From NCBI RefSeq assembly GCF_000585375.1, contig NZ_KK073874.1, positions 620,001 through 684,000 on the forward strand: a stretch of 64,000 nt of DNA. Direction: 5' to 3'. This document shows, piece after piece, positions 1-64,000 of this stretch (the first letter of the stretch is position 1; every line of letters starts with the position of its first letter). The notes beneath the pieces were generated by a model, which saw nothing but the letters and a program-made list of their open reading frames with translations, was not told the DNA's origin and searched no databases. This stretch comes from Cryptosporangium arvum DSM 44712 (GTDB lineage Bacteria > Actinomycetota > Actinomycetes > Mycobacteriales > Cryptosporangiaceae). Both the position numbers and the translations under genes were made by a program.

Positions 1-2
1 TC

Positions 3-125
3 GGTGCGGCGTACGACAAGCTCGGTGACAAGGTCAGCAACCTGGCCAACGACCCCAACCCGTCGATCCCGGATTCGGGCGAAGTCACCGCGGCCGGAGT
101 GAAGTTCAAGCAAGCCTGCGAGTAA
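3..125 (+). CDS. 3' end of an unidentified gene (40 C-terminal residues)
   Basis: An open frame enters from the left edge and ends at TAA 123-125. The 40 visible residues are hydrophilic and Ala/Asp/Asn/Pro-rich, ending in Lys-Gln-Ala-Cys-Glu. No motif, membrane segment or catalytic signature is visible, so no function is proposed. The frame is chosen because it is open to the edge, stops shortly before the next promoter region, and has a normal third-position GC pattern. A short exported or lipoprotein tail is possible but not shown. Confidence 0.5.
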   Translation, partial: GAAYDKLGDKVSNLANDPNPSIPDSGEVTAAGVKFKQACE

Positions 126-187
126 CGGCGAGGTTCGGTGCGGCCCCTCTCCGCCGCGCCGGACCACTCCCGCGTTACGCTGCCGAT

Positions 188-505
188 ATGGCTCGCCGTC
201 CGACACGTCCGACGCCGGAGCCCCTGGATGTCGACGCGGTGAGCGTCGTCACGGCAGGCACCGTGCTCTGGGGAGTCGGCGCCCTCGTGCTGGCGACCTT
301 CGGCCGCGGCTGGCTCTCCGACCACGACGACGAGTGGTGGATCTGGACCTGCGTCGCCGGGTTCGTGCTCGGCCTGGTCGGTATCGCGTTCGTGCGCCGC
401 CGCCGTAGCAAGCTCGGACGGGTGGCGGCGGCCCGCGCCGAGCAGCCCGTCGCGCCCGCGGTGCCGGCCGAGACCGAGCCCGCGCAGCGCACGGAAAAGG
501 CCTGA
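188..505 (+). CDS. DUF2530 small membrane protein
   Basis: This 105-residue protein has two hydrophobic segments (about residues 21-38 and 54-70) joined by an acidic, Trp-rich loop, with an Arg-rich stretch after the second. The layout of a short polar N-terminus, a GTVLWGVGALVLA-like helix, a WIWTC segment and then RRRR matches the actinobacterial DUF2530 family as I know it. Function is unknown and the location should be the inner membrane. A TACGCT hexamer lies 6 bases before the ATG, which suggests leaderless transcription. The gene runs in the same direction as the ABC transporter pair, but a 71 bp gap with a direct repeat separates them. Confidence 0.8.
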   Translation: MARRPTRPTPEPLDVDAVSVVTAGTVLWGVGALVLATFGRGWLSDHDDEWWIWTCVAGFVLGLVGIAFVRRRRSKLGRVAAARAEQPVAPAVPAETEPAQRTEKA

Positions 506-532
506 CAGCGAGATGTGCGAGGCCTGACAGCG
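498..532 (+). repeat. Short intergenic direct repeat
   Basis: The 13-mer AGGCCTGACAGCG occurs at 498-510 and again at 520-532, a 22 bp offset. The first copy overlaps the stop codon of the DUF2530 gene. It lies just upstream of the ABC transporter operon start. It could be a duplicated regulatory half-site or simple slippage. Confidence 0.6.
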
Positions 533-576
533 CGAGCGCGCACCGTGGAGTCATCCCGCTGACAGGAGACTCCGCG

Positions 577-1524
577 ATGTCCTACGCGATCGAGGCCGAG
601 GGCCTCGTGAAGCGGTTCGGGTCGACGACCGCGCTCAACGGCGTCGACCTCGCCGTCCCGACCGGCACGATCCTCGGCGTGCTCGGCCCCAACGGGGCCG
701 GGAAGACCACCGCGGTCCGCGTGCTGGCCACCCTGATCAAGCCCGACGCCGGCCGGGCCCGCGTCGGCGGCTTCGACGTTCTCACCCAGGCGCAGTCGGT
801 GCGGGCCCGGATCGCGGTGACCGGGCAGTACGCGTCGATCGACGAGGACCTGACCGGCACCGAGAACCTGACGATGATCGGCCGGCTGCTCGAGCTGTCC
901 CGCCGGGACGCCAAGGCCCGCGCCCGTGAACTGCTCGAACGCTTCGAGCTCACCGAGGCGGCCGGCCGCTCGGCGAAGACGTACTCCGGCGGCATGCGGC
1001 GCCGGCTCGACCTGGCCGCGAGCCTCGTCGGCCACCCCGACGTCATCTATCTCGACGAGCCGACGACCGGCCTCGACCCGCGCAGCCGCGGCGAGGTCTG
1101 GTCCACGATCCGCGCGCTCGTCGCCGACGGCGTGACCGTGTTGCTGACCACCCAGTACCTCGACGAGGCCGACCAGCTGGCCGATTCGATCGCGGTGATC
1201 GACCGCGGCGAGCTGATCGCCACCGGCACCCCCGACCAGCTCAAAGCGCAGGTCGGCGACCAGACGATCGAGGTGCACCCGCTCGATGAGGCCGACCTCG
1301 CCGACGTCGAGGCGATCGTGGCCGCGGTCACCCGGGTGCGACCCACCCGGAACCAGGCCCGAGGGCTGGTGACCGCTCCGGTCGCGGAACCCACGCTGCT
1401 CGCCGACGTCGTCCGCCGGTTGGACGACGCCGGGATCGCGGTCGGCGAGCTGGGCCTGCGCCGGGCCAGCCTCGACGAGGTGTTCCTCACGCTCACCGGC
1501 CACCCGGCCGAGGACGCCGCATGA
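577..1524 (+). CDS. DrrA-type ABC transporter ATP-binding protein
   Basis: This is the ATPase of an ABC-2 exporter of the daunorubicin-resistance DrrA family; it powers efflux of a hydrophobic substrate through the adjacent permease. Visible motifs are Walker A GPNGAGKT (residues 37-44), Q-loop GQ (83-84), signature YSGGM (136-140) and Walker B VIYLDE (156-161). A DrrA-type C-terminal extension runs from about 220 to 315. Length (315 aa) is normal. AGGAG lies 8 bases before the ATG. The stop overlaps the permease start (ATGA), so the two are translationally coupled. The substrate cannot be read from sequence. The convergent BTAD regulator is a possible controller, which is inference from position only. 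Confidence 0.93.
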   Translation: MSYAIEAEGLVKRFGSTTALNGVDLAVPTGTILGVLGPNGAGKTTAVRVLATLIKPDAGRARVGGFDVLTQAQSVRARIAVTGQYASIDEDLTGTENLTMIGRLLELSRRDAKARARELLERFELTEAAGRSAKTYSGGMRRRLDLAASLVGHPDVIYLDEPTTGLDPRSRGEVWSTIRALVADGVTVLLTTQYLDEADQLADSIAVIDRGELIATGTPDQLKAQVGDQTIEVHPLDEADLADVEAIVAAVTRVRPTRNQARGLVTAPVAEPTLLADVVRRLDDAGIAVGELGLRRASLDEVFLTLTGHPAEDAA

Positions 1525-2348
1525 CCGCGACCCTGGTGGCCACGACGCCCTCGTCGCCGGTGGACGAAGCTCCGGTCCGGTTCGGGCCGGTACGGACGCT
1601 CCGGCATTCGCTGACGCTCACCTGGCGCAGCCTGATCAAGATCAAGCACTCGCCGGAGCAGCTGCTCGACCTCACGCTGCAGCCGATCATCTTCGTGCTG
1701 CTGTTCGTCTACCTGTTCGGCGGCGCGGTGACCGGCGACCGGCACGTCTACCTCCAGTTCGTGCTGCCCGGCATCCTCGTGCAGAGCGTCGCGTTCGCCA
1801 GCCTCGGCGTCGGCCAGAGCCTCGCCGGGGACCTGCAGACGGGGGTGTTCGACCGCTTCCGCACGATGCCGATCGCCCGGTCGGCCCCGCTGATCGGCGC
1901 GGTGCTCGGCGACGTGGTGCGCTACCTGGTGACGATCGCGGTCGTGCTGGGCTTCGGTGCGGTGATCGGATTCCGGATCGAGACCGATCCCTTCTCCACG
2001 CTCGCCGCCTGCGCGCTCGTGCTGCTGTTCGCGTTCGGACTCTGCTGGGTCACCGCGCTCGTCGGCCTGCTGCTGCGCAACCCCCGGACGGTGCAGGGCA
2101 TCGGTGGGATGCTGATGTTCCCGCTGACGTTCGGCAGCAACTTGTTCGTGCCGACCGACACGCTCCCGGGCTGGCTGCAGGCCTGGGTGAAGGTCAACCC
2201 GGTCACGTTCGTCGTCGAAGCGACCCGGGGCCTGCTCACCGGCCAGGGAGCGATCGCCGGGCCCGCGGTCAAGGTGGTGATCTCGGTCGCGGTGCTCTGC
2301 GCGGTGTTCGTTCCGCTCTCGCTGGCGGTCTACCGCCGGCGCACCTGA
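1521..2348 (+). CDS. DrrB-type ABC-2 permease
   Basis: This 275-residue membrane protein has about six hydrophobic segments and the ABC-2 arrangement: an N-terminal cytoplasmic helix, then a long first periplasmic region with VLPGILVQSVAF. This region and the later NPRTVQGIGGML stretch are typical of DrrB proteins. It begins with ATG overlapping the stop of the ATPase gene, forming a two-gene efflux operon. Its 3' end overlaps the convergent BTAD regulator by 19 bp. It likely forms a homodimeric pore at the inner membrane. The exported compound is unknown; antibiotic or lipid export are both within family experience. Confidence 0.92.
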   Translation: MTATLVATTPSSPVDEAPVRFGPVRTLRHSLTLTWRSLIKIKHSPEQLLDLTLQPIIFVLLFVYLFGGAVTGDRHVYLQFVLPGILVQSVAFASLGVGQSLAGDLQTGVFDRFRTMPIARSAPLIGAVLGDVVRYLVTIAVVLGFGAVIGFRIETDPFSTLAACALVLLFAFGLCWVTALVGLLLRNPRTVQGIGGMLMFPLTFGSNLFVPTDTLPGWLQAWVKVNPVTFVVEATRGLLTGQGAIAGPAVKVVISVAVLCAVFVPLSLAVYRRRT

Positions 2349-5300
2349 GTCAGGAGTTCGCGGGCCAGGTCCAGCACGTCGTCCTTGGGCATGGTCTCGC
2401 CGTCGCGGTACCGGGCCTCGAACGTCGATGGGCCCAGCGCCTCGGCGGCGAGTTCCCGGGTACGCACCACGTCCGGATTTCCCAGGTCGGGCAGCCCGCG
2501 GACCAGGGCCGCGGCACCGAGGAGCTGCGCCGCTCCGGCCGGGTCGCCGAGTGCGAGCGCGACGGCCGCCGCGGTGTCGAGCGACCCCCCGAGGACGGGG
2601 GAGTCGTGCGCCTCCGCGGCCTGGCTCAGCGCTTCCAGCACGTAGTCGACGGCCTGCTCCGCCTCGCCGACGGCGACGAGCGCGTACGTGTAGTCGGCGA
2701 GCAGCAGCGCGTAGATCTGCGGAGGGCCGTACGGGTGCGCCCTGTACCGCTCGATCTCGGTCGTGAGCAGGGCGGCGGCGCCGGTGAGGTCGCCGGTGAG
2801 CCGGAGGACGGTCGAACGCGCGGCGCCCAGGAAGCCCACCGCGTTGTCGTCGTCGCCGAGGCGGGCGACGTGGGTGGTGCTCTCGTCCAGGTACGCCCGG
2901 GCCCGCTCGAAGTCGCCGATCCGGGCCCACTCCAGCGCCAGCCAGAGCAGGACGCGGGGGAGGTCGTCGAACCCGTTCAAGTCGTAGATCAGCGCTCGGG
3001 CCTGTTCCAGCGCCTCGATCGCGCCGCGGTGGTCCCCGCGCAGCGCCTTGATCGACGCGAGTGAGCTGAGCACCGCACCGCGGCCCCAGCGGTCACCGAT
3101 CGACTCGAACGCCGAGCGCGCGGACTCGAACAGCTGCTCCGCGACGAGCAGGTCGCCGTCGTTCTCGTGGAGGTTCGCGTCGAGGAAGAGCGCGAGCGCG
3201 CTGACCCACGGGTCGGGGTGCCGGTAGACCCGCTCGAGCTTCTCCTGGACCTGGTCGTTCCGGTCGCCGAGGAAATGGATGATGCTGTCGGCCAGCACGA
3301 GCACGGGATGGGCGTCGGGTGCGGTCGCGAACGGCTTGATCAGCTCGGTCACCCGTTCCGCCTCGCGCTTCGCCTCCTCGTAGGTGCTGCGCAGGCTCGC
3401 CGCGGTCAGCCCGGCGAACGCGGTGACGATCGCGGCGCTGACCGGGGGCGCCTGGTCGGCGAGGGGCAGCACCGCGGTCGCCCACCGGTCGGCCTCGGCG
3501 TGCGCGCCGCGCAGCGCCCAGTACCAGGCCAGCCCGGCGACGAGCCGGACCGCAGGGTCACCGCGCCCCTGGTCGACGGCCCAGCGCAGCGCGGCGGTGA
3601 TGTTCTCGTACTCGGCGGTGAGCGTGTTCGCCCAGGTGCGCTGTTCCGGGCTCCGGAGCTTCGGTTCGGCCGTCTCGACCAGCTCGACGAAGTAGGCCAG
3701 CAACGCGTCCCGGGTGGCGGCCGTCTCACCGGCCGTCTCCAGCTGCTCGGCGCCGAACGCGCGGACGGTCTCCAGCATCCGGTAGCGCGGCGGTTCGGCC
3801 TCCGCGACGAGTTCCACGAGTGACTTGTCCACCAGCGACGCGAGCGTCTCCAGCACGTCACCGGGGCGGAGCAGGTCGTCGTCGGCGCACACCCGCTCGG
3901 CGGCGTCGACGGTCGCTCCGCCGGGGAACTGCGACAGCCGCCGCCACAGGACCTGCTCCTGGGCGGTCAGCAGCTCCCAGCTCCAGGCCACCACCGCGTG
4001 CAGCGTCTGGTGGCGGGGGAGCGCGGTGCGGCTGCCCGCGGTCAGCAGCCGGAACCGGTCGCCGAGCCGGGCCGCGAGCTGCTCCGGGGAGAGCGAGCGC
4101 AGCCGGGGAGCGGCCAGCTCGAGCGCCAGCGGCATCCCGTCCAGGCTGCGGCAGATCTCGACGATCGCGTCGACGTTCTCCGGGGTGAGCGCGAAGCCGG
4201 GACGCACCGAGGCGGCCCGGTCGACGAGCAGCTGGACGGCCGGGTAGCGGGCGGCCTGCGCCGGCGTCAACCGCCCCGGTGGCGGCAGGGCGAGGCTGGG
4301 TACCGGGTGGAGCCGTTCGCCGGGAACGCCGAGCGGCTCCCGGCTGGTGGCGAGGATGCGCAGCTCCGGGCAGTCCAGCAGCAGCGAGTGGGCCAGTGCG
4401 GCGATCGGTTCCAGCAGGTGCTCGCAGTTGTCCAGCACGAGCAGCGTCGGACCGGCGCTCAACGCCTTCACCAGGATCGCGTCCACGTCCTGCGGGGCGC
4501 TGGCCTCGTTGGAGAGCTTCGTGTCGAGCAGACCGACCTGACGGCGTCCGAGGCCGGTGAGCACGGCCTGCGGCACCTCGTCGCCCTCGCCGATCGGCGC
4601 GAGCGGCACCATCCAGACGCCCCCGGTGTTGCGATCGGTGAGGCGGGCTCCGGACTCCTCGGCCAGGCGCGTCTTCCCGGCGCCTCCGGGGCCGATGAGC
4701 GTCACCAGCCGCTCGGCGGCGAGCAGGTCGGCGACCGCGGCGAGCTCGGTGCGCCGTCCGACGAACGTGGTCAGCTGCGGGCGCAGATTGCCCCGGGTGC
4801 GCGCGCCGTTCGTGGTGACCGGCCGGGGCGCGGCCGGCATGCGCACGGACTGCTTGGCCGGTACGCCGGGGCTGCCCAGCACGGTGGTGTACGCGCCTTT
4901 GAGCACCGCGCCGGGGTCGACGCCCAGCTCGTCGGCCAGGCGCCGCCGGATGCGGTCGAACGCGGTGAGTGCGTCGGCCTGCCGCGACGCGCCGTTGAGC
5001 GCGAGCACGAGTTGCGCGTGCAGACGTTCGCGGAGCGGGTGTTCGGCGGTCAGCTCCTCGAGCTCGGCGACGACCTCCGGGTGCCGATCGAGCGCCAGAT
5101 CGGCGTCGATGCGATCCTCGATCGCGGCCAGCCGGGCGTTCTCCAGGCGGGTGACCACCGCGGCCCGGAACGGGGCGTCCCCGATGTCGGCCAGCGCCGG
5201 GCCGCGCCAGAGGCTCAGGGCTTCACGCAACGTCTCGGCGGCGCCGGCCGGATCACCGCTCTCTAGCGTGCGCCGCCCGGCGGCGGCCAGGCGTTCGAAC

Positions 5301-5629
5301 CGGTGGACGTCGACGGACTCCGGTGCGACCGCGAGCCGGTAACCGGCCGGGGCGGACTCGACGACACCGGCGGGCAGCGTTCGACGCAACCGGCTGACCA
5401 GGGACTGCAGTGCGTTGCCCGAGCCGGCGGGCGGATCGTCGCCCCAGACGGCGTCGACGAGCGTGCTGACCGTGACCATGCGCCCGGCGTCGAGCGCGAG
5501 CCGGGCGAACGCCGCACGCAGCCGGTGGCCACCGACGGAGACGCTCGCGCCGTCGACCGTGACCTCGACCGCACCCAGCAGCCCGATCTCCACCGTTCGC
5601 ACCCCTCCGCCGTCCCCGCTCACCGACAT
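2330..5629 (-). CDS. BTAD/AfsR-like transcriptional regulator with NTPase domain
   Basis: This is a large SARP/AfsR-type regulator. It has an OmpR-like winged helix (about residues 15-100), a bacterial transcriptional activator domain (about 105-250) and an STAND/NB-ARC-like NTPase with Walker A GPGGAGKT (313-320) and a LLVLDNCEHL Walker B region. A roughly 500-residue C-terminal helical (TPR-like) part follows. Such proteins switch on antibiotic or secondary-metabolite genes after nucleotide-dependent activation. Length (1099 aa) fits the large AfsR class. The ATG at 5629 is the outer limit; the in-frame GTG codons at 5602 or 5593 sit closer to the usual N-terminus of the family (VEIGLLG) and after a GGAGGGG. 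No biosynthetic cluster is visible nearby. The only plausible neighbour target is the convergent efflux pair. Confidence 0.9.
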   Translation of the reverse strand: MSVSGDGGGVRTVEIGLLGAVEVTVDGASVSVGGHRLRAAFARLALDAGRMVTVSTLVDAVWGDDPPAGSGNALQSLVSRLRRTLPAGVVESAPAGYRLAVAPESVDVHRFERLAAAGRRTLESGDPAGAAETLREALSLWRGPALADIGDAPFRAAVVTRLENARLAAIEDRIDADLALDRHPEVVAELEELTAEHPLRERLHAQLVLALNGASRQADALTAFDRIRRRLADELGVDPGAVLKGAYTTVLGSPGVPAKQSVRMPAAPRPVTTNGARTRGNLRPQLTTFVGRRTELAAVADLLAAERLVTLIGPGGAGKTRLAEESGARLTDRNTGGVWMVPLAPIGEGDEVPQAVLTGLGRRQVGLLDTKLSNEASAPQDVDAILVKALSAGPTLLVLDNCEHLLEPIAALAHSLLLDCPELRILATSREPLGVPGERLHPVPSLALPPPGRLTPAQAARYPAVQLLVDRAASVRPGFALTPENVDAIVEICRSLDGMPLALELAAPRLRSLSPEQLAARLGDRFRLLTAGSRTALPRHQTLHAVVAWSWELLTAQEQVLWRRLSQFPGGATVDAAERVCADDDLLRPGDVLETLASLVDKSLVELVAEAEPPRYRMLETVRAFGAEQLETAGETAATRDALLAYFVELVETAEPKLRSPEQRTWANTLTAEYENITAALRWAVDQGRGDPAVRLVAGLAWYWALRGAHAEADRWATAVLPLADQAPPVSAAIVTAFAGLTAASLRSTYEEAKREAERVTELIKPFATAPDAHPVLVLADSIIHFLGDRNDQVQEKLERVYRHPDPWVSALALFLDANLHENDGDLLVAEQLFESARSAFESIGDRWGRGAVLSSLASIKALRGDHRGAIEALEQARALIYDLNGFDDLPRVLLWLALEWARIGDFERARAYLDESTTHVARLGDDDNAVGFLGAARSTVLRLTGDLTGAAALLTTEIERYRAHPYGPPQIYALLLADYTYALVAVGEAEQAVDYVLEALSQAAEAHDSPVLGGSLDTAAAVALALGDPAGAAQLLGAAALVRGLPDLGNPDVVRTRELAAEALGPSTFEARYRDGETMPKDDVLDLARELLTQVRRR

Positions 5630-5699
5630 TCTCTGCCTTCCTGGCTTCCTCGGCGACGGAGATCCCCGGGTAGCGGTTCGGCGGAGGGCGAAATGCCGG

Positions 5700-6458
5700 T
5701 CAGGGGCGACGACGATCGGTCCGCCGCCGGGGCCGTACGACGCCGAGCGCGGTGCCGGCGTAGCCGCCGGCCAGGACGCGACGCAGCGTCGAGACCACCG
5801 GCACGACCGGCGGGGCGGGTACGTCCACCGGTCTCTCGGTGTCGGGGTCCTCGGCCTTCCGGGCCTGCCGCCTCCGCCGCCGCCGAACCGCCCACCAGCC
5901 GACGAACAAGAGCGCCAGCACGACCAGCCCGGTGTTGCCGATCACTTCCTCGACCCGGTGGTACGAGTCGGCCGCGACGTACCCCAGCAGCGGGGAACCG
6001 ATGCCCCACAGCAGGCCGCCGGCCAGCGCGGCCGGCAGGAACGTCAGGGCCGGTACGCCGGACGCACCGGCCGCACCGGGGGTGACCGTCCGCAGGAACG
6101 GCAGGAACCGGCTGGCGACGATCACGAGCGCGCCGTGCCGTCGCAGGGTGGCGGTGGCGCGGTCGATCTGCGCGCGACGTCGGCGCAGCAGCCGGCCGTT
6201 CAGCAGGGCCGGGCCGAATCGGCGACCGAGCAGGAAGCCGGTGGTGTCGCCGGCGATCGCCGCGACCGCGACCAGCGGGAGCACGACCTCGAGCGAGATC
6301 TGGCGCTGGGCCGCGAGCACCCCGGCCACGATCGCCGCGGTCTCGCCGGGAAGGAACATGCCCAACAGCACCGCGGTCTCGGCGAAGACGACCGCGACGA
6401 CGAGAGCGTAGAGGACGGGTGCGCGGAGGTCGGTCACGAGTTCGACGACCCAGTCCAT
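5700..6458 (-). CDS. DedA family membrane protein (first copy)
   Basis: DedA-type (SNARE-associated/VTT fold) integral membrane protein, implicated in lipid scrambling and envelope homeostasis. It shows the early FLPGE segment, a GDTTGFLLGRR re-entrant region and a FLPFLRTVTPGAAG segment, with four to five hydrophobic stretches and a basic tail. The start chosen is the ATG 4 bases after GGAGG; a GTG sits one codon earlier. Length (252 aa) is normal for the family. A second DedA gene lies at 19253-19948, and the two are clearly diverged paralogues. It is transcribed in the same direction as the upstream MMPL gene (73 bp gap). Confidence 0.88.
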   Translation of the reverse strand: MDWVVELVTDLRAPVLYALVVAVVFAETAVLLGMFLPGETAAIVAGVLAAQRQISLEVVLPLVAVAAIAGDTTGFLLGRRFGPALLNGRLLRRRRAQIDRATATLRRHGALVIVASRFLPFLRTVTPGAAGASGVPALTFLPAALAGGLLWGIGSPLLGYVAADSYHRVEEVIGNTGLVVLALLFVGWWAVRRRRRRQARKAEDPDTERPVDVPAPPVVPVVSTLRRVLAGGYAGTALGVVRPRRRTDRRRP

Positions 6459-6531
6459 CACGCCTCCTTCCGCGCCGTCGCCGGACGCTCGTACTCCAGC
6501 GTCCGGCGACAGTCGATTGTGGGCAAGGGAT

Positions 6532-8733
6532 TTAGCCCACGGCTACCGGCTCGCGCTTCTCCTCCGGGCGCGGCGGGGCGACCGGCTCGTCGGCCGGCTC
6601 CACCGTCAGGTGCGGCAACCAGCGGTCGAGCCACTTCGGGATCCACCAGTTGGCCCGTCCGAACCAGTGCATCAGCGCCGGCACCAGCAGCGTCCGCAGG
6701 ATGAACGCGTCGATGAAGACCGCGCTCGACAACCCGATTCCGAACTCGGCGATGACCCGCTGGCCCTCGAAGATGAACGCGCCGAAGACGAAGATCATGA
6801 TCGTCGCGGCCGCCGTGATCACCCGCCCGGTGCTGGCCTGCCCGACCGTGACCGCCCGCCGGTTGTCGCCGGTGTGCACCCACTCCTCGTGCATCCGGCT
6901 GACCAGGAACACCTGGTAGTCCATCGACAGGCCGAAGAGAATCGCCAGCATCATGACCGGCAGGAACGCCTCGACCGGCCCGGCCGCGCCGATGCCGAGC
7001 GCCTCGGCGCCCCAGCCCCACTGGAACACCGCGACGATCACGCCGAACGAGGCTGCGGCCGCGAGCACGTTCATCACCGCCGCGGTGAGCGGCACGAGCA
7101 GGCTGCGGAACGCCACCGTCAGCAGCAGGAAGCCCAGCGCGATGATGACGCCGAGGAACAGCGGCAGCTTGCTGGTGAGCACGTCGGCGAAGTCGTCGAA
7201 GATCGCCGTCATGCCACCCACGTGCACCTGCATCGTCGTGCCGTCCTCGACGCCGGGCACGACGTCGTCACGCAGGCGCTTGATCAGGTCGCTGGTCTCC
7301 TCCGACTGCGGGGAGGACGTCGGGATCACCTGGACGATGCCGACCTCGGCACCGGGCTGGGTGGGCACCGCCACGACCGCGGCGACCCCGGGATCCTTCC
7401 GGACCTGCCCGACCAGCTCGTTGAGCGCGGCGGTGTCACTGGGCGACTTCAGCTCGGCGACGAGCTGCAGGGGCCCGTTGAAGCCGGGCCCGAATCCGTC
7501 GGCGAGCAGGTCGTACGCCTTGCGCGTCGTCGAGTCGGCCGGGTCGTTGCCCTGGTCGGACGCGCCCAGCCGGAGCGAGAGCGTCGGGATCGAGAGCACC
7601 GCGATCAGCGCGATCGCGATCGCGGCCAGCATCCGGGGACGCCGTTCCACGATGCCGGCCCAGCGCGCCCAGAAACCGCGGGCGTGCGCCTCGTGCGGCC
7701 CCTCGGCGGCCAGCCGGCGGCGTTCGCGGCGGGAGAGCACGCGCATCCCGAAGAAGCCGAGCAGCGACGGCAGCAGCGTGATCGCCGTCAGCACGGAGAA
7801 GAACACCACGATCGAGGCGGCGACGCCGACGCCGGTGAGGAAGTTCAGGTTCAGCACGAGCATGCCGAGCAGCGCGATGCAGACCGTGATGCCGGCGAAG
7901 ACCACCGCGCGGCCGGACGTGTTCAGCGCGCGGACCGTCGACTCCTCGACCGACATCCCGGCCATCAGGCCGTTGCGGTGCCGGGTGACCACGAACAGGG
8001 CGTAGTCGATGCCGACGCCGAGCCCGATCAGCGCGGCCACGGTCGGCGCGATCGTGCCGATCGTCATCACGTGGCTGAGCAGGATGATCGACGTGGTTCC
8101 GGCGGCGAGCGCGAGCACCGCGGTGATCAGCGGGATCGCCATCGCCAGCAGCGAGCCGAACGCGATGAGCAGGATCACCGCGGCGGCGATCAGGCCGTAG
8201 ACCTCGGAGCTACCCGGCGGAGCCTGGGTGGCCTGCTGGATCGCGTTGCCGCCGAGCTCGACGTCGAGGCCGTCGGTCCGGGCCTTCTCGGCGGTCGAAA
8301 TCAGGCTGTCGACGGCGTCGAGGTCGACCTCGTCCTCGACCGAGCCCTTGAACGTGACCGTCGCGTAGGCGGTCTTGCCGTCCTGGCTGATCTGCCCCGC
8401 ACCCTGTTCGGTGTACGGGCTGGCCACGGACGCGATGTCCGAGCGGTCGGCCACCTGGCCGAGCATGCCCTCGATGCGCTGTTGAACGGCGGCGTCCTTC
8501 ACCGTGCCGCTGTCGGTGTGCCAGACGATCGTGTCCGACTCACCGGCCGCGTCCGGGAACGCGCCCTGCAGCAGGTCCAAGGCCTTCGTCGACTCGGTAC
8601 CTGGTAACGCGAAGCTATCGTTGTAGGCAGTGCCGACGGACTGGCTGGCGGCACCGAGGCCCAGCAAGCCGACGACCCAGAGGACCACGACGACGATTCG
8701 ATGCTGATAGCACCACCTGGCCAGACCGGCCAT
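6532..8733 (-). CDS. MMPL family (RND-like) exporter
   Basis: Inner-membrane transporter of the MMPL branch of the RND superfamily, driven by proton motive force and often exporting lipids or drugs. The 733-residue protein has the duplicated layout: TM1, a roughly 150-residue extracytoplasmic loop, TM2-6, then TM7, a second loop and TM8-12. GIDYALFVVTRHRNG and LSMDYQVFLVSRMHEE are the paired TM4/TM10 proton-relay segments. A cytoplasmic basic insertion follows TM6. The start ATG lies 22 bp downstream of a palindromic TetR-type site, and a divergent TetR gene is adjacent, so local repression is likely. The substrate is unknown. Confidence 0.93.
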   Translation of the reverse strand: MAGLARWCYQHRIVVVVLWVVGLLGLGAASQSVGTAYNDSFALPGTESTKALDLLQGAFPDAAGESDTIVWHTDSGTVKDAAVQQRIEGMLGQVADRSDIASVASPYTEQGAGQISQDGKTAYATVTFKGSVEDEVDLDAVDSLISTAEKARTDGLDVELGGNAIQQATQAPPGSSEVYGLIAAAVILLIAFGSLLAMAIPLITAVLALAAGTTSIILLSHVMTIGTIAPTVAALIGLGVGIDYALFVVTRHRNGLMAGMSVEESTVRALNTSGRAVVFAGITVCIALLGMLVLNLNFLTGVGVAASIVVFFSVLTAITLLPSLLGFFGMRVLSRRERRRLAAEGPHEAHARGFWARWAGIVERRPRMLAAIAIALIAVLSIPTLSLRLGASDQGNDPADSTTRKAYDLLADGFGPGFNGPLQLVAELKSPSDTAALNELVGQVRKDPGVAAVVAVPTQPGAEVGIVQVIPTSSPQSEETSDLIKRLRDDVVPGVEDGTTMQVHVGGMTAIFDDFADVLTSKLPLFLGVIIALGFLLLTVAFRSLLVPLTAAVMNVLAAAASFGVIVAVFQWGWGAEALGIGAAGPVEAFLPVMMLAILFGLSMDYQVFLVSRMHEEWVHTGDNRRAVTVGQASTGRVITAAATIMIFVFGAFIFEGQRVIAEFGIGLSSAVFIDAFILRTLLVPALMHWFGRANWWIPKWLDRWLPHLTVEPADEPVAPPRPEEKREPVAVG

Positions 8734-8755
8734 GGCTACACCCCCGCGGGCTGGA

Positions 8756-8777
8756 ATTAATCGATCGGTCGGTTAAT
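8756..8777. promoter_or_regulatory. Probable TetR operator between MMPL and TetR genes
   Basis: A 22 bp imperfect palindrome beginning ATTAATCG and ending CGGTTAAT matches its own reverse complement at 18 of 22 positions. It is AT-rich at its ends, unlike the surroundings. It lies 22 bp upstream of the MMPL start and 132 bp upstream of the divergent TetR start. This is the typical position for a TetR regulator controlling its neighbour exporter. Confidence 0.7.
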
Positions 8778-8909
8778 ACTTTGGGTAGCCTAGGGCTGCG
8801 TGTCAACTGTGTGGTGGCCGCTGTCACGTGGAATTCACAAGACCTGTCCGTTGGCGCGCGAAGTTCGTACGCTGGAGGACCGGTGATTTCGTGGTGAGAG
8901 GGGTGTGAC

Positions 8910-9500
8910 GTGGCGCGGACAGCTGGAAGCACGGCCGAGGGCACGCGGCAACGGATCCTCGACGCCGCGACGAAGTTGTTCGAGCAGCGTGGCTTCGCGG
9001 GAACGTCCATCCGCGACCTTGCGGTGCTCTGCGGCATGACGAAGGCGGCGCTGTACTACCACTTCCCGTCGAAGGAAGAGGTGCTCCAGGCGCTGATCAC
9101 GCCGTTCCTGGACGACGTCGACCGCATCGTCGCCGCCACCGCGGCCGGGCAGTGGTCACGGGCCGAGCTGGTGAAACGGCTGATCACGCAGATGAACGAG
9201 CGGGGGGAGTTCCTCACCGCGGTGCTGAGCGACCCATCGGTGAAGCACACGATGTTCGAGCGGCTCGGCATGAACGCCCGGATGGAGCGGCTGCTCCAGG
9301 TGCTGGCCGGCTCCGACGACCCCGCGGCGCTGCTGCGCGGCCGGTGCGCGATGGGCGCGCTGATGTCGGGTCTGCTGCACCACCAGAGCCCGGGCCAGGC
9401 GGGCCCGCTGCTCTCGTCCGCCGAGCAGAGCGTCGTCTGCGCCGCGGTGCTGGCGGTGCTCGACTCCGAAGACCCGGTGCGCGAGGCCGCCGCCGTCTGA
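8910..9500 (+). CDS. TetR family transcriptional regulator
   Basis: This 196-residue protein has an N-terminal TetR helix-turn-helix (about residues 12-58: ILDAATKLFEQRGF, then TSIRDLA and KAALYYHFPSKEE). The variable C-terminal ligand-binding domain is helical with no recognisable signature. The start is GTG with a purine-rich GAGAGGGG upstream. It is transcribed away from the MMPL exporter, and the palindrome at 8756-8777 between them is the expected operator. The inference is a ligand-relieved repressor of the exporter and possibly of itself. The inducer is unknown. Confidence 0.93.
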   Translation: MARTAGSTAEGTRQRILDAATKLFEQRGFAGTSIRDLAVLCGMTKAALYYHFPSKEEVLQALITPFLDDVDRIVAATAAGQWSRAELVKRLITQMNERGEFLTAVLSDPSVKHTMFERLGMNARMERLLQVLAGSDDPAALLRGRCAMGALMSGLLHHQSPGQAGPLLSSAEQSVVCAAVLAVLDSEDPVREAAAV

Positions 9501-9544
9501 GCGGCCGTCGGAGTGGAGGCGGGCGCCCCCACCCCGATCGACGC

Positions 9545-10939
9545 TCAGTCCGTGTCGGGCCTCGGGTGCGGCGCCGCCTCGGCCGCCGGAAGGGACTTCG
9601 CCACCTCGTCGAACGCGTCGGCGATGAGCTCGAGCGCCTCGGTGAGGAGATCCTCGCCGATGACCAGCGGCGGCAGGAAGCGGAGCACGTTGCCGTAGGT
9701 GCCGCAGCTCAGCGTCACCAGGCCGCGCTGGTGGCAGGCCTTGTTCACGGCCCCGGCCAGCTGGGCGGCCGGCGTGGTGGTGCCCGGTTCGACGAGCTCG
9801 ACGGCGAGCATCGCGCCGCGGCCGCGGACGTTCCCGACGAACGAGTGCCGCTCGGCCAGCTCACCCAGGGCGGGCAGCATGATCTCGCCGATCCGGCGGG
9901 CCCGGCCGGCCAGGTCGCGGCTTTCGATCTCCTCAATCGCGGCCAGTGCCGCCGCGCACGCGACCGGGTTGCCGCCGTACGTGCCGCCGAGCCCACCGGC
10001 GTGGGCGGCGTCCATGATCTCGGCCCGGCCGGTCACCGCGGCCAGCGGCATCCCGCCGGCGATGCCCTTCGCGGTGGTCACCAGGTCGGGCACGATGCCC
10101 TCGTGCTCGGAGGCGAACAGGTCGCCGGTGCGGCCGAAACCGGTCTGGATCTCGTCGGCGACGAACACGATGCCGTTCGCCGTGCAGTACTCGGCGACGG
10201 CGGCCAGGAACCCGGGCGCCGGCTCGATGAAACCGCCCTCACCCTGGATCGGCTCGATGATCAGCGCGGCGACGTTCTCGGCCCCGACCTGCTTGTCGAG
10301 GACGCTCAGCGCGCGCGCCGCGGCGGCCGGACCGGAGGCGTCGAGCCCGGCGTCGGAGTCCCGGTACGGATAGGACATCGGTAGCCGGTACACCTCGGGC
10401 GCGAACGGCCCGAACGAGTGCTTGTACGGCATGTTCTTCGCGGTCAGTGCCATCGTGAGGTTGGTGCGGCCGTGGTAGCCGTGGTCGAACACGACGACCG
10501 CCTGGCGCTTGGTGTAGGCGCGGGCGATCTTCACCGCGTTCTCCACCGCCTCGGCACCGGAGTTGAACAGCGCCGAGCGCTTCTCGAAGTCGCCGGGGGT
10601 GAGCCGGTTGAGCGCTTCGCAGACCGCGACGTACCCCTCGTACGGCGTCACCATGAAGCAGGTGTGGGTGAACGCGGCCGCCTGGGCCGCGACCGCGGCG
10701 GCCACGGCCGGGTTCGCGTTGCCGACGTTGACCACCGCGATGCCGGAGCCGAGGTCGATGAGCTGGTTGCCGTCGACGTCGACGACGATGCCGCCGCCCG
10801 CGGCCGTGACGAAAACCGGGAGCCCGACGCTGACCCCCGACGCCACGGCCGCGTTCCGACGAGCGAGCAGTTCCTCGGAGCGGGGCCCCGGGATCGCCGT
10901 GACCAGCTTGCGCTCCTGTGGAACACCGGTCTGAGTCAT
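9545..10939 (-). CDS. gabT: 4-aminobutyrate-2-oxoglutarate aminotransferase
   Basis: Class III PLP-dependent aminotransferase that transfers the amino group of GABA to 2-oxoglutarate, giving succinate semialdehyde and glutamate. Features are the SGAEAVENAVK phosphate-binding segment (128-138), DHGYHGRTN (152-160), cofactor Asp in VADEIQTGFGRTG (D262) and Schiff-base Lys in TTAKGIAGG (K291). The stretch GGTYGGNPVACAAA follows. Length (464 aa) is normal for GabT, and the strong GabT-like motifs favour this over ornithine or diaminobutyrate aminotransferases. No gabD or permease is adjacent, and the gene appears monocistronic. Related beta-alanine or 5-aminovalerate activity cannot be excluded. 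Confidence 0.9.
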   Translation of the reverse strand: MTQTGVPQERKLVTAIPGPRSEELLARRNAAVASGVSVGLPVFVTAAGGGIVVDVDGNQLIDLGSGIAVVNVGNANPAVAAAVAAQAAAFTHTCFMVTPYEGYVAVCEALNRLTPGDFEKRSALFNSGAEAVENAVKIARAYTKRQAVVVFDHGYHGRTNLTMALTAKNMPYKHSFGPFAPEVYRLPMSYPYRDSDAGLDASGPAAAARALSVLDKQVGAENVAALIIEPIQGEGGFIEPAPGFLAAVAEYCTANGIVFVADEIQTGFGRTGDLFASEHEGIVPDLVTTAKGIAGGMPLAAVTGRAEIMDAAHAGGLGGTYGGNPVACAAALAAIEEIESRDLAGRARRIGEIMLPALGELAERHSFVGNVRGRGAMLAVELVEPGTTTPAAQLAGAVNKACHQRGLVTLSCGTYGNVLRFLPPLVIGEDLLTEALELIADAFDEVAKSLPAAEAAPHPRPDTD

Positions 10940-11012
10940 TTGGCCCTCCCGAGGCGCTCTAGATCGCGGAAACCGCAGTATCGCACGGCCTCGGCGACGG
11001 ATCGAGTGGTTG

Positions 11013-12233
11013 TTAACGCAGTCCAGGGATGGATATCTCGATCAGTTCGATGTCGTCGGCCTTACCCGTGATGCGGCCGTCGTTACTCGGGAAATTGTTG
11101 TCGTTGGTGACGAACACCGTGTCGCCGTGGAGGGGCAGGATCGTCTCCACCGACTGGAACGGGAACGCGAACGTCGGCCCCACGCCGAACTCGCCCTCGC
11201 GCGCGGGCGACGAGATTCCCCTGGGGTCGGCGATCGTCAGCAGGTCGGCGATCGTCGTCGACTTCACCGCGCCCGACTTGTCGGCCTTGTCGAGGTCGGC
11301 GATGTGGATCCGCTTCACCTTCGCCTCGGCGCCTTCGAAGTTGTCGCGCTCCAGCCAGGCGATCCGGTGCCCGTCGAGCACCTGCGCGTCGGCCACGAGC
11401 TGCCCGACCGCGCCGACGTCGATGGACCACGTCCTGCCCGTGTACTTGTTCTCGCGGATCGAGAACTCGTACACGACCCGACGGGTCTTGTCGGTGTCGG
11501 CGACCTTCGGTCCTTCGAGGATCGGGTAGAGCGTCTTCCCGTCCGTCGAGACCGCCATGGCCTCGAAGCCGTTGCTGGCGGCCAGCGAGGGGGTCTCGCC
11601 CGCCTTCAGGTCCGGCGACTGCGGCGACCTGGTGCCGTCGGCCAGCGGGATCGGGGCCTGGAGCACCTTGCCGGTCCGGTCGACCTCGATCAGGTACGGG
11701 CCGAACTCGTCGCCGATCCAGAGGTTGCCGTGCGCGTCGCGCTGCAGCGATTCGATGTCGAAGTCCGCACCGGTCAGCAGCCGGTCCTTGGTGTTCTTGT
11801 TGACGATGTCGAACGGGACCTTGTGGTCGGGGTCGCGGAAACTGACGAACCCGTCGATCTTCACGTCGCCGTGCCGGTAGTCCGGCTCGACGTAGTAGGC
11901 GCGCAGCAGGAAGTCCGCGGAGTTGTTCTTGGCGCCGAAGCCGTTGTCGGGCATCGCGAGCAGACGCCGGCCGGACTCGTCACCCGCCGACGCGGTGATC
12001 GCGGCCGAGAAGCCGGGGATCGGCTGACCCGTGAACGGCGGCGTGATGCCGTTCACGGTGGTCTTGTCCAGCGCGGTGCCGGAGTCCGGCCCGGGCTGGT
12101 AGTCGGTGGCCGAGATCGCGGCGCGCCCGAGGAGCGTCACCGCGTCGGAGTGAGCGGTGGCCGGGACCGCGGTCAGCGCCAGCGCGGCGGTGACCGGAAC
12201 GGCGAGACTCAAGAACCTGCACCAGGGTTGCAT
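11013..12233 (-). CDS. Secreted phytase/esterase-like beta-propeller protein
   Basis: Exported protein of the 'esterase-like activity of phytase' family. The chosen ATG gives a typical signal peptide (basic start, hydrophobic SLAVPVTAALALTA, cleavage near ATAHS). The mature part has family signatures: MPDNGFGAKNNSADF, FDIESLQRDAHGNLWIGDEFGPYLIEVD, and a SNGFEAMAVSTDGKTLYPILEG repeat-like segment. A further ATG 16 codons upstream (12281) is possible but would place a polar extension before the signal. The family is predicted to bind metal and hydrolyse phosphoesters or act as a surface propeller; the true substrate is unknown. It lies 73 bp downstream of the gabT start, on the same strand. Confidence 0.82.
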   Translation of the reverse strand: MQPWCRFLSLAVPVTAALALTAVPATAHSDAVTLLGRAAISATDYQPGPDSGTALDKTTVNGITPPFTGQPIPGFSAAITASAGDESGRRLLAMPDNGFGAKNNSADFLLRAYYVEPDYRHGDVKIDGFVSFRDPDHKVPFDIVNKNTKDRLLTGADFDIESLQRDAHGNLWIGDEFGPYLIEVDRTGKVLQAPIPLADGTRSPQSPDLKAGETPSLAASNGFEAMAVSTDGKTLYPILEGPKVADTDKTRRVVYEFSIRENKYTGRTWSIDVGAVGQLVADAQVLDGHRIAWLERDNFEGAEAKVKRIHIADLDKADKSGAVKSTTIADLLTIADPRGISSPAREGEFGVGPTFAFPFQSVETILPLHGDTVFVTNDNNFPSNDGRITGKADDIELIEISIPGLR

Positions 12234-12282
12234 GGCGAGTATCGAAGCGGTTTCCGGCGAACATTGCATGAATCGGGGCAAG

Positions 12283-12591
12283 CTACCGAACCAACACCAC
12301 GCCTCCCAGCGCGGCCGCCAGCACCGCCCCCGCGGTGATCGCGACGATCGTCCCGGGGCGCGGGGGTGCCGGGCGTGGGTGCCGCAACGCGATCCGGCGG
12401 CGCTCCCCGAGGTAACAGGCGCCCAGCACCAGCCCGGCGACCACCGTGATCGCGGCCGCCGCCGGCAGCAACGGCCAGTGCACGAGCATGCCGCGCGAGA
12501 CCAGCAACCCGACCCCGAGCAGACCGATCAGCGAGCGCACCCAGGCCAGCGCGGTGCGTTCCGACGCCAGCCCGGGCGGCCGCGGCCTCAT
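12283..12591 (-). CDS. DUF202 membrane protein (short copy)
   Basis: Small integral membrane protein of 102 residues with the DUF202 start pattern ASERTALAWVRSLIGLLGVG and two further hydrophobic segments. Its ATG overlaps the stop of the upstream DUF202 gene (ATGA at 12588-12591), so translation is coupled. The partner carries the equivalent ANERTFLAWIRTALALVGGG block. The two likely arose by tandem duplication and may form a hetero-oligomer. Function of DUF202 proteins is not established. It ends only 50 bp before the start of the phytase-like gene. Confidence 0.82.
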   Translation of the reverse strand: MRPRPPGLASERTALAWVRSLIGLLGVGLLVSRGMLVHWPLLPAAAAITVVAGLVLGACYLGERRRIALRHPRPAPPRPGTIVAITAGAVLAAALGGVVLVR

Positions 12592-12962
12592 CGGTCGATA
12601 CCCAGCAGCACCACGACGACGAGGAGGACCGCACCGGCGGCGACCACCACCGCGAGGATCCGCGGATAGGAGGAGGGCGGCAGGTCGTTCCCGGACCGCA
12701 TCTGCCGCTCCACGTGCATCCAGCGGACCGAGGCGTGGACAGCGGTGGCTGCCCCGAGGACGAGCAGCACGGTGGCGATCGAGATCCGGAGCGCGGTCGG
12801 CCGGCCCAGCTCGGGCAGCAGCTGGTCGACGGCCAGCCCGCCCCCGACGAGAGCCAGCGCCGTCCGGATCCAGGCCAGGAACGTGCGCTCGTTCGCCAGG
12901 GAGAACCGGTAGTCGAGTTCGTCTCCCGGATCGGTAGGCCTTGTCTCGTTTGGTGGGCGCAC
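12588..12962 (-). CDS. DUF202 (YidH-type) membrane protein
   Basis: This 124-residue protein has the DUF202/YidH signature RFSLANERTFLAWIRTALAL near its N-terminus, then three transmembrane helices with a WMHVERQMRSG cytoplasmic loop. It is the first gene of a coupled DUF202 pair. The ATG at 12962 gives the expected acidic polar N-tail. Function is unknown; the family is widespread in actinobacterial membranes. The divergent gene across a 194 bp gap is an ACT-domain protein with no evident link. Confidence 0.85.
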   Translation of the reverse strand: MRPPNETRPTDPGDELDYRFSLANERTFLAWIRTALALVGGGLAVDQLLPELGRPTALRISIATVLLVLGAATAVHASVRWMHVERQMRSGNDLPPSSYPRILAVVVAAGAVLLVVVVLLGIDR

Positions 12963-13156
12963 GTCTCATCCTACGAATGCCCGGTGTTTGAGCCCGGTGG
13001 TACTGCGGGAACATGGAGGGCGGGGAGGGTCACCCGTTCTGCCGGTACTTCGGTGCCGGCGTTCACGCCCGCAAGGGCACGCGGTGGCCTTCCCTTTCGT
13101 GTGTGGCGCTGACCACCAGCAACACGCTGGTAACGCGGCCGTGGCAGGCTGAGCTC

Positions 13157-13786
13157 ATGTTGCTTCGGGTGCGGGTTTCACTGCCGGACCGGCCTGGTGC
13201 GCTCGGTGCCGTGACCCGCACGCTGGGCGCGGCCGGCGCGGACATCCTGCAGGTGACCGTGCTCGAGAGCGTGGTCGGCCGGGCGCTCGACGAGTTCACG
13301 GTCTCGGTGGCCAACCCGGCGGTCCGCGAGCGGGTCGCCGCGGGGCTCGAGGCCGCACCCGGCGTCCGCGTCGAGGGCATCTGGGAGACGGTCGAGCCGC
13401 CGGGCGCACTCTCCGACCTCGGTGTGCTGTCCCAGATCGCGGCCAACCCCGGCCGCGGACTGGCCACTCTGGTCGATGCGGCCCCGGCGCTGTTCAGTGC
13501 GGGCTGGGCCGCACTCGTCGAGACCGAACCGTCGCTCACGGTGATCAGGACGAGCTGGCAGGCGCCCGAGACGTTCACCTACCCCGAGCTGACCCCGTTG
13601 CGTCCGCGGACGCTCTCCGTGCCGGACGGCCCGCACCTGGCCGTGACCCCCTTCGACGGCACCACCACCGTGCTGGTGATCGCCCGCCACCACGCGCCGG
13701 CGTTCCACGACGTCGAGCTCACCCGTCTGACGGTCCTCGCCGACATCGTCGGCGCGATCGTCGGCAAAGAGGCTCTCCCCGCCTGA
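13157..13786 (+). CDS. ACT domain-containing protein
   Basis: This 209-residue protein begins with an ACT domain (about residues 1-75; RVSLPDRPGALGAVTRTLGAAGADILQ is the first strand-helix unit). ACT domains bind amino acids and regulate enzymes. The second half (about 85-209) has no catalytic motif I recognise and may be a GAF- or USP-like sensory module. The ATG at 13157 starts directly with the ACT fold. An upstream in-frame ATG at 13013 would add 48 basic, low-similarity residues and is not preferred. No enzyme partner is adjacent, so it is probably a stand-alone amino-acid sensor. Confidence 0.8.
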   Translation: MLLRVRVSLPDRPGALGAVTRTLGAAGADILQVTVLESVVGRALDEFTVSVANPAVRERVAAGLEAAPGVRVEGIWETVEPPGALSDLGVLSQIAANPGRGLATLVDAAPALFSAGWAALVETEPSLTVIRTSWQAPETFTYPELTPLRPRTLSVPDGPHLAVTPFDGTTTVLVIARHHAPAFHDVELTRLTVLADIVGAIVGKEALPA

Positions 13787-14064
13787 TCGCAGGCGACACG
13801 GTCCACCGTGACCGGCGGAACCAGGGTTTCGCTGTGTTTCTCGCCATGTAATTGCTGTCGTTCGACCGACATCGATTTCGCTTGCGCGCGGTTGGATGGT
13901 TATGGAGGGGTGAACAGCCATCCGGGGTGTCCCCGGGGTTCGGCTGGGTACTCGGCCAGGGCAAGAACCAGTGGGATCCCTGACGCACTCGGACACCGTT
14001 CGCGAGCACGATGGGCGCACACCGGACGACAACGGGGGTCCGGGGGAAGTCGAGGAGGGTTCGG

Positions 14065-14535
14065 ATGAGCGTCATGACGCCGGTGCTCGACGGTGGTGTA
14101 CGGCCGGTACGGCTGCGCCCGTCGCGTCGCCCGGCCGCCGCTACCGCTCCCACTACCGTGCGTGAGCAGAAGGTCGCCGCGCCGGTGCGCGTGCGGACCA
14201 CGCTCGCGCCGACCGCGACCGAGCGGGCCTGGGTGGTGCTGGCCCACCTCTCCGGGGCGGTGTCGAGCGCGGCCGGTCCGATGGTGATCTCCCGGCTGGT
14301 CGGCGAGCGGTCGACGTACGTGAAGGAGCAGGCGCTGGCCGCGGCGAACTTCCAGCTCGCGTTCCTGGCCGCGCTGGCGCCGATGCTGCTGCTCGGCGTG
14401 CTGACGTTCGGGTTCGCGGCGCTGTTCCTGGTGCCGCTGGTGCTGGCCTGGCTGCTCACCACCGTGCTCGCGGCGCTCTCGGCCGCGGGGGGCGAGCGGT
14501 ACCGCTACCCGGTGGGCTTAGCCGTTCTGCGTTGA
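14065..14535 (+). CDS. DUF4870 membrane protein
   Basis: The protein has 156 residues. The first 45 are basic and Pro/Ala-rich. The rest matches DUF4870: ERAWVVLAHLSGAVS, then VKEQALAAANFQ (normally a HxxEALNFQ-like motif) and two or three transmembrane helices. The start is the ATG 6 bases after GAGGAGGG, much stronger than the upstream in-frame ATG at 14011. Function of this family is unknown; it is likely an inner-membrane protein. A perfect 12 bp stem terminator follows at 14551-14576. Confidence 0.82.
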   Translation: MSVMTPVLDGGVRPVRLRPSRRPAAATAPTTVREQKVAAPVRVRTTLAPTATERAWVVLAHLSGAVSSAAGPMVISRLVGERSTYVKEQALAAANFQLAFLAALAPMLLLGVLTFGFAALFLVPLVLAWLLTTVLAALSAAGGERYRYPVGLAVLR

Positions 14536-14550
14536 GACCAGAAGCAACTC

Positions 14551-14576
14551 GAGGGCGGCCCGTGCGGGCCGCCCTC
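14551..14576. terminator. Bidirectional terminator between DUF4870 gene and rpsD
   Basis: A perfect 12 bp inverted repeat (GAGGGCGGCCCG and its complement) surrounds a 2-base centre and is followed by GTTCGTTTC. It sits between two convergent genes, so it can serve both strands. Confidence 0.85.
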
Positions 14577-14593
14577 GTTCGTTTCCGCACCGG

Positions 14594-15208
14594 TCAGCGG
14601 GAGTAGAACTCGACGACCAGCTGCTCGTTGCAGATGACCGGAACTTCCGCACGCACCGGGTCGCGCAGCACCCGCACGGTCAGGTTGCTTATCGAAACGT
14701 CGAGATAGGGCGCGGTGGGCCCGGAGCCGACGTGGGCGCCGGCGGCCGCGGTGACGAACGGCGTCATCGGGCGGCTGCGTTCGTGCACCTGCACGACGTC
14801 GCCTTCTTCGACCCGGTACGACGGCTTGTCGACCCGCTGCCCGTTGACCGTGATGTGCCGGTGCGTCACGAACTGGCGGGCCTGGTAGATCGTCCGCGCG
14901 AAGCCGGCGCGCAGCACCGTGGCGTCGAGCCGGCGCTCGAGCAGCGAGACGAGCACGTCGCCGGTCTTGCCGGCGCGGTTCTTGGCGGCCTCGTCGAAGA
15001 CGCGACGCAACTGCTTCTCGCCGATGTCGTACTGGAAGCGCAGCCGCTGCTTCTCACGCAGTCGCAGCGAGTAGTCGCTCTGCTGCCGGCGACGTCGGCC
15101 GTGGACGCCGGGCGGGTACGGACGCCGCTCGAAGTACTCCACGCTCTTCGGCGTGAGCGGAATCCCCAGCGCCCGCGACAACCGGACCTTGGGCCGGGAC
15201 TTGTTCAT
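14594..15208 (-). CDS. rpsD: 30S ribosomal protein S4, free-standing copy
   Basis: S4 binds 16S rRNA and nucleates small-subunit assembly. This 204-residue protein has the N-terminal region with [22 protein letters not shown], an assembly core, and the S4 RNA-binding domain (about 95-155: [42 protein letters not shown]). It ends in the typical [10 protein letters not shown]. It lacks the N-terminal Cys cluster of zinc-binding S4 (a C-minus form). It is not next to rpsM, rpsK or rpoA. The start is the ATG giving MNKSRPK; a further ATG 9 codons upstream would be an unusual extension. Two iron boxes lie just upstream, which is odd for a ribosomal gene. It may be the only S4 or a paralogue; the window cannot tell. 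Confidence 0.92.
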
Positions 15209-15219
15209 CGAACACCCTT

Positions 15220-15238
15220 CTAGGTTAGGCTTCACTAA
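15220..15238. promoter_or_regulatory. IdeR/DmdR-type iron box 1
   Basis: CTAGGTTAGGCTTCACTAA matches the actinobacterial iron box TTAGGTTAGGCTCACCTAA at 15 of 19 positions. It begins 12 bp upstream of the rpsD ATG. It forms a larger dyad with box 2 (arms TTAGGCT and AGCCTAA). Likely role: ferrous-iron-dependent repression of one or both divergent genes. Confidence 0.72.
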
Positions 15239-15239
15239 C

Positions 15240-15258
15240 TAAGGTGAGCCTAACCGTA
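15240..15258. promoter_or_regulatory. IdeR/DmdR-type iron box 2
   Basis: Read on the minus strand this is TACGGTTAGGCTCACCTTA, which matches the iron box consensus TTAGGTTAGGCTCACCTAA at 16 of 19 positions. It starts 20 bp after box 1 (start to start) and ends 13 bp before the DUF2470 start. Two overlapping DtxR-family dimers on one promoter region is the usual binding mode. Confidence 0.78.
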
Positions 15259-15271
15259 TTTTGGAGGCGTG

Positions 15272-16096
15272 ATGGAGCCGACCCCGGCAGAAGTCGCTCG
15301 TACGTTGGCGGCCGGGCATCTGCCGGCCCGCATCCGCACGTCCGGCGAACCGGCCGGCGGGTCGCCGGTGCCCGAGTTCGCGGTCACCCACGTCACCGAC
15401 CGCATGGGTCGGGTGCTGCTGCTTCTCGCCGAGGACAGCCCGGTCGACCGGGCGTTGCGTCCGGTGGCCGCCGACGGTGACGCGGTGGCGCAGCTGACCG
15501 TGGCCGACCGGCAGCCGGTGGCCGGCAGCCCGTGGCGCGGCCGGATCACGATGTCCGGCTGGGCCACCCGGCTCGCCGGAATCGCCGCGCACCGCGCCGC
15601 GATGGACTTCGCCGAGGTGAACCCGATCGGCGAGCTTCTCGACATCGGCCGCGGCAGCGTGCTGTACCGGCTCGACCTGGCCGAGATCGAGTGGGTGACG
15701 CCCGGCTACGACGCCGAGGACACCGGCCCCGACGGTCTGCGCCGCACCGACGTCGACGTCGACGCGTTCCTCGACGCCGAACCCGACCCGTTCGCGCCCG
15801 AGGAGCAGAAGCTGCTCCACGACCTCGCCGACCACCACGAGGACCTGCTGGCCGAGTTGTGCGCCCAGGCCAGGGAGACCGCGGTGCCCGGCGCGAGCAA
15901 CGCCCGTGCGCTCCGCCTCGACCGCTACGGCCTGACGCTGGGCGTCGAGGTGGCGGGGGAGGAGCGGTGGATCCGGGCCGGGTTCCGCCACCCGATCGGC
16001 GATCTCAAGGAACTCGCCGAGGTGTTCCACCTGCTTGCCTGCTGCCGTTGCCGTCCGGAGTCCCATCAGCACTCCCCGGAAACCCACGCGCACTGA
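15272..16096 (+). CDS. DUF2470 protein (HugZ-like haem/flavin-binding fold)
   Basis: The 274-residue protein has a split-barrel-like N-terminal part and a C-terminal DUF2470 module (about 180-270: LLAELCAQ, ALRLDRYGLTL, WIRAGFRHPIGDLKELAEVFHLLA). DUF2470 occurs at the C-terminus of HugZ-type haem-degrading enzymes and related FMN-binding-fold proteins, so a haem or iron role is plausible. GGAGG lies 4 bases before the ATG; a GTG one codon upstream is too close to it. The iron box 13 bp upstream supports iron-repressed expression. A Cys-x-Cys-x(n)-His-rich tail (CCRCRPESHQHSPETHAH) could bind metal. Haem oxygenase activity itself is not shown by the sequence. Confidence 0.78.
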   Translation: MEPTPAEVARTLAAGHLPARIRTSGEPAGGSPVPEFAVTHVTDRMGRVLLLLAEDSPVDRALRPVAADGDAVAQLTVADRQPVAGSPWRGRITMSGWATRLAGIAAHRAAMDFAEVNPIGELLDIGRGSVLYRLDLAEIEWVTPGYDAEDTGPDGLRRTDVDVDAFLDAEPDPFAPEEQKLLHDLADHHEDLLAELCAQARETAVPGASNARALRLDRYGLTLGVEVAGEERWIRAGFRHPIGDLKELAEVFHLLACCRCRPESHQHSPETHAH

Positions 16097-16151
16097 AGGG
16101 TTCACCGGCCGTTCCTTACGCCCGAGGCCCGTGCGGCGTTACACCTCGCAT

Positions 16152-16892
16152 ATGCCTTCAAGCGTTCTCGTTTCGGCGGGGTACTCGGTGGTTCTCGCGA
16201 CCGAAGTCGCTGAGATCCGCGCAGCTCAGGAACTCCGTTACCAGGTTTTCGCGACCGAACTCGGCGCGGCGATCGACGGACCGGGCGTGGACGTCGACCG
16301 GTTCGACGCGCTCTGCGACCACCTACTGATCCGGGACGACGCGACCGGGGCCTGCGTCGGCACCTACCGGATGCTGCCGCCCGGGCGCAGCACCGAGCTC
16401 TACTCGGACGGTGAGTTCCGGCTCGACCGGCTCGCGGCGCTGCGTCCGGACCTCGTCGAGACCGGACGCTCCTGCGTCCACCCCGATCACCGCAACGGCG
16501 CGGTGATCGGCCTGATGTGGGCGGGCATCGCTCGCTACCTGCACCTGTCCGGTCACCGCTGGTTGGCCGGGTGCGCCTCGGTGCCGCTCGCCGACGGAGG
16601 CGAGGCGGCCGCCGCGACCGCGGCCGTGGTGAACGCCAGGTACCTGTCGCCGGACACGCAGCGGGTCGAGCCGCGCAACCCCTGGCACGGCCCGGCCGGC
16701 GCCCCCGCGCGGCTCGCGCTCGTGCCGCCGCTGATCCGCGGCTACCTACGCCTCGGCGCCAAGGTCTGCGGCCGGCCCGCGCACGACCCCGGGTTCGGCA
16801 CGGCCGACTTCTTCGTGCTGCTCTCGCTCGCCGACACCGACCCCCGGTACCTCCGCCGATTCTTGGGGCAGCAGAGTCCGGGTGCATCGTGA
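16152..16892 (+). CDS. OlsB-like ornithine N-acyltransferase (GNAT fold)
   Basis: This 246-residue GNAT-fold protein belongs to the acyl-ACP-using class related to autoinducer synthases. It shows ELRYQVFATELGAAI, then VDRFDALCDHLLIRD, VGTYRMLPPGR and ETGRSCVHPDHRNGAVIGLMW. These are hallmarks of OlsB, which N-acylates ornithine with a 3-hydroxyacyl chain to give lyso-ornithine lipid. The start is ATG 16152, just before the conserved domain. Its stop overlaps the start of a PlsC-type acyltransferase (GTGA), the expected OlsA partner. The pair would make ornithine lipid at the membrane. A different amino-acid acceptor is possible. Confidence 0.8.
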   Translation: MPSSVLVSAGYSVVLATEVAEIRAAQELRYQVFATELGAAIDGPGVDVDRFDALCDHLLIRDDATGACVGTYRMLPPGRSTELYSDGEFRLDRLAALRPDLVETGRSCVHPDHRNGAVIGLMWAGIARYLHLSGHRWLAGCASVPLADGGEAAAATAAVVNARYLSPDTQRVEPRNPWHGPAGAPARLALVPPLIRGYLRLGAKVCGRPAHDPGFGTADFFVLLSLADTDPRYLRRFLGQQSPGAS

Positions 16893-17728
16893 TCTGGGCG
16901 CCATACTCACCCTGCGCGGTCGGCTGCCTGGTGGGGGACGAGGACAGGGTCCCGATCTCGACGGCGGTGCTCCGGATCGTCGCGCTGCTCGCCGCCGTGC
17001 TGGCGGTGATCCCGCTGGCGGTGGTGTACCCGCTGCTCAGTGCGGCCGAACGAACCGCGGTGGCCGGTGGCTGGTGCCGGTCGCTGCTCCGGGCCCTCGA
17101 CGTCCGGATGGTCGTCGACGCCCCGGCCGAGGCGCCCGCCGGGGCGCTCGTCGTCGCCAACCACATCTCGTGGCTGGACATCCTCGCGGTGGGCTCGGTC
17201 CGTCCGGGCCGGATGGTCGCGAAGAACGACGTGCGCGGGTGGCCGCTGATCGGTGCGCTCGCGACGCGCGGCGGCACGATCTTCGTCGATCGCCACCGGC
17301 TCTCGACGCTGCCCGGCACCGTGGCCGACGTGCGCACCGCGCTGCTGTCCGGTTCGCGCGTCGTCGCGTTCCCCGAGGGCACGACCTGGTGCGGTGCCGA
17401 ACGCGGCCGGTTCTACCCGGCGGTGTTCCAGGCCGCGATCGACGCCGGAGCGCCGGTCGAGCCGGTCACCGTCCGGTACACCGCGGCCGGTCGGCCCACC
17501 ACCGTCCCGGCGTTCCTCGGCGACGACCCGCTCACCGCCTCGGCGTGGCGGATCGCCCGTGCCCGCGACGTGGTCGTGGAGGTGCGGTGCCACCCGGTGC
17601 TCGCACCGGGCGGCGACCGCCGGACGCTCGCCGCCGCCGCGGCCGCGAGCGTCTCAGTCGTCCGACCACGTGTGGACCGGCTCGTTGGAGTGCATCCGGG
17701 CGAGGTAGTCGACAGTCATCCGGCGTAG
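16889..17728 (+). CDS. OlsA-like 1-acyl-sn-glycerol-3-phosphate acyltransferase family protein
   Basis: PlsC-family acyltransferase of 279 residues with a hydrophobic N-terminal helix and the catalytic block NHISWLD (HxxxxD). It also has the VAKNDVRGWPLIG and FVDRH substrate regions and FPEGTT (EGT phosphate site). It starts with GTG overlapping the stop of the OlsB-like gene, so the two are co-translated. In OlsB-OlsA systems this enzyme O-acylates lyso-ornithine lipid. A general phosphatidate-synthesis role is the alternative. The last 75 bp overlap the convergent GCS2 gene. Confidence 0.85.
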   Translation: MIWAPYSPCAVGCLVGDEDRVPISTAVLRIVALLAAVLAVIPLAVVYPLLSAAERTAVAGGWCRSLLRALDVRMVVDAPAEAPAGALVVANHISWLDILAVGSVRPGRMVAKNDVRGWPLIGALATRGGTIFVDRHRLSTLPGTVADVRTALLSGSRVVAFPEGTTWCGAERGRFYPAVFQAAIDAGAPVEPVTVRYTAAGRPTTVPAFLGDDPLTASAWRIARARDVVVEVRCHPVLAPGGDRRTLAAAAAASVSVVRPRVDRLVGVHPGEVVDSHPA

Positions 17729-19129
17729 TGCCTCGTCCCGGCCGAGGCCGGAGCGCTCGTACTTCTCGACCGCGGCCACCTGCCACTCCGCGCCGGTGCG
17801 GTGGGCCAGGCAGCGCCCTTCGACGATGCCGAGCAGCCGGTCGCGTTCGTCGGCGGACACCCCCCAGGCGTCCAGGCCCTGCGCGGCCATCGGCAGCAGG
17901 TGGCGCAGGATGAGTTCGGAGACCGGCACCTCGCCCGCGCCGGGCCAGTACTGCCGGCTGTGGATGCCGTCGCGGGCGCCGGCGTGGAAGTTCTCCTGCG
18001 CCGCCGCGAACGACATCTGGCTCCACACCGGTCGCTCCGAGTCGACGAGCGCACGCACCAGCCCGTAGTAGAAGGCCATGTTCGCCGCGATGTCGACGAC
18101 GGTCGGCCCGCCGGGGAGCACCCGGTTCTCCACCCGCAGGTGCGGACGACCGTCGACGACCGCGTAGACCGGCCGGTTCCAACGCCAGATCGTGCCGTTG
18201 TGCAGCGTCAACTCCGGGAGCGACGGGGTGCCGCCCGCAGCCAGCACGGCTTCGGGATCCTCGTCCTCGCAGAGCGGAAGCAGCGCGGGGAAGTACCGGC
18301 TGTTCTCCTCGAAGAGGTCGAACACCGACGTGATCCACCGCTCGCCGAACCACACCCGCGGCCGCACGCCCTGCGCCTTCAACTCGTCCGACCGGGTATC
18401 GGTGGCCTGTTCGAACAACGGGATCCGGGTCTCGGCCCAGAGCCGGTGCCCGAACAGGTACGGCGAGTTCGCGCCGAGCGCCACCTGCGCACCCGCGATC
18501 GCCTGGGCCGCGTTCCAGTACGCCCCGAACGTCGTCGGGCTCACCTGCAGGTGGAACTGGACGCTGGTGCAGGCGCTCTCCGGAGCGACGCTGTCGGCGT
18601 AGGTGTCGAGCTGCTCGACCCCGTCGATCCGGATCGGCAGGTCTTCGCCCCTGGCCGCGAAGATCTGCTCGTTGAGCAGCCGGTACCGGTCGTTGGCCGA
18701 GAGCGTCCCCAGGTTGACGTGCGACTCGCGCAGCGTCGGGAGGATGCCGATCAGCGCCAGCTGGGTGCCGAGCGGACGCGCTTTCTCGTCCGCGGCGTTG
18801 AGCGCGTCCCGGACCTCCTTCTCCAGTTCACCGGCTCCGGCCGCGGCGATCCGGCGCGGCGGCATGTTGATCTCCAGGTTGAACTGGCCGATCTCGGTGG
18901 CCCACTGGTCGTCGGCGATCGCGCGCAGCACCTCGGCGTTGCGCATCGCCGGTAGCCCGTCGTTGTCCACCAGGTTGAGCTCGATCTCCAGACCGGTGAG
19001 CGGCCGATCAAAATCGAAGCGTGACTCGGCCAGCATCTGCGCGAGCGTGTCCAGACACTGCCGGACCTTCTCCCGATAGCGACGGCGGTCATCCCGAGTG
19101 AATTCCACCGCAGGTACGTCCCGACCCAT
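17654..19129 (-). CDS. GCS2-family carboxylate-amine ligase (glutamate-cysteine ligase-like)
   Basis: The 491-residue protein is of the GCS2 ATP-grasp-like family, which joins glutamate to an amine (cysteine in glutathione, mycothiol-adjacent or ergothioneine pathways). Motifs are LTGLEIELNLVD (metal/ATP site), FNLEINMPPR, CTSVQFHLQVSP and a long LTLHNGTIWRWNRPVY segment with HLRVENRVLPGGPT. Family members in actinobacteria include YbdK- and EgtA-type enzymes; the absence of other egt genes leaves the amine unassigned. It is probably monocistronic. Its C-terminal 75 bp overlap the convergent PlsC-type gene, an unusually long antisense overlap. Confidence 0.82.
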   Translation of the reverse strand: MGRDVPAVEFTRDDRRRYREKVRQCLDTLAQMLAESRFDFDRPLTGLEIELNLVDNDGLPAMRNAEVLRAIADDQWATEIGQFNLEINMPPRRIAAAGAGELEKEVRDALNAADEKARPLGTQLALIGILPTLRESHVNLGTLSANDRYRLLNEQIFAARGEDLPIRIDGVEQLDTYADSVAPESACTSVQFHLQVSPTTFGAYWNAAQAIAGAQVALGANSPYLFGHRLWAETRIPLFEQATDTRSDELKAQGVRPRVWFGERWITSVFDLFEENSRYFPALLPLCEDEDPEAVLAAGGTPSLPELTLHNGTIWRWNRPVYAVVDGRPHLRVENRVLPGGPTVVDIAANMAFYYGLVRALVDSERPVWSQMSFAAAQENFHAGARDGIHSRQYWPGAGEVPVSELILRHLLPMAAQGLDAWGVSADERDRLLGIVEGRCLAHRTGAEWQVAAVEKYERSGLGRDEALRRMTVDYLARMHSNEPVHTWSDD

Positions 19130-19252
19130 GCTTCTCCCCTCGGTCAGGGCATCGGTCTTTCGTTCCCGATACCCCTCGCCGGTGGTGTGCGAACCCGTGA
19201 CGCATCTCGCTTAGGGAACCATCGCACCCGGGTAACCCGTTGCGGAGTGGGA

Positions 19253-19948
19253 ATGACGCATCGGGTGAAGGGTGTGCAGCACGTGGCAGAATTGATTCCC
19301 GCACTGGCGGGTGCGCGAGCGAACGGTCCCCAGGAGCTCACCGGGATCTCCGGCTGGGTGGTGGACGTCGTCGAACTCCTCGGCCCGTTCGGTGTAGGGC
19401 TGCTGGTGCTGCTGGAGAATCTGTTCCCCCCGATCCCCAGCGAGATCATCCTGCCGCTGGCCGGTTACCTGTCCGGTACCGGGCGGCTCAACGTGGTCAC
19501 GGTCATCGTCGCCGCGACGCTGGGTTCGGTGATCGGCGCGCTCGCGCTGTACTGGCTCGGCGCCGCGGTGGGCGAGGACCGGATCCGGGTCTGGCTGCGC
19601 AAGTTGCCGTTGATGCAGGAGAGCGACCTCGACCGGGCGCAGGGCTGGTTCGACCGGCACGGTGGAACCGCGGTACTGATCGGGCGGATCATCCCGGTCG
19701 TCCGGAGCCTGGTGTCGGTGCCGGCCGGCATCCAGCGGATGCCGCTCTGGCGCTTCACGCTGTACACCACGCTCGGAAGCGGCGTCTGGAACACGATCTT
19801 CGTCGTGTTGGGGTACGTACTCGGCAACCAGTGGAAAACGGTCGGTCAGTACAGCGACGTTCTCAACTACGCCGTGATCGCTGCGATCGTGCTCGCGGTG
19901 GTCTATTTCGGTTGGAAGCGAGTGCTGCGCGTACGTCAATCCGGGTAG
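19253..19948 (+). CDS. DedA family membrane protein (second copy)
   Basis: This 231-residue DedA/VTT-fold protein has the classic ENLFPPIPSEIILPLAGYL first block, then GSVIGALALYWLGAAVGEDR. GRIIPVVRSLVSVPAGIQRMP is the conserved Arg-containing re-entrant segment. It is closer to canonical DedA than the copy at 5700. The ATG at 19253 has GGAG about 6 bases upstream; a longer ATG at 19187 would add 22 basic residues and is not favoured. Likely role: membrane-lipid homeostasis. It is followed 83 bp later by the FilP-like gene. Confidence 0.88.
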   Translation: MTHRVKGVQHVAELIPALAGARANGPQELTGISGWVVDVVELLGPFGVGLLVLLENLFPPIPSEIILPLAGYLSGTGRLNVVTVIVAATLGSVIGALALYWLGAAVGEDRIRVWLRKLPLMQESDLDRAQGWFDRHGGTAVLIGRIIPVVRSLVSVPAGIQRMPLWRFTLYTTLGSGVWNTIFVVLGYVLGNQWKTVGQYSDVLNYAVIAAIVLAVVYFGWKRVLRVRQSG

Positions 19949-20031
19949 TGCCCCGAACCTTTTTGAACACGCGTCACGAGTCGGCGCGGAGCAGTCCGGT
20001 GAGCCTGGACGACCATGTTTGGATAGAGCGT

Positions 20032-21225
20032 ATGGCCCAAGGCGAAGAGCAGAACCTGTTCACCCTCAGCGACCCCGCGACCGCCGAGGTCACCTTCGAC
20101 CTCGCCCTTCGCGGTTACGACCGCCGCCAGGTCGACCGGTACATCGCCCAGCTCGAGAGCGAACTTTCGCAGTTCGCCGCACGTCGCGACGACGCGCTGG
20201 CGCAGAACCACGCGCTCGCGGCCCAGGTGGGCGAGCTGCAGAACCAGGTGGTGGAGGTCCAGCGGCGGCCCACCGCCGAGAAGCCGTCGTACAAACACCT
20301 CGGTGCGCGCGTCGAGCAGATCTTCGCCATGGTCGAAGACGAAGCGGCCGAGATCCGTTCGAAGGCCGAGGCGGACGCGGCCGCGCTGCGCTCCAAGGCC
20401 GAGCAGGACATCGAAGCGGTGAAGGCCGGCGTCGAGAAGTCCTTCGCGGAGCGCCGGGAGGCGATCGAGGCCGAGTACGCGCAGAAGACCGCGCACGCCG
20501 ACAAGCTGGTCGCCGAGGCCGAGAAGCGGGCCACGGCGGTGGGCCGGGAGGCCGAGGAGGCGCGCGCGAAGGGTGAGCGCGAGGTCGGCGAGCTGCGTGA
20601 GCGGACGAAGGCCGACGCCCGCCGCGTCCAGGACGACGCCAGCCAGTTCTCCGCGCGGGTCCGCGGTGAAGCCGAGAAGCACGCCGCCGACGTGCTCGCC
20701 AAGGCCGACGCGCACTCCGCCGACGTGCGTCGCAAGGCCGACGAGGCCGCGAGGGGCGCCACCGACGCGGCCCGCCGTCAGGCCGAACAGACGATCACCG
20801 GCGCCCGCACCGAAGCGGAGAGCATCCGTGCGAGCGCCAAGACCGACGCCGAGCAGATGGTCGCCGAGGCCCGCCGGGTCGTCGCCGAACTCGACACGCG
20901 GCGTAAGCAGATCAAGCAGGAGATCGGCCGGCTGCGCGAGGCGGTCGCGCGTCTGACCGGCGGTGGTGCCGGTCTCTTCGGCGAGGACGACGTCGAGGAG
21001 GCCGCATCCGCGGCGACGTTAAAGCCAGAAGCTCCGGCCGGTCCGGCCGCTGCGCCCGCCCAGCAGCCGAAGCCTTCGCAGCAGGCGACACCGGCGGCTG
21101 CGGCGACCACGCAGCGGATGGCGGTTCCCGGCCCCGGTCAGCCGCCGGCCGCGCCGAACAACGGGATCGGCCCGCACCGCGGCGCTCCGACGAACGAGAT
21201 GCCGCGGGTCAGCGCCGAGAGCTGA
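20032..21225 (+). CDS. FilP-like coiled-coil cytoskeletal protein
   Basis: This 397-residue protein begins with a DivIVA-like docking motif (ALRGYDRRQVDRYIAQLESEL, about residues 21-41). A long Ala/Glu/Arg/Lys coiled coil runs from about 45 to 320, with a break at PSYKHLGARVEQIF. It then has RRQAEQTITGARTEAESIR, a TRRKQIKQEIGRLREAVARLTGG end and a Pro/Gln-rich tail. The same order is found in Streptomyces FilP, an intermediate-filament-like protein linked to polar growth through DivIVA and Scy. The role here is inferred from that likeness. An in-frame GTG at 19999 is an alternative start. A strong terminator follows. Confidence 0.82.
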   Translation: MAQGEEQNLFTLSDPATAEVTFDLALRGYDRRQVDRYIAQLESELSQFAARRDDALAQNHALAAQVGELQNQVVEVQRRPTAEKPSYKHLGARVEQIFAMVEDEAAEIRSKAEADAAALRSKAEQDIEAVKAGVEKSFAERREAIEAEYAQKTAHADKLVAEAEKRATAVGREAEEARAKGEREVGELRERTKADARRVQDDASQFSARVRGEAEKHAADVLAKADAHSADVRRKADEAARGATDAARRQAEQTITGARTEAESIRASAKTDAEQMVAEARRVVAELDTRRKQIKQEIGRLREAVARLTGGGAGLFGEDDVEEAASAATLKPEAPAGPAAAPAQQPKPSQQATPAAAATTQRMAVPGPGQPPAAPNNGIGPHRGAPTNEMPRVSAES

Positions 21226-21230
21226 CCGGC

Positions 21231-21273
21231 GACGACGAGGGCGAGCTCAGTTGGCGAGCTCGCCCTCGTCGTC
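21231..21273. terminator. Bidirectional terminator overlapping the DUF397 stop
   Basis: A perfect 18 bp inverted repeat starts GACGACGAGGGC and closes with the complement GCCCTCGTCGTC, around a 7-base loop. It lies between convergent genes. The right half also encodes the last residues of the DUF397 protein (Asp-Asp-Glu-Gly-Glu-Leu), so coding and termination share bases. Confidence 0.88.
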
Positions 21274-21474
21274 GAGATCGAATTCCCCGTCGTTGACGCC
21301 GGCCAGGAACGCGTCCCACTCCGCCTGGGTGAACAGGAGGACGGCGGCCGGGTCGGTGGAGTCGCGCACCGCGATCTGGTCACCGACGAACGCGACCTCG
21401 ACGGTGGGGCCTTGGTCCTCCGCGCTCCGCGAGCTGCGCAGCCACACGGCCTCGGAGAGGTCGACGTCGGACAT
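21247..21474 (-). CDS. DUF397 protein
   Basis: The 75-residue DUF397 protein has the typical opening WLRSSRSAEDQGPTVEVAF, then IAVRDSTDP and FTQAEWDAFLAGV. In actinomycetes these proteins usually accompany an XRE-family regulator and are linked to developmental or secondary-metabolism control. No XRE gene is adjacent here, so this is an orphan copy. The ATG at 21474 has GGAGG upstream (GGAGGCACA). The acidic C-terminus is encoded within the terminator hairpin at 21231-21273. Confidence 0.88.
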   Translation of the reverse strand: MSDVDLSEAVWLRSSRSAEDQGPTVEVAFVGDQIAVRDSTDPAAVLLFTQAEWDAFLAGVNDGEFDLDDEGELAN

Positions 21475-21630
21475 TGTGCCTCCGGTTCTGCACTCCCCGT
21501 AACGAAGTACGGGCGCTGACGCCGGAAGGGTACACCGTGCGTCACCTACGTCGCCGACCCTTCGGGGACGCCGCGGCGCCCCACCGAGGTGGTACGCGAG
21601 CAGCGTCGGGCCGGATCCCGGGAAGCCCAT

Positions 21631-22173
21631 CTACCAGGAGCGGTGCGAGTAGTCGTGGTCCCACCGACCGCGGTGGTGACGGGGGCCGCAGTGGTGAGCG
21701 CGGTACTCGGCGAAGTCGCCGGGACCGTACCCGGCCGCGGCGAGGTGCGCGCGCCACCGTTCGCGACGCGTGCGGTGCTTGACGTGGAACACGGTCGACA
21801 GCGCGAGGAAGCCGAGCGGGAACAGCGGCCAGAAGAAGCCCGCTCCGGTGAGCGCCCAGATCGTCGTGAGGATCGCGCCGAGGAAGATCACGAATCCGAC
21901 GTGTCCGCCGATCGCCTCGCGGCCGGCCCGGCGTTCGCGCGCCTGCTCCTCGGGGTCCGGCGGGACCAGCCCTCGACCCTGGTCGGGTAGGTCCGCGACC
22001 AGCGGCGCGAGCTCGTCGCGGTACTGCGACTGGTAACAGGTGGCCATGCGCTCGTCGGCCTCGTCGAGCGTCAGGAGACCGGCCTCGGCCGCGGCGCGGA
22101 GGATCGAGACGATCCGTTCACGCTCGACCGTGGACGATCGGGTGCGGGGCGGAGGGGTGGGCTCGGCGGGCAT
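21631..22173 (-). CDS. DUF1707 and 2TM-domain protein
   Basis: This 180-residue protein starts (after a Pro-rich tail) with a DUF1707 SHOCT-like module (about residues 15-65: ERIVSILRAAAEAGLLTLDEADERM). A two-helix membrane domain follows (about 90-135, WALTGAGFFWPLFPLGFLALS). The tail is rich in His, Arg and Tyr (residues 145-180). The ATG at 22173 follows GAACGGAG. It is divergent from the kinase gene at 22375 with 201 bp between. Function is unknown; DUF1707 proteins are common membrane accessories near actinobacterial two-component systems. Confidence 0.82.
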   Translation of the reverse strand: MPAEPTPPPRTRSSTVERERIVSILRAAAEAGLLTLDEADERMATCYQSQYRDELAPLVADLPDQGRGLVPPDPEEQARERRAGREAIGGHVGFVIFLGAILTTIWALTGAGFFWPLFPLGFLALSTVFHVKHRTRRERWRAHLAAAGYGPGDFAEYRAHHCGPRHHRGRWDHDYSHRSW

Positions 22174-22374
22174 GTCGTTCTCCGTTCGAGTAGGTCGGCG
22201 TCGTGCCGACACCCTCAATGCTCGGCCGGGATCGCACTGATTTCGTCGGCTGCCGGGCTGCTGTCGGTCTGCGCCGACGGGCGCAGACGACGGACGGCCG
22301 TACTCCCGGAGTAGTACGGCCGCCGAGCCCTTGAGCCGATGACCGGCGCGTTCACCTGGCCTACGGTCGAGGCC

Positions 22375-23778
22375 ATGAACCGCAGGCATCAGCGTTGGGA
22401 GGACCAGGCGCGACGCCGGGGCGAACGCGAGCGCCGTCGCGTTCAGTGGCAGGAGCGGCGCTGGGAGCAGCACGCTCGGCGCTGGGAACAGCAGGCTCAG
22501 CACTGGGAGCAGCACGCTCAGCGCTGGGAGAAGCACGCTCACCACGGGGAGAACCTGGCCCGGCGCTGGGAGGCCACGGGGCGGCGCTGGGAAGCGCGCT
22601 GGGAGCACCGTCAGTCACCGGTAGGTGCGGCGGTGGGAGGCGTCGGAATCCTCACGATCGGCGGGACGCTGCTCGCCGAGCAGACCTTCGAGGGTTTCCA
22701 CCCGCTCGACACCCGCGGGTGGTTGCTTCTCGTCGCCGCCCCGTTGTTGCTCGGCGTGCGGCGGCGGGCGCCGATCCCGATCGCACTGCTCGTCACCGCG
22801 GTCCTGTCGGCCTACTACCTGCTGGGGTATCCGCCGGGGCCCGGGTTCCTGGCGCTGCTGGTCGCGCTGAACGCGGTGCAGACCGAATCACGTCGCTGGG
22901 CGGCGTGGACGATCGCGGTGGCCGGATTCGCCGGGTTCACCGCGGTCGATCTCACGTTGGTGGCCGGCCCGACGGTTCCAATCGGAGGTCTGATCGCCGC
23001 CGGGCTGTGGACGGCGCTGGTCATGATGGGCGCCGAGGCCGGCCGGGCCGGACGCGAGCGCGCGCAGGAGTACCAGGCGCGCCGGGCCGAGGCCGAACGC
23101 AGCCGGCTCGAAGGTGAGCGCCGCCGGGTCTCCGACGAACGCCTGCGGATCGCCCGCGAGGTACACGACCTGCTTGGCCACCACCTCTCGCTGATCAACG
23201 TGCAGTCCGGGGTCGCGCTGCACCTGATGGACGCCAGGGCGACGAGCGAAGAGGAGCTGCGCGCATCACTCTCCGCGATCAAACAGTCGAGCAAGGACGC
23301 GTTGGTGGAGCTACGGGCGACCGTGAACGCGCTCCGCGGCGTCGACGAGGACGCGCCCCGGCAGCCGACCCCGACGCTCGATCGGCTCGACGACCTGCTG
23401 GCCGGAGCCACCGCCACCGGGCTGGAGGTCACGTTGACGCGTCGGGGCGAGCCGTCGGAGGCGCTGCCGGCCCGCGTCGACCTGGCGGCGTTCCGCATCG
23501 TGCAGGAGGCGCTCACGAACGTGCGACGGCACGCCGGACCGGTGTCGGCGGTTGTCACCCTCGAGTACGGCGAGGACGTGCTCGTCGTCCAGATCGACGA
23601 CCCCGGCCCGGACGGGGCGAGGCCGGACGTCCATTTGGATCGGATCGACGAGCCACCCCCGGGTGGCGGAAACGGGATACCAGGCATGCGTGAGCGAGCC
23701 CAGTCGGTCGGCGGGACGTTGCAGGCCGGGCCGAAGCCCGACGGCGGGTTCCGGGTGCGGGCGGAGCTCCCGCTGTGA
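22375..23778 (+). CDS. NarL-type sensor histidine kinase with N-terminal heptapeptide repeats
   Basis: Sensor kinase of 467 residues. The N-terminal cytoplasmic tail (1-78) has period-7 repeats with Trp at residues 30, 37, 44, 51, 65 and 72. Four to six membrane helices run from about 80 to 225, then a short coiled coil. The HisKA_3 box is REVHDLLGHHLSL with the phospho-His. The HATPase domain ends with GNGIPGMRERAQSVGG. The ATG at 22375 has TACGGT 7 bases upstream, fitting a leaderless transcript; ATG 22339 is an alternative. It is coupled to the response regulator by a GTGA overlap. The signal is unknown. Confidence 0.92.
   Translation: MNRRHQRWEDQARRRGERERRRVQWQERRWEQHARRWEQQAQHWEQHAQRWEKHAHHGENLARRWEATGRRWEARWEHRQSPVGAAVGGVGILTIGGTLLAEQTFEGFHPLDTRGWLLLVAAPLLLGVRRRAPIPIALLVTAVLSAYYLLGYPPGPGFLALLVALNAVQTESRRWAAWTIAVAGFAGFTAVDLTLVAGPTVPIGGLIAAGLWTALVMMGAEAGRAGRERAQEYQARRAEAERSRLEGERRRVSDERLRIAREVHDLLGHHLSLINVQSGVALHLMDARATSEEELRASLSAIKQSSKDALVELRATVNALRGVDEDAPRQPTPTLDRLDDLLAGATATGLEVTLTRRGEPSEALPARVDLAAFRIVQEALTNVRRHAGPVSAVVTLEYGEDVLVVQIDDPGPDGARPDVHLDRIDEPPPGGGNGIPGMRERAQSVGGTLQAGPKPDGGFRVRAELPL
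22456..22599 (+). repeat. 21 bp in-frame tandem repeats in kinase gene
   Basis: About seven degenerate 21 bp units encode the pattern [RQ][RH]WEQ[HQ]A. Unit five has lost its Trp (HHGENLA). The purity of units 1-4 at the DNA level suggests recent slippage expansion. Confidence 0.85.
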
Positions 23779-24455
23779 GCGACGACGACGGCGAGATCCG
23801 GGTGCTGCTCGCCGACGACCAGGCGCTGGTGCGGGCCGGGTTCCGCGCGCTGCTCGACGCGCAGCCGGGCATCACGATCGTCGGTGAGGCCAAGGACGGC
23901 GCCGAGGCGGCCCGGCTCGCCGACGCACTGACCCCCGACGTCGTCCTGATGGACATCCGGATGCCCGGCGTGGACGGGCTGGAGGCGACCAGACGGATCA
24001 CCGCGAGCGTGCGCCTGACCGCCACCCGGGTCGTCATCCTGACCACGTTCGACCTGGACGAATACGTCTTCGAGGCGATCCGGGTCGGCGCCAGCGGCTT
24101 CCTCGTGAAAGACACCGAACCGGCCGACCTCGTGCAGGCGGTGCGGGTGGTCGCGCGGGGCGACGCGCTGCTCTCTCCCGGCGTCACCCGCAGGCTCATC
24201 GCGGAGTTCGCCGGACACCTGCGCAAACCGGCGCCGACCGGCCAGCTCGACGTGCTCACCGACCGGGAGCGCGAGGTCGTCGCGCTGGTGGCGGCCGGGC
24301 TGTCGAACGCCGAGATCGCCGATCGGCTCGTCGTCTCCCCGGCGACGGCCAAGACCCACGTCAGCCGAGCGATGGCGAAGGTGAACGCACGCGACCGGGC
24401 GCAACTGGTGGTGCTGGCGTACGAGACCGGCCTGGTACGCCCACGAGCGACGTGA
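23775..24455 (+). CDS. NarL/FixJ-family response regulator
   Basis: The 226-residue regulator has a receiver domain (about 6-125) with acidic pair ADD, phospho-acceptor in VVLMDIRMPGVDGLE, Thr in ILTTF and Lys in FLVKD. A LuxR-type helix-turn-helix (about 155-215) follows, with LTDREREVVALVAAGLSNAEIADRL. It starts with GTG overlapping the stop of the kinase gene, so it is the cognate partner. Target genes are unknown. The neighbouring DUF1707 gene and the downstream MHYT genes are candidates by position only. Confidence 0.93.
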   Translation: MSDDDGEIRVLLADDQALVRAGFRALLDAQPGITIVGEAKDGAEAARLADALTPDVVLMDIRMPGVDGLEATRRITASVRLTATRVVILTTFDLDEYVFEAIRVGASGFLVKDTEPADLVQAVRVVARGDALLSPGVTRRLIAEFAGHLRKPAPTGQLDVLTDREREVVALVAAGLSNAEIADRLVVSPATAKTHVSRAMAKVNARDRAQLVVLAYETGLVRPRAT

Positions 24456-24583
24456 AGCAGCGCAAACCCTACTTCGTGCCGCAGTGCGTTACTTGTCCGT
24501 CGCGGATTGCGTGTGCCGTCGGCATTGGGTGACGATGCCCCGGTTCGTTACCGGGGGCGCGCCCGTGGCGAAGGAGCAGGGCT

Positions 24584-25489
24584 ATGGCCCACGTCCATCA
24601 CTTCACGTACGGCTTGATCACGTTGTTGCTCGCCTACGCAGTTTCGGTTCTCGGCTGTCTGCTCGGCCTGATCTGTACCGCCCGAGCCCGGGACACGTTC
24701 CGGGTGGCCGCGCGCGTGCGGTGGCTCGCGCTGGGTTCGGTGTCGATCGGTGGCACCGGGATCTGGCTGATGCACTTCCTCGCGATGCTCGGGTTCACCG
24801 TCTCCAACACGTTCGTCTTCTACGACCCGGCGCTGACCGCGCTCTCCGCGCTGATGGCGGTCGGGATCGTGGCCGTCGGCATCTTCGTCGTCGGGCTGGG
24901 ACAGCCGTCGATGCTGAAAGTGCTGGTCGGCGGAATCGTCACCGGGCTCGGGGTGGCCGGGATGCACTTCACCGGCATGGCGGCGATGCGGGTGCTCGAC
25001 GGTGAGGTGATGTACGACCCGGTACTCGTCGCGGCCTCGGTGGTGATCGCCGTCGTCGCCGCGACGGTCGCGCTCTGGTTCACGATCGTCATCAAGAGTC
25101 GTCCCGCGCTGGCTGCCGCCTCGCCGATCATGGCGATCGCGGTGACCGGGATGCACTACATCGGGATGTTCGCGGCGACGGTGCGTGAGGTCGGCGGCCG
25201 CGGCCGGGTCGAGGGTGTGGACGTGACGACGCTGCTCATCCCGAGCGCGGTGATCGTCGGCACGGTGCTCATCGCGCTGCTGTACGCGACGCTGTCCGCG
25301 CCGGCGGCCGAGGAGCGGGCCGCGGAGGCTCTGATGACCCGCCTCCTCTACGCGAGCGAGGACATGCAGCCGCCGCCGGCCGCGCGTCCGACCCGCGCGA
25401 CGATGCGAACCCAGCTCCGCCATCGAGTCGCGGTGCGTAATGCCCGGACGACCGATTCCGACACACCCGCCACATCCGTACCGCGCTGA
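24584..25489 (+). CDS. MHYT-domain membrane protein A
   Basis: This 301-residue protein consists of an MHYT sensor domain: seven hydrophobic segments with the repeated motif as MHFL (residues about 65-68), MHFTGMA (about 127) and MHYIGM (about 187). MHYT domains are proposed to bind copper and sense a diatomic gas such as oxygen or NO. No GGDEF, EAL or kinase output follows; the last 60 residues are a basic polar tail. It is paired with a close paralogue 144 bp downstream. The ATG follows GCAGGGCT, and a GGAG lies slightly farther upstream. Confidence 0.88.
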   Translation: MAHVHHFTYGLITLLLAYAVSVLGCLLGLICTARARDTFRVAARVRWLALGSVSIGGTGIWLMHFLAMLGFTVSNTFVFYDPALTALSALMAVGIVAVGIFVVGLGQPSMLKVLVGGIVTGLGVAGMHFTGMAAMRVLDGEVMYDPVLVAASVVIAVVAATVALWFTIVIKSRPALAAASPIMAIAVTGMHYIGMFAATVREVGGRGRVEGVDVTTLLIPSAVIVGTVLIALLYATLSAPAAEERAAEALMTRLLYASEDMQPPPAARPTRATMRTQLRHRVAVRNARTTDSDTPATSVPR

Positions 25490-25633
25490 GGCCGGTACGG
25501 GGTTTGGGGTTCTTTGAACCCCAGCGTTGAGTAATCGGTTCAGCACCCTCCGAATTGGTCCGATTTGGGCCTTGAGAATGCGCCTGAGGTGAGCGAGCGT
25601 TCGGGCTCAGAGCTCTTCCCGGGAGGGTGCTCG

Positions 25634-26824
25634 ATGGCGGAAGTCCATCACTTTGCCTACGGCTGGCTCGTGCCTGCCCTCGCTTACAGTGTTTCGGTTC
25701 TGGGCTCGCTGCTCGGGCTGGTCTGCATGGCGCGTAGCCGCCAATCGCGCCTTCCCGCGAAGCGGTACGGCTGGCTGGCGCTGAGCGCCGTGTCCATCGG
25801 CGGTACCGGCATCTGGATGATGCACTTCCTCGCGATGCTCGGGTTCGCGGTGGACGGTAGCGAAGTCCGGTTCGCGGTGTTCCCGACGCTGTTCAGCGCG
25901 TTCCTCGCCGTGGTCGTCGTGGGGATCGGCCTGCTGATCCTCGGCACCGGCGAGCTGAGGCTGTGGCGCGTCCTGGTCGGTGGGGTGTTCGCCGGCCTCG
26001 GCGTGGCCGGTATGCACTACACGGGCATGGCGGCGATCCGGCTGGACGGCACCGTCGGGTACGACCTGAAGTACGTCGCGCTGTCGCTGGTGATCGCCGT
26101 GGTCGCGGCCAGCGCCGCACTCTGGTTCACGGTGGTCGCGCGGAACCTCTGGCTGGTGACCGGCGCGGCGCTGATCATGGGCGTCGCGGTCAACGGCATG
26201 CACTACGTCGGAATGGCCGCCGCGAAGGTGACTCTCGACGACACCCACAGCTCGGCCGACGGCGCCGACGTGACGACCGCGCTCCCGATCATCGCCGGTC
26301 TGGCCGGGGTCATCGTCGTCGTGCTGCTCTACTCGGCGCTCTCCACGCCGATCGACGAGGAGATGCGGTCGGCGGAGAGTCGGCTCGGCCTGGCCGGTGG
26401 GCCCGGCGCGGACTCCGAGTCGTTCTGGACGCCCAAGTCGACGGGTCAGCCGCAGCCGTCCGGGCCGGGGAGCACGACCGGGTCGTGGGCCGACGCACCG
26501 CCCGCGGGGCGGCCCCAGCCGTGGACGCCGGGAACCCAGCCCTCCAGCGGCCCGAATTACGCCGGCCCGAATTTCGGGGGGCCGGCTCCGGCCGGGTCCG
26601 TTCCCGGCGGGGCCGACCTGCCTTGGCGGCCGGGTGCGGCGGCGCCGGACGGGTCGGCGCAGTGGCCCGGTGGCGCTCCCGCCGCCGGTCCGGCGGCGGC
26701 GGAGGACTCCCGGTGGGCCGTGCTGCGTCAGAAACCGGCTGATCAGCAGACCGGAAACGGCCCCTGGGCCGACACCGGCCTCGCCGACGCGGCCCGTCGC
26801 CGCAACGCCTCCGATTCGTGGTGA
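25634..26824 (+). CDS. MHYT-domain membrane protein B with long disordered tail
   Basis: This is a paralogue of the upstream gene: the same opening (VHHFAYG against VHHFTYG) and the same motif spacing (MHFLAML, MHYTGMAA, MHYVGMAA). The difference is a roughly 150-residue Pro/Gly/Ala/Ser tail (about 250-396) that could be an interaction linker. No enzymatic output domain is present. The ATG at 25634 has GGGAGGG about 7 bases upstream; an ATG at 25565 would add 23 weakly similar residues. The tandem pair looks like a duplication followed by tail divergence. A role as gas or redox sensors is inferred from family only. Confidence 0.88.
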   Translation: MAEVHHFAYGWLVPALAYSVSVLGSLLGLVCMARSRQSRLPAKRYGWLALSAVSIGGTGIWMMHFLAMLGFAVDGSEVRFAVFPTLFSAFLAVVVVGIGLLILGTGELRLWRVLVGGVFAGLGVAGMHYTGMAAIRLDGTVGYDLKYVALSLVIAVVAASAALWFTVVARNLWLVTGAALIMGVAVNGMHYVGMAAAKVTLDDTHSSADGADVTTALPIIAGLAGVIVVVLLYSALSTPIDEEMRSAESRLGLAGGPGADSESFWTPKSTGQPQPSGPGSTTGSWADAPPAGRPQPWTPGTQPSSGPNYAGPNFGGPAPAGSVPGGADLPWRPGAAAPDGSAQWPGGAPAAGPAAAEDSRWAVLRQKPADQQTGNGPWADTGLADAARRRNASDSW

Positions 26825-26911
26825 GGTTCGCGCGAGCCCATTGACGGGTAGCTCCACACTGTCACCGGCCGGTGACATCGCCGGCCGACGACCGGGTGAG
26901 GTGAGCGACCC

Positions 26912-27652
26912 ATGCCGAAAGAGCACGAGTCCGGTACCGCGCGTACCGAGCCATTGCCTGAGTTGCCGCAGGACACGCCGAAAGACGCACCGCTCGACGT
27001 CGAGCGCCGGGGCGACCGCCGCTCCCGCATCTTCGGCCTGATCCTGCTGGCCGTGATCGTGCTGGTGGGCGTGGGCACGTTCCGCGCCTGCTCCTGGTGG
27101 AACAGCGACGACCGTCCGCTGGCCGAGAGCACCGTCGACCGGAGCGGACCGGTGGTGCTCAAGTCGATCCAGGATCTGGCGCGGTTCCAGGCCGCGACCG
27201 GTACCTTCCAGGTCGTCGTCGACCTGGAGAAGGACACCAAGTACGTCCCCTCGTCGATCCTCGGCCAGCGGACGCTGTTCGTCGGGGTCGGCACGGTCGA
27301 CGCCTACGTCGACTTCGCCGGGATCACCAGCGACGCGCTGGTGATCTCCGAGGACCGGCGCTCGGTGTCGCTGCGCCTGCCGCCGCCGGCGCTGGAGAAG
27401 GTCAACCTCGACCAGGACAAGAGTTACGTCTTCGCCCAGGAACGCGGCGTCATCGATCGGTTCAAGTCGCTGTTCGACGACGACCCGAACAAGCTCGGCG
27501 ACGTCTACAAGGCCGCGGAGAAGAAGATCGGCGACGCCGCGAAGGAGACCGACCTCTCGAAGCGGGCGCAGACGAACACGCAGGCGATGCTCGAGGGCCT
27601 CTTCAAGTCGCTCGGCTTCACCTCTGTCACGGTGACGTTCTCGGGTACCTGA
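26912..27652 (+). CDS. DUF4230 membrane-anchored protein
   Basis: The 246-residue protein has a polar acidic N-tail (1-38), one membrane helix (about 40-57) and an extracytoplasmic DUF4230 domain (about 75-246; VVLKSIQDLARFQAATGTFQVVVD, with FSGT at the end). DUF4230 proteins have no known function. GTGAGGTGAG lies upstream of the ATG. It is 11 bp upstream of the fused MFS/spermidine synthase gene, so the two are likely co-transcribed, giving a weak hint at an envelope or polyamine setting. Confidence 0.85.
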   Translation: MPKEHESGTARTEPLPELPQDTPKDAPLDVERRGDRRSRIFGLILLAVIVLVGVGTFRACSWWNSDDRPLAESTVDRSGPVVLKSIQDLARFQAATGTFQVVVDLEKDTKYVPSSILGQRTLFVGVGTVDAYVDFAGITSDALVISEDRRSVSLRLPPPALEKVNLDQDKSYVFAQERGVIDRFKSLFDDDPNKLGDVYKAAEKKIGDAAKETDLSKRAQTNTQAMLEGLFKSLGFTSVTVTFSGT

Positions 27653-27663
27653 ACAATGGGGCG

Positions 27664-29184
27664 ATGACGCCTCCTGACGGAAGATGGCAGCCGGGGCCGG
27701 TGCTGGCGGGCATCCTGGTGGTGCTCGCCTCCGGTGCCGTACTGGTCCTGGAGATCCTGAGCCTGCGGCTGATCGCGCCGTACGTCGGGGTCACGCTGGA
27801 GACGAACACGGCGGTGATCGGGGTCGCGCTCGCCGCGATCGCGGTCGGGGCGTGGGCGGGCGGGGCGGTGGCCGATCGGCTGCCGCCCGCCGTTCTGCTC
27901 GGGCCGCTGCTGCTCGGCGCCGGCGCGCTCGTCTTCGCCGTGACGCCGGTCGTCCGTTTCGTCGGGGAGCTGGTTCAGGGTGCTGACGCCTCGGGGGTGT
28001 TGCTGGTCGCCGCCGCGGCGGTGTTCGCACCGGCCGCGCTGCTCTCCGCGGTGCCGCCGATCGTGGTGAAAGCGCGGCTGGCGAACCTGAGCGAGACCGG
28101 AACGGTCGTCGGCCGACTGTCCGGCCTCGGCACGGTCGGGTCGATCGTGGCGACGTTCGGGACCGGGTTCATCGCGGTGGCGATGGTGCCGACGACGACG
28201 ATCCTGACCGGTCTCGCGGTCCTGCTCGTCGTCACCGGGCTGGCGGTGGCGTGGATCAGCCGGGGCGCGTCCCGGCTGAGCCCGGGGAGTAAAAGGGGCC
28301 TGGCCGGGCCGCTCGCGCTGGCGCTGATCGGCGCCGGCGCCACCGCGGCCGCGCCCAACCCGTGCGAGCTCGAGACGGTGTACCACTGCGCGAGCGTCAG
28401 CGCGGATCCCGACCGGCCCGACGGCGACGGGCGGGTGCTCCGCCTCGACACCCTGCGTCACTCCTACGTCGATCTGAAAGACCCCACTTACCTGCAGTTC
28501 GAGTACCTGAAGGTGATCGGCGCGGCCACCGACGTGTTCCGGCCGCCGGGCGCCCCGGTGAAGGCACTGCACCTGGGTGGCGGTGGCCTGACCCTGCCCC
28601 GGTACCTGAAGGCGGTCCGGCCGGGCAGCGACAGCCTCGTCTACGAGATCGACGCCGGGGTGCTGCGCATCGACCGGGAGCAGCTCGGCCTGCGTGAGGG
28701 CGACGGGATCCGCACCCGCGTCGAGGACGCCCGTGTCGGCCTGGACGAGCAGCGGACCGACAGCTACGACCTGGTCGTCGGCGACGCGTTCGGTGGCGTC
28801 GCCGTGCCGTGGCACCTCACCACCCGCCAGGTCGTCGCCCAGGTCGACCGGGCGCTGACGCCGACCGGCATGTACGCGGTCAACCTGATCGACCACGGGT
28901 CGCTGGCGTTCGTGAAGGCCGAGGTCGCCACGATCTCCGCGGTGTTCCCGCACGTGGCGTTGATCGCCGAGACGGCCGCGTTCAGCGGTGCCGGCGGTAA
29001 CCTCGTCGTGCTGGCGTCGGCCTCGCCGCTGCCGCTGGCCGCGCTGAAGTCCGCGCTGGCCACCAAGGCGCCGGCGATGAACGTCGTCACCGGCGGGGAC
29101 CTGAGCGGGTTCATCCGGGAGGCGAAGGTACTCACCGACGACTTCGCCCCGGTGGACCAGCTCGTCACGCCCTACCGTTCGTGA
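27664..29184 (+). CDS. Fused MFS-like/spermidine synthase-like protein
   Basis: The 506-residue protein has an N-terminal membrane part of seven or eight helices (about 14-230). A cytoplasmic spermidine-synthase-like domain follows (about 240-500): LHLGGGGLTLPRYL binds the nucleotide cofactor, YEIDAGVLRID follows, and VVGDAFGG corresponds to the catalytic Asp loop. Such fusions are known as 'fused MFS/spermidine synthase'; true aminopropyl transfer is unproven for most. It starts at the ATG 11 bp after the DUF4230 stop. The first helix directly follows a short basic head. The substrate is unknown. Confidence 0.88.
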   Translation: MTPPDGRWQPGPVLAGILVVLASGAVLVLEILSLRLIAPYVGVTLETNTAVIGVALAAIAVGAWAGGAVADRLPPAVLLGPLLLGAGALVFAVTPVVRFVGELVQGADASGVLLVAAAAVFAPAALLSAVPPIVVKARLANLSETGTVVGRLSGLGTVGSIVATFGTGFIAVAMVPTTTILTGLAVLLVVTGLAVAWISRGASRLSPGSKRGLAGPLALALIGAGATAAAPNPCELETVYHCASVSADPDRPDGDGRVLRLDTLRHSYVDLKDPTYLQFEYLKVIGAATDVFRPPGAPVKALHLGGGGLTLPRYLKAVRPGSDSLVYEIDAGVLRIDREQLGLREGDGIRTRVEDARVGLDEQRTDSYDLVVGDAFGGVAVPWHLTTRQVVAQVDRALTPTGMYAVNLIDHGSLAFVKAEVATISAVFPHVALIAETAAFSGAGGNLVVLASASPLPLAALKSALATKAPAMNVVTGGDLSGFIREAKVLTDDFAPVDQLVTPYRS

Positions 29185-29226
29185 GCGTCTTACTGGGGTA
29201 AGCCCCGAATGAGCTAAGGAGCGTCA

Positions 29227-30522
29227 GTGGCTGACCGTAAGCGCATAGTTGTTGTCGGGGCAGGCTTCGCCGGGTTGCACGCCGCCAGGACCGCGGTGCG
29301 TTCCACCAAAGGCCAGGCCGACGTCGTGGTCGTCAACCCGACCGACTACTTCCTGTACCTGCCGTTGCTGCCGGAGGTGTCGGCGGGCATCCTCGAACCC
29401 CGCCGGATCACGGTTCCGCTCATCCGGACGCTCGGCGGTGCCCGGCTCGTGCTCGGTGACGTGGACGGCGTCGACACCGACGAGCGCCGCGTCTACTTCG
29501 AGAACCCGGAGGGCGACCGCGGCTCGATCCGCTACGACCGGCTGATCTTCGCGCCCGGCAGCGTCAACAAGCTGCTGCCGGTGCCGGGCGTCGCGGATCA
29601 CGCGCACGGGTTCCGGAGCATCGCCGAGGCGCTGTACCTGCGTGACCACATCGTGCGGCAGCTCGAGCTGGCGAGCACCACGAGCGACCCGGTGGAGCGA
29701 GAGGCGCGCTGCACGTTCGTCGTCGTCGGGGCCGGCTACACCGGCACCGAGGTGGCGGCGGCCTGCCAGCTGTTCAGCGAGTCGGCGGCCAAGCACCTAC
29801 CGAACCTGCACCGGCAGAAGATCCGCTGGCTGCTGCTCGACCTGGCGCCGAACGTGCTGCCGGGCCTCGACCCGCGGCTCGGCACCGCCGCCGACGAGAT
29901 ATTGCGCAAGCGTGGCGTCGAGGTGCGGATGGGGACGTCGGTGGCCGAGGCCACCGCGGACGGCGTGAAGCTGACCGACGGCGAGTTCGTGCCGACCCGC
30001 ACGCTGGCCTGGTGCGTCGGCGTGCGGCCCGATCCGCTGATCGAGAGCACCGGCCTGCCGACCCAGGAGGGTCGCCTCACCGTCGACGCCTGGCTCAACG
30101 TCCCCGACCACCCGGACGTCTACGCGGCGGGGGACAGCGCCGCGGTTCCCGACCTCACCCGGCCGGGCGAGATCACGCCGATGACCGCGCAGCACGCGCA
30201 GCGCCAGGGTGTGCAGGCCGGTAAGAACGTCGCGGCGTCGCTGGGCTTCGGCACCGGGGCCCAGTACAAGCACCACGACCTCGGCTTCGTCGTCGACCTC
30301 AGTGGAGCGAAAGCGGCGGCGAACCCGCTCGGCATCCCGCTCTCCGGTTTCCCGGCCAAGGTCGTCACCCGCGGGTACCACCTGCTGGCGATGCCGGGCA
30401 ACCACCCGCGCGTGGTGGCCGACTGGATCCTGGACGCGGCGTTCCGCCGTCAGGTCAGCCAGATCGGCACCGTACGGGGCTGGGCCGTGCCGCTCGACAC
30501 CGACACCGGCGCCGAGCACTGA
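29227..30522 (+). CDS. NDH-2-like FAD-dependent pyridine nucleotide oxidoreductase
   Basis: This 431-residue flavoprotein has an N-terminal FAD dinucleotide fold (VVVGAGFAGLHAART, residues about 7-21) and a second nucleotide fold (VVVGAGYTGTEVAAA, about 165-179). The late FAD motif is VYAAGDSAAV. It closely follows type II NADH dehydrogenases, which pass electrons from NADH to quinone at the membrane without pumping protons; the C-terminal part has a hydrophobic segment. The start is GTG, 5 bases after AGGAG. A perfect 15 bp terminator follows the stop. A ferredoxin- or sulfide:quinone-type reductase is the alternative. Confidence 0.88.
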   Translation: MADRKRIVVVGAGFAGLHAARTAVRSTKGQADVVVVNPTDYFLYLPLLPEVSAGILEPRRITVPLIRTLGGARLVLGDVDGVDTDERRVYFENPEGDRGSIRYDRLIFAPGSVNKLLPVPGVADHAHGFRSIAEALYLRDHIVRQLELASTTSDPVEREARCTFVVVGAGYTGTEVAAACQLFSESAAKHLPNLHRQKIRWLLLDLAPNVLPGLDPRLGTAADEILRKRGVEVRMGTSVAEATADGVKLTDGEFVPTRTLAWCVGVRPDPLIESTGLPTQEGRLTVDAWLNVPDHPDVYAAGDSAAVPDLTRPGEITPMTAQHAQRQGVQAGKNVAASLGFGTGAQYKHHDLGFVVDLSGAKAAANPLGIPLSGFPAKVVTRGYHLLAMPGNHPRVVADWILDAAFRRQVSQIGTVRGWAVPLDTDTGAEH

Positions 30523-30527
30523 ACGCA

Positions 30528-30563
30528 CTGATGCCCGGCAGCTTCGTCGCTGCCGGGCATCAG
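30528..30563. terminator. Bidirectional terminator after the flavoprotein gene
   Basis: A perfect 15 bp stem (CTGATGCCCGGCAGC and complement) with loop TTCGTC lies between the oxidoreductase gene and the convergent small membrane protein gene. Confidence 0.88.
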
Positions 30564-30575
30564 ATCACGACGTCG

Positions 30576-30761
30576 TCAGCGACGCCGGCCGCGCCAGCGA
30601 GCCGGGTAGGCGGTGCCGAAGCCACACAGGTGCAGAGCGATGAACAACAGGCCCAACGCGACGAGCGTGTTCCAGTTGAGCAGATCGCCTATCGGAAGCT
30701 GGTCGATCAGGTCCAGGAACAGCAATAACCCGAACGTGATCGCGGCCAGGATGGCAAACAT
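30576..30761 (-). CDS. Small two-helix membrane protein
   Basis: This 61-residue protein has two hydrophobic segments (about 2-17 and 30-50) separated by a short acidic loop DLIDQLPIGDLLNW, and a basic RWRGRRR tail. AAGGAG lies 6 bases before the ATG, supporting a real gene. I do not recognise the family; similar two-helix hypotheticals are common in actinobacteria. It lies alone between the terminator and the transhydrogenase gene. Confidence 0.72.
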   Translation of the reverse strand: MFAILAAITFGLLLFLDLIDQLPIGDLLNWNTLVALGLLFIALHLCGFGTAYPARWRGRRR

Positions 30762-30843
30762 GCAGGGCTCCTTGGGGGTTAGGAGTACTATGCCGCCCCA
30801 GTTCCCGCTCCGATCACGACCGAAACTTGCCCCGCTAACGGGG

Positions 30844-32133
30844 CTACCAATTCTCCATTGATGAGCGGAAAATGCCCCCGAGATCGTCGGCGGTCGGTGT
30901 CCGCGGTGACACGTTCAGCAGCCGCTGCTGCTTGAGCGTTCCCTCGACCAGCGCCTCCACGTCGTTGTCGGCGAAGCCGACGGCCGCCACCCCGGACGGG
31001 ATGCCGATGTCGCGCATCAGCGCCACGAGCGCTCCCGGGAGACGTTCGGCCGGTGGCCCGTCCGGTTCGGGGTCGCCGGACAGCAGCGACGCCGCACGGA
31101 CGTGACGCTCGGGGTCGGTGGGGAACGTGAAGCGGAACGCCGCCGGCGCGGTCAACGACACCGACTGTCCGTGCGGAACCATGGCTTCGTCGGCGTCGTA
31201 CCCGGCGGGACGGTAGTCGCGGACCATGCCGGCGATCGGGTACGCGCACGCGTGCGGAATGTGGACACCGGCGTTGCCGAAGCCCATCCCGGCGAACGTG
31301 GCCGCCGCCATCATGTCCGACCGGGCGGTCAGGTCCGTGCCGACGAGCACCGCGCGCCGGAAACTGCGGGCGATGAGCGTGAGCGCCTTCTCCGCCCACA
31401 CGTCCGAGACCGGGTTCGACCCGTTGTACGCGACCCGGGTCTCGGCGGTGTGCCGCAGGAAGCTCGTGTAGGGGCGGGCGGTGTAGGACTCGAGCGCGTG
31501 GCAGACGATGTCCATTCCGGCCGCCGCGGTCACCGCCGCCGGCAGGGAGAGCGTGACGAGCGGGTCGACGACCGCGAGTACCGGGCGCAGCGACGGGTGG
31601 CTGATGCCGCTCTTCACCTTCAGGCCGAGGATGTCCAGCACGCAGACCGGTGTGCTCTCCGAGCCGGTACCCGCCGTGGTGGGCACCGCGACGAGCGGTC
31701 TGGTCGGCTTGCTCGGGGCTCGACCGGCGCCCACCGGCTTGTTGACGTAGTCCATCACGTCGCCGCCGGACGTGCTGAGCAGGTTGACGGCCTTCGCGGT
31801 GTCGATCACCGAGCCGCCGCCCACGGCGACGTAACCGTCGAACCCGTCCTCGCCGGCGAGGTCGTTCGCGGTGGCCGCGGCGGCGCGCAGGCTCTCGTCG
31901 GTCGGTTCGCAGTGCACCTGGTCGTAGAGCGCGTGGTCGACGCCTGCTGCTTTCAGCGATTCCGCGACGCGTGCGGGGAGGCCGGTCGCGGCGATCCGCG
32001 GGTCGGTAAGTACAAGAACGCGGCGGACGCCGAGGCGCGCGACGTCGTAGCCGATCTCGTCGACCGCGCCCGGACCGAACTTCAGCGGCGGCGCGCCCCA
32101 GGTGAATACGGATTCCGTCAGTAGGTCGGTCAT
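30844..32133 (-). CDS. Hydroxyacid-oxoacid transhydrogenase (iron-containing ADH family)
   Basis: The 429-residue protein is from the group III iron-containing alcohol dehydrogenase family, in the ADHFE1/HOT subgroup. This group oxidises 4-hydroxybutyrate while reducing 2-oxoglutarate. Motifs are YVAVGGGSVIDTAKAVNL (nucleotide), VPTTAGTGSE, GMDIVCHALESYTARP and NAGVHIPHACAYPIAGM (metal-binding His). It begins at the ATG overlapping the thioesterase stop (ATGA), after GAGGAGGGT. The pair may act on a hydroxyacyl intermediate, which is inference. Annotation as a plain alcohol dehydrogenase is the alternative. Confidence 0.88.
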   Translation of the reverse strand: MTDLLTESVFTWGAPPLKFGPGAVDEIGYDVARLGVRRVLVLTDPRIAATGLPARVAESLKAAGVDHALYDQVHCEPTDESLRAAAATANDLAGEDGFDGYVAVGGGSVIDTAKAVNLLSTSGGDVMDYVNKPVGAGRAPSKPTRPLVAVPTTAGTGSESTPVCVLDILGLKVKSGISHPSLRPVLAVVDPLVTLSLPAAVTAAAGMDIVCHALESYTARPYTSFLRHTAETRVAYNGSNPVSDVWAEKALTLIARSFRRAVLVGTDLTARSDMMAAATFAGMGFGNAGVHIPHACAYPIAGMVRDYRPAGYDADEAMVPHGQSVSLTAPAAFRFTFPTDPERHVRAASLLSGDPEPDGPPAERLPGALVALMRDIGIPSGVAAVGFADNDVEALVEGTLKQQRLLNVSPRTPTADDLGGIFRSSMENW

Positions 32134-32624
32134 CGGTGACCCTCCTCGGCGTCGAGCAGACCGGCGGCTTGGAACAACGGTGCGCTCTTCTCGGCCACCG
32201 GCGCCAGCACATCCCGGAGAACCGGTGGAATCGCCGATGTCCGTCGTGTCGCTCGATCGACATAGACGTGCACGAACCGGCCGAGCGCAACGGCGTCGTC
32301 GTCGCCCTTGCGAAAAATCGCCAACCGGTAGACGACGCTCGACGTGCCGAGCTTGGCCACGCCGATGCCGACTTCGAGCCGATCGGGGAAGCTGATCGAC
32401 CGGTGGAAGCGGCACGAGGTCTCGACGACCAGGCCGAGCGCCGGTAGGTCCCGGATGTCGGCGTCGGTGGCGTCCATCAGCCAGCCGTTCACCGCGGTGT
32501 CGAAGTAGGCGTAGTACACGACGTTGTTCACATGGCCGTAGTGATCGTTGTCGTGCCATCGGGTCGGCACGTCCCGGAGCACCGGAAACGTGGACCGGCT
32601 CGGAAGATTCGGCATGGGGGTCAT
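32130..32624 (-). CDS. Hotdog-fold acyl-CoA thioesterase (FadM/YbgC-like)
   Basis: The 164-residue hotdog-fold protein has the 4-hydroxybenzoyl-CoA thioesterase pattern RWHDNDHYGHVNNVVYYAYFD (about residues 22-42), with the catalytic Asp/His region. The second half is a typical strand-rich FVHVYVDRATRR. It likely hydrolyses a cytosolic acyl-CoA. Translation is coupled to the downstream transhydrogenase. An ATG four codons in (MPNLP) is an alternative start. The substrate is not determinable. Confidence 0.88.
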   Translation of the reverse strand: MTPMPNLPSRSTFPVLRDVPTRWHDNDHYGHVNNVVYYAYFDTAVNGWLMDATDADIRDLPALGLVVETSCRFHRSISFPDRLEVGIGVAKLGTSSVVYRLAIFRKGDDDAVALGRFVHVYVDRATRRTSAIPPVLRDVLAPVAEKSAPLFQAAGLLDAEEGHR

Positions 32625-32708
32625 CGTGCCCCGGACCGACGGTCGTTGGCTATGTCTACCAAGCCGATAGGAATTGTTTTCTCGACCAGCATCTGAAAGA
32701 CTGTGGTC

Positions 32709-32786
32709 ATGCGCGACGCCTGGAACCTCACCGGTCGTCTCTCCATCGACCTCGGTCGCGCGTCCAGCGCCTGGTGTCAGGCCTGA
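32709..32786 (+). CDS. Cys-type leader peptide upstream of a winged-helix regulator
   Basis: This 25-codon open frame (ATG 32709, TGA 32784) encodes MRDAWNLTGRLSIDLGRA, then SSAWCQA. It fits the actinobacterial leader-peptide pattern (L-x-x-RL-x-(I/V)DL-x-R-x-(A/S)SA-x-C), in which a Cys near the end is thought to sense cysteine supply by attenuation. It ends 88 bp before the winged-helix gene. Such peptides precede sulfur-assimilation genes; here the downstream gene is a regulator. An AT-rich stretch (TAGGAATTGTTTTC) lies about 35 bp upstream, a plausible promoter. Confidence 0.72.
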   Translation: MRDAWNLTGRLSIDLGRASSAWCQA

Positions 32787-32874
32787 CCCGCGCGGCCCCA
32801 GTCGGTCCTCGGCGTCGTCGACCGCTGCTCCCGCACCTCATCCCTGTGATCTTCGTGTCCTATTAGGAGCAGCC

Positions 32875-33579
32875 ATGACCGTTCAGCCCGTCGCCCGGCC
32901 CCGGATAGCCCCGCAACGAGCGCGCTCCCGCCCTCCCGCCTCGACCCCGGCCGCGTCGGGAGCGACGATCTCGGTCGAGGTGGCGGTGGCCGGGCCGGAA
33001 GCCCTCGAGACCGCGACGAAGCTCGCCGGCCAGATCCGCGATCTGGTCGACGCGGCGAACGCCGGCGCCGGCAGCGTCGCGATCTCCGCGTCCGTCGGGC
33101 TGGAGGTCGGCGCCGGTAACCGCGCGGGCCGCCCGGCGCTGACCCAGGTCGGTCGCACCGGATGGGCGCCGGCCGTGCCGCTGCCCGCGTTCGTCGCCCC
33201 GGCCCCGGTTCCGGTCGAGCCGGCCGTGAAGGTGGCGCCGGTCGTCGAGAAGTCCCCGGTCGTCGCGGCGGCGCCGCTGCAGATCTTCCCGGCGCGGCGA
33301 GTGGCGCTGCTCGACGGCGTCCAGCTCCAGCTCACCCGGCGCGAGTTCGATCTGCTGGTGTTCCTGAGCGAGCACGCCGGGCGGGTCTTCGACCGGCCCC
33401 AGTTGCTCCGGCTGGTCTGGGGCCACCAGGTGATCTGCGGCGAGCGCACGGTCGACGTCCACATCCGCCGCCTGCGCGCGAAGCTCGAGCGCACCGGCCC
33501 GGCCATCTCCACCGTGCGTGGCGTCGGCTACCGCCTGGACGCCGCGGAGCGCGTGGCCGTCGTCCACGAGCGGTCCTGA
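32875..33579 (+). CDS. Winged-helix (OmpR/PhoB-type) transcriptional regulator without receiver
   Basis: The 234-residue protein has an Ala/Val/Pro-rich N-terminal half (1-140) with no known domain. A full PhoB-type winged helix follows (about 142-226: LTRREFDLLVFLSEHAGRVF, LRLVWGHQ, RTVDVHIRRLRAKL, ISTVRGVGYRL). It has no receiver domain, so it is not a standard response regulator. AGGAG lies 7 bases before the ATG. The upstream Cys-type leader peptide suggests control by cysteine or sulfur status. A terminator follows at 33585. Confidence 0.87.
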   Translation: MTVQPVARPRIAPQRARSRPPASTPAASGATISVEVAVAGPEALETATKLAGQIRDLVDAANAGAGSVAISASVGLEVGAGNRAGRPALTQVGRTGWAPAVPLPAFVAPAPVPVEPAVKVAPVVEKSPVVAAAPLQIFPARRVALLDGVQLQLTRREFDLLVFLSEHAGRVFDRPQLLRLVWGHQVICGERTVDVHIRRLRAKLERTGPAISTVRGVGYRLDAAERVAVVHERS

Positions 33580-33584
33580 CGAAC

Positions 33585-33614
33585 GAAGGGCCCTGGCAAC
33601 GGCCAGGGCCCTTC
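33585..33614. terminator. Terminator after winged-helix regulator
   Basis: A perfect 13 bp stem (GAAGGGCCCTGGC and complement) with a 4-base loop AACG is followed by GGTTTC. It also faces the convergent membrane-protein gene, so it can serve both strands. Confidence 0.88.
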
Positions 33615-33634
33615 GGTTTCTCAGCGGTAGTGGT

Positions 33635-34336
33635 TCAGCGACCGGCGGTGGCACGCGGGCGACGACGGCCGAACCGACCGGTGGTACCGACCGTGATCGG
33701 CGTGAACGCGATCGTCTCCATGTCGCTCGGCGCGGGCATCGACTGCGGGGCCGAGTCCGGGCGGGGCGTCGTCCGCATGTGCACCGCCAGGCCCGCGACG
33801 CCCGTGCCCGCGACGGTGAGCGTGGCGAGCACCGCGAACCCGGCCAGAGCGGCCAGGTCGGAGAACACCCCGCCGCCGGCGATCAGGTGCTGGTAGGCCC
33901 AGTACCCCTCGAGCGCGGTCGCGGCGATGCCGGTCGCGGCCACCACCGACCAGTGCAGCGGCTCCCGGCGGGACCGCTCGGCGTCCAGCACGCGGATCGT
34001 GTTCAGCGTCAGCGTGATGTCGGTGGGCGTGGTCTCGATCGGAGCCGGGATCCGGGTGGCGCGGCGCCGGGAGAACAGCAGCAGCGCGTTCGGGAGGCCG
34101 TCGTCGCGGGTAGCCAGCGCGCGCCGGGTGAGGTGGTGCACGGCGTAGGCGAGCGAGGCCCCGACCAGAGCGAGGAGCAGCGGCGGGACGCCGCTCATCA
34201 GCGCAAGACCGGCGGCGGCGGCGGTCCAGAGCGCGCCACCGGTAACGGCGAGGGCGGTCAGGGTGCGTTTCTGGCCGACGGTCACGGTAGTGGCGACAGC
34301 GACGGCCAGGACAACCATGGTGACGAAGAGAACCAT
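33635..34336 (-). CDS. Unrecognised multi-helix membrane protein
   Basis: This 233-residue protein has hydrophobic segments near residues 2-20, 27-47, 50-66, 128-143 and 153-178. A basic loop (RRRATRIPAP) and a disordered basic C-terminus complete it. I do not recognise the family. It stands alone, convergent with the winged-helix regulator, and reads away from the AI-2E family gene across a 204 bp gap. The ATG at 34336 is followed directly by the first helix, and GGAGGAG lies upstream. Confidence 0.75.
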   Translation of the reverse strand: MVLFVTMVVLAVAVATTVTVGQKRTLTALAVTGGALWTAAAAGLALMSGVPPLLLALVGASLAYAVHHLTRRALATRDDGLPNALLLFSRRRATRIPAPIETTPTDITLTLNTIRVLDAERSRREPLHWSVVAATGIAATALEGYWAYQHLIAGGGVFSDLAALAGFAVLATLTVAGTGVAGLAVHMRTTPRPDSAPQSMPAPSDMETIAFTPITVGTTGRFGRRRPRATAGR

Positions 34337-34540
34337 CGAGGCTCCTCCTTCCTGGGCGGGGGTGACATCCGAATGGGAGGGTTGGACTCATCTTAGGGGG
34401 TCCTTCACAGGGGAGTGTCAGACCCATCGCTGAAACACAGACTAAGTCGCGCCCGCAACCGACCGTCGGTGGCGCGCGGGGCGTCCGCTGGCGAGCAGGG
34501 CTTAGTCTGCTGGGACCACGGGGCGGAGAGAGGACCGGGA

Positions 34541-36061
34541 ATGGCCAAGCGCGAGCGTCGGCTCGCCGTTCCCGCCTACGCCCGAGCGGCCTGGCGACGG
34601 GTCGCGGCCGGGCGGGCAGGCGGTCGGCACCGCGGTACCGCCGATCCGGCGGCCGTGCCGCCCACAGCGACGTCCGCGCCCGATCCCGAGACCGAGCACG
34701 AGCGGCACCACCCGCGCCGGGCGGCGTCCGTCGACGATCTCGGTGACACGGCGTTCGGTCTGGAGGAGGCGGAACGGCATCGCCGCACCGCCGCGGACCG
34801 CCGTCGCAACGACCTGATGCCGCGCTGGCTGCCCCGGGCGTTCGTGCTGGCCGCCCTCACGGTCTCCGGGTTCTTCCTCACCTGGTGGCTGCTCGGCCGC
34901 CTGCGTAACCTGATCGGCCTGCTGCTGCTGGCGCAGTTCCTGGCGTTCGCCCTCGAGCCGGCCGTGAACTGGCTGGCTCGTCGCGGGTGGCGCCGGGGTG
35001 CCGCCACCGGCGTGACGATGCTGATCGTGCTCGCCTCGCTGATCGGGTTCATGGTCGCGGTCGGCTCGCTGCTGGTGTCGCAGGTGACGACGCTGTCCGC
35101 GCGCTTCCCGCAGTACCTGGACCTCGCCGTCGCCTGGGCGAACGACAAGTTCGACACGAAGATCTCGATCCAGCAGATCCAGAACCAGGTCGTGGCCGAC
35201 GACGGACCGGTGCGGCGGTGGCTGGAGGGCGTCGCCAGCAACGCGGTCGACCTCAGCACCAGCGTGTTCGGCATCATCTTCCAGGCGTTGACCGTGATCC
35301 TGTTCGGCTATTACCTCTGCGCGGATGCTCCGCGGGTGCGCCGGTCGCTGTGCTCGGTGTTGCCGCCGGCCCGCCAGCGGGACGTGATGCGGGCCTGGGA
35401 GATCGCGGTCGACAAGACCGGCGGGTATCTCTACTCCCGCATCGTGCTGGCGCTGGTGTCGTCGCTGGCGCACTACATCGTGCTCTCGATCCTCGGCATC
35501 CAGTACTCGGTGGCGCTGGCGCTCTGGGTCGGGCTGGTGTCCCAGCTGATCCCGACCGTCGGTACGTACCTGGCCGCGTCACTCCCGTTGATCGTCGCGC
35601 TCGTCGCCGACCCGTTCGACGCGCTGATCCTGCTCGTGTTCGTCGTCATCTACCAGCAGGTGGAGAACTACCTGCTGCAGCCGAAGATCACCGCGCGCAC
35701 GCTCGACCTGCATCCGGCGGTGGCGTTCGGCGCGGTGCTGGCCGGTGCCGCCGTGCTCGGGCCGATCGGCGCGATCCTGGCCATCCCGTTCACCGCGATC
35801 AGCCAGACGTTCGTCGGGTCGTACATCCGGCGCTACGAGGTCGAGGAACACCCGATCCACGACCCGAAAGCGATGGCGAAGATCCCGATCGAACCGGCGC
35901 CCCCCGTGCCGCCGCGGCACGGCGACGACGCCCCGCACCACGAGGACGGCTCGCTGGCGTCGCCGGCACCGCCCGAACCGTCGATCGGTGAACCCGCGGT
36001 GGCCCCGGATCAGCCGCTCGTCGTGCCCGACGTCGACCCGGGGCCGCGAGATGTGCCGTAA
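34541..36061 (+). CDS. AI-2E family (TqsA/YdiK-like) membrane transporter
   Basis: The 506-residue protein has a basic/acidic N-tail (1-95), about eight membrane helices (100-440) and a Pro/Ala-rich acidic tail (about 450-506). The family motif region is ALWVGLVSQLIPTVGTYLAASLPL, followed by LHPAVAFGAVLAGAAVLGPIGAILAIP. The family includes exporters of small signals, Na+/H+ antiporters and transporters of unknown substrate. The start is ATG 34541 with GAGAGAGG upstream; the earlier ATG at 34415 would add 42 unmatched residues. Confidence 0.87.
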   Translation: MAKRERRLAVPAYARAAWRRVAAGRAGGRHRGTADPAAVPPTATSAPDPETEHERHHPRRAASVDDLGDTAFGLEEAERHRRTAADRRRNDLMPRWLPRAFVLAALTVSGFFLTWWLLGRLRNLIGLLLLAQFLAFALEPAVNWLARRGWRRGAATGVTMLIVLASLIGFMVAVGSLLVSQVTTLSARFPQYLDLAVAWANDKFDTKISIQQIQNQVVADDGPVRRWLEGVASNAVDLSTSVFGIIFQALTVILFGYYLCADAPRVRRSLCSVLPPARQRDVMRAWEIAVDKTGGYLYSRIVLALVSSLAHYIVLSILGIQYSVALALWVGLVSQLIPTVGTYLAASLPLIVALVADPFDALILLVFVVIYQQVENYLLQPKITARTLDLHPAVAFGAVLAGAAVLGPIGAILAIPFTAISQTFVGSYIRRYEVEEHPIHDPKAMAKIPIEPAPPVPPRHGDDAPHHEDGSLASPAPPEPSIGEPAVAPDQPLVVPDVDPGPRDVP

Positions 36062-36070
36062 GTAGCCTAA

Positions 36071-36091
36071 AATGCCACAAGATGTGGCATT
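36071..36091. repeat. Perfect 21 bp dyad (terminator or operator) upstream of GH8 gene
   Basis: AATGCCACA-AGA-TGTGGCATT is a perfect 9 bp inverted repeat with a 3-base centre. It starts 10 bp after the AI-2E stop and ends 24 bp before the GH8 start. There is no T-tract, and the arms are far more AT-rich than neighbouring DNA, which fits an operator as well as a terminator. Confidence 0.8.
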
Positions 36092-36115
36092 CCTAGGTCT
36101 TCGGGAGGGTCCCCG

Positions 36116-37573
36116 ATGCCGGCTACTGCTCCCTACGTCTATCGGCGTACCGAGGACGAGGGCCCACGCGCACGCCGACGACGTCTCGAGCGTCGGCGCC
36201 GCCGCACCGCCGCCCTGGCCAGTGGTGTCGCGGCCCTGCTGATCGGGAGCGTTCCGGTGGTCAGCTCGCTGCTGCGAAGTGAGCCGGAAGGGCACGGGCG
36301 TGGGGGCGGTACGGTTACCGGTGAACGGCGTTCCGCGCCCGCGACACCGCGGCCGGCGCCGCATTCGTCGGGATCGGCCCAGGGGGAAGCGCTGTATCCG
36401 CAGGGAAGCCAGGGATCCGTCGGAGTACCGTTCGGCAGCTTGCGGAGGGCGCACTACCGCGGCGCCGTCATCCGCCCGTCCGGGCCGCAGACCGACCTGA
36501 ACGAGGCGGTCGTCGCGTACTACCGCCAGTGGCAGGCCGCGTTCGTGCGCCAACGCCCCTGCGGGCAGGACTGGGCCGCGGTCGCCTCACCCGACGCCGA
36601 GCTGCCGTACGTTGGCGAAGGCCAGGGCTGGGGTCTTGTCGTCACCGCGCTGATGGCGGGGGCCGACCCGAACGCCCGCCAGCAGTTCGACGCGATCCTG
36701 CGGTACGTGATGGCGCACCCGTCGTCGATCGACCCCGACCTGCACGCCGCCGAGCAGAACGAGCGCTGCGAGAGCGTCAACGGCGGTGACTCGGCCACCG
36801 ACGCCGACCTCGACATCGCCTACGGTCTGCTGCTCGCGCACGAGCAGTGGGGCGGCACCACCTATCTCGAACTGGCCCGCCGCCGGATCGAGGCGATCAA
36901 GCGCAGCATCGTCGACCCGAAGTCGCACCTGGTGCGAGCCGGTGACTGGGCCCGCGACGGCGACGACGCGGTCAGCCGGATCTCCCGGTCGTCGGACTGG
37001 ATGCTCGGCCATTTCCGGGCGTTCCGCACGGTCACCGGCGACCCGTTCTGGGACGTTGTGCTCGACGCGCACCTGGGGCTGATCACCCGGCTGCAGGCGG
37101 AGTACTCGCCCGGCACCGGGCTGCTGCCGGACTTCGTCGAACGCATCAACCGCACGCCGCGGCCGGCTCACGGTGAGGTGCTGGAGAGCGAACACGACGG
37201 CAGTTTCTGGTGGAACGCCTGCCGGGTGCCGTGGCGGATCGGCACCGACGCCGTGCTTTCCGGCGATCCCCGCTCGGTGGCCGCGGCCGCGCACCTGAAC
37301 ACGTTCGCGCGGACGACGACCCGCGACGACCCGACCCGGATCAAGGCCGGGTACACGCTCGACGGGCGGGTGCTCGCCGACTACACCGAACCGGCGTTCG
37401 TGGTGCCGTTCGCCGTGCCCGCGATGCTCGACCGCAACGGCCAGCACTGGATCGACGCCGAGTGGCGCTACCTGACGTCCACGCCGGTGCGCGCGGACGC
37501 GTACTACCCGGCGACGATCGGCCTGCAGGTGATGCTCGTGCTCACCGGCAACTGGTGGACGCCGGGGGTCTAG
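36116..37573 (+). CDS. Glycoside hydrolase family 8 (endoglucanase/chitosanase-type), membrane-anchored
   Basis: The 485-residue protein has a basic head, an N-terminal membrane helix (about 31-53) that anchors or exports it, and a linker (55-110). A GH8 catalytic domain follows: VGEGQGWGL holds the proton-donor Glu (E168), and ATDADLDIAYGLLLA holds the family's signature Asp residues (D229, D231). GH8 enzymes cut beta-1,4-glucans, chitosan or xylan; the substrate here is unknown. GGGAGGG lies upstream of the ATG. The stop overlaps the convergent kinase stop in the 4 bp CTAG. Possible link: cellulose-like glucan at the hyphal tip, with the expansin at 47665. Confidence 0.87.
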   Translation: MPATAPYVYRRTEDEGPRARRRRLERRRRRTAALASGVAALLIGSVPVVSSLLRSEPEGHGRGGGTVTGERRSAPATPRPAPHSSGSAQGEALYPQGSQGSVGVPFGSLRRAHYRGAVIRPSGPQTDLNEAVVAYYRQWQAAFVRQRPCGQDWAAVASPDAELPYVGEGQGWGLVVTALMAGADPNARQQFDAILRYVMAHPSSIDPDLHAAEQNERCESVNGGDSATDADLDIAYGLLLAHEQWGGTTYLELARRRIEAIKRSIVDPKSHLVRAGDWARDGDDAVSRISRSSDWMLGHFRAFRTVTGDPFWDVVLDAHLGLITRLQAEYSPGTGLLPDFVERINRTPRPAHGEVLESEHDGSFWWNACRVPWRIGTDAVLSGDPRSVAAAAHLNTFARTTTRDDPTRIKAGYTLDGRVLADYTEPAFVVPFAVPAMLDRNGQHWIDAEWRYLTSTPVRADAYYPATIGLQVMLVLTGNWWTPGV

Positions 37574-39615
37574 CTTCCCGGGGCGGGCTGGAACGTGTTG
37601 GCGAACACCTGGAAGTAGGTGTTGTAGCCCTCGTCCCATTCGTCGGCCGGTGCCTCGAAGTACATCCCGTAAGCCTGCGACGGTGAGGTGACGAAACCCC
37701 GGTTCACCACGTGGATCCGCTGACCGCCCCGGTTGAAGTAGAACTGCCAGTCAGCCGCGGTCGTGTAGTTCCGGTACTGGATCTCCTCGATGCTGATGCG
37801 CTGGTAGTTGCTCAAGCGGGCGCGGCGCGCCGACTCTTGGGTCTCCCAGTCCTGCTTGGCGTTCGGCTTCGGCTGCTTGCTCTGCTGGATGAGGAGGAAG
37901 AAGCCGTTGTTGCCGTTGATGCGGTAGCCGTCGCCGCTGTCGGAGGCGCTCCAGCCGTTCGGGACACCGATCGTGAAGCCACCCGGCCCGGTGACCTTGC
38001 GCCAGCCGGCCGGGATCGGGGAGCTGCCGGTGCCTGCCGACGCGCTGGGGCTGGCCGGGGGCGCCGACGCCGACGGGCTGCCGCCGCTCGGGCCGGCGCT
38101 CTGGGTGGCGCTCGGTGCACCGGCCGAGGAGGACGACGCGGCTGCCGACGGTGACGGGTCGGCGGTGTTGTCGTCGGAGGAGCGGTCGGCCAGGGCGTAC
38201 ACGAGACCGGCGACGACGACCGCGACGACGAGCACTGCCGCGATCACCCCGATCAGGCGCCCACGCCCGGAGGGGGAGGAACCGTAGGTGGTGGGGGCGG
38301 GCGTGTCGTCGTCGGGCGGGAACGCCGCCCGGCGGGGCGTCTTCGTGCCCGGCTCGGACGCGAAACCGACGGGAGCGGGGGAGACCGACTCGGCTTCGGC
38401 CGCCGGTGCGTCCTCGATGGGGGTGCGCTGGGCCGGGGTGGCCGCCGCGGGGCTGGCCGGAGCGACGGCCTCCACGGCGGAAGCGTCCTCGGTGCCCGCA
38501 CCGGACGGGGCCGGGCTCGTCGGTTCGGCCGGGCTCGCCGGCTCGACCGGCGCCGGGGTCGGCGCCGTCGCGTCCGCCGCGGCCGTACCCGCCGCGGCGG
38601 CACCGGCCGCAGCCGGGCTGACCGGCCGCGGGGCCGGGCTCACGGGCTGCGCCGGGCTCACGGGCTTCGCCGGACTGACCGGCTTGGCGGCGCCGGCCCC
38701 CTTGGCCGGCTTTTCCTGGACCGGATCGGTCGCCGGCAGGACAGCGGTGGCGGACAGGTTGCGCCGACGCGGACGCTCAGGGGCCGGTGGCAGTGCCGCC
38801 AGCGAGATCTGGCGCAGCGCCAGCCGCGCCTCCTCCACCGAGGGACGCTTCGACGGCTCGCGCTGCAGCAGCGCGGTGAGCACCGGCGCGATCGGACCGG
38901 CCTTCACGAACGGGTCGGGGTCTTCCATCGCGGCCGCGGTGAGGATCGGCACGATGCCGTCGCGGTCGTACGGGGGGCGCCCCTCGACCGCGGTGTAGAG
39001 CGTGGCGCCGACGGCCCACAGGTCACTGGCCGGCCCGGCGGGCAGACCGCGGGCCCGTTCCGGCGCGATGTAGGACGGCGAACCGAGGATCAGGCCCGAC
39101 CGGGTCATCGCCGGGTCGCCCTGGACGCTGGCGATGCCGAAGTCGGCGAGCACGACCCGGCCGTTGTCGGAGACCAGCACGTTGCTGGGCTTCACGTCAC
39201 GGTGGAAGATGCCGGACGCGTGCGCGACGCCGAGCGCGTTGAGCAGCTGGACGCCGATCTCGGCCACCCGCTCGGGCACCAGCGAACCCTCGTCACGGAC
39301 GATCTGGTTCAAGCCACGTGCCTTGACCAGTTCCATGACGATCCACGGACGGCCCTCGACCTCGACGACGTCGAACACCGTCACGACGTTCGGGTGGCTC
39401 AGCCGGGCCGCGGCGCGGGCCTCGCGCTTCGTGCGCTCCATGAGGTCGTCGCGCGTCTCGTCGTCGACGCCCGGGGGGAGCAGGACCTCCTTGACCGCGA
39501 CATCACGATCCAGCAGCTCGTCGTGGGCGCGCCACACCGTGCCCATACCACCGCGACCAAGCTGGTCGACGAGGCGGTAGCGGCCCGCCAAGACCGTCTG
39601 CTGCGTGTCGGCCAT
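37570..39615 (-). CDS. PknB-like Ser/Thr protein kinase with extracellular domain
   Basis: The 681-residue membrane kinase has a catalytic domain at 12-275: Gly-loop GRGGMG (20-25), Lys in VAVKEV (K42), HRDVKPSN (138-145), DFG (158-160), activation loop ending in APE (184-186). A long Pro/Ala/Ser linker (about 280-450) includes repeats of (K/Q)PVSPA. One membrane helix (453-476), a Ser-rich stalk and an extracellular domain (about 550-681) complete it. Hanks-type kinases of this form sense envelope signals. A PP2C phosphatase lies at 49751. The divergent gene is an ABC binding protein. Confidence 0.92.
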   Translation of the reverse strand: MADTQQTVLAGRYRLVDQLGRGGMGTVWRAHDELLDRDVAVKEVLLPPGVDDETRDDLMERTKREARAAARLSHPNVVTVFDVVEVEGRPWIVMELVKARGLNQIVRDEGSLVPERVAEIGVQLLNALGVAHASGIFHRDVKPSNVLVSDNGRVVLADFGIASVQGDPAMTRSGLILGSPSYIAPERARGLPAGPASDLWAVGATLYTAVEGRPPYDRDGIVPILTAAAMEDPDPFVKAGPIAPVLTALLQREPSKRPSVEEARLALRQISLAALPPAPERPRRRNLSATAVLPATDPVQEKPAKGAGAAKPVSPAKPVSPAQPVSPAPRPVSPAAAGAAAAGTAAADATAPTPAPVEPASPAEPTSPAPSGAGTEDASAVEAVAPASPAAATPAQRTPIEDAPAAEAESVSPAPVGFASEPGTKTPRRAAFPPDDDTPAPTTYGSSPSGRGRLIGVIAAVLVVAVVVAGLVYALADRSSDDNTADPSPSAAASSSSAGAPSATQSAGPSGGSPSASAPPASPSASAGTGSSPIPAGWRKVTGPGGFTIGVPNGWSASDSGDGYRINGNNGFFLLIQQSKQPKPNAKQDWETQESARRARLSNYQRISIEEIQYRNYTTAADWQFYFNRGGQRIHVVNRGFVTSPSQAYGMYFEAPADEWDEGYNTYFQVFANTFQPAPGS

Positions 39616-39925
39616 CGCTCTGAGGTACCCCCGAGTCAGTCACCGAAACGATACCGATTCTCCACTGTGTCCGTTGAACGGGGGATGCCTCGGCGTGCGG
39701 TCACGACAACCGCCCTGGTCAGGATGCGTTGTCAGGTCAAGTCGCGGCGTGATCGAGCACACACCACGGGTCCCAGTTTGCCGGTTTTGGGCCAACGCCG
39801 AGTTTCCGGCCGCTGAATGTCTGGCAAGTGCAGGTCCCAAAACGGAAACACTCCTGGAGTACGTGCGCCTTCAGCGGTACGAATCACCTGGTCCCGCAGT
39901 GCGCGGGCCACGCGAAGGAGGACCT
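39616..39925. other. Divergent intergenic region, kinase and ABC operon
   Basis: No gene was found. The region must hold promoters for both neighbours. The main structure is an inverted repeat with arms GTTTTGGG (39784-39791) and CCCAAAAC (39836-39843) separated by 44 bases. No TPP or other known riboswitch core is evident. Confidence 0.6.
39784..39843 (+). repeat. Long-range inverted repeat in ABC operon leader
   Basis: Perfect 8 bp arms GTTTTGGG and CCCAAAAC, AT-richer than their surroundings, enclose 44 bases and end 82 bp before the binding-protein GTG. The element may be an RNA stem in the 5' leader or a pair of operator half-sites. Confidence 0.55.
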
Positions 39926-41056
39926 GTGCGTATCCAACTCGCCGCGCTCACCACTGCGGCCGCGCTCACGTTGGCGGTCTCTGCCTGCTCGCCGCCGACC
40001 GAGGACAACTCGAGCGACGGTAGCGACACCGCGAAGGCGGCGACGGCCACCAGCGCCAAGGACCTCGGCAGCCTCGACGAGCTGGTCAAGGCCGCGAAGA
40101 AGGAGGGCGAGCTCAACGTCATCGCCCTTCCGCCGGACTGGGCCAACTACGGCAACATCATCAAGGCCTTCGAGGGCAAGTACGACATCAAGGTCAACTC
40201 CGCCCAGCCGGACGCCTCCAGTGCGGACGAGATCACCGCGGCGAAGTCGCTCAAGGGCCAGGACCGCGCGCCGGACGTCTTCGACCTCGGAAGCGCCGTC
40301 GCGGTGGCGAACACCGACCTCTTCGCTCCGTACCAGACCGAGAAGTTCGCCGACGTCCCCGCTGACCTCAAGGATCCCAAGGGCACCTGGGTCAACGACT
40401 ACGGCGGTTACATGAGCATCGGGTTCGACTCGAGCAAGGTGCCGGCGCCGACCAGCCTCATCGACCTGCTCAAGCCGGCGTACAAGGGCAAGGTCGCGCT
40501 GAACGGTGACCCGACGCAGGCCGGCGCGGCGTTCAGCGGCGTCATGATGGCCTCGGTCGGCGAAGGCGGCTCCGCCGACGACATCGCGCCCGGCGTCCAG
40601 TTCTTCAAGAAGCTCAAGGACGTCGGCAACTTCCTGCCGGTGGACCCGACCCCGGCCACGATCGAGTCCGGCCAGACGCCGGTCGTCATCGACTGGGACT
40701 ACCTGAACGTCAGCCAGGGCGAGAAGCTCAAGGGCAAGACCGAGTGGAAGACCGTCGTCCCGGCGAACGCCGTCGTCGGCGGCTACTACGTCCAGGCGAT
40801 CAACAAGGACGCCCCGCACCCGGCCGCCGCGCGGCTCTGGCAGGAGTTCCTCTACTCCGACGAGGGGCAGAACCTCTGGCTCGCCGGCGGTGCCCGCCCG
40901 GTCCGCGCCGAGTCCATGGAGAAGGCCGGAACGATCGACAAGGCCGCGTTCGCGAAGCTGCCCGCCGTCACCGGCACCCCGGTCTTCCCGACCGAGGCGC
41001 AGAACACGAAGGCAAAGGAATACCTCGCCGCGAACTGGGCGAAGGCCGTTGCCTGA
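39926..41056 (+). CDS. ABC transporter substrate-binding lipoprotein
   Basis: The 376-residue protein starts with GTG after GAAGGAGG and has a lipoprotein signal with lipobox VSAC (Cys21). The mature part is an extracellular solute-binding protein of the polyamine/thiamine/iron/phosphonate cluster (FAPYQTEKFADVPADLKDPKGTWV, NDYGGYMSIGFDS, TPVVIDWDY). It captures a small solute outside the membrane and delivers it to the two permeases. The ATPase and permease types point to polyamine- or iron-like import, but ligand residues cannot be assigned. It is the first gene of a four-gene operon with overlapping starts. Confidence 0.9.
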   Translation: MRIQLAALTTAAALTLAVSACSPPTEDNSSDGSDTAKAATATSAKDLGSLDELVKAAKKEGELNVIALPPDWANYGNIIKAFEGKYDIKVNSAQPDASSADEITAAKSLKGQDRAPDVFDLGSAVAVANTDLFAPYQTEKFADVPADLKDPKGTWVNDYGGYMSIGFDSSKVPAPTSLIDLLKPAYKGKVALNGDPTQAGAAFSGVMMASVGEGGSADDIAPGVQFFKKLKDVGNFLPVDPTPATIESGQTPVVIDWDYLNVSQGEKLKGKTEWKTVVPANAVVGGYYVQAINKDAPHPAAARLWQEFLYSDEGQNLWLAGGARPVRAESMEKAGTIDKAAFAKLPAVTGTPVFPTEAQNTKAKEYLAANWAKAVA

Positions 41057-41990
41057 GTCAGCTCCTCCCGTCGAGGCGCTGGCCACCCCCGCTCCGCTCT
41101 CCACATCGGAGGGCGGAGCGGGTGGGCTTCGGCGCCTGAACGTCCTGAGCCTGCTGGGCGTCGTCCCGTTCGGTGCCTACGTCGTCGTCTTCCTGATCAT
41201 CCCGACGCTGGTCGTCGTGATCGGGGCCTTCGGCGCCAACCCCGACGACGGCGGCGGCGCGACGCTGGAGAACATCAAGGCGCTCGGCAGCAGGCAGGTC
41301 GTCGACGCGTTCGTCTTCAGCATCGCGCTGTCGGCCGCGTCCGCGCTGATCGGAGCCGTTCTCGGTGCGTTGCTCGCGTACGCGGTGGCGACGGCGAAGC
41401 CGGACGGCCTGCTGCGCCGGATCGTCACGTCGGCCTGCGCGGTGCTCGCGCAGTTCGGCGGCGTCACGCTGGCGTTCGCGTTCTACGCGACGATCGGCCT
41501 CACCGGCTTCGTCACGGTCTACCTGGCCGACCACTTCGACGTGAACATCTTCGCCGGTGGCGTCTGGCTGTTCGAGTTGCCGGGCCTCACGCTCGTCTAC
41601 ACCTACTTCCAGATCCCGCTGATGGTGATCGTGTTCCTGCCCGCGCTCGACGGCATCCGCCCGCAGTGGCGGGAGGCGGCCGAGAGCCTCGGTGGCTCGA
41701 CCTGGCAGTACTGGCGCCTGGTCGGGGGCCCGTTGCTGGCCCCGGCGTTCCTCGGCTCGACGCTGCTGTTGTTCGCCAACGCGTTCTCGGCCTACGCGAC
41801 CGCGGCCGCGCTGGTCAGCCAGGGCAGCCCGATCGTGCCGCTGCAGATCCGGGGCGCGCTCACCAGCGAGGTGCTGCTGGGGCAGGAAAACGTCGGCAAG
41901 GCGCTGGCGCTCGGCATGGTCGTGGTCGTCGCGATCGTCATGTGGCTCTACGCGATCCTGCAGAAGCGCACGTCGAGGTGGTTGGGATGA
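41049..41990 (+). CDS. ABC transporter permease 1
   Basis: The 313-residue inner-membrane permease has about six helices. The EAA loop REAAESLGGSTWQYWRLVGGPLL (about 205-227) contacts the ATPase. The best start is TTG at 41049, which overlaps the stop of the binding-protein gene by 8 bp and has GAAGG upstream. The first 25 residues are polar. It forms the pore with permease 2. The rare TTG start is plausible because of coupling. Confidence 0.87.
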   Translation: MPESAPPVEALATPAPLSTSEGGAGGLRRLNVLSLLGVVPFGAYVVVFLIIPTLVVVIGAFGANPDDGGGATLENIKALGSRQVVDAFVFSIALSAASALIGAVLGALLAYAVATAKPDGLLRRIVTSACAVLAQFGGVTLAFAFYATIGLTGFVTVYLADHFDVNIFAGGVWLFELPGLTLVYTYFQIPLMVIVFLPALDGIRPQWREAAESLGGSTWQYWRLVGGPLLAPAFLGSTLLLFANAFSAYATAAALVSQGSPIVPLQIRGALTSEVLLGQENVGKALALGMVVVVAIVMWLYAILQKRTSRWLG

Positions 41991-42784
41991 ACCGCCGTCG
42001 TAAACAGAGCCTCTTCCGCTGGATCGTGCTCGTCGTGCTCGGAGTGTTCTTCCTGCTCCCGCTCTACGCGATGCTCGAGTTCACCACCCGCGGGGCCGAC
42101 GGCCGCACCGCCGAGGTGTGGAAGACGCTGGTGAACTGGGGCCAGATCCAGGAGGACTACCCCGACCTCTCGATCGGCATCATCTACTCGCTCGAGCAGG
42201 CGGCGCTCACCGCGGTGCTGATGCTGGTGCTGTTGGTGCCGACGATGGTCTGGGTCCGGCTGCGGCTGCCCTGGCTGCGTCGCCCGATGGAATTCCTCTG
42301 CCTGCTGCCGTTGACGATCCCGGCGATCGTGCTGGTGGTGGGCCTGGCGCCGGTGTACGCCTGGGTGACCTACCTGATCAGCGGCTCGTCGCTCTGGCTG
42401 ACGTTCGCGTACGTGATCCTGGTGCTGCCGTTCGCCTACCGGGCACTCGACGCGGGCCTGGCCGCGATCGACGTCAAGACGCTGTCGGAGGCCGCCCGTA
42501 GCCTCGGCGCGGGCTGGGGCACGGTGCTCTGGCGGGTCGTGCTGCCCAACATCCGCTCGGCCGTGCTGTCGGCCGCGTTCCTCTCGGTCGCGCTCGTGCT
42601 CGGCGAGTTCACCATCGCCTCCCTGCTCAACCGCGAGAACCTGCAGGTCGCCATCAACCTGCTGGGCAAGAGCAGCGCCACGATCTCGGTCGCGGTGTCG
42701 CTGGTCTCGCTGGTCCTCGCGTTCATCCTGCTGTTCGCGCTCTCGTTCGTCGGTGGTCGGCGGCGTTCCAAGGAGGTTTCATGA
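41987..42784 (+). CDS. ABC transporter permease 2
   Basis: The 265-residue permease has about six helices and an EAA loop SEAARSLGAGWGTVLWRVVLPNI (about 164-186). It starts with ATG overlapping the permease 1 stop (ATGA) and ends overlapping the ATPase start (ATGA). It shares the PotC/FbpB-like length and a basic N-terminus (MNRRRKQ). It pairs with permease 1 for one importer. Confidence 0.9.
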   Translation: MNRRRKQSLFRWIVLVVLGVFFLLPLYAMLEFTTRGADGRTAEVWKTLVNWGQIQEDYPDLSIGIIYSLEQAALTAVLMLVLLVPTMVWVRLRLPWLRRPMEFLCLLPLTIPAIVLVVGLAPVYAWVTYLISGSSLWLTFAYVILVLPFAYRALDAGLAAIDVKTLSEAARSLGAGWGTVLWRVVLPNIRSAVLSAAFLSVALVLGEFTIASLLNRENLQVAINLLGKSSATISVAVSLVSLVLAFILLFALSFVGGRRRSKEVS

Positions 42785-43821
42785 CTGGCGTCGAGGTCGC
42801 GCTGGCCGGGCTGCGGCGGACGTTCGGCACGGTGCACGCGCTGGACGGCCTCGACCTGACGCTCACCCCCGGTGAACTGGTCGCGCTGCTCGGCCCCTCC
42901 GGCTGCGGCAAGACGACCGCGCTGCGGGTGCTGGCCGGGCTCGAGGACGCGGACGCGGGCACGGTGACCGTCGGCGGCAAGGACCTCACCCGGGTGTCGG
43001 CGAACAAGCGCAACATGGGCATGGTCTTCCAGGCCTACAGCTTGTTCCCGCACCTCACCGCGGCGGAGAACGTCGCGTTCGGGCTGCGTCTGCGCAAGCT
43101 CGGCGGGGCCGAGCGCACCAAGCGCGCGAACGATGCGCTCGAGCTCGTCGGCCTGACCGCGCAGGCCGGCCGCTACCCGCACGAGATGTCCGGCGGTCAG
43201 CAGCAGCGGGTGGCGCTGGCCCGTGCGCTGGCGATCCGGCCGGCCGTGCTGCTGCTCGACGAGCCGCTCTCCGCGCTGGACGCGAAGGTGCGCGTCCAGC
43301 TCCGCGACGAGATCCGGCGCATCCAGCTGGAGGTGGGCACCACGACGCTGTTCGTGACCCACGACCAGGAGGAAGCCCTCGCGGTCGCCGACCGGGTCGG
43401 CGTGATGCGCGCGGGCAACCTGGAGCAGATCGGCCCGCCCGAGGAGGTGTACTCCCGGCCCGCGACCGCGTTCGTCGCGGAGTTCGTCGGGCTGAGCAAC
43501 CGCCTGCCCGGTGTGGTGGCGGCCGGCGGCACCGTCGAGGTCCTCGGCCAGAAACTGCCACTGGCGCAGTCCGACGCCACGACGCCGGGCGCCGAGGTCA
43601 CCGCTTACGTGCGCCCGGAGGCGGTGGAGGTGGCGGTCGACCCCGCGAGTGAGGCCCGGGTGGCCTCGTCCGCGTTCCTGGGCTCCAGCAGCCGCGTGAC
43701 GGTCACGATGCCCGGCGGTGAGCTGATCACCGCGCAGGTGCCCAGTTCCCAGGTCTCGGAGCTGGCACCGGGCACCGCCGTGCGGGTCACGTTCGCCCGC
43801 ACGCCGGTGGCCGTCAGCTGA
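42781..43821 (+). CDS. ABC transporter ATP-binding protein (PotA/FbpC-like with TOBE)
   Basis: The 346-residue ATPase has Walker A GPSGCGKT (38-45), the QAYSLFPHLTAAENVAFGL Q-loop area, signature MSGGQQQRVALARAL and Walker B LLLDEPLSALDAKVR. A C-terminal TOBE domain (about 265-346) is typical of polyamine, iron or sugar importers. The ATG overlaps the upstream stop. The stop ends 4 bp before the convergent response regulator gene. It energises the upstream permeases. Confidence 0.92.
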   Translation: MTGVEVALAGLRRTFGTVHALDGLDLTLTPGELVALLGPSGCGKTTALRVLAGLEDADAGTVTVGGKDLTRVSANKRNMGMVFQAYSLFPHLTAAENVAFGLRLRKLGGAERTKRANDALELVGLTAQAGRYPHEMSGGQQQRVALARALAIRPAVLLLDEPLSALDAKVRVQLRDEIRRIQLEVGTTTLFVTHDQEEALAVADRVGVMRAGNLEQIGPPEEVYSRPATAFVAEFVGLSNRLPGVVAAGGTVEVLGQKLPLAQSDATTPGAEVTAYVRPEAVEVAVDPASEARVASSAFLGSSSRVTVTMPGGELITAQVPSSQVSELAPGTAVRVTFARTPVAVS

Positions 43822-43824
43822 GCG

Positions 43825-44640
43825 TCACTCCGGTCGGGGGGTGCTGAGAACCCCGTCCTCGACGGCCCGGTCACGAAGCTCCAGCTTCGTCCGGGCCGCT
43901 CGGCCGGCCTGCTCGTACTTGTCACGCACCCGGTCCAGGTAGCTCTTCGCCGTGCCCTGCTTGACGTTGAGCCGCCGGGCGACGCTCGACATCGTCAGAC
44001 CCGACGCGTACAGGCGCAGTGCCTCCCGCTCCTGACCGGACAGTTCCGGCACCCCGTACGACCGCGCGCGCTGGATCAGCGCGGCGTGGCTCTGCGAGAC
44101 GTACCGTTCGCCGCGTGCGGCCGCGGCCAGCGCCTGACGCATGTCACCGGCCTCGCGCGACTTGCGGACGTAGCTCAGCGCACCCGCCCGTCCGGCCTCG
44201 TGCACGAACCCGGCGTCGTCGATGGTGCTGCAGGTGACCACGGCGTAGCCCGCCTTGATCAACGCCTGGACGTTCTCGGCGACGCGCCGGCCGTCGCGCA
44301 GGCGCAGGTCCATCAGCGCCACCGGGGCGGCGGTACGCGGCGCCGGCTCTTCCGCGTACGGGCTGGGGCGCATCGTCGGGACGCTCGCCCGGCCGACGCT
44401 CAGCGGCCGGCTGATGCCGTTGTTGCGATGCAACGAGTAGTTCGGCGGGGGCACCGACGGCGGCCCCTGGCTGGGTCTGGACGCGCCGGACAGCAGGTCG
44501 AGCACCGACTTCGCCGTGGCCACGACCTGCACCTCGAGGCCGTCCGGGGCGCTTCCGGAGTTCGGGTTTCCCTGGCAGAGCCAGGCTTCGATGCCGTGCA
44601 GCAGGATCTCGTCGTCGTCGACCACTGCGACGCGGATCAC
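43825..44640 (-). CDS. LuxR-family response regulator with inserted receiver domain
   Basis: The 271-residue regulator starts at GTG 44640, overlapping the kinase stop (GTGA) and preceded by GAGGAG. The receiver has the acidic residues VVDDDE (D8-D10). Before the strand with the phospho-acceptor (LMDLRLRDGR, D111) there is an inserted Pro/Ser-rich stretch of about 55 residues (51-105). Then come the Thr/Ser switch (TCST) and Lys (SYVRKS). A LuxR helix-turn-helix (about 197-255; LSGQEREALRLYASGLTMSS) follows. The insertion is unusual and may bind a partner. Regulated genes are unknown. Confidence 0.88.
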   Translation of the reverse strand: MIRVAVVDDDEILLHGIEAWLCQGNPNSGSAPDGLEVQVVATAKSVLDLLSGASRPSQGPPSVPPPNYSLHRNNGISRPLSVGRASVPTMRPSPYAEEPAPRTAAPVALMDLRLRDGRRVAENVQALIKAGYAVVTCSTIDDAGFVHEAGRAGALSYVRKSREAGDMRQALAAAARGERYVSQSHAALIQRARSYGVPELSGQEREALRLYASGLTMSSVARRLNVKQGTAKSYLDRVRDKYEQAGRAARTKLELRDRAVEDGVLSTPRPE

Positions 44641-47168
44641 GCAACGCTCCTCGTGTCCCATGTCACCTCCAGCCATGCGGTGTTGGTCATGTCCGGTTCG
44701 ATGTCCACCCGAATCTGACGGTCGGGCACCAACTGATTACCGACGCCGACCGCCACGGACTGCAGCAGCGGCGCCGGGGTACGGGTCGGGAAGCAGAACG
44801 TGATCGCGATCTCCTCCGGCGTCCCGCGCACCGTGAGGGTCGCTTCGCCGGGCAGCGCTTCGGCGAGCATCCGATCGGTGAGCTGAGCGAACGTGCGCTG
44901 CCAGCCCGGCGAGACGACGTCGAGGCCTTCGCCGAGATGCACGACCGGCACGATGTCGCGCTGACGGGCACTGCGGGTGACCGCGGCGACGGCGTCGAGC
45001 GTCGCGATCGGGGTGGTGAGGTCGTCGTGGTCGACGAGCGCCCGGACCTCGGCGGCGGCGAGTTCGCAGCGACGCCGCACGACCGGCGAGTCGGGGTTCG
45101 CCGACCCGTTGGAGAGCGCGCGCAACAGCGGGAACAGATCCCGGCTGAGTGCGGCGTCACGCTGGATCCGATCGGCGGTCACCGCGTCGCGAGCCGCGCG
45201 TGCGGCGTCCAACTGGTGCTGCTCGGCGAGAGCCGTCGCCGCCACGGTCGCGTGCCGACGCAGTTCGAAGACGATCACCAGGGCGCCGACCTGCGGAATG
45301 CCGGCCCCGAACACGACGCCGAGCGCGATCGCCACGGCGGTGCTCGACCCGCTCCACTCGATCGCCACCGCGACCAGCGTCGTGAGCGCGATCGTCAGCC
45401 AGGCGAGGTCGAACCACAGTGGGCGACGCAGCGCGAACACCGAGAGGATCCAGCCGAGGACGCCGATCGGCCAGTTCGCCGGGGTGAGCAGGCCCGCCGA
45501 CGTGCAGTCGAGCAGCACCGCGAGCGCCGCGGCCACCGACAGGACGGTCATCCAGCCGGCGTGCCGGTCGATCCAGTCCGAGGGGTGGCCGCGCTTGCCC
45601 TGGAGCGTGACCAGGTAGACCTGCACGAGCGTGATGACGAACAGGACGGACCAGCCGCCAAGCGCCACCCACCCCGAGCGGTAGTTCGCCCAGTTGGTGA
45701 TCAGCAGGCCGAGGCTCAGCGCCTGCCAGAAGTGGCCGATCCAGGCCAGCGCGAGCAACCCGTACCGGGTGTAGCGATCGGCGAGGATGCGCTCCTCGTC
45801 GACTTGATTCGGCACGGCGGGCTCGGCCCTGGGGGTCTCCTCGATCGCCGGCGGCGGCACGACGCCGACGTGGGCGGCCTCCTCGGCCGACCAGCGCAGG
45901 GTCACGACCGTGCCGCGGCCGATCGCCGACTGCACGCTCGCGGCTCCGCCGACCGCCGTCATCCGCCCGGTGAGCGACTTCTTCAGCCCGAGGCCGCCGG
46001 TGCGCGCGGTGGCCGGGTCGAAGCCGCGGCCGCGGTCGTGGATCGTCAGCTCCAGCCAGTTCTCGCCGCCGCGGGCCGCGATACCGACCTCGGTCGTGCC
46101 CGCGTGCTTCTCGACGTTCGACAGGGCCTCCCGGCTGGCGGCGGCGAAGGCGGTCGTCACTTCGGCCGGCAGCGGATCGGCGGGGGCGCCCTCGGCGACG
46201 TACACCCGCAGGCCCCGGTGCGCGGCCTGGCGGTGGACGACGTCGAGGAGCCGGCGGCCGGTGCGGACCGGCTCGTCGGCGCGTGGATCGTGGGCGAGCG
46301 ACTCCATGTCGTCGGTGCACCGGGCGCGGACGACGTCGGCCCGGCCCTCCAGCCCGCCGCGGGCGATCGCGGTGAGCGTCGTCAGCACGGTGTCGTGCAG
46401 CAGGAGGCGGCGCACGCTGCGGTCGTGCAGCCGCGCGCTCTCCACCTGATCGGTGCGGCGGGCGGTGTTCCGGCCCCGGATCGTCCCGCTCGCGTTCAGC
46501 GCGCCCAGCCGGACCAGCCGGACCAGCACCAGGCCGATCGCGGCCAGGGCCAGCAGCACGCCGGCCGCCTGGACGGTGTCGGCGATCGGCCGGGCCAGGC
46601 CGAGCGGCTCCCGACTCTCGAGTTCGGCGCCGGCCAACTGGGAACCGAGCAGGTAGGCGCTGATCTCGGCCAGCGCCACCAGCCAGACCAGCGAGGCGCG
46701 CAGCCGCCACGACGCCAACAGCACCGAGACGCCGGCCCACCCGATGACCCAGCTCCCGGCGGCGCCGGCGAACTCGGCCGGGAGCAGCCGGACGGTCGCG
46801 ATCAGCAGCCCCGCCGACACCACGGCGTCGCCGAGCACCAGCCAGGTCGGGAGCCGGCCCGTCCAGCAGATCGCGGCCACGCTCGCGCCCCAGGCGAGCG
46901 CACCGAGGAGAAGCACGTGCTGCCAGACCGAGGGAGCCGCGACCGCGCCGCCACCGTAGGCGACCGCCGGGAGGACGACGCACCAGGCGGCGCGCAGGAC
47001 GGCGCCCGAGCGTGCGGCGATCGGGCCCAGGCCGACCCGGCCGGACAGCAGCCGGGAAGCGTCCGTCCTCGTCGTTGGTCCGTCGGTACCGGACGCGGGT
47101 GCGTCCGGGAAGTCGGGCGGCACGTGCTCCGGTCTACCGCGTAAGGCGGAGACCAATGTCAGCGGCAT
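44637..47168 (-). CDS. Sensor histidine kinase with duplicated membrane/ATPase-like architecture
   Basis: The 843-residue kinase has two halves. The first has a multi-helix membrane region (about 57-220), a dimerisation-like region with LLLHDTVLTTLTAI (His258 as possible phosphosite) and a HATPase domain (about 336-426: N351 in SREALSNVEKHAG, DRGRGFDP, GLGLKKSL, GRGTVVTLRW). The second has another membrane region (about 468-640) and a C-terminal part (660-843) that looks like a degenerate, ATP-site-poor kinase domain. It lacks clear N/G boxes. It is coupled to the response regulator by GTGA. The signal is unknown; the second half may be a regulatory pseudo-kinase. Confidence 0.87.
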   Translation of the reverse strand: MPLTLVSALRGRPEHVPPDFPDAPASGTDGPTTRTDASRLLSGRVGLGPIAARSGAVLRAAWCVVLPAVAYGGGAVAAPSVWQHVLLLGALAWGASVAAICWTGRLPTWLVLGDAVVSAGLLIATVRLLPAEFAGAAGSWVIGWAGVSVLLASWRLRASLVWLVALAEISAYLLGSQLAGAELESREPLGLARPIADTVQAAGVLLALAAIGLVLVRLVRLGALNASGTIRGRNTARRTDQVESARLHDRSVRRLLLHDTVLTTLTAIARGGLEGRADVVRARCTDDMESLAHDPRADEPVRTGRRLLDVVHRQAAHRGLRVYVAEGAPADPLPAEVTTAFAAASREALSNVEKHAGTTEVGIAARGGENWLELTIHDRGRGFDPATARTGGLGLKKSLTGRMTAVGGAASVQSAIGRGTVVTLRWSAEEAAHVGVVPPPAIEETPRAEPAVPNQVDEERILADRYTRYGLLALAWIGHFWQALSLGLLITNWANYRSGWVALGGWSVLFVITLVQVYLVTLQGKRGHPSDWIDRHAGWMTVLSVAAALAVLLDCTSAGLLTPANWPIGVLGWILSVFALRRPLWFDLAWLTIALTTLVAVAIEWSGSSTAVAIALGVVFGAGIPQVGALVIVFELRRHATVAATALAEQHQLDAARAARDAVTADRIQRDAALSRDLFPLLRALSNGSANPDSPVVRRRCELAAAEVRALVDHDDLTTPIATLDAVAAVTRSARQRDIVPVVHLGEGLDVVSPGWQRTFAQLTDRMLAEALPGEATLTVRGTPEEIAITFCFPTRTPAPLLQSVAVGVGNQLVPDRQIRVDIEPDMTNTAWLEVTWDTRSVA

Positions 47169-47243
47169 CGCGAGGGTCCTTCGCTGTCGTCGGTCACCGA
47201 ATTCGCCGTGTATCTAGGCATAACACGCGACCGTGAACAGCGA

Positions 47244-47308
47244 AAACCTCCCATGTATCAGCTAGTCCCCGCTGAGCGCGGGGCTACGCGGATTCACGGG
47301 GGAGGTTT
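47244..47308 (+). repeat. Nested inverted repeats, candidate structured leader
   Basis: The outer arms AAACCTCCC (47244-47252) and GGGAGGTTT (47300-47308) are perfect 9 bp complements. Inside them a hairpin pairs TAG-CCCCGC with GCGGGG-CTA (47263-47286) with one bulge. The two-level shape suggests a folded RNA in the expansin leader or the opposite-strand kinase leader. Confidence 0.6.
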
Positions 47309-47487
47309 GGGTGGACGCGGTGTCGGTCACTCCGGGGCGGGTTCGGTCGGTTCCACTGGGGGCGGGTCGGACACTGTGGATTCCCCGGAACCGGACTCCG
47401 CAATGACGTGGGGCGAGTATGCCCCCAAATCGACTGCAGCGGGGGGCACCCTGCGTGTGCAGGTGATTCGTCGCGGGATCGAGGCGC

Positions 47488-47514
47488 CGCGGCTTAAGAC
47501 ATCCCCAAGCCGCG
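47488..47514. repeat. Hairpin in the expansin-like gene leader
   Basis: The 8 bp stem CGCGGCTT/AAGCCGCG has an 11-base loop and no T-tract. It is placed 150 bp before the coding start, so it is not an ordinary terminator for either neighbour. Confidence 0.6.
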
Positions 47515-47664
47515 CCTAAACCGACGGTCCGGATCTGCCGTACTCCGCGTGCGCGCGGCACGATGACATCCGTTTAGATGTGCGTCGGCCGGTGTGGGAT
47601 CGGCGCGGAGCGGTGGAGGCAGAAGCTTGGTCAGCACGGCGTCGACCGACGAAGGCGTGCGGGC

Positions 47665-49116
47665 GTGACCGGCCCACGCTGGGAAGACGAGCCGATCGAC
47701 GCCTGGGACCCGGCCGACACCGACTTCTTCGGGGCGCCTCGGTCGAAGGGCGGCAACACCGGCGAGTTCCGCGTCGTCGACGGCGCCTCGGCGGATTCCG
47801 GCCGGGGTAAGCACCGGGGATCCCGTCGGCGTGGGCTCGGGTCCAGCGCGGTGGCGGGTGTCGCGGGTGCGGTGGCCGCTCGTTCGGCCGTGGACCGGCA
47901 GGCGGACCAGCCGGAGTTGGATCGCCCGGTCTCGGCCGGGCCGGGTTTCGAGCGGGCTGGTTCGGATCGGCCACGGGGCTTTGGTTCGGTGGCGGGGGAG
48001 CCGCGGAGTTTCCGGTCGGAGCCGGTGGCCTCGTCGTTCGAGACGGCGGATTTCCGGGCCGGTGCCACCGCGATGACCGAGGTGGTACCGGCGGCCAAGG
48101 ACGGTGGCCGGTTCGCGGGATTACGTCGCGCGCTGCGGCGGCGCTGGTTCGCCCCGAGCGTGACCGGCGGTGTGGTGCTCTGCTCGGTCGCGTTCGTCAC
48201 CGGCGTCACCCAGTTCGCCGGAGCCGCCTGCGCCGCCGTCCCGCCCGCCGGCGTGGAGCGGAGCGGCGAGGCCACGTTCTTCGATGGCGGCGTCGGCAAC
48301 TGCTCGTTCCCGTCGCTCCCGGCCGACGACCTGTACGTCGCGCTCGGCCCGTCCGAGTACTCCGGCGCCGGGGCGTGCGGCAGCTACCTCGACGTGAAGG
48401 GCCCGTCGGGCAGCGTCCGCGTGAAGGTCGTCGACCAGTGCCCGGAGTGCGAGGAAGGCCACATCGACCTGAGCCGGGAGGCGTTCGAGCAGATCGCCGA
48501 CCCCGAGGCCGGTGTGGTTCCGATCACGTACTCGGCGGTCGCGAACCCGGCGGTCGGCAAGCTCAGCGCCCGGGTCAAAGAGGGTTCGTCGGAGTTCTTC
48601 CTGTCGATCCTGATCGACAACCACGGCAACCCGCTGACGAACGTCGAGGTCGACGGCACGGACCTGAGCCGGACGACCGACAACCACTGGGTCGCCGACG
48701 GCGGCCTCGGCACCGGCCCGTTCTCGGTGAAGGTGACCGACAACGCGGGCCGCACGGCGACGATCCCGAACGTCACGCTCAGCCCGGGTAGCGTGCAACA
48801 GTCGACGGTCGCGCTCGGCGGTGGCAACGCCGTGAGCGCTCCGACGACGAAGGCGGCCGCTCCGGCTTCGTCGTCGCCGGCTTCTTCGCCGGCCGCTGAC
48901 GCTCCACTGGCGGCGGCTCCACGCGACGCCACGGGCGAGTCCTCGGCCGAGGACTCGTCAAGCAGTAACGAACAGAACGACACCGAAACAGCAGTGACCC
49001 CGGACGCCGACGCGTCCGAGGAGATCGCAGCGAACCCAGCGCCGTCGTCGTCGGTCGCCGTACCACGTGCGACCGAGTCGGCAGCCGGATCAACGGGGCG
49101 GAACTCATGTGGCTAG
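47665..49116 (+). CDS. Membrane-anchored expansin-like protein
   Basis: The 483-residue protein has a 160-residue charged cytoplasmic tail, one membrane helix (about 163-190) and an expansin/EXLX1-like double domain (about 197-390). The double-psi barrel has GEATFFDGGVGNCSFPSLP, then VVDQCPECEEGHIDLSREAF with the conserved Asp. A Ser/Ala/Thr/Pro-rich tail follows. Expansins loosen cellulose or peptidoglycan without hydrolysis. The start is GTG 47665; the upstream frame to 47578 is Arg-rich and unlike the family. The long cytoplasmic tail is unusual. Link with the GH8 enzyme is inference. Confidence 0.82.
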   Translation: MTGPRWEDEPIDAWDPADTDFFGAPRSKGGNTGEFRVVDGASADSGRGKHRGSRRRGLGSSAVAGVAGAVAARSAVDRQADQPELDRPVSAGPGFERAGSDRPRGFGSVAGEPRSFRSEPVASSFETADFRAGATAMTEVVPAAKDGGRFAGLRRALRRRWFAPSVTGGVVLCSVAFVTGVTQFAGAACAAVPPAGVERSGEATFFDGGVGNCSFPSLPADDLYVALGPSEYSGAGACGSYLDVKGPSGSVRVKVVDQCPECEEGHIDLSREAFEQIADPEAGVVPITYSAVANPAVGKLSARVKEGSSEFFLSILIDNHGNPLTNVEVDGTDLSRTTDNHWVADGGLGTGPFSVKVTDNAGRTATIPNVTLSPGSVQQSTVALGGGNAVSAPTTKAAAPASSSPASSPAADAPLAAAPRDATGESSAEDSSSSNEQNDTETAVTPDADASEEIAANPAPSSSVAVPRATESAAGSTGRNSCG

Positions 49117-49280
49117 GCCCAGGGGGGCGACGGCGGTTGGTGCCACGGCGAGGGCGTCGACGCCCACCGTTGGCTCGACGAGGTCCGATCGGCCCGAAAC
49201 TCAGTCGTCCGCCGGCGGGACAGCCGCGCTCGTCGCGCTGAACCGCTGAAACCGGCCGCGACGCGGCCGACAATGAGCCC

Positions 49281-49754
49281 ATGGCTGACGCCAGGGTCAC
49301 CGTCGACCTGACCGTCCGCGATCTCCTCCACGAGGATCTCGCGGCGTGCGCGTGGACCGGGTCGCCGACCCATCTGCGCTTCATCTCCGCCGCGCTCGGC
49401 CGGCGGTCCGCCGGTGTGGTCGACTACCTGGCGGTCTGCGGCCCCAGCGACTTACCGCTCGGCGTCGGCGGGGTCGACTACGGTCGTAGCCGCGGTGCCG
49501 GCTGGCTGTGGCAGTTCGTCGTGCACCCGGCGTTCCGGTCCTGCGGTATCGGGACGTTGCTGGTGCGCTCGGCGGAGGAGCGCATCCGTCGCCGAGGGCT
49601 TTCGCACGCCGAACTCGGCGTGGACGCCGCCAACGCCGGAGCGCGGCGGTTGTACGCGCGGCTGGGCTACGACGTGGTGCGGGAGCAGGGTGAGGAGTGG
49701 GACGGCCGCCGCAGCCATTGCGTGGTGATGCGGCGGCGCGTCGGGCCGGGCTAG
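49281..49754 (+). CDS. GNAT family N-acetyltransferase
   Basis: The 157-residue GNAT protein has the acetyl-CoA loop in FRSCGIGTLLVRSAEER (about 92-108) and the ending DAANAGARRLYARLGYDVV. The acceptor substrate is unknown. Its stop TAG shares the bases CTAG with the convergent PP2C phosphatase stop. The start ATG 49281 is followed directly by the fold; the promoter region before it is 164 bp long and featureless. Confidence 0.87.
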   Translation: MADARVTVDLTVRDLLHEDLAACAWTGSPTHLRFISAALGRRSAGVVDYLAVCGPSDLPLGVGGVDYGRSRGAGWLWQFVVHPAFRSCGIGTLLVRSAEERIRRRGLSHAELGVDAANAGARRLYARLGYDVVREQGEEWDGRRSHCVVMRRRVGPG

Positions 49755-50509
49755 TCGATCTCGGCGACCTTCAGCAGGACGATCGAGACGTTGTCTTTGC
49801 CGCCGCCCTCGAACGCGGCGTGCAGTAGCGCGTTGACGCTGTCGACCGGGTCGGCGTGGGGGTTGGCGAGCGCGGCGGGGAGCGCCTCGGGCTCGCTGTA
49901 GTCGGTGAGACCGTCGCTGCAGAGCAGGAAGCGGTCTCCGGGGACGACCCGGTGCACGGAGACGTGCGGGTGGATGACGCTCTCCTGGCGGGTGCCGCCG
50001 AGCGTCTGGGTGACGATCGTCGTGAACCGGCGGCCGGAAGCCGGGTCCAGCGGGGGCGAGTCGTCGATCGAGAGCTGGTCGAGCGAACCGTCGTCGCCCA
50101 CCCGGTAGCAGCGGCTGTCGCCGACGTTCAGGCAGAACGCCCGGTCGCCGTCGAGCACCAGGCCCACGATCGTGGTGCCCATCCCGTACCAGTCGGGGTT
50201 GTGCGCCATCTCGGCGAACACCGCGTCGCTGGCGCCCCGGACCGCGGCGACGATCGTCTCCTCGTCGTGCAGCTCCGGCGTGGCGTCGCTGAGCAGCGCG
50301 GCCGCCAGCCGACTGGCCCGGAAGCCCTCGACGTGGCCACCCAACCCGTCGGCCACCAGGAACGACACCGGGCGAGCGGTGTTCACTTCCAGACGCACCG
50401 GCTCGTTCTCGAACGCCCCGGAGAGGAACCCGGCCACCGCCAGGGTGTCCTCGTTGCGGCCGCGGACCAGGCCGCGATGCGTCACCGCGACTACGTCGAC
50501 CCTGGTCAC
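49751..50509 (-). CDS. PP2C-type Ser/Thr protein phosphatase
   Basis: The 252-residue PPM phosphatase has metal-site motifs: RGRNEDTLAV, VADGLGGHVEG, NVGDSRCYRV, LLCSDGLTDY and GGKDNVSIVLL. It removes phosphate from Ser/Thr proteins and may oppose the PknB-like kinase in the window. GTG 50509 follows GAGGAGGTCAC and gives the conserved start; longer ATG frames upstream add unlikely sequence. Stop overlap with the GNAT gene is 4 bp. Confidence 0.9.
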   Translation of the reverse strand: MTRVDVVAVTHRGLVRGRNEDTLAVAGFLSGAFENEPVRLEVNTARPVSFLVADGLGGHVEGFRASRLAAALLSDATPELHDEETIVAAVRGASDAVFAEMAHNPDWYGMGTTIVGLVLDGDRAFCLNVGDSRCYRVGDDGSLDQLSIDDSPPLDPASGRRFTTIVTQTLGGTRQESVIHPHVSVHRVVPGDRFLLCSDGLTDYSEPEALPAALANPHADPVDSVNALLHAAFEGGGKDNVSIVLLKVAEID

Positions 50510-50842
50510 CGTGACCTCCTCGTACCGGCTCTGTGGCGACAGGCTATGCCCCGCCAGCATCCTGTGCCGCTTTCCGCGCCGCACGAGCGGAGAAAGCAGC
50601 GACGTCTGGACTCCGGGGCGATGCCCGTGCCCGGACCCGCGCTCACTGTGGACGCCGTTGACCGACGTCACCGCGCGGATGGTACCCACTCCACGCCACC
50701 GCGTCCGGCGGTGGCCCCGACGTGGCGCCCGTCAACCTCCACCAGCGAACCGGTGGACGACGATTTCCGGCTGTGGATGAGCGCATTCCCGATGGGCTCC
50801 GGGCGCATTCTCGAGGCGTCCGTTTCGCCCGGGAGGTATCTC
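50510..50842. other. 333 bp divergent intergenic region
   Basis: No gene, tRNA or strong hairpin is visible. It should hold the promoter of the PP2C gene on the left and of the small exported protein on the right; the latter ends in GGGAGG 6 bases before the GTG. Confidence 0.6.
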
Positions 50843-51241
50843 GTGAACATCGTTCTTGCCGTCGCATTTCTGTTCATTGCTGCGTCCGGCGTGCGTGCCG
50901 CCGATGATCCGGTCGTGTTCGGCGTCGAGTACTTCGCCGAGGGCGGCAGCCATCAGACCTATCTCGTGGCCCGCCGGGGCGGCGTAGTGGCCGGTGAGGC
51001 CTGGTTGAACGCCGACGAGTACGACGGCAGGCGGGTGCGCGCGCTGTCGGTGTGCGATCGTCGGTCCGACGGCGTGCGGGTGGGTGCGCGGATACTCGTT
51101 CCCGACGGGAGGGCGCTCGATTATTTCGCTCCGGTCGGAAAGCGGTGTTTCGGGCGCGACTTCGGTTATCGCATTTCGCGGTGGCAACTGCTGTTCGGCT
51201 CGGCGTCGTCCGGCGAGGTCGTTCCGCCGCCGCTGGTGTGA
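50843..51241 (+). CDS. Small exported protein of unknown family
   Basis: The 132-residue protein has a clean signal peptide (NIVLAVAFLFIAASGVRAADD, cleavage after Ala-Ala). The mature 110 residues hold two Cys (likely a disulfide) and strand-like segments YLVARRGGVVAGEAWL and VRALSVCDRRSDG. No known family was recognised. GTG 50843 has a perfect GGGAGG. The last 76 bp overlap the convergent GGCT-like gene. Confidence 0.72.
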   Translation: MNIVLAVAFLFIAASGVRAADDPVVFGVEYFAEGGSHQTYLVARRGGVVAGEAWLNADEYDGRRVRALSVCDRRSDGVRVGARILVPDGRALDYFAPVGKRCFGRDFGYRISRWQLLFGSASSGEVVPPPLV

Positions 51242-51873
51242 GCCCAGCGGAACTCGATCCGGGCCACCCGGTCGGCGAGCGCGTCCGGGGTCCAGTGCCC
51301 GCGGACGCCGGGCCGTTCGGCCAGGTACGCGGTGAGCGTCTCGGCGTCCCAGCCGTGCGCTTCGTGCAGGCCGCTGGCGATCATCCCCAGATAGCGCGGC
51401 GCCGGCGGGTTGAGCTGGGCGTCGGCGCAGGCCCACGGCGCGGTGAACGTCAGCATCGGGTGCCCGTCCAGCGCCCCCGGGCAGACCAGCGTCTCGTAGC
51501 GTCCCGGGCCCAGCGTCGCGCGTCCGGTCGTGATCGCCTCGGTCAGGTCCAGGTCGACGTCGGGCCGCCGGGCCATCTCCTGCGCGGCGATGTCGGCGAA
51601 CTGGCCGGCGCCGAGCAGGTAGCCGCGTCCGGCGGCGCGGCCCGGTAAGCCAGGGTCGTAGAACGCCATTCCACCGGTCCAGGTGCGCGACTCGAGCGCG
51701 AAGTAGATTCCGCCGTCCAGGAACACCGGCTCGGTGCGCCGGGGCGGGCGGGGGTCGCGACAGCCCGGGTACGTGCGTGCCGCACCGGGCGGGCGGCCAC
51801 CGGCGAGGTAGTAACCCAGCCGGTCGGCGTGCATGTTCGAGCCGTACGCGACGTACCACACCAGGTCGTTCAC
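51166..51873 (-). CDS. Gamma-glutamylcyclotransferase-fold protein
   Basis: This 235-residue protein starts with VWYVAYGSNMHADRL, the YGSN(M) glycine loop of gamma-glutamylcyclotransferase-like (GGCT/BtrG) proteins. Such proteins cleave gamma-glutamyl amines or may bind similar groups. The rest (ALESRTWTGGMAFYDPG, GYLLGAGQFADIAAQEM) fits a GGCT-fold variant; the usual Glu catalytic position is not clear. GTG 51873 is adopted because the motif should lie near the N-terminus. The C-terminal tail is encoded in an antisense overlap. Confidence 0.72.
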   Translation of the reverse strand: MNDLVWYVAYGSNMHADRLGYYLAGGRPPGAARTYPGCRDPRPPRRTEPVFLDGGIYFALESRTWTGGMAFYDPGLPGRAAGRGYLLGAGQFADIAAQEMARRPDVDLDLTEAITTGRATLGPGRYETLVCPGALDGHPMLTFTAPWACADAQLNPPAPRYLGMIASGLHEAHGWDAETLTAYLAERPGVRGHWTPDALADRVARIEFRWAHTSGGGTTSPDDAEPNSSCHREMR

Positions 51874-51905
51874 ACCACTCAGCCTGCCTGAGTACGCTCG
51901 GAGAC

Positions 51906-52382
51906 GTGACTGAGCGCGGACCCGCCGAGCCGACCCTGGACGCCCGGATCGACTCGTTCCTACGCAGCTTCGCGCGCGTCCGCGGCCAGCGAAAGACGCG
52001 CAAGCCGCGGCGGACCAAGAGCCTGCGCGTGCTCGTCTACTGGCCCGCCGACCAGTGGGACGAGATGGCCGCCCGCTGGCCCCAATTCGTCCCCGAGTAC
52101 GGCGACGACCACGCCACCCACCGCCGCAACGTCGAGGACATGCTCCGAGCGCAGTCCGAGGATTCAGAAGCCTCCTTCGGCGTGGCCGCTCTGACCGTGG
52201 AGGGGTTGGCGGGCTTCGCCCAGGAGCAGGATCTCGACGCCGCCACGAGCGAGACCAGGGCGGCGTACGCGGCCGAACTGGGCCGAGCGGGGAAGGCGAC
52301 CTCCTGGCCGCCGTCCCCGACTCAGAAGTGCTGGTGCGGCTCCACCCGCCTCTACCGGGATTGCTGCGCGGCAACGCCCTGA
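51906..52382 (+). CDS. SEC-C metal-binding domain protein
   Basis: The 158-residue protein ends in the SEC-C zinc motif KCWCGSTRLYRDCC (Cys-x-Cys ... Cys-Cys). The first part has basic KTRKPRRTKS and LVYWPADQWDEMAARWPQF segments, not known to me by name. SEC-C motifs bind zinc and contact partner proteins or the ribosome/SecB. The start GTG at 51906 has TACGCT about 7 bases upstream, which suits leaderless transcription. It is divergent from the GGCT-like gene. Confidence 0.82.
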   Translation: MTERGPAEPTLDARIDSFLRSFARVRGQRKTRKPRRTKSLRVLVYWPADQWDEMAARWPQFVPEYGDDHATHRRNVEDMLRAQSEDSEASFGVAALTVEGLAGFAQEQDLDAATSETRAAYAAELGRAGKATSWPPSPTQKCWCGSTRLYRDCCAATP

Positions 52383-52564
52383 TTGTCCGGCCCGGCGCGG
52401 GCCGACGAGCCGAACCAGTGCCGGCCCGGCGCGCCGAGGTGGCCTCGGCGGAGGACGGGGCCGAACGTGCACGGGAGGGCGAGCCGAGCGGTGCAGGGGG
52501 CCGCGATCCATCGAGACCGCCGGCGCGCTGGCCCGGCCTGTTCAGCCGGGGTCCTCCTAGCTGA

Positions 52565-52740
52565 GCGGTTCGGGGACAAGAGGTTCCGGGCTGGGTGGTT
52601 CGGGGCTGGGTGGTTCCGGGCCGGGCGGGGTGGTTCGGGGCGGGGTGGTTCGGGGGCCGTGGTTCCGGGGCTGGGTGGTCCCGGGAGGGTCGGTTCGGGG
52701 CTGGGTGGTTCTGGGTTGTCGGCGGGGTGGCTGGCTCGGG
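52565..52740 (+). repeat. G-rich repeat tract (quadruplex-prone)
   Basis: Degenerate 15-16 base units related to GGTTCGGGGCTGGGT recur, giving more than ten GGG/GGGG runs with 1-7 base spacers on the plus strand. This pattern can form G-quadruplexes. Confidence 0.8.
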
Positions 52741-52886
52741 CTGGGAGGTGGGTGCGGCTCCGATCGCACTCGGCGCGGCTGTTGTGCTCCCGACCTGATC
52801 AGCCGTGGCCGGGGGTGCGAGCTGGCTCGCCCGGACCGGCCGCGCGCTGACTGACCGGGCTGGCGCGTGAGCACCTTCGTCCACCA

Positions 52887-53060
<174 letters not shown>

Positions 53061-53217
53061 TGGGCCAGGCGAGGGTCGAGCGTGGCTGGGCCCGGCGGGG
53101 CTGGGCTGGGCGGAGCCGGGCTGGCGGAGCCGAGCTGGCGGAGCCGAGCTGGGCGCGCTGGGCGAAGCCGGGCCGGGCCGCTTGGAGGGTGGTGCGGGCT
53201 GAATCGCCGGGAGTGGG

Positions 53218-54162
53218 TCACGGGCTGACCAACTGGGCTCGGCCCTCGCGGACCGGGTAGTCGAAGGTGGAGGTCACCACGAGCGGGGCGAGCGTGCCGC
53301 TGCTGCCGTCGGAGCCCGACCAGGTGACGGCCCAGGTGACTCCGATCGTCACGCGGTAGTGGGCGTGGGGCTGCGCCGCTGAGGTGCGGCGGTAGGTGTG
53401 GCCGCAGTCGGGCGAGCCCGCCGCGCCTCGGTGTGGATCGGTGAGCGGGGTGCCGGGCGTGCGGCACAGCACCGTCGTGCCGTCTCCGGGGTGCCAGACG
53501 AGGCGCACGGGAGCCGCGCTGACGGTCGCCGACACCTGGCCGGCGCTGGCCGAGCGGAGGAGTGGAGTGCCGTTCGGGGCCCAGTGCGCCGGGTCGGTCC
53601 AGAGCCAGGTGGGGGTGCCGGTGAGACCTCCGATGGTGCCGTCGTCGAAACGGACCCGTGGGCTCAGGGTGGGCGTGGGGAGGGGAAGGGTCAGTCGGCT
53701 CCGGGCTTCGAGGGCCAGGGTGGGTGGGCTGTCGCCGGCTGGGGAGGGGACTCCGCCGGCTGCGGCCAGGCAGGCGGTGCCGTATGCGCTGTTTCGTTCG
53801 TGGCAGGCGTCCCAGGCTTCCGGGGCGTCCGTGGCGGTCGGCCGGCGGGGTTCGGTCCGGCCCGCCGCACCCGGTCCTTCGTCGCGGACCCTGATGTCCA
53901 CCGAGCGCCGGTTGTCCCCGGTGACGGTCACCGGTCCGTCGTCACCGCGGGCCGGGACGGCCGGCACCCACGACCCGACCCCCACGAGCACGGCCACGAC
54001 CCCCGCCACGAGCCGAGCCACGGCTGCATCCGCACGGCGCCGGGGAACGGCCGCACGACGACCGGCCGCGACCACGGACGGGCGCGCGGACCTCTGCGCA
54101 CGGCACCCGGCGGTGGCTTCGGGGTGCCTGGGCGTGGCCGCTCCGCGTGCGGCGGTCAGCAC
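53218..54162 (-). CDS. Exported protein of unknown family
   Basis: The 314-residue protein has an Arg-rich N-tail, one hydrophobic helix (about 50-68: VARLVAGVVAVLVGVGSWV) and an extracytoplasmic part. That part holds four Cys in pairs (WDACHERNSAYGTACLAAA; TVLCRTPG and SPDCGHTY) and a Trp-rich strand region ending FDYPVREGRAQLV. I do not recognise the family by name. It resembles exported actinomycete proteins that follow a lipoprotein. It starts at GTG overlapping the lipoprotein stop by 7 bp, so the two are co-translated. Confidence 0.75.
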   Translation of the reverse strand: MLTAARGAATPRHPEATAGCRAQRSARPSVVAAGRRAAVPRRRADAAVARLVAGVVAVLVGVGSWVPAVPARGDDGPVTVTGDNRRSVDIRVRDEGPGAAGRTEPRRPTATDAPEAWDACHERNSAYGTACLAAAGGVPSPAGDSPPTLALEARSRLTLPLPTPTLSPRVRFDDGTIGGLTGTPTWLWTDPAHWAPNGTPLLRSASAGQVSATVSAAPVRLVWHPGDGTTVLCRTPGTPLTDPHRGAAGSPDCGHTYRRTSAAQPHAHYRVTIGVTWAVTWSGSDGSSGTLAPLVVTSTFDYPVREGRAQLVSP

Positions 54163-54698
54163 GTCGCACCCGGGGGATACGTGATCGCGGTGACTCGCCA
54201 GACCCGGTCGGCCTCGCGCACCAGGTCGGCGCGCACCGGGTTACGCGGGACGCCTCGCGTGAGGGCCTTCCCGGAGACGGCGTCGGCCACGCCGGAACGG
54301 CTGGAATCCAGGCATCCCTCGACCACTGCGCCCGGGCCGTCCACCCGGACCGTCTGCTCCAGCACCACGTCGGTGCCGTAGTTGCGCTGGCGCTTCTCGT
54401 CCAGCAGAGCCAAGCTCCGAACCAGATGCGTCAACTCCGGCTCCGCCGTGACCGGAGCGAGCACCGCCCGCCGCCGGGCCGGAGCCGCGGCCGCCGCGGC
54501 CGGTAACACCTCACCCCAGAACCGGCGGTATTGGGCGACCACCGCCTCCCCGCACGCACCCGCCCCTTCGTCGGCGCCGCACGAGGCCGGCGGGGCCGAC
54601 GAAGGGCCAGGCGGAGGCAGCGACCCATAGCTCTCGCCACCGGCGCATGCGCTCAGCGCGACGACGACTCCCGCCGCCGCCACCCGCACCGTCCACAT
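54156..54698 (-). CDS. Putative lipoprotein
   Basis: The 180-residue protein has a lipoprotein signal: hydrophobic VRVAAAGVVVALSAC with lipobox LSAC. The mature part has Cys pairs (SCGADEGAGACGEAV, EGCLDSS, GATC) and a YGTDVVLEQTVRVDG strand region. The family is not recognised. It is expected to be attached to the outer face of the membrane. The overlap with the next gene suggests a complex with it. The 34 bp gap to the neutral-lipid operon end is on the same strand. Confidence 0.78.
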   Translation of the reverse strand: MWTVRVAAAGVVVALSACAGGESYGSLPPPGPSSAPPASCGADEGAGACGEAVVAQYRRFWGEVLPAAAAAAPARRRAVLAPVTAEPELTHLVRSLALLDEKRQRNYGTDVVLEQTVRVDGPGAVVEGCLDSSRSGVADAVSGKALTRGVPRNPVRADLVREADRVWRVTAITYPPGATC

Positions 54699-54732
54699 AC
54701 CTCAACGGTAGCGACGCGACTACTCCCCGCGA

Positions 54733-56166
54733 CTACCTTTCCACAGGCCAATTCCGCAGCGTGGAGTCGAACTGTGCCCGTACCAGGTCCACCAGCTTGT
54801 CCACCTCGTCGACCGGCCAGTCCGCGGTTTCGACCGGAGCCAGTACCGCGACGTCGACCGTGCCCGGGTGCACGAGAAGCGAGTCCCGCCACATCAGGTC
54901 CCCGGCGTTGCGGATCACGATCGGCACGATCGGCACCCCCGCCTCGACCGCGAGATGGAACCCGCCCTTCTTGAACCGCCCGAGCCGCGGGGTCGGCGAC
55001 CGGGTGCCCTCGGGCGCGATCGCTATCGACGTCCCGGACCGCAGCTTCGCCACCGCGGGCTCCAACGCGTCCCGGCCCCGCCCGGCCGACCGATCGACGT
55101 ACGCCACGTCCAGCAGCGCGCCGATGGCGGCGAACCGCGGGTCCGAGCGGGCCTCCCGTTTCACCACCGCGGTGACGTCCCGGCGGATCAGGCTGCCCAG
55201 TACGCCTAAATCGAGGCTGCTCTGGTGGTTGAACATGAACACGGCGGGGCGCCGCGCCCACAGGTTTTCTTCGCCGTGGACGTTCACCCGCACCCCGGCC
55301 AGCGTCAACGCCAGGTCCGGGCCGATCGAACCGGCCAGGTTGGCGGCCGTGGCCCGGGAACGGCTGAGCAAGCCCACGCCGGCGCTGACCCCCACCGACC
55401 CCAGGAGCGCGCCCAACGCGACGCCGGTGCGCACCAGCGCGCCCCCGCTGAACCGGCTCCCCGGCGGGTCGAGGCGCAGGATCGGCCACTCGTGCAGGCG
55501 CGCCGCGGCGGGGAGGTCCCCGTCGGGGTTGAGCGCGCACGGATGGCCGGCGAGCGCGAGGAACGGCACGTCCTCGGCGCCGTTGGAGTAGGCATAACTG
55601 TCCAGGAGAGAGACGTCGGCCCGCTCCGCGTAGCCCTCCACCGCGCGGGCCTTCGCCGGGCCCCAGAGCGAGCCACCGTCGAGCTCACCGGTGAGCATCC
55701 CGTCGCGCACGCCGTGCCGGGTGCAGAGCACCTCGTCGAACTCCAGGTCGTTCGCCACCGGGCAGGCCTGGAACCAGGTCGCCGACGTGGCCATGACGAG
55801 CCGGTGCCCGGCCCGCCGGTGCGCCTCCACCAGCAGCCGCGCGCCCGGGTAGACGAGACCGGCGATCTCCTGGCGGAACAGCCGCTCGCCCCACTCCTCG
55901 AGGTCCTCCTCCTGGCGTCCGGCCAGGGCGCCGACCGCGAAGGCGGCGAGCGCGTCGAGGTCGGCGCCGCGCAGCCGCATGTCGAGCGCGAGCCCGAGCG
56001 TCTGACCGAGCTCGCGCAGCCCGACGTCACGCTTGCGGATCCGGTCGCGGTAGACCGACACCGCGGTGTAGCCGTCGATGAGCGTGCCGTCGAGGTCGAA
56101 GAACGCGCCGACGCTCGGGCCCTGGGGCCCGGCGGCGATCGCGGCCAGCCGGTCGGACAGCTTCAC
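54733..56166 (-). CDS. HAD-PlsC fusion: phosphatase plus 1-acylglycerol-3-phosphate acyltransferase
   Basis: The 477-residue protein has a HAD-IB phosphatase domain (about 18-230: FFDLDGTLIDGYTAVSVYRDR with nucleophile D24). A PlsC domain follows (about 275-470: NHQSSLD, VAYVDRSAGRGRDAL, APEGTRSPT). It is predicted to acylate lysophosphatidate and perhaps dephosphorylate phosphatidate to feed diacylglycerol into wax/triacylglycerol synthesis. GTG 56166 overlaps the PlsB stop (GTGA); upstream frames are Arg/Gly-rich. The same fused gene is found in mycobacterial TAG operons. Confidence 0.9.
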   Translation of the reverse strand: MKLSDRLAAIAAGPQGPSVGAFFDLDGTLIDGYTAVSVYRDRIRKRDVGLRELGQTLGLALDMRLRGADLDALAAFAVGALAGRQEEDLEEWGERLFRQEIAGLVYPGARLLVEAHRRAGHRLVMATSATWFQACPVANDLEFDEVLCTRHGVRDGMLTGELDGGSLWGPAKARAVEGYAERADVSLLDSYAYSNGAEDVPFLALAGHPCALNPDGDLPAAARLHEWPILRLDPPGSRFSGGALVRTGVALGALLGSVGVSAGVGLLSRSRATAANLAGSIGPDLALTLAGVRVNVHGEENLWARRPAVFMFNHQSSLDLGVLGSLIRRDVTAVVKREARSDPRFAAIGALLDVAYVDRSAGRGRDALEPAVAKLRSGTSIAIAPEGTRSPTPRLGRFKKGGFHLAVEAGVPIVPIVIRNAGDLMWRDSLLVHPGTVDVAVLAPVETADWPVDEVDKLVDLVRAQFDSTLRNWPVER

Positions 56167-58460
56167 GGCCGGGACACCCCGGGGCGCCGAGCGCTCAGCG
56201 TGACGGTGGGCGCCACCTGGTCCGGCTCGGCGAGGGCCAGGGCCCGGACCGCGCGGACGCGCCGCACCCACGCCTCGATCTCGGCGGCGAACGCCTCGCG
56301 GGCCGTGCGTAGCTCCTCGCGGCCCGGATCGACCAGATCGCGGTTCGCGGCCAGCTTCAGCGCGGTCGCGTACAGCTCACCGGAGATCGACTCGGTGCTC
56401 GCCAACTGCTGCTGCATCCGCAGCTGACGGGCGACGTCCAGGCATTCGCGCGTGAACGCCTTGGTCTCCACCGGGGTCCGCGGGTCCCGGGCGGCCAACC
56501 GCTGCGCCACCACCCAGTACGCCTCCAGGAACGGCTGCAGCACCCGGTGGGCCAGGTGCACACGCAGCGACCCCAGCAACGTGGCGGCGCCGTCCGGGTC
56601 GGAGATCCGCGAGCGCCAGGACGGATCGATCAGCGCCAACTCCCGGTGCAGCTCGGTCCGGAACGCCTCCTTGTCGCTGAAGAAGAACTCGAACTTCAGC
56701 AGGTCACGCAGTGCCAGCGCCGCCTGCCAGCCGTACTCCAGCACGTCGTCGGGGGAGGGGGAGGCTTCGGAGACGGCCTGCAGCATCAGCTCGGCCACGG
56801 CCCGGGTGATCAGGAAGTGGATCGTGTTGTTCCGGTAGAACGCCGCGACCAGGTGCTGATCCGGCCCCACCCGGTACACCGGCTCGGTGCCCCGGTCGTA
56901 CCGCTCGACGACACCGGCACTCGCCAGGTCGTCGAGCGTCTGCCGGACGCCGCGTTCGTCGGCCAGCCCCAGCGCGGCGCGGTCCGCCAGTTCGCGCGAC
57001 GAGAAGTACGCCACCAGCGGGTCGAGCACCGACGCGACCTCGACCACGGTCAGCGCGCGGTCCTCGATGCCGAGCAGCGCCAGCGTCACCAGTGACCGCG
57101 GCATCACCGGGCTGGCCTCGTTGATCCGGTGCGAGACCTCGAACGCGGTCTTCTGCACCGCCAGCCGGGTGTCGGGCTCGTCGGCGAGCGCGTCACGCAG
57201 CGACAGCGGCTCCCCGAACCGCACCTGGACGACGCCACGCTGGTTGTCCTGCGCCCGGTTGAACCGCAGCAGCCAGGCGAAGCTCTCGGTCGGCTTGGTG
57301 CCGCCGTGTGCCTCCTCGGCCATCAGCCCGACCTCGTACAGCTGGTCGTAGCTGAGCGACACCGGCACCAGGTACACGTCCTCGACGCCACTGGAGCGGA
57401 ACGCCTCGGCCAGATAGGTCAGGAGCCCGTAGCGCGGCGGCCGGAGCTTACCGGTGCGCGAACGCCCACCCTCGATGTACCACTCGAGGTTGAAGCGCTT
57501 GGACAGCAGGTAGCCCATGTACTCGCGGAGCACCCAGCGGTACACGGCGTCGTCGGCGATGCTGCGCCGGATGAAGACGTAACCGCTGCGCCGGGTGAGC
57601 GGACCGACCGGCCAGAAGTCGATGTTGACGCCGCCCATCACGTGGTTCAGCGGCAGCCCGTGGGCCAGCAGGGCCGGACGCAACACCAGCGGATCGAGGT
57701 ACGAGCGGTGGCTGGGCAGGAACACCAGCGGGTACTTCTGTCCCAGCGAGCGCAGCGAATCGGCCTTCTGGTCGTCCACCACGAGCTTGTACGCCCGGGC
57801 GAAGTAGCGGCCGAGACGGTTCCAGGCGTCGATCGCCCGGCGGCTCTGCGCCGCGACCATCTGGTTCAGCGCGGCCAGTGCCCGCTGCTGCACCTCGTCG
57901 ACCGGGAGGTCCAACTCGTCGGCCAGCCGTTCGACCCCGGTGCGGAACCGCGGCGACGCGGTGATCTCCTCGACCACGTACCGGGCGACCTTGTACTGGC
58001 TGCCGATCAGCGCCCGCTCGGCCCGGTCGAGGGCGAGCACGGCCTGGCGCTCGACGAACCGGCCGAAGCGCTCCCGGCTCCCGGACGACTCCCAGCGCGA
58101 CCGCAGATCGCCGACCGTCGCGGGTTTCGCGACGAGTACCCGGTAACGATCCGTGCCGCTGCGCATGATCAGCCGCTGGGCGCCGGAGCGGGCCCGGCGG
58201 TTGCCCCGGCGGGCGAGGGCCGCCCCCAGCCGGGAGAGCGGCTTCTCGTCGTCGTCCTCCGGGAGCCACACCACCCGTAGCGGCTCGACCAGCAGGTCGT
58301 CGGCGTCGGCGAGGAGGTCGTGGAGCCGCTCGTCGGCGAGGTCGACGACCGAGCGACCCCCGTCGTCGTCGCGGCCCTCGAACTGCGTCGTGAGCCAGTT
58401 GGCGATGATCTGCCGTTCCTGCGGGGTCTCCGACTGCACCAGGTACAACGTCCCGCTCAT
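56163..58460 (-). CDS. plsB: Glycerol-3-phosphate acyltransferase, PlsB type
   Basis: The 765-residue PlsB-like enzyme makes the first acyl transfer to glycerol-3-phosphate. Motifs are HRSYLD (H251-D256), the GGVNIDFWPVG and FIRRS segments, and the EGGRSRTGKL region (about 330-339). The N-terminal 230 and C-terminal 300 residues are mostly helical. The ATG overlaps the WS/DGAT stop (ATGA). Together with the neighbours it supplies phosphatidate for triacylglycerol. Confidence 0.92.
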   Translation of the reverse strand: MSGTLYLVQSETPQERQIIANWLTTQFEGRDDDGGRSVVDLADERLHDLLADADDLLVEPLRVVWLPEDDDEKPLSRLGAALARRGNRRARSGAQRLIMRSGTDRYRVLVAKPATVGDLRSRWESSGSRERFGRFVERQAVLALDRAERALIGSQYKVARYVVEEITASPRFRTGVERLADELDLPVDEVQQRALAALNQMVAAQSRRAIDAWNRLGRYFARAYKLVVDDQKADSLRSLGQKYPLVFLPSHRSYLDPLVLRPALLAHGLPLNHVMGGVNIDFWPVGPLTRRSGYVFIRRSIADDAVYRWVLREYMGYLLSKRFNLEWYIEGGRSRTGKLRPPRYGLLTYLAEAFRSSGVEDVYLVPVSLSYDQLYEVGLMAEEAHGGTKPTESFAWLLRFNRAQDNQRGVVQVRFGEPLSLRDALADEPDTRLAVQKTAFEVSHRINEASPVMPRSLVTLALLGIEDRALTVVEVASVLDPLVAYFSSRELADRAALGLADERGVRQTLDDLASAGVVERYDRGTEPVYRVGPDQHLVAAFYRNNTIHFLITRAVAELMLQAVSEASPSPDDVLEYGWQAALALRDLLKFEFFFSDKEAFRTELHRELALIDPSWRSRISDPDGAATLLGSLRVHLAHRVLQPFLEAYWVVAQRLAARDPRTPVETKAFTRECLDVARQLRMQQQLASTESISGELYATALKLAANRDLVDPGREELRTAREAFAAEIEAWVRRVRAVRALALAEPDQVAPTVTLSARRPGVSRP

Positions 58461-59908
58461 CGTCGAGCCCCCCTCTTACGTGGTTTGCGGCGTCCGAGGG
58501 CGAGGACTTCGTCCAGCCCCTCGGAGAGGCAGCTCAGGAACAGGTCGGGGTCGGTCACCGCCGCGGTGTCGATCGTGACGCCGATGCAGCACACCCCCGT
58601 GTGCGAGACCAGGGTCGCCATCACACCGCACCCCGGGGCCGGTGCGAACGGGAACATCCGGTCGATCCGCGCCCCGGCCATGTATACCGGCACCGGGATC
58701 CCGGCCACGTTGCTGGCCTGGAGGTCGATGAGCGACGTCTGCGCGAGGTACCAGCGCGCGACCGCGGCCACCGGCAACCGCGACAGCGCGGGCGCGGCGA
58801 GCGACAGGACGTCGGCGGCGGGCTCGGCCCTGGCGTCCAGCACCAGCTCACGGATGCGCCGGATCCGTTCCGCCGGGTCCGTCACCCCGACCGGTGCCGC
58901 GAACCGCGCGACCCCGAACCGGTTGCCGCCCATCGAATCCGCCGAGCTCCGCAGGCTGATCGGCATCCCGATCGGGAGCTCGGAGACCGGCGCGTCCAAC
59001 GCCTCGTGGTAGCGCCGGTAGCCGCCGAGCAGCGCGGCCAGGTACGCGTCGTTGAGCGATCCGTCGGCCGACTTCGCCGCCGCACGCAACTCGTCCACCG
59101 TCGCCTCGAGCGTGCCGAACCGCCGGCCCAGCCCACGCGAACGCATCAACGGCGACGGCGGGCAGGCCGGCGGAGCGGCCATCCGCAGCAGCGACTGGGT
59201 GAAGTCGATCGCGGCCGCGGGGCTGCGCACGAACTGCAGCCCGGTCCGGACCGAAGCGGTCACCGCCGACGGCAGCGTCCGCACCCGGTCGGTCAGCTGT
59301 TCCTGCAGCGCGCCCAGGCCGCTCAGGTGCTCGGGCGGCGGTTCGACGCCGGTCGGTTTGTGCGGCGTCGGCTCCCGGCGACGGCTGTGCAGCAACGTCA
59401 CCAGCTGCATGCCGCCCATGCCGTCGGTGATGCTGTGGTGGGTCTTGAGCAGGTACACCGCCCGCCCGTCGGCCAGCCCTTCGATCAGCAGCGCCTCCCA
59501 CGGTGGCCGGGCCCGGTCGAACGGCCGGTCGACGATCGTGCGGCACAGCTCCAACGCGGCCTCGAACGTCCCCGGCTCGGCGAGGCGCACCCGGCGCAGG
59601 TGGTAGCCCAGGTCGAACTCCGGATCGACCGACCAGACCGGCTTGCCCAGCTGGAACGGCGGGTCGACGACACGCATCCGGAAGCGGGGGACGATCCCCA
59701 GCGCCCACTCGTGGGCGGCGACGAGCCGCTCCCAGTCGGGCGTCGTGTCGAGCACGTCGACCGCGGCGATCGTGGACCGTAACCGCGGCTCGGCGGTTTC
59801 CAGCCGCCACATTCCGGCCTCGAAGTCCGACATCGTCCGGCTGGAACCCCAGCCGAGCGTGCCGTAGTCGACATCGACCGCACTCGGCGGGAGTTGGAGC
59901 CCGGACAC
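58457..59908 (-). CDS. WS/DGAT-type O-acyltransferase (wax ester/triacylglycerol synthase)
   Basis: The 483-residue protein has the bifunctional WS/DGAT catalytic motif HHSITDG (157-163), the conserved N-terminal MSDFEAGMWRLE block, PPWE near 136 and the MSN-like NVAGIPVPVY block in the second half. It esterifies diacylglycerol or fatty alcohol with acyl-CoA. GTG 59908 follows GGGAGG at 4 bases; ATG 59833 is an alternative. The order WS/DGAT, PlsB, HAD-PlsC matches the logic of a TAG operon. It starts 17 bp after the preceding gene. Confidence 0.92.
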   Translation of the reverse strand: MSGLQLPPSAVDVDYGTLGWGSSRTMSDFEAGMWRLETAEPRLRSTIAAVDVLDTTPDWERLVAAHEWALGIVPRFRMRVVDPPFQLGKPVWSVDPEFDLGYHLRRVRLAEPGTFEAALELCRTIVDRPFDRARPPWEALLIEGLADGRAVYLLKTHHSITDGMGGMQLVTLLHSRRREPTPHKPTGVEPPPEHLSGLGALQEQLTDRVRTLPSAVTASVRTGLQFVRSPAAAIDFTQSLLRMAAPPACPPSPLMRSRGLGRRFGTLEATVDELRAAAKSADGSLNDAYLAALLGGYRRYHEALDAPVSELPIGMPISLRSSADSMGGNRFGVARFAAPVGVTDPAERIRRIRELVLDARAEPAADVLSLAAPALSRLPVAAVARWYLAQTSLIDLQASNVAGIPVPVYMAGARIDRMFPFAPAPGCGVMATLVSHTGVCCIGVTIDTAAVTDPDLFLSCLSEGLDEVLALGRRKPRKRGARR

Positions 59909-59925
59909 CACACCTCCCGAATTGG

Positions 59926-61227
59926 TTATTTCGGTCGCGCGCGTCCCACTTTTCCCGCCCCGGATGTGGCGCGCAACACAGTTGACGAGATCGGTGTTCG
60001 TTGTGGCCAGCTGTGGAGCTGAGCTGGGCGACTCGTCCGGAGATCGACCGTGTCGGGACAGGTGTTGCGGTGGGCCACCGCGGCGGGCTCGCGGTAGGCC
60101 TCCGGGAACTCGTCCAGGATCTCCTCCAACGCGGTCTCCAGCCACGTGATCGCGGCGGCGGAGAGCTCCTGCCGGTGCCCGGCCCAACGGATCCAGGCCG
60201 TGAGCACCGCGGGCATCGCGTTCTTCGCCGCCGCGTCGAGCAGCGCGTGGTCGGGGACGTCGACGAGCAGCAGTTCGTCGAGCACGCCCGGACCGACCCT
60301 GGCCGGGACGTCGGCGTGCACCAGGGCCCGGTCGATCAGCAGGCGCGCCCACTGCTCGGCCTGGTCGCGGTCGGGCAGCTCGGCGGCCTCCGGCGCGTCG
60401 AGGAACTCCGCGATCAGCGCGTCCGGCGACACGGCCCCGCCGAGCGTGCCGGTCTCGATGCTCGGCGGGAGCTGCCGGACCCGGGCCAGCGCCAGCGCCC
60501 GGTGGGGGGCGAAATCGTCGTTGACGCGCGGCTCGACCCGTGCGTCGGTGAGCGCGAACGCCCGCTGCAGGCGCCTGCGGGCCACGGCCGGTTCGATCGG
60601 CTCGAGGAACGCGACAGGCGTCGCGGCCAGTTCGTACTGCAGGTCGGCGAGGCTGTCGGCGACGGCCTGGGTGAAGAACACGTCCTTCGCGATGCCGCCG
60701 AGCGTGTGGTCGACGAGGACCAGCATCGCGTGTTCGGTGCCGCCCCGGCGGAACGCGCAGAGGATCGTCTCCTGATCGCCGAACACGTCGCCGTAGTGCC
60801 AGCACTCCCCGGCGGAGACGTCTTCGGACGCCCACGGCGGCGGAGCCACCCCGAGACGTTCGGCGGCCGCGGACGCCGCCCTCCGCATCGGCGAACTCCC
60901 GGCCAGCATGCTCAGCACGGTCAGCGCGGCCGTCCCGGCGCGGGGCCCGGCCGCCGGGCTCTCGGCGGCCGCGATCCAGGCGTCCACAAACGTCTCTTCG
61001 GCCGCCGGGTCACCGTCGGTGGCCGCCCAGACCGCCCCGAGCACGTCGGAGCACCACAGCTCGGCCTGGATCGGATCGTTCTGCTCGACCAGGTCCGCGG
61101 CCTGCTGGAACAACAGCCGGACCAGGTTCTCCGGCAGCGCGTCGGCCGGATGGGTGGCCGGCGGTTCGGCCGGCAGAGTGGCCAGGGAGAGGTGTGACGA
61201 CTTCCGCCGGCTACTCCGTTGGCTCAT
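59926..61227 (-). CDS. Conserved-looking protein of unknown function
   Basis: The 433-residue soluble protein is Ala/Leu/Glu-rich and helical. It contains WHYGDVFGDQETILCAFRRGG and HAMLVLVDHTLGGIAKDVF. No domain is recognised. It lies 17 bp upstream of the WS/DGAT start in the same direction, so it probably shares the operon. A weak hint is that the regular helical repeats could bind acyl chains or other enzymes. ATG 61227 with GGATCTTGGCTC upstream is chosen; a longer ATG at 61245 is also possible. Confidence 0.7.
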   Translation of the reverse strand: MSQRSSRRKSSHLSLATLPAEPPATHPADALPENLVRLLFQQAADLVEQNDPIQAELWCSDVLGAVWAATDGDPAAEETFVDAWIAAAESPAAGPRAGTAALTVLSMLAGSSPMRRAASAAAERLGVAPPPWASEDVSAGECWHYGDVFGDQETILCAFRRGGTEHAMLVLVDHTLGGIAKDVFFTQAVADSLADLQYELAATPVAFLEPIEPAVARRRLQRAFALTDARVEPRVNDDFAPHRALALARVRQLPPSIETGTLGGAVSPDALIAEFLDAPEAAELPDRDQAEQWARLLIDRALVHADVPARVGPGVLDELLLVDVPDHALLDAAAKNAMPAVLTAWIRWAGHRQELSAAAITWLETALEEILDEFPEAYREPAAVAHRNTCPDTVDLRTSRPAQLHSWPQRTPISSTVLRATSGAGKVGRARPK

Positions 61228-61276
61228 GAGCCAAGATCCTTCCACCGATTCGCGCGGTGCGACGACGACGCCCCGG

Positions 61277-61288
61277 TATCAATTGATA
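61277..61288. promoter_or_regulatory. AT-rich palindrome upstream of the neutral-lipid operon
   Basis: TATCAATTGATA is a perfect 12 bp palindrome. It lies 50 bp upstream of the first operon gene in an otherwise GC-rich stretch. Related GTATCA/TGATAC half-sites lie at 61276-61281, 61322-61327 and 61334-61339. Confidence 0.6.
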
Positions 61289-61321
61289 ATCCCGGTTTTA
61301 TCCGAGATTTCGGTACGTCAG

Positions 61322-61339
61322 TGATACCCAGGCGTATCA
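61322..61339. repeat. Inverted repeat at the end of the helicase gene
   Basis: TGATAC-6 bases-GTATCA spans the stop of the helicase. It may act as a weak terminator or as a second copy of the operator-like half-site. Confidence 0.5.
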
Positions 61340-63313
61340 GGGAAGGATCGAGCTGGCGGCGCCCCACCAGGACACTCGGAGTACATCACTCGCCCTGGTC
61401 GCGGCCACGAACAGCACCGACCGTTCCTGCTGCAGGTCGAGCGCGTAGGCGACCGGGTCGTCGTCCTCCGGGGTGAGCGCGGCCGGATCCGGCAGGGTGC
61501 CGCCGTTGACCCCGATCAACGCGACCCGGCGGAACTCCAGGCCCTTCATCCCGTGCATGGTTCCGACGGTCACGCCGGGCACGTCCGCGGCGGCCAGCGC
61601 GGACGCGGCGCTGCGCGCGATCGCCGGCGTCCGCGCGGCGACCCCGATCTCCGACCACTCGACGCCGTCCGCGTGCCACTCCCGCACCGTCGTGACCAGA
61701 CCGTCGAGCTCGGCCGTCGCCGTCGGGTACGCCACCAGTTCGGGCTCCTGGCCGTGCCGCACCGACCGGTAGCCGCGCATCGAGTCGATCCCGCCGTCGA
61801 GGTCGTCCGAGTCGGGTTCGGAGAGCACCCGCATCGCCCAGTCGAGGATCTCCGCGGTCGTGCGGTAGTTCACCATCAGCCGCGTCGACCGCCCGCCGAC
61901 GTCCACCCCGAGCCGGTCGAGCCGCACCCGGTAACCGTGGATGCGCTGGTGCGGGTCCCCGGTGAGGAACAGATCGTCCGGCCCCGGCGCGACCGCGGCA
62001 CGCAACAGCCGCCACTGCGCCGGGTGCATGTCCTGGACCTCGTCCGCCACCACGTGCGCGAACGGCTTCTCCGCGCGTTCCTGGAGCAACGCGGCGGCCC
62101 GGTCGGCGATCGTGAGCGGAGTCCAGACGCCGGTGGCGAGCAGCACCCGGCTGGCTTCGGCCAGCGCGGGCCAGAGCTGCTGCTTCTGGCCGGTGCTCAA
62201 GCGCCGGCCCCGGCCCCGCCGGTCGGCCGCGAGGTAACCGTCGAGGTCGGCGACGTCGTGGGCGAACACGACGCTCTCCCACTCGCGGCGGACGAACGCC
62301 GGCCCGTACGTGCCGCCGGTGCGCCGTGAGACGTCCGCCCAGAGCCGGGCGTACTCCTCGTCGGTGAGCAGGCGCAGCGCTCCGTAGCGCTCGCTGACCA
62401 GTTCGGACGCGAACTGGTTGACGCTCGCGACCCGGACGGCCACCCGGTGCCGCTCGTCGAGGATCTGGGCCAGGTCACGCTCGGCCGCGACGCTCAACTC
62501 GTCGGAGAAAGTCACGAACAGCACCGGCGACGCTGGGTCGCGCAGCACGAGGTGGCGGACGCGGTGGAGCGCGGTGACGGTCTTGCCGGTGCCGGGACCA
62601 CCGAACATCGTGGCCGGTCCGGCGAAACCGGACCGGTAGGCCACGGCTTCCTGCTCCGGGTGCAGGAACGCGCGCTGCCGCGAGGGTGCGATCGAGAGCA
62701 GCGTGTCGACGTCGTCGACGAGCGCGATCCGGCCCTGCGAGCGGTGGATCGCCGCGGCCAGATCGTCGGGGTCGAACTCCTGCGCGGCTGCGGCCGGCGG
62801 GAGCCCGTCCCCGAGCAGGTGCAGGGTCGCGTACTGCGCCTCGGGCAGGACGCCGGCCAGGTCACGCAGCTGATCGAGCGTGCGGATCGTGCGGGCGACG
62901 GCGAGCGTGTCGGGGCTGATGCCCGCACGGCCGAGCTGGGCGTCGCTCAGCCGGGCGAACAGGAGCGCCGGCGCCTCCTCGGCGGCCTTGCGCAGGTCGG
63001 GGAGGAGCCGCTCCACCGCGTCGGCGTCGGTGATCTCCAACACGCCCGAGGCGGTGTTGACCGAGAGCACGTGCGACTTCGCCCAGTCCTCGGCGTCCGC
63101 GCGGACGCCGAGGAGCAACTGGACGTCGTCCGGAGCCGTGACGACCGCGGAGAGCCGATCGGTGAGCCGAGCGACCTCGATCCGGGGATCCCGAGCGCCC
63201 GGGACGGTCCGCGGGGTGAGCTGCGAGAGGGCAGCGCGGACCTGGGCACGTTCGTCCGGTTCGAGTCGGCCGAACTCGCCCAGGAACTCGACGTGTAAGG
63301 CCAGCTGTGCCAC
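61337..63313 (-). CDS. SF1 (UvrD-like) helicase with RelE-like N-terminal domain
   Basis: The 658-residue protein has an N-terminal RelE/ParE-like module (about 1-90: HVEFLGEFGRLEPDERAQV, then DPRIEVARLTDRLSAVVTA). A superfamily 1 helicase core follows: Walker A GGPGTGKT (238-245), Walker B VVADEVQDM (about 421-429), MVNYRTTAEIL and GTMHGMKGLEF. It should move on DNA or RNA with ATP. The N-terminal fold is recalled from other RelE-helicase fusions; no toxin activity is shown. It is divergent from a DUF262 gene across 75 bp. Confidence 0.85.
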   Translation of the reverse strand: MAQLALHVEFLGEFGRLEPDERAQVRAALSQLTPRTVPGARDPRIEVARLTDRLSAVVTAPDDVQLLLGVRADAEDWAKSHVLSVNTASGVLEITDADAVERLLPDLRKAAEEAPALLFARLSDAQLGRAGISPDTLAVARTIRTLDQLRDLAGVLPEAQYATLHLLGDGLPPAAAAQEFDPDDLAAAIHRSQGRIALVDDVDTLLSIAPSRQRAFLHPEQEAVAYRSGFAGPATMFGGPGTGKTVTALHRVRHLVLRDPASPVLFVTFSDELSVAAERDLAQILDERHRVAVRVASVNQFASELVSERYGALRLLTDEEYARLWADVSRRTGGTYGPAFVRREWESVVFAHDVADLDGYLAADRRGRGRRLSTGQKQQLWPALAEASRVLLATGVWTPLTIADRAAALLQERAEKPFAHVVADEVQDMHPAQWRLLRAAVAPGPDDLFLTGDPHQRIHGYRVRLDRLGVDVGGRSTRLMVNYRTTAEILDWAMRVLSEPDSDDLDGGIDSMRGYRSVRHGQEPELVAYPTATAELDGLVTTVREWHADGVEWSEIGVAARTPAIARSAASALAAADVPGVTVGTMHGMKGLEFRRVALIGVNGGTLPDPAALTPEDDDPVAYALDLQQERSVLFVAATRASDVLRVSWWGAASSILP

Positions 63314-63388
63314 GAGATGCCTCCATCCGCTCCTTCTGTGCCCAGTCTGATAGACCAGGGGAGCCAGGCGAACACCCGGGGGAGACCG

Positions 63389-64000
63389 ATGGCGAGATTG
63401 AGCACGATCCTCGATCAGATCGATGCCGGGTCGATGCTCCTGCCGGAGTTCCAGCGTGGGTACGTGTGGAACCGCGACCAGGTCCGCGGGTTCATGCGGT
63501 CGCTGTACCTGGGGTATCCGGTGGGGTCGCTGCTGGTCTGGGAGACCGACACCACCGACAAGGCCGTCCGCGGCGGCCCCGGGGGCGGCGTGCGGCAGCT
63601 GCTGCTCGACGGGCAGCAGCGCGTCACGTCGCTGTACGGCGTCACGCGTGGGCGTCCACCGGCGTTCTTCGAGGGCGACCCGGCCGCGTTCACCGGCTTA
63701 CGCTTCCACGTCGCCGAGGAGTCGTTCGAGTTCTACGCCCCGGTGAAGATGAAGGACGACCCGCTCTGGATCGACGTCACCGAGCTGTTCGTCCACGGCG
63801 CGGAACGGCAGATCGAACGGCTCGCGTCCGACGCGAAGAACTGGCAGTACGTCGGCAAGTTGATGAAGCTGCAGAACCTGCTCGAGAAGGACTTCCACGC
63901 CGAGCAGATCACCGGGCCCGACAAGACGACCGACGTCGTCGTCGAGATCTTCAACCGGGTCAACTCCGGCGGCACCAAGCTCTCCAAGGGTGACCTGGCG
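63389..64000 (+). CDS. DUF262 (GmrSD-like) protein, truncated by window end
   Basis: The first 204 codons of a DUF262 protein are visible: LPEFQRGYVWNRDQVRGFM, the LYLGYPVGSLLVW segment, the LLLDGQQRVTSLYG loop (family DGQQR motif) and EIFNRVNSGGTKLSKGDLA. DUF262 proteins include the GmrS-type NTP-dependent modification-directed restriction nucleases. GGGGGAGA precedes the ATG. The C-terminus, which could hold a DUF1524 nuclease, is outside the window. Placement beside an SF1 helicase suggests defence. Confidence 0.88.
   Translation, partial: MARLSTILDQIDAGSMLLPEFQRGYVWNRDQVRGFMRSLYLGYPVGSLLVWETDTTDKAVRGGPGGGVRQLLLDGQQRVTSLYGVTRGRPPAFFEGDPAAFTGLRFHVAEESFEFYAPVKMKDDPLWIDVTELFVHGAERQIERLASDAKNWQYVGKLMKLQNLLEKDFHAEQITGPDKTTDVVVEIFNRVNSGGTKLSKGDLA

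Follow-up and report, generated by a model that had tools for sequence, protein, structure and literature searches.

The window analysed here, i.e., the whole stretch of 64,000 nucleotides (positions 620001-684000 of a 9.2-Mb single-contig genome), carries a locus at which an orphan winged-helix transcription factor is rather likely to be expressed in response to cysteine, under control at two tiers. The leader, the box, the promoter geometry, their conservation, the absence of a receiver and a possible Shine-Dalgarno pairing are seen in the sequence. A real and conserved leader, which would respond to cysteine, probably controls the orphan regulator inside a sulfur regulon. The idea of a cysteine leader controlling the regulator, put forward in a preliminary description, was largely supported.

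From these features, we infer the translation of the leader, its response to cysteine, the direction and sign of control, the box-binding protein and the target genes. In the first tier, a DNA-binding protein that follows sulfur status would act on the palindrome that overlies the promoter, and transcription would rise in sulfur limitation. In the second tier, the transcript would begin at the leader ATG and the leader would be translated leaderless; when Cys-tRNA is short, the UGU codon would be decoded slowly, the downstream mRNA would refold, and the Shine-Dalgarno site of the regulator would be exposed. The receiver-less regulator would act via its abundance and adjust genes of sulfur or cysteine metabolism. 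The arrangement suggests that a shortage of cysteine switches on production of the regulator, which then takes part in running the sulfur response. The leader has one Cys codon only, which counts against the two-tier reading. The features of the locus are as follows.

32653-32675, no strand: putative sulfur-regulon box TGTCTACCAAGCCGATAGGAATT, a copy of the palindrome ATTCCTA-N9-TAGGAAT that overlaps the -35
32674-32702, plus strand: predicted promoter; -35 TTGTTT (32674-32679), 17-nt spacer, extended -10 TG-A-AAGACT (hexamer 32697-32702)
32709-32786, plus strand: leader peptide MRDAWNLTGRLSIDLGRASSAWCQA, 25 codons and stop, predicted to be leaderless
32775-32777, plus strand: single UGU cysteine codon, codon 23 of 25, invariant across the genus
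32824-32831, plus strand: candidate anti-Shine-Dalgarno GCTGCTCC, 8/8 complementary to 32866-32873
32866-32873, plus strand: Shine-Dalgarno region of the regulator gene GGAGCAGC
32875-33579, plus strand: receiver-less winged-helix regulator, 234 aa, with a beta-alpha-beta N-terminal region (residues 30-79), a low-complexity linker and a PhoB-type DNA-binding domain

Leader frame and its conservation

The preliminary description had placed a 25-codon frame 88 bp before a receiver-less PhoB-type gene, which proved correct to the base (32709-32786; ATG at 32875). We searched 200 order-level genomes with the leader as query and obtained matches of 100, 96, 80 and 75% in four same-genus genomes (E values of 2.3e-12, 4.9e-11, 2.7e-8 and 5.3e-7, respectively); outside the genus, nothing in these genomes fell below E 0.0018. 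The leader frame stood upstream of the orthologous winged-helix gene in all four genus genomes, 35-152 bp away, and the fear that it might be peculiar to one genome did not materialize. The peptides of the other three species are MSDAWNLTGRLHVDLGRASSARCRAY, MSDAWNLTGRLYVDLGRASSARCRRS and MSDAWYLTSRLHIDFGHASSAWCRRS. Substitutions at codon positions 1, 2 and 3 summed to 27, 6 and 33 over six pairwise comparisons, in which events are few and not independent. Read from the sequence, this avoidance of second codon positions is the pattern of a coding frame, and a peptide that recurs upstream of the regulator's ortholog in each of the four genomes is not a chance frame.

The regulator gene might instead start upstream at TTG 32674 in the same frame, making the leader frame an out-of-frame artefact. 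We regard this as extremely improbable: the window frame is indeed open to 32674 (301 aa), but the open frame of G002, 323 aa against 288 aa from the ATG, places a stop between leader and gene, and the ATG with its GGAG and the MTVQPV start is conserved in the four species.

Residues 7-23 of the leader aligned with positions 3-19 of the 19-position NCBIfam profile NF042934 (putative leader peptide). The score of 15.8 bits lies below the 27-bit cut-off, which leaves the leader outside the family; two of the orthologous genus leaders scored 25.0 and 21.7 bits, and none was reported for the third. The weaker order-level matches, whose downstream genes were named by reading sequences, were canonical sulfur leaders before ferredoxin sulfite reductase and cysC/cysD-type genes, and they place the window leader in the wider sulfur-leader class despite the NF042934 cut-off. 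Another group of weaker matches stood before a dicarboxylate/amino-acid symporter-like gene. The leaders of that group at L062, L066 and L067 read MTNVW(H/F)LTxRLYVDLR, and their W-x-LT-x-RL start is nearer to the window leader than canonical sulfur leaders are.

The homolog in the sister genus G004 (L017) has a perfect box and an unchanged -10 spacing; at the place of the leader stands a quite different sORF, MDSGFHPAWCLHRDLMRHCGSLCQPASRG, which contains three Cys. The leader could alternatively be a relic or a mere ribosome-loading device, with sulfur control only in the promoter box, as the single Cys codon and the many box genes without a leader would allow. We consider this improbable, since four species keep the peptide as far as its Cys codon, with constraint at second positions, and since the sister genus carries a different Cys-rich sORF at this place.

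Predicted promoter, putative sulfur-regulon box and candidate box reader

Six nucleotides separate the -10 hexamer from the leader ATG, and both the hexamer and its spacing are kept in four genus species. An xAnnnT element 6-7 nt before the start was found in 24 of about 32 related leaders, compared with 5.3% of ATG/GTG codons in the same loci. A strict sigma-70 consensus scan listed nothing at the leader promoter, and the promoter call is argued from conservation and spacing. Since the -10 ends so close to the ATG, the transcript should start at that codon and the leader should be translated leaderless. Published mycobacterial cysteine attenuators are leaderless (PMC4633059, PMC9031893).

GCCGATAGGAATTG is invariant upstream of the leader in the four genus species, and the 64-kb window holds no other close copy of the box. 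The window genome contains GATAGGAATTG three times, with the other two copies before LLM-type genes; Pfam assigned Bac_luciferase to one (L071) and gave no match for the short frame of the other (L070). Across five genomes, CTAN7GATAGGAAT with at most one mismatch gave 41 matches versus 3 for the reversed control. The shorter CCTAN9TAGGA was not enriched over its control; therefore, the claim for the box rests on the counts of the longer form and on gene contexts. In the genus, the box precedes genes for Bac_luciferase (LLM) monooxygenases, acireductone dioxygenase, TauE/SafE and an ABC permease; some of the CTAN7GATAGGAAT matches stand before unrelated genes, and many box-bearing genes have no leader. 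Perfect or near-perfect copies of ATTCCTA-N9-TAGGAAT in other genera precede genes for a sulfonate-type binding protein, TauE and an SsuD-like monooxygenase. In the window genome, the divergent sirA/cysC region carries CCTACTATTCCAGTAGG and two canonical leaders, of which the one at sirA likewise contains a single Cys. At other loci of the genus and order, the box precedes sulfite-reductase and cysteine-dioxygenase genes. From these contexts, the box is best read as a sulfur-regulon operator, and the window locus bears the ATTCCTA-N9-TAGGAAT-type box at its promoter that is taken to mark the sulfur regulon of the genus. The link of the leader to sulfur, claimed earlier from the peptide, was strengthened by this box over the promoter and by a cysteine-dioxygenase operon with a homologous regulator in another genus (see below).

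The best candidate for reading the box is a CymR-like Rrf2 protein encoded at 178708 of the same genome. Its matches among solved structures include CymR of S. aureus and B. subtilis, which rank right after one other Rrf2 entry; its gene stands behind ssuA- and ssuC-like genes, and the protein is 98% identical across the genus. In one study of Rhodococcus, no homolog of the classical sulfur regulators was found except a CymR-like protein, which was proposed as a global sulfur regulator (PMC8557817). A weak box-like CTACCGAGCAACTAGG lies near the likely ssuA start of the CymR-like locus (L131, G000:C1:172000-181500). We also considered the window regulator itself as the reader and rejected it, because the box is also present in genomes that yielded no close homolog of this regulator.

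Leader-gene interval and proposed mode of attenuation

The gap between leader and regulator gene ranges from 35 to 152 nt among the four genus species and is C-rich. This variable length indicates that the leader and promoter are kept rather than the whole intergenic stretch, and that no single RNA structure is conserved.

In the window genome (G000), the pairing of 32824-32831 with 32866-32873 was predicted with a probability close to 1. The Shine-Dalgarno of the regulator is complementary to upstream mRNA over 7-9 nt in all four genus species. Against shuffled sequences, this complementarity gave p 0.02 in the window genome and Fisher p 0.0024 over the four, with G002 alone not significant; no comparable pairing was found in G004. 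In G002 and G003, the pairing partner consists of the last codons of the leader and its stop (GCTCCTGA), such that it would lie under a ribosome pausing at the Cys codon. The anti-Shine-Dalgarno of G000 and G001 is located some 40 nt past the leader stop, out of the direct reach of a ribosome that pauses at UGU. When the leader strand of G000 was masked in silico to imitate a stalled ribosome, the Shine-Dalgarno stayed paired, so the classical masking model fits G002 and G003 better than the window species.

An intrinsic terminator is lacking between leader and regulator, which, together with the possible Shine-Dalgarno pairing, favours translational attenuation. This is our best guess from the sequence, and it is more tentative in its details for the window species. 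The leader might instead act through Rho-dependent or other transcription termination before the gene; Rho-dependent control has been suggested for mycobacterial cys leaders (PMC1262725), and a C-rich gap of variable length would suit it. We consider termination unlikely, given that the 35-nt gap of G003 leaves little room for a Rho site, that the Shine-Dalgarno complementarity exceeds chance over four species, and that an intrinsic terminator is absent.

The regulator stop is directly followed by a strong inverted repeat, GAAGGGCCCTGGC...GCCAGGGCCCTTC (33583-33622), which is likely a terminator between convergent genes. The Rfam search returned only a sub-threshold BjrC68 match over this downstream repeat, which may explain that match.

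Regulator family and comparison with known systems

The DNA-binding domain of the regulator spans residues 150-221 (33322-33537; Trans_reg_C, PF00486, 86.7 bits), and its genus orthologs have a like architecture. A single-sequence structure model reached a mean pLDDT of 47, with approximately 74 over the N-terminal element, and was too weak for a fold search. A related-locus search over GTDB genomes with the four orthologs as queries found no true relative.

In f15/g16, another genus, the box is followed by genes for cysteine dioxygenase (PF05995), rhodanese (PF00581) and, in third place, a receiver-less homolog. This order was found by sequence motifs in 28 of the 30 loci, with Pfam confirmation on one locus. 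The operon is conserved across f15/g16, and a second wHTH copy lies downstream (L169, L196-L225). In another family (L061), the dioxygenase-rhodanese pair follows the box and a canonical Cys leader. Judged by gene order, the f15/g16 operon links this family of regulators to cysteine metabolism, and does so without recourse to the window. The f15/g16 homolog is closer to the paralog in the window genome than to the window protein, and a tree of DNA-binding domains did not separate the deep branches; we therefore treat it as a homolog and not as a demonstrated ortholog.

A paralogous receiver-less regulator (L018, G000:C1:4880310-4883633; also L014, L015 and L016) has no Cys leader; a TTAGG-N4-CCTAA-like element, which resembles the inner part of the DtxR/IdeR iron box, lies 43-49 nt before its start. 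This element suggests that the receiver-less family is wired to several nutrients. The G002 copy of the paralog (L016) runs into a stop shortly behind the usual start (MTAQADQRAPLLPRVSPPGR, then stop) and would accordingly be broken, frameshifted or starting elsewhere.

As a tentative generalization, which we hold to be possible but on balance doubtful, receiver-less winged-helix proteins with a short N-terminal element may constitute a family of nutrient-status transcription factors in actinobacteria, controlled by supply and not by phosphorylation. The window member would be a dedicated cysteine-starvation regulator gated twice, by a CymR-like repressor box and a Cys-codon leader, and the paralog with the DtxR/IdeR-like box would follow iron.

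The master regulators of sulfur metabolism are not known in many actinobacteria. Here, a leader-gated regulator, a box, a proposed reader and box-bearing promoters are named, and these parts make the sulfur circuit directly testable. If the proposed circuit is true, cysteine attenuation would reach beyond enzymes and transporters and include a transcription factor.

Compared with OmpR/PhoB response regulators, the window regulator shares the Trans_reg_C domain; however, these proteins have a receiver, whereas the window regulator has a short beta-alpha-beta N-terminus with no receiver or receiver-like domain. Pfam gave no Response_reg match in it, so that of the two OmpR/PhoB response-regulator domains only the C-terminal one is present. 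Residues 127-221 are approximately 55% identical to a GlnR-like protein of the same genome, and the nearest solved chains are 8hig and 8hml, which we take to be GlnR. The f15/g16 operon shares with the window a receiver-less regulator of the same architecture and the same sulfur box but differs in that no leader was seen before the operon and the regulator is its third gene.

The nearest known systems to the leader are the mycobacterial sORF attenuators, leaderless and cysteine-responsive (Shell et al. 2015, PMC4633059; review PMC9031893; and Canestrari et al. 2020, as cited in later papers). Like these, the window leader is a short ORF, predicted to be leaderless, with a Cys codon near its 3' end (UGU, codon 23 of 25, invariant in four species) and before a sulfur-regulon gene, and translational attenuation has been proposed for them as for the window locus. 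It shares the RLxIDLxRxxSAxC core, nearly the whole profile, with the cis_reg_atten family NF042934 (also NF042933, Ms5788A, and NF042936, Ms4527A); that is, it would work like known attenuators and is formally no member (15.8 vs 27 bits). The mycobacterial attenuators have contiguous Cys codons, whereas the window leader has a single one, and they precede cysteine and sulfur genes, whereas the window leader precedes a transcription regulator. The new part is this controlled gene, a transcription regulator, together with the proposed two-tier arrangement.
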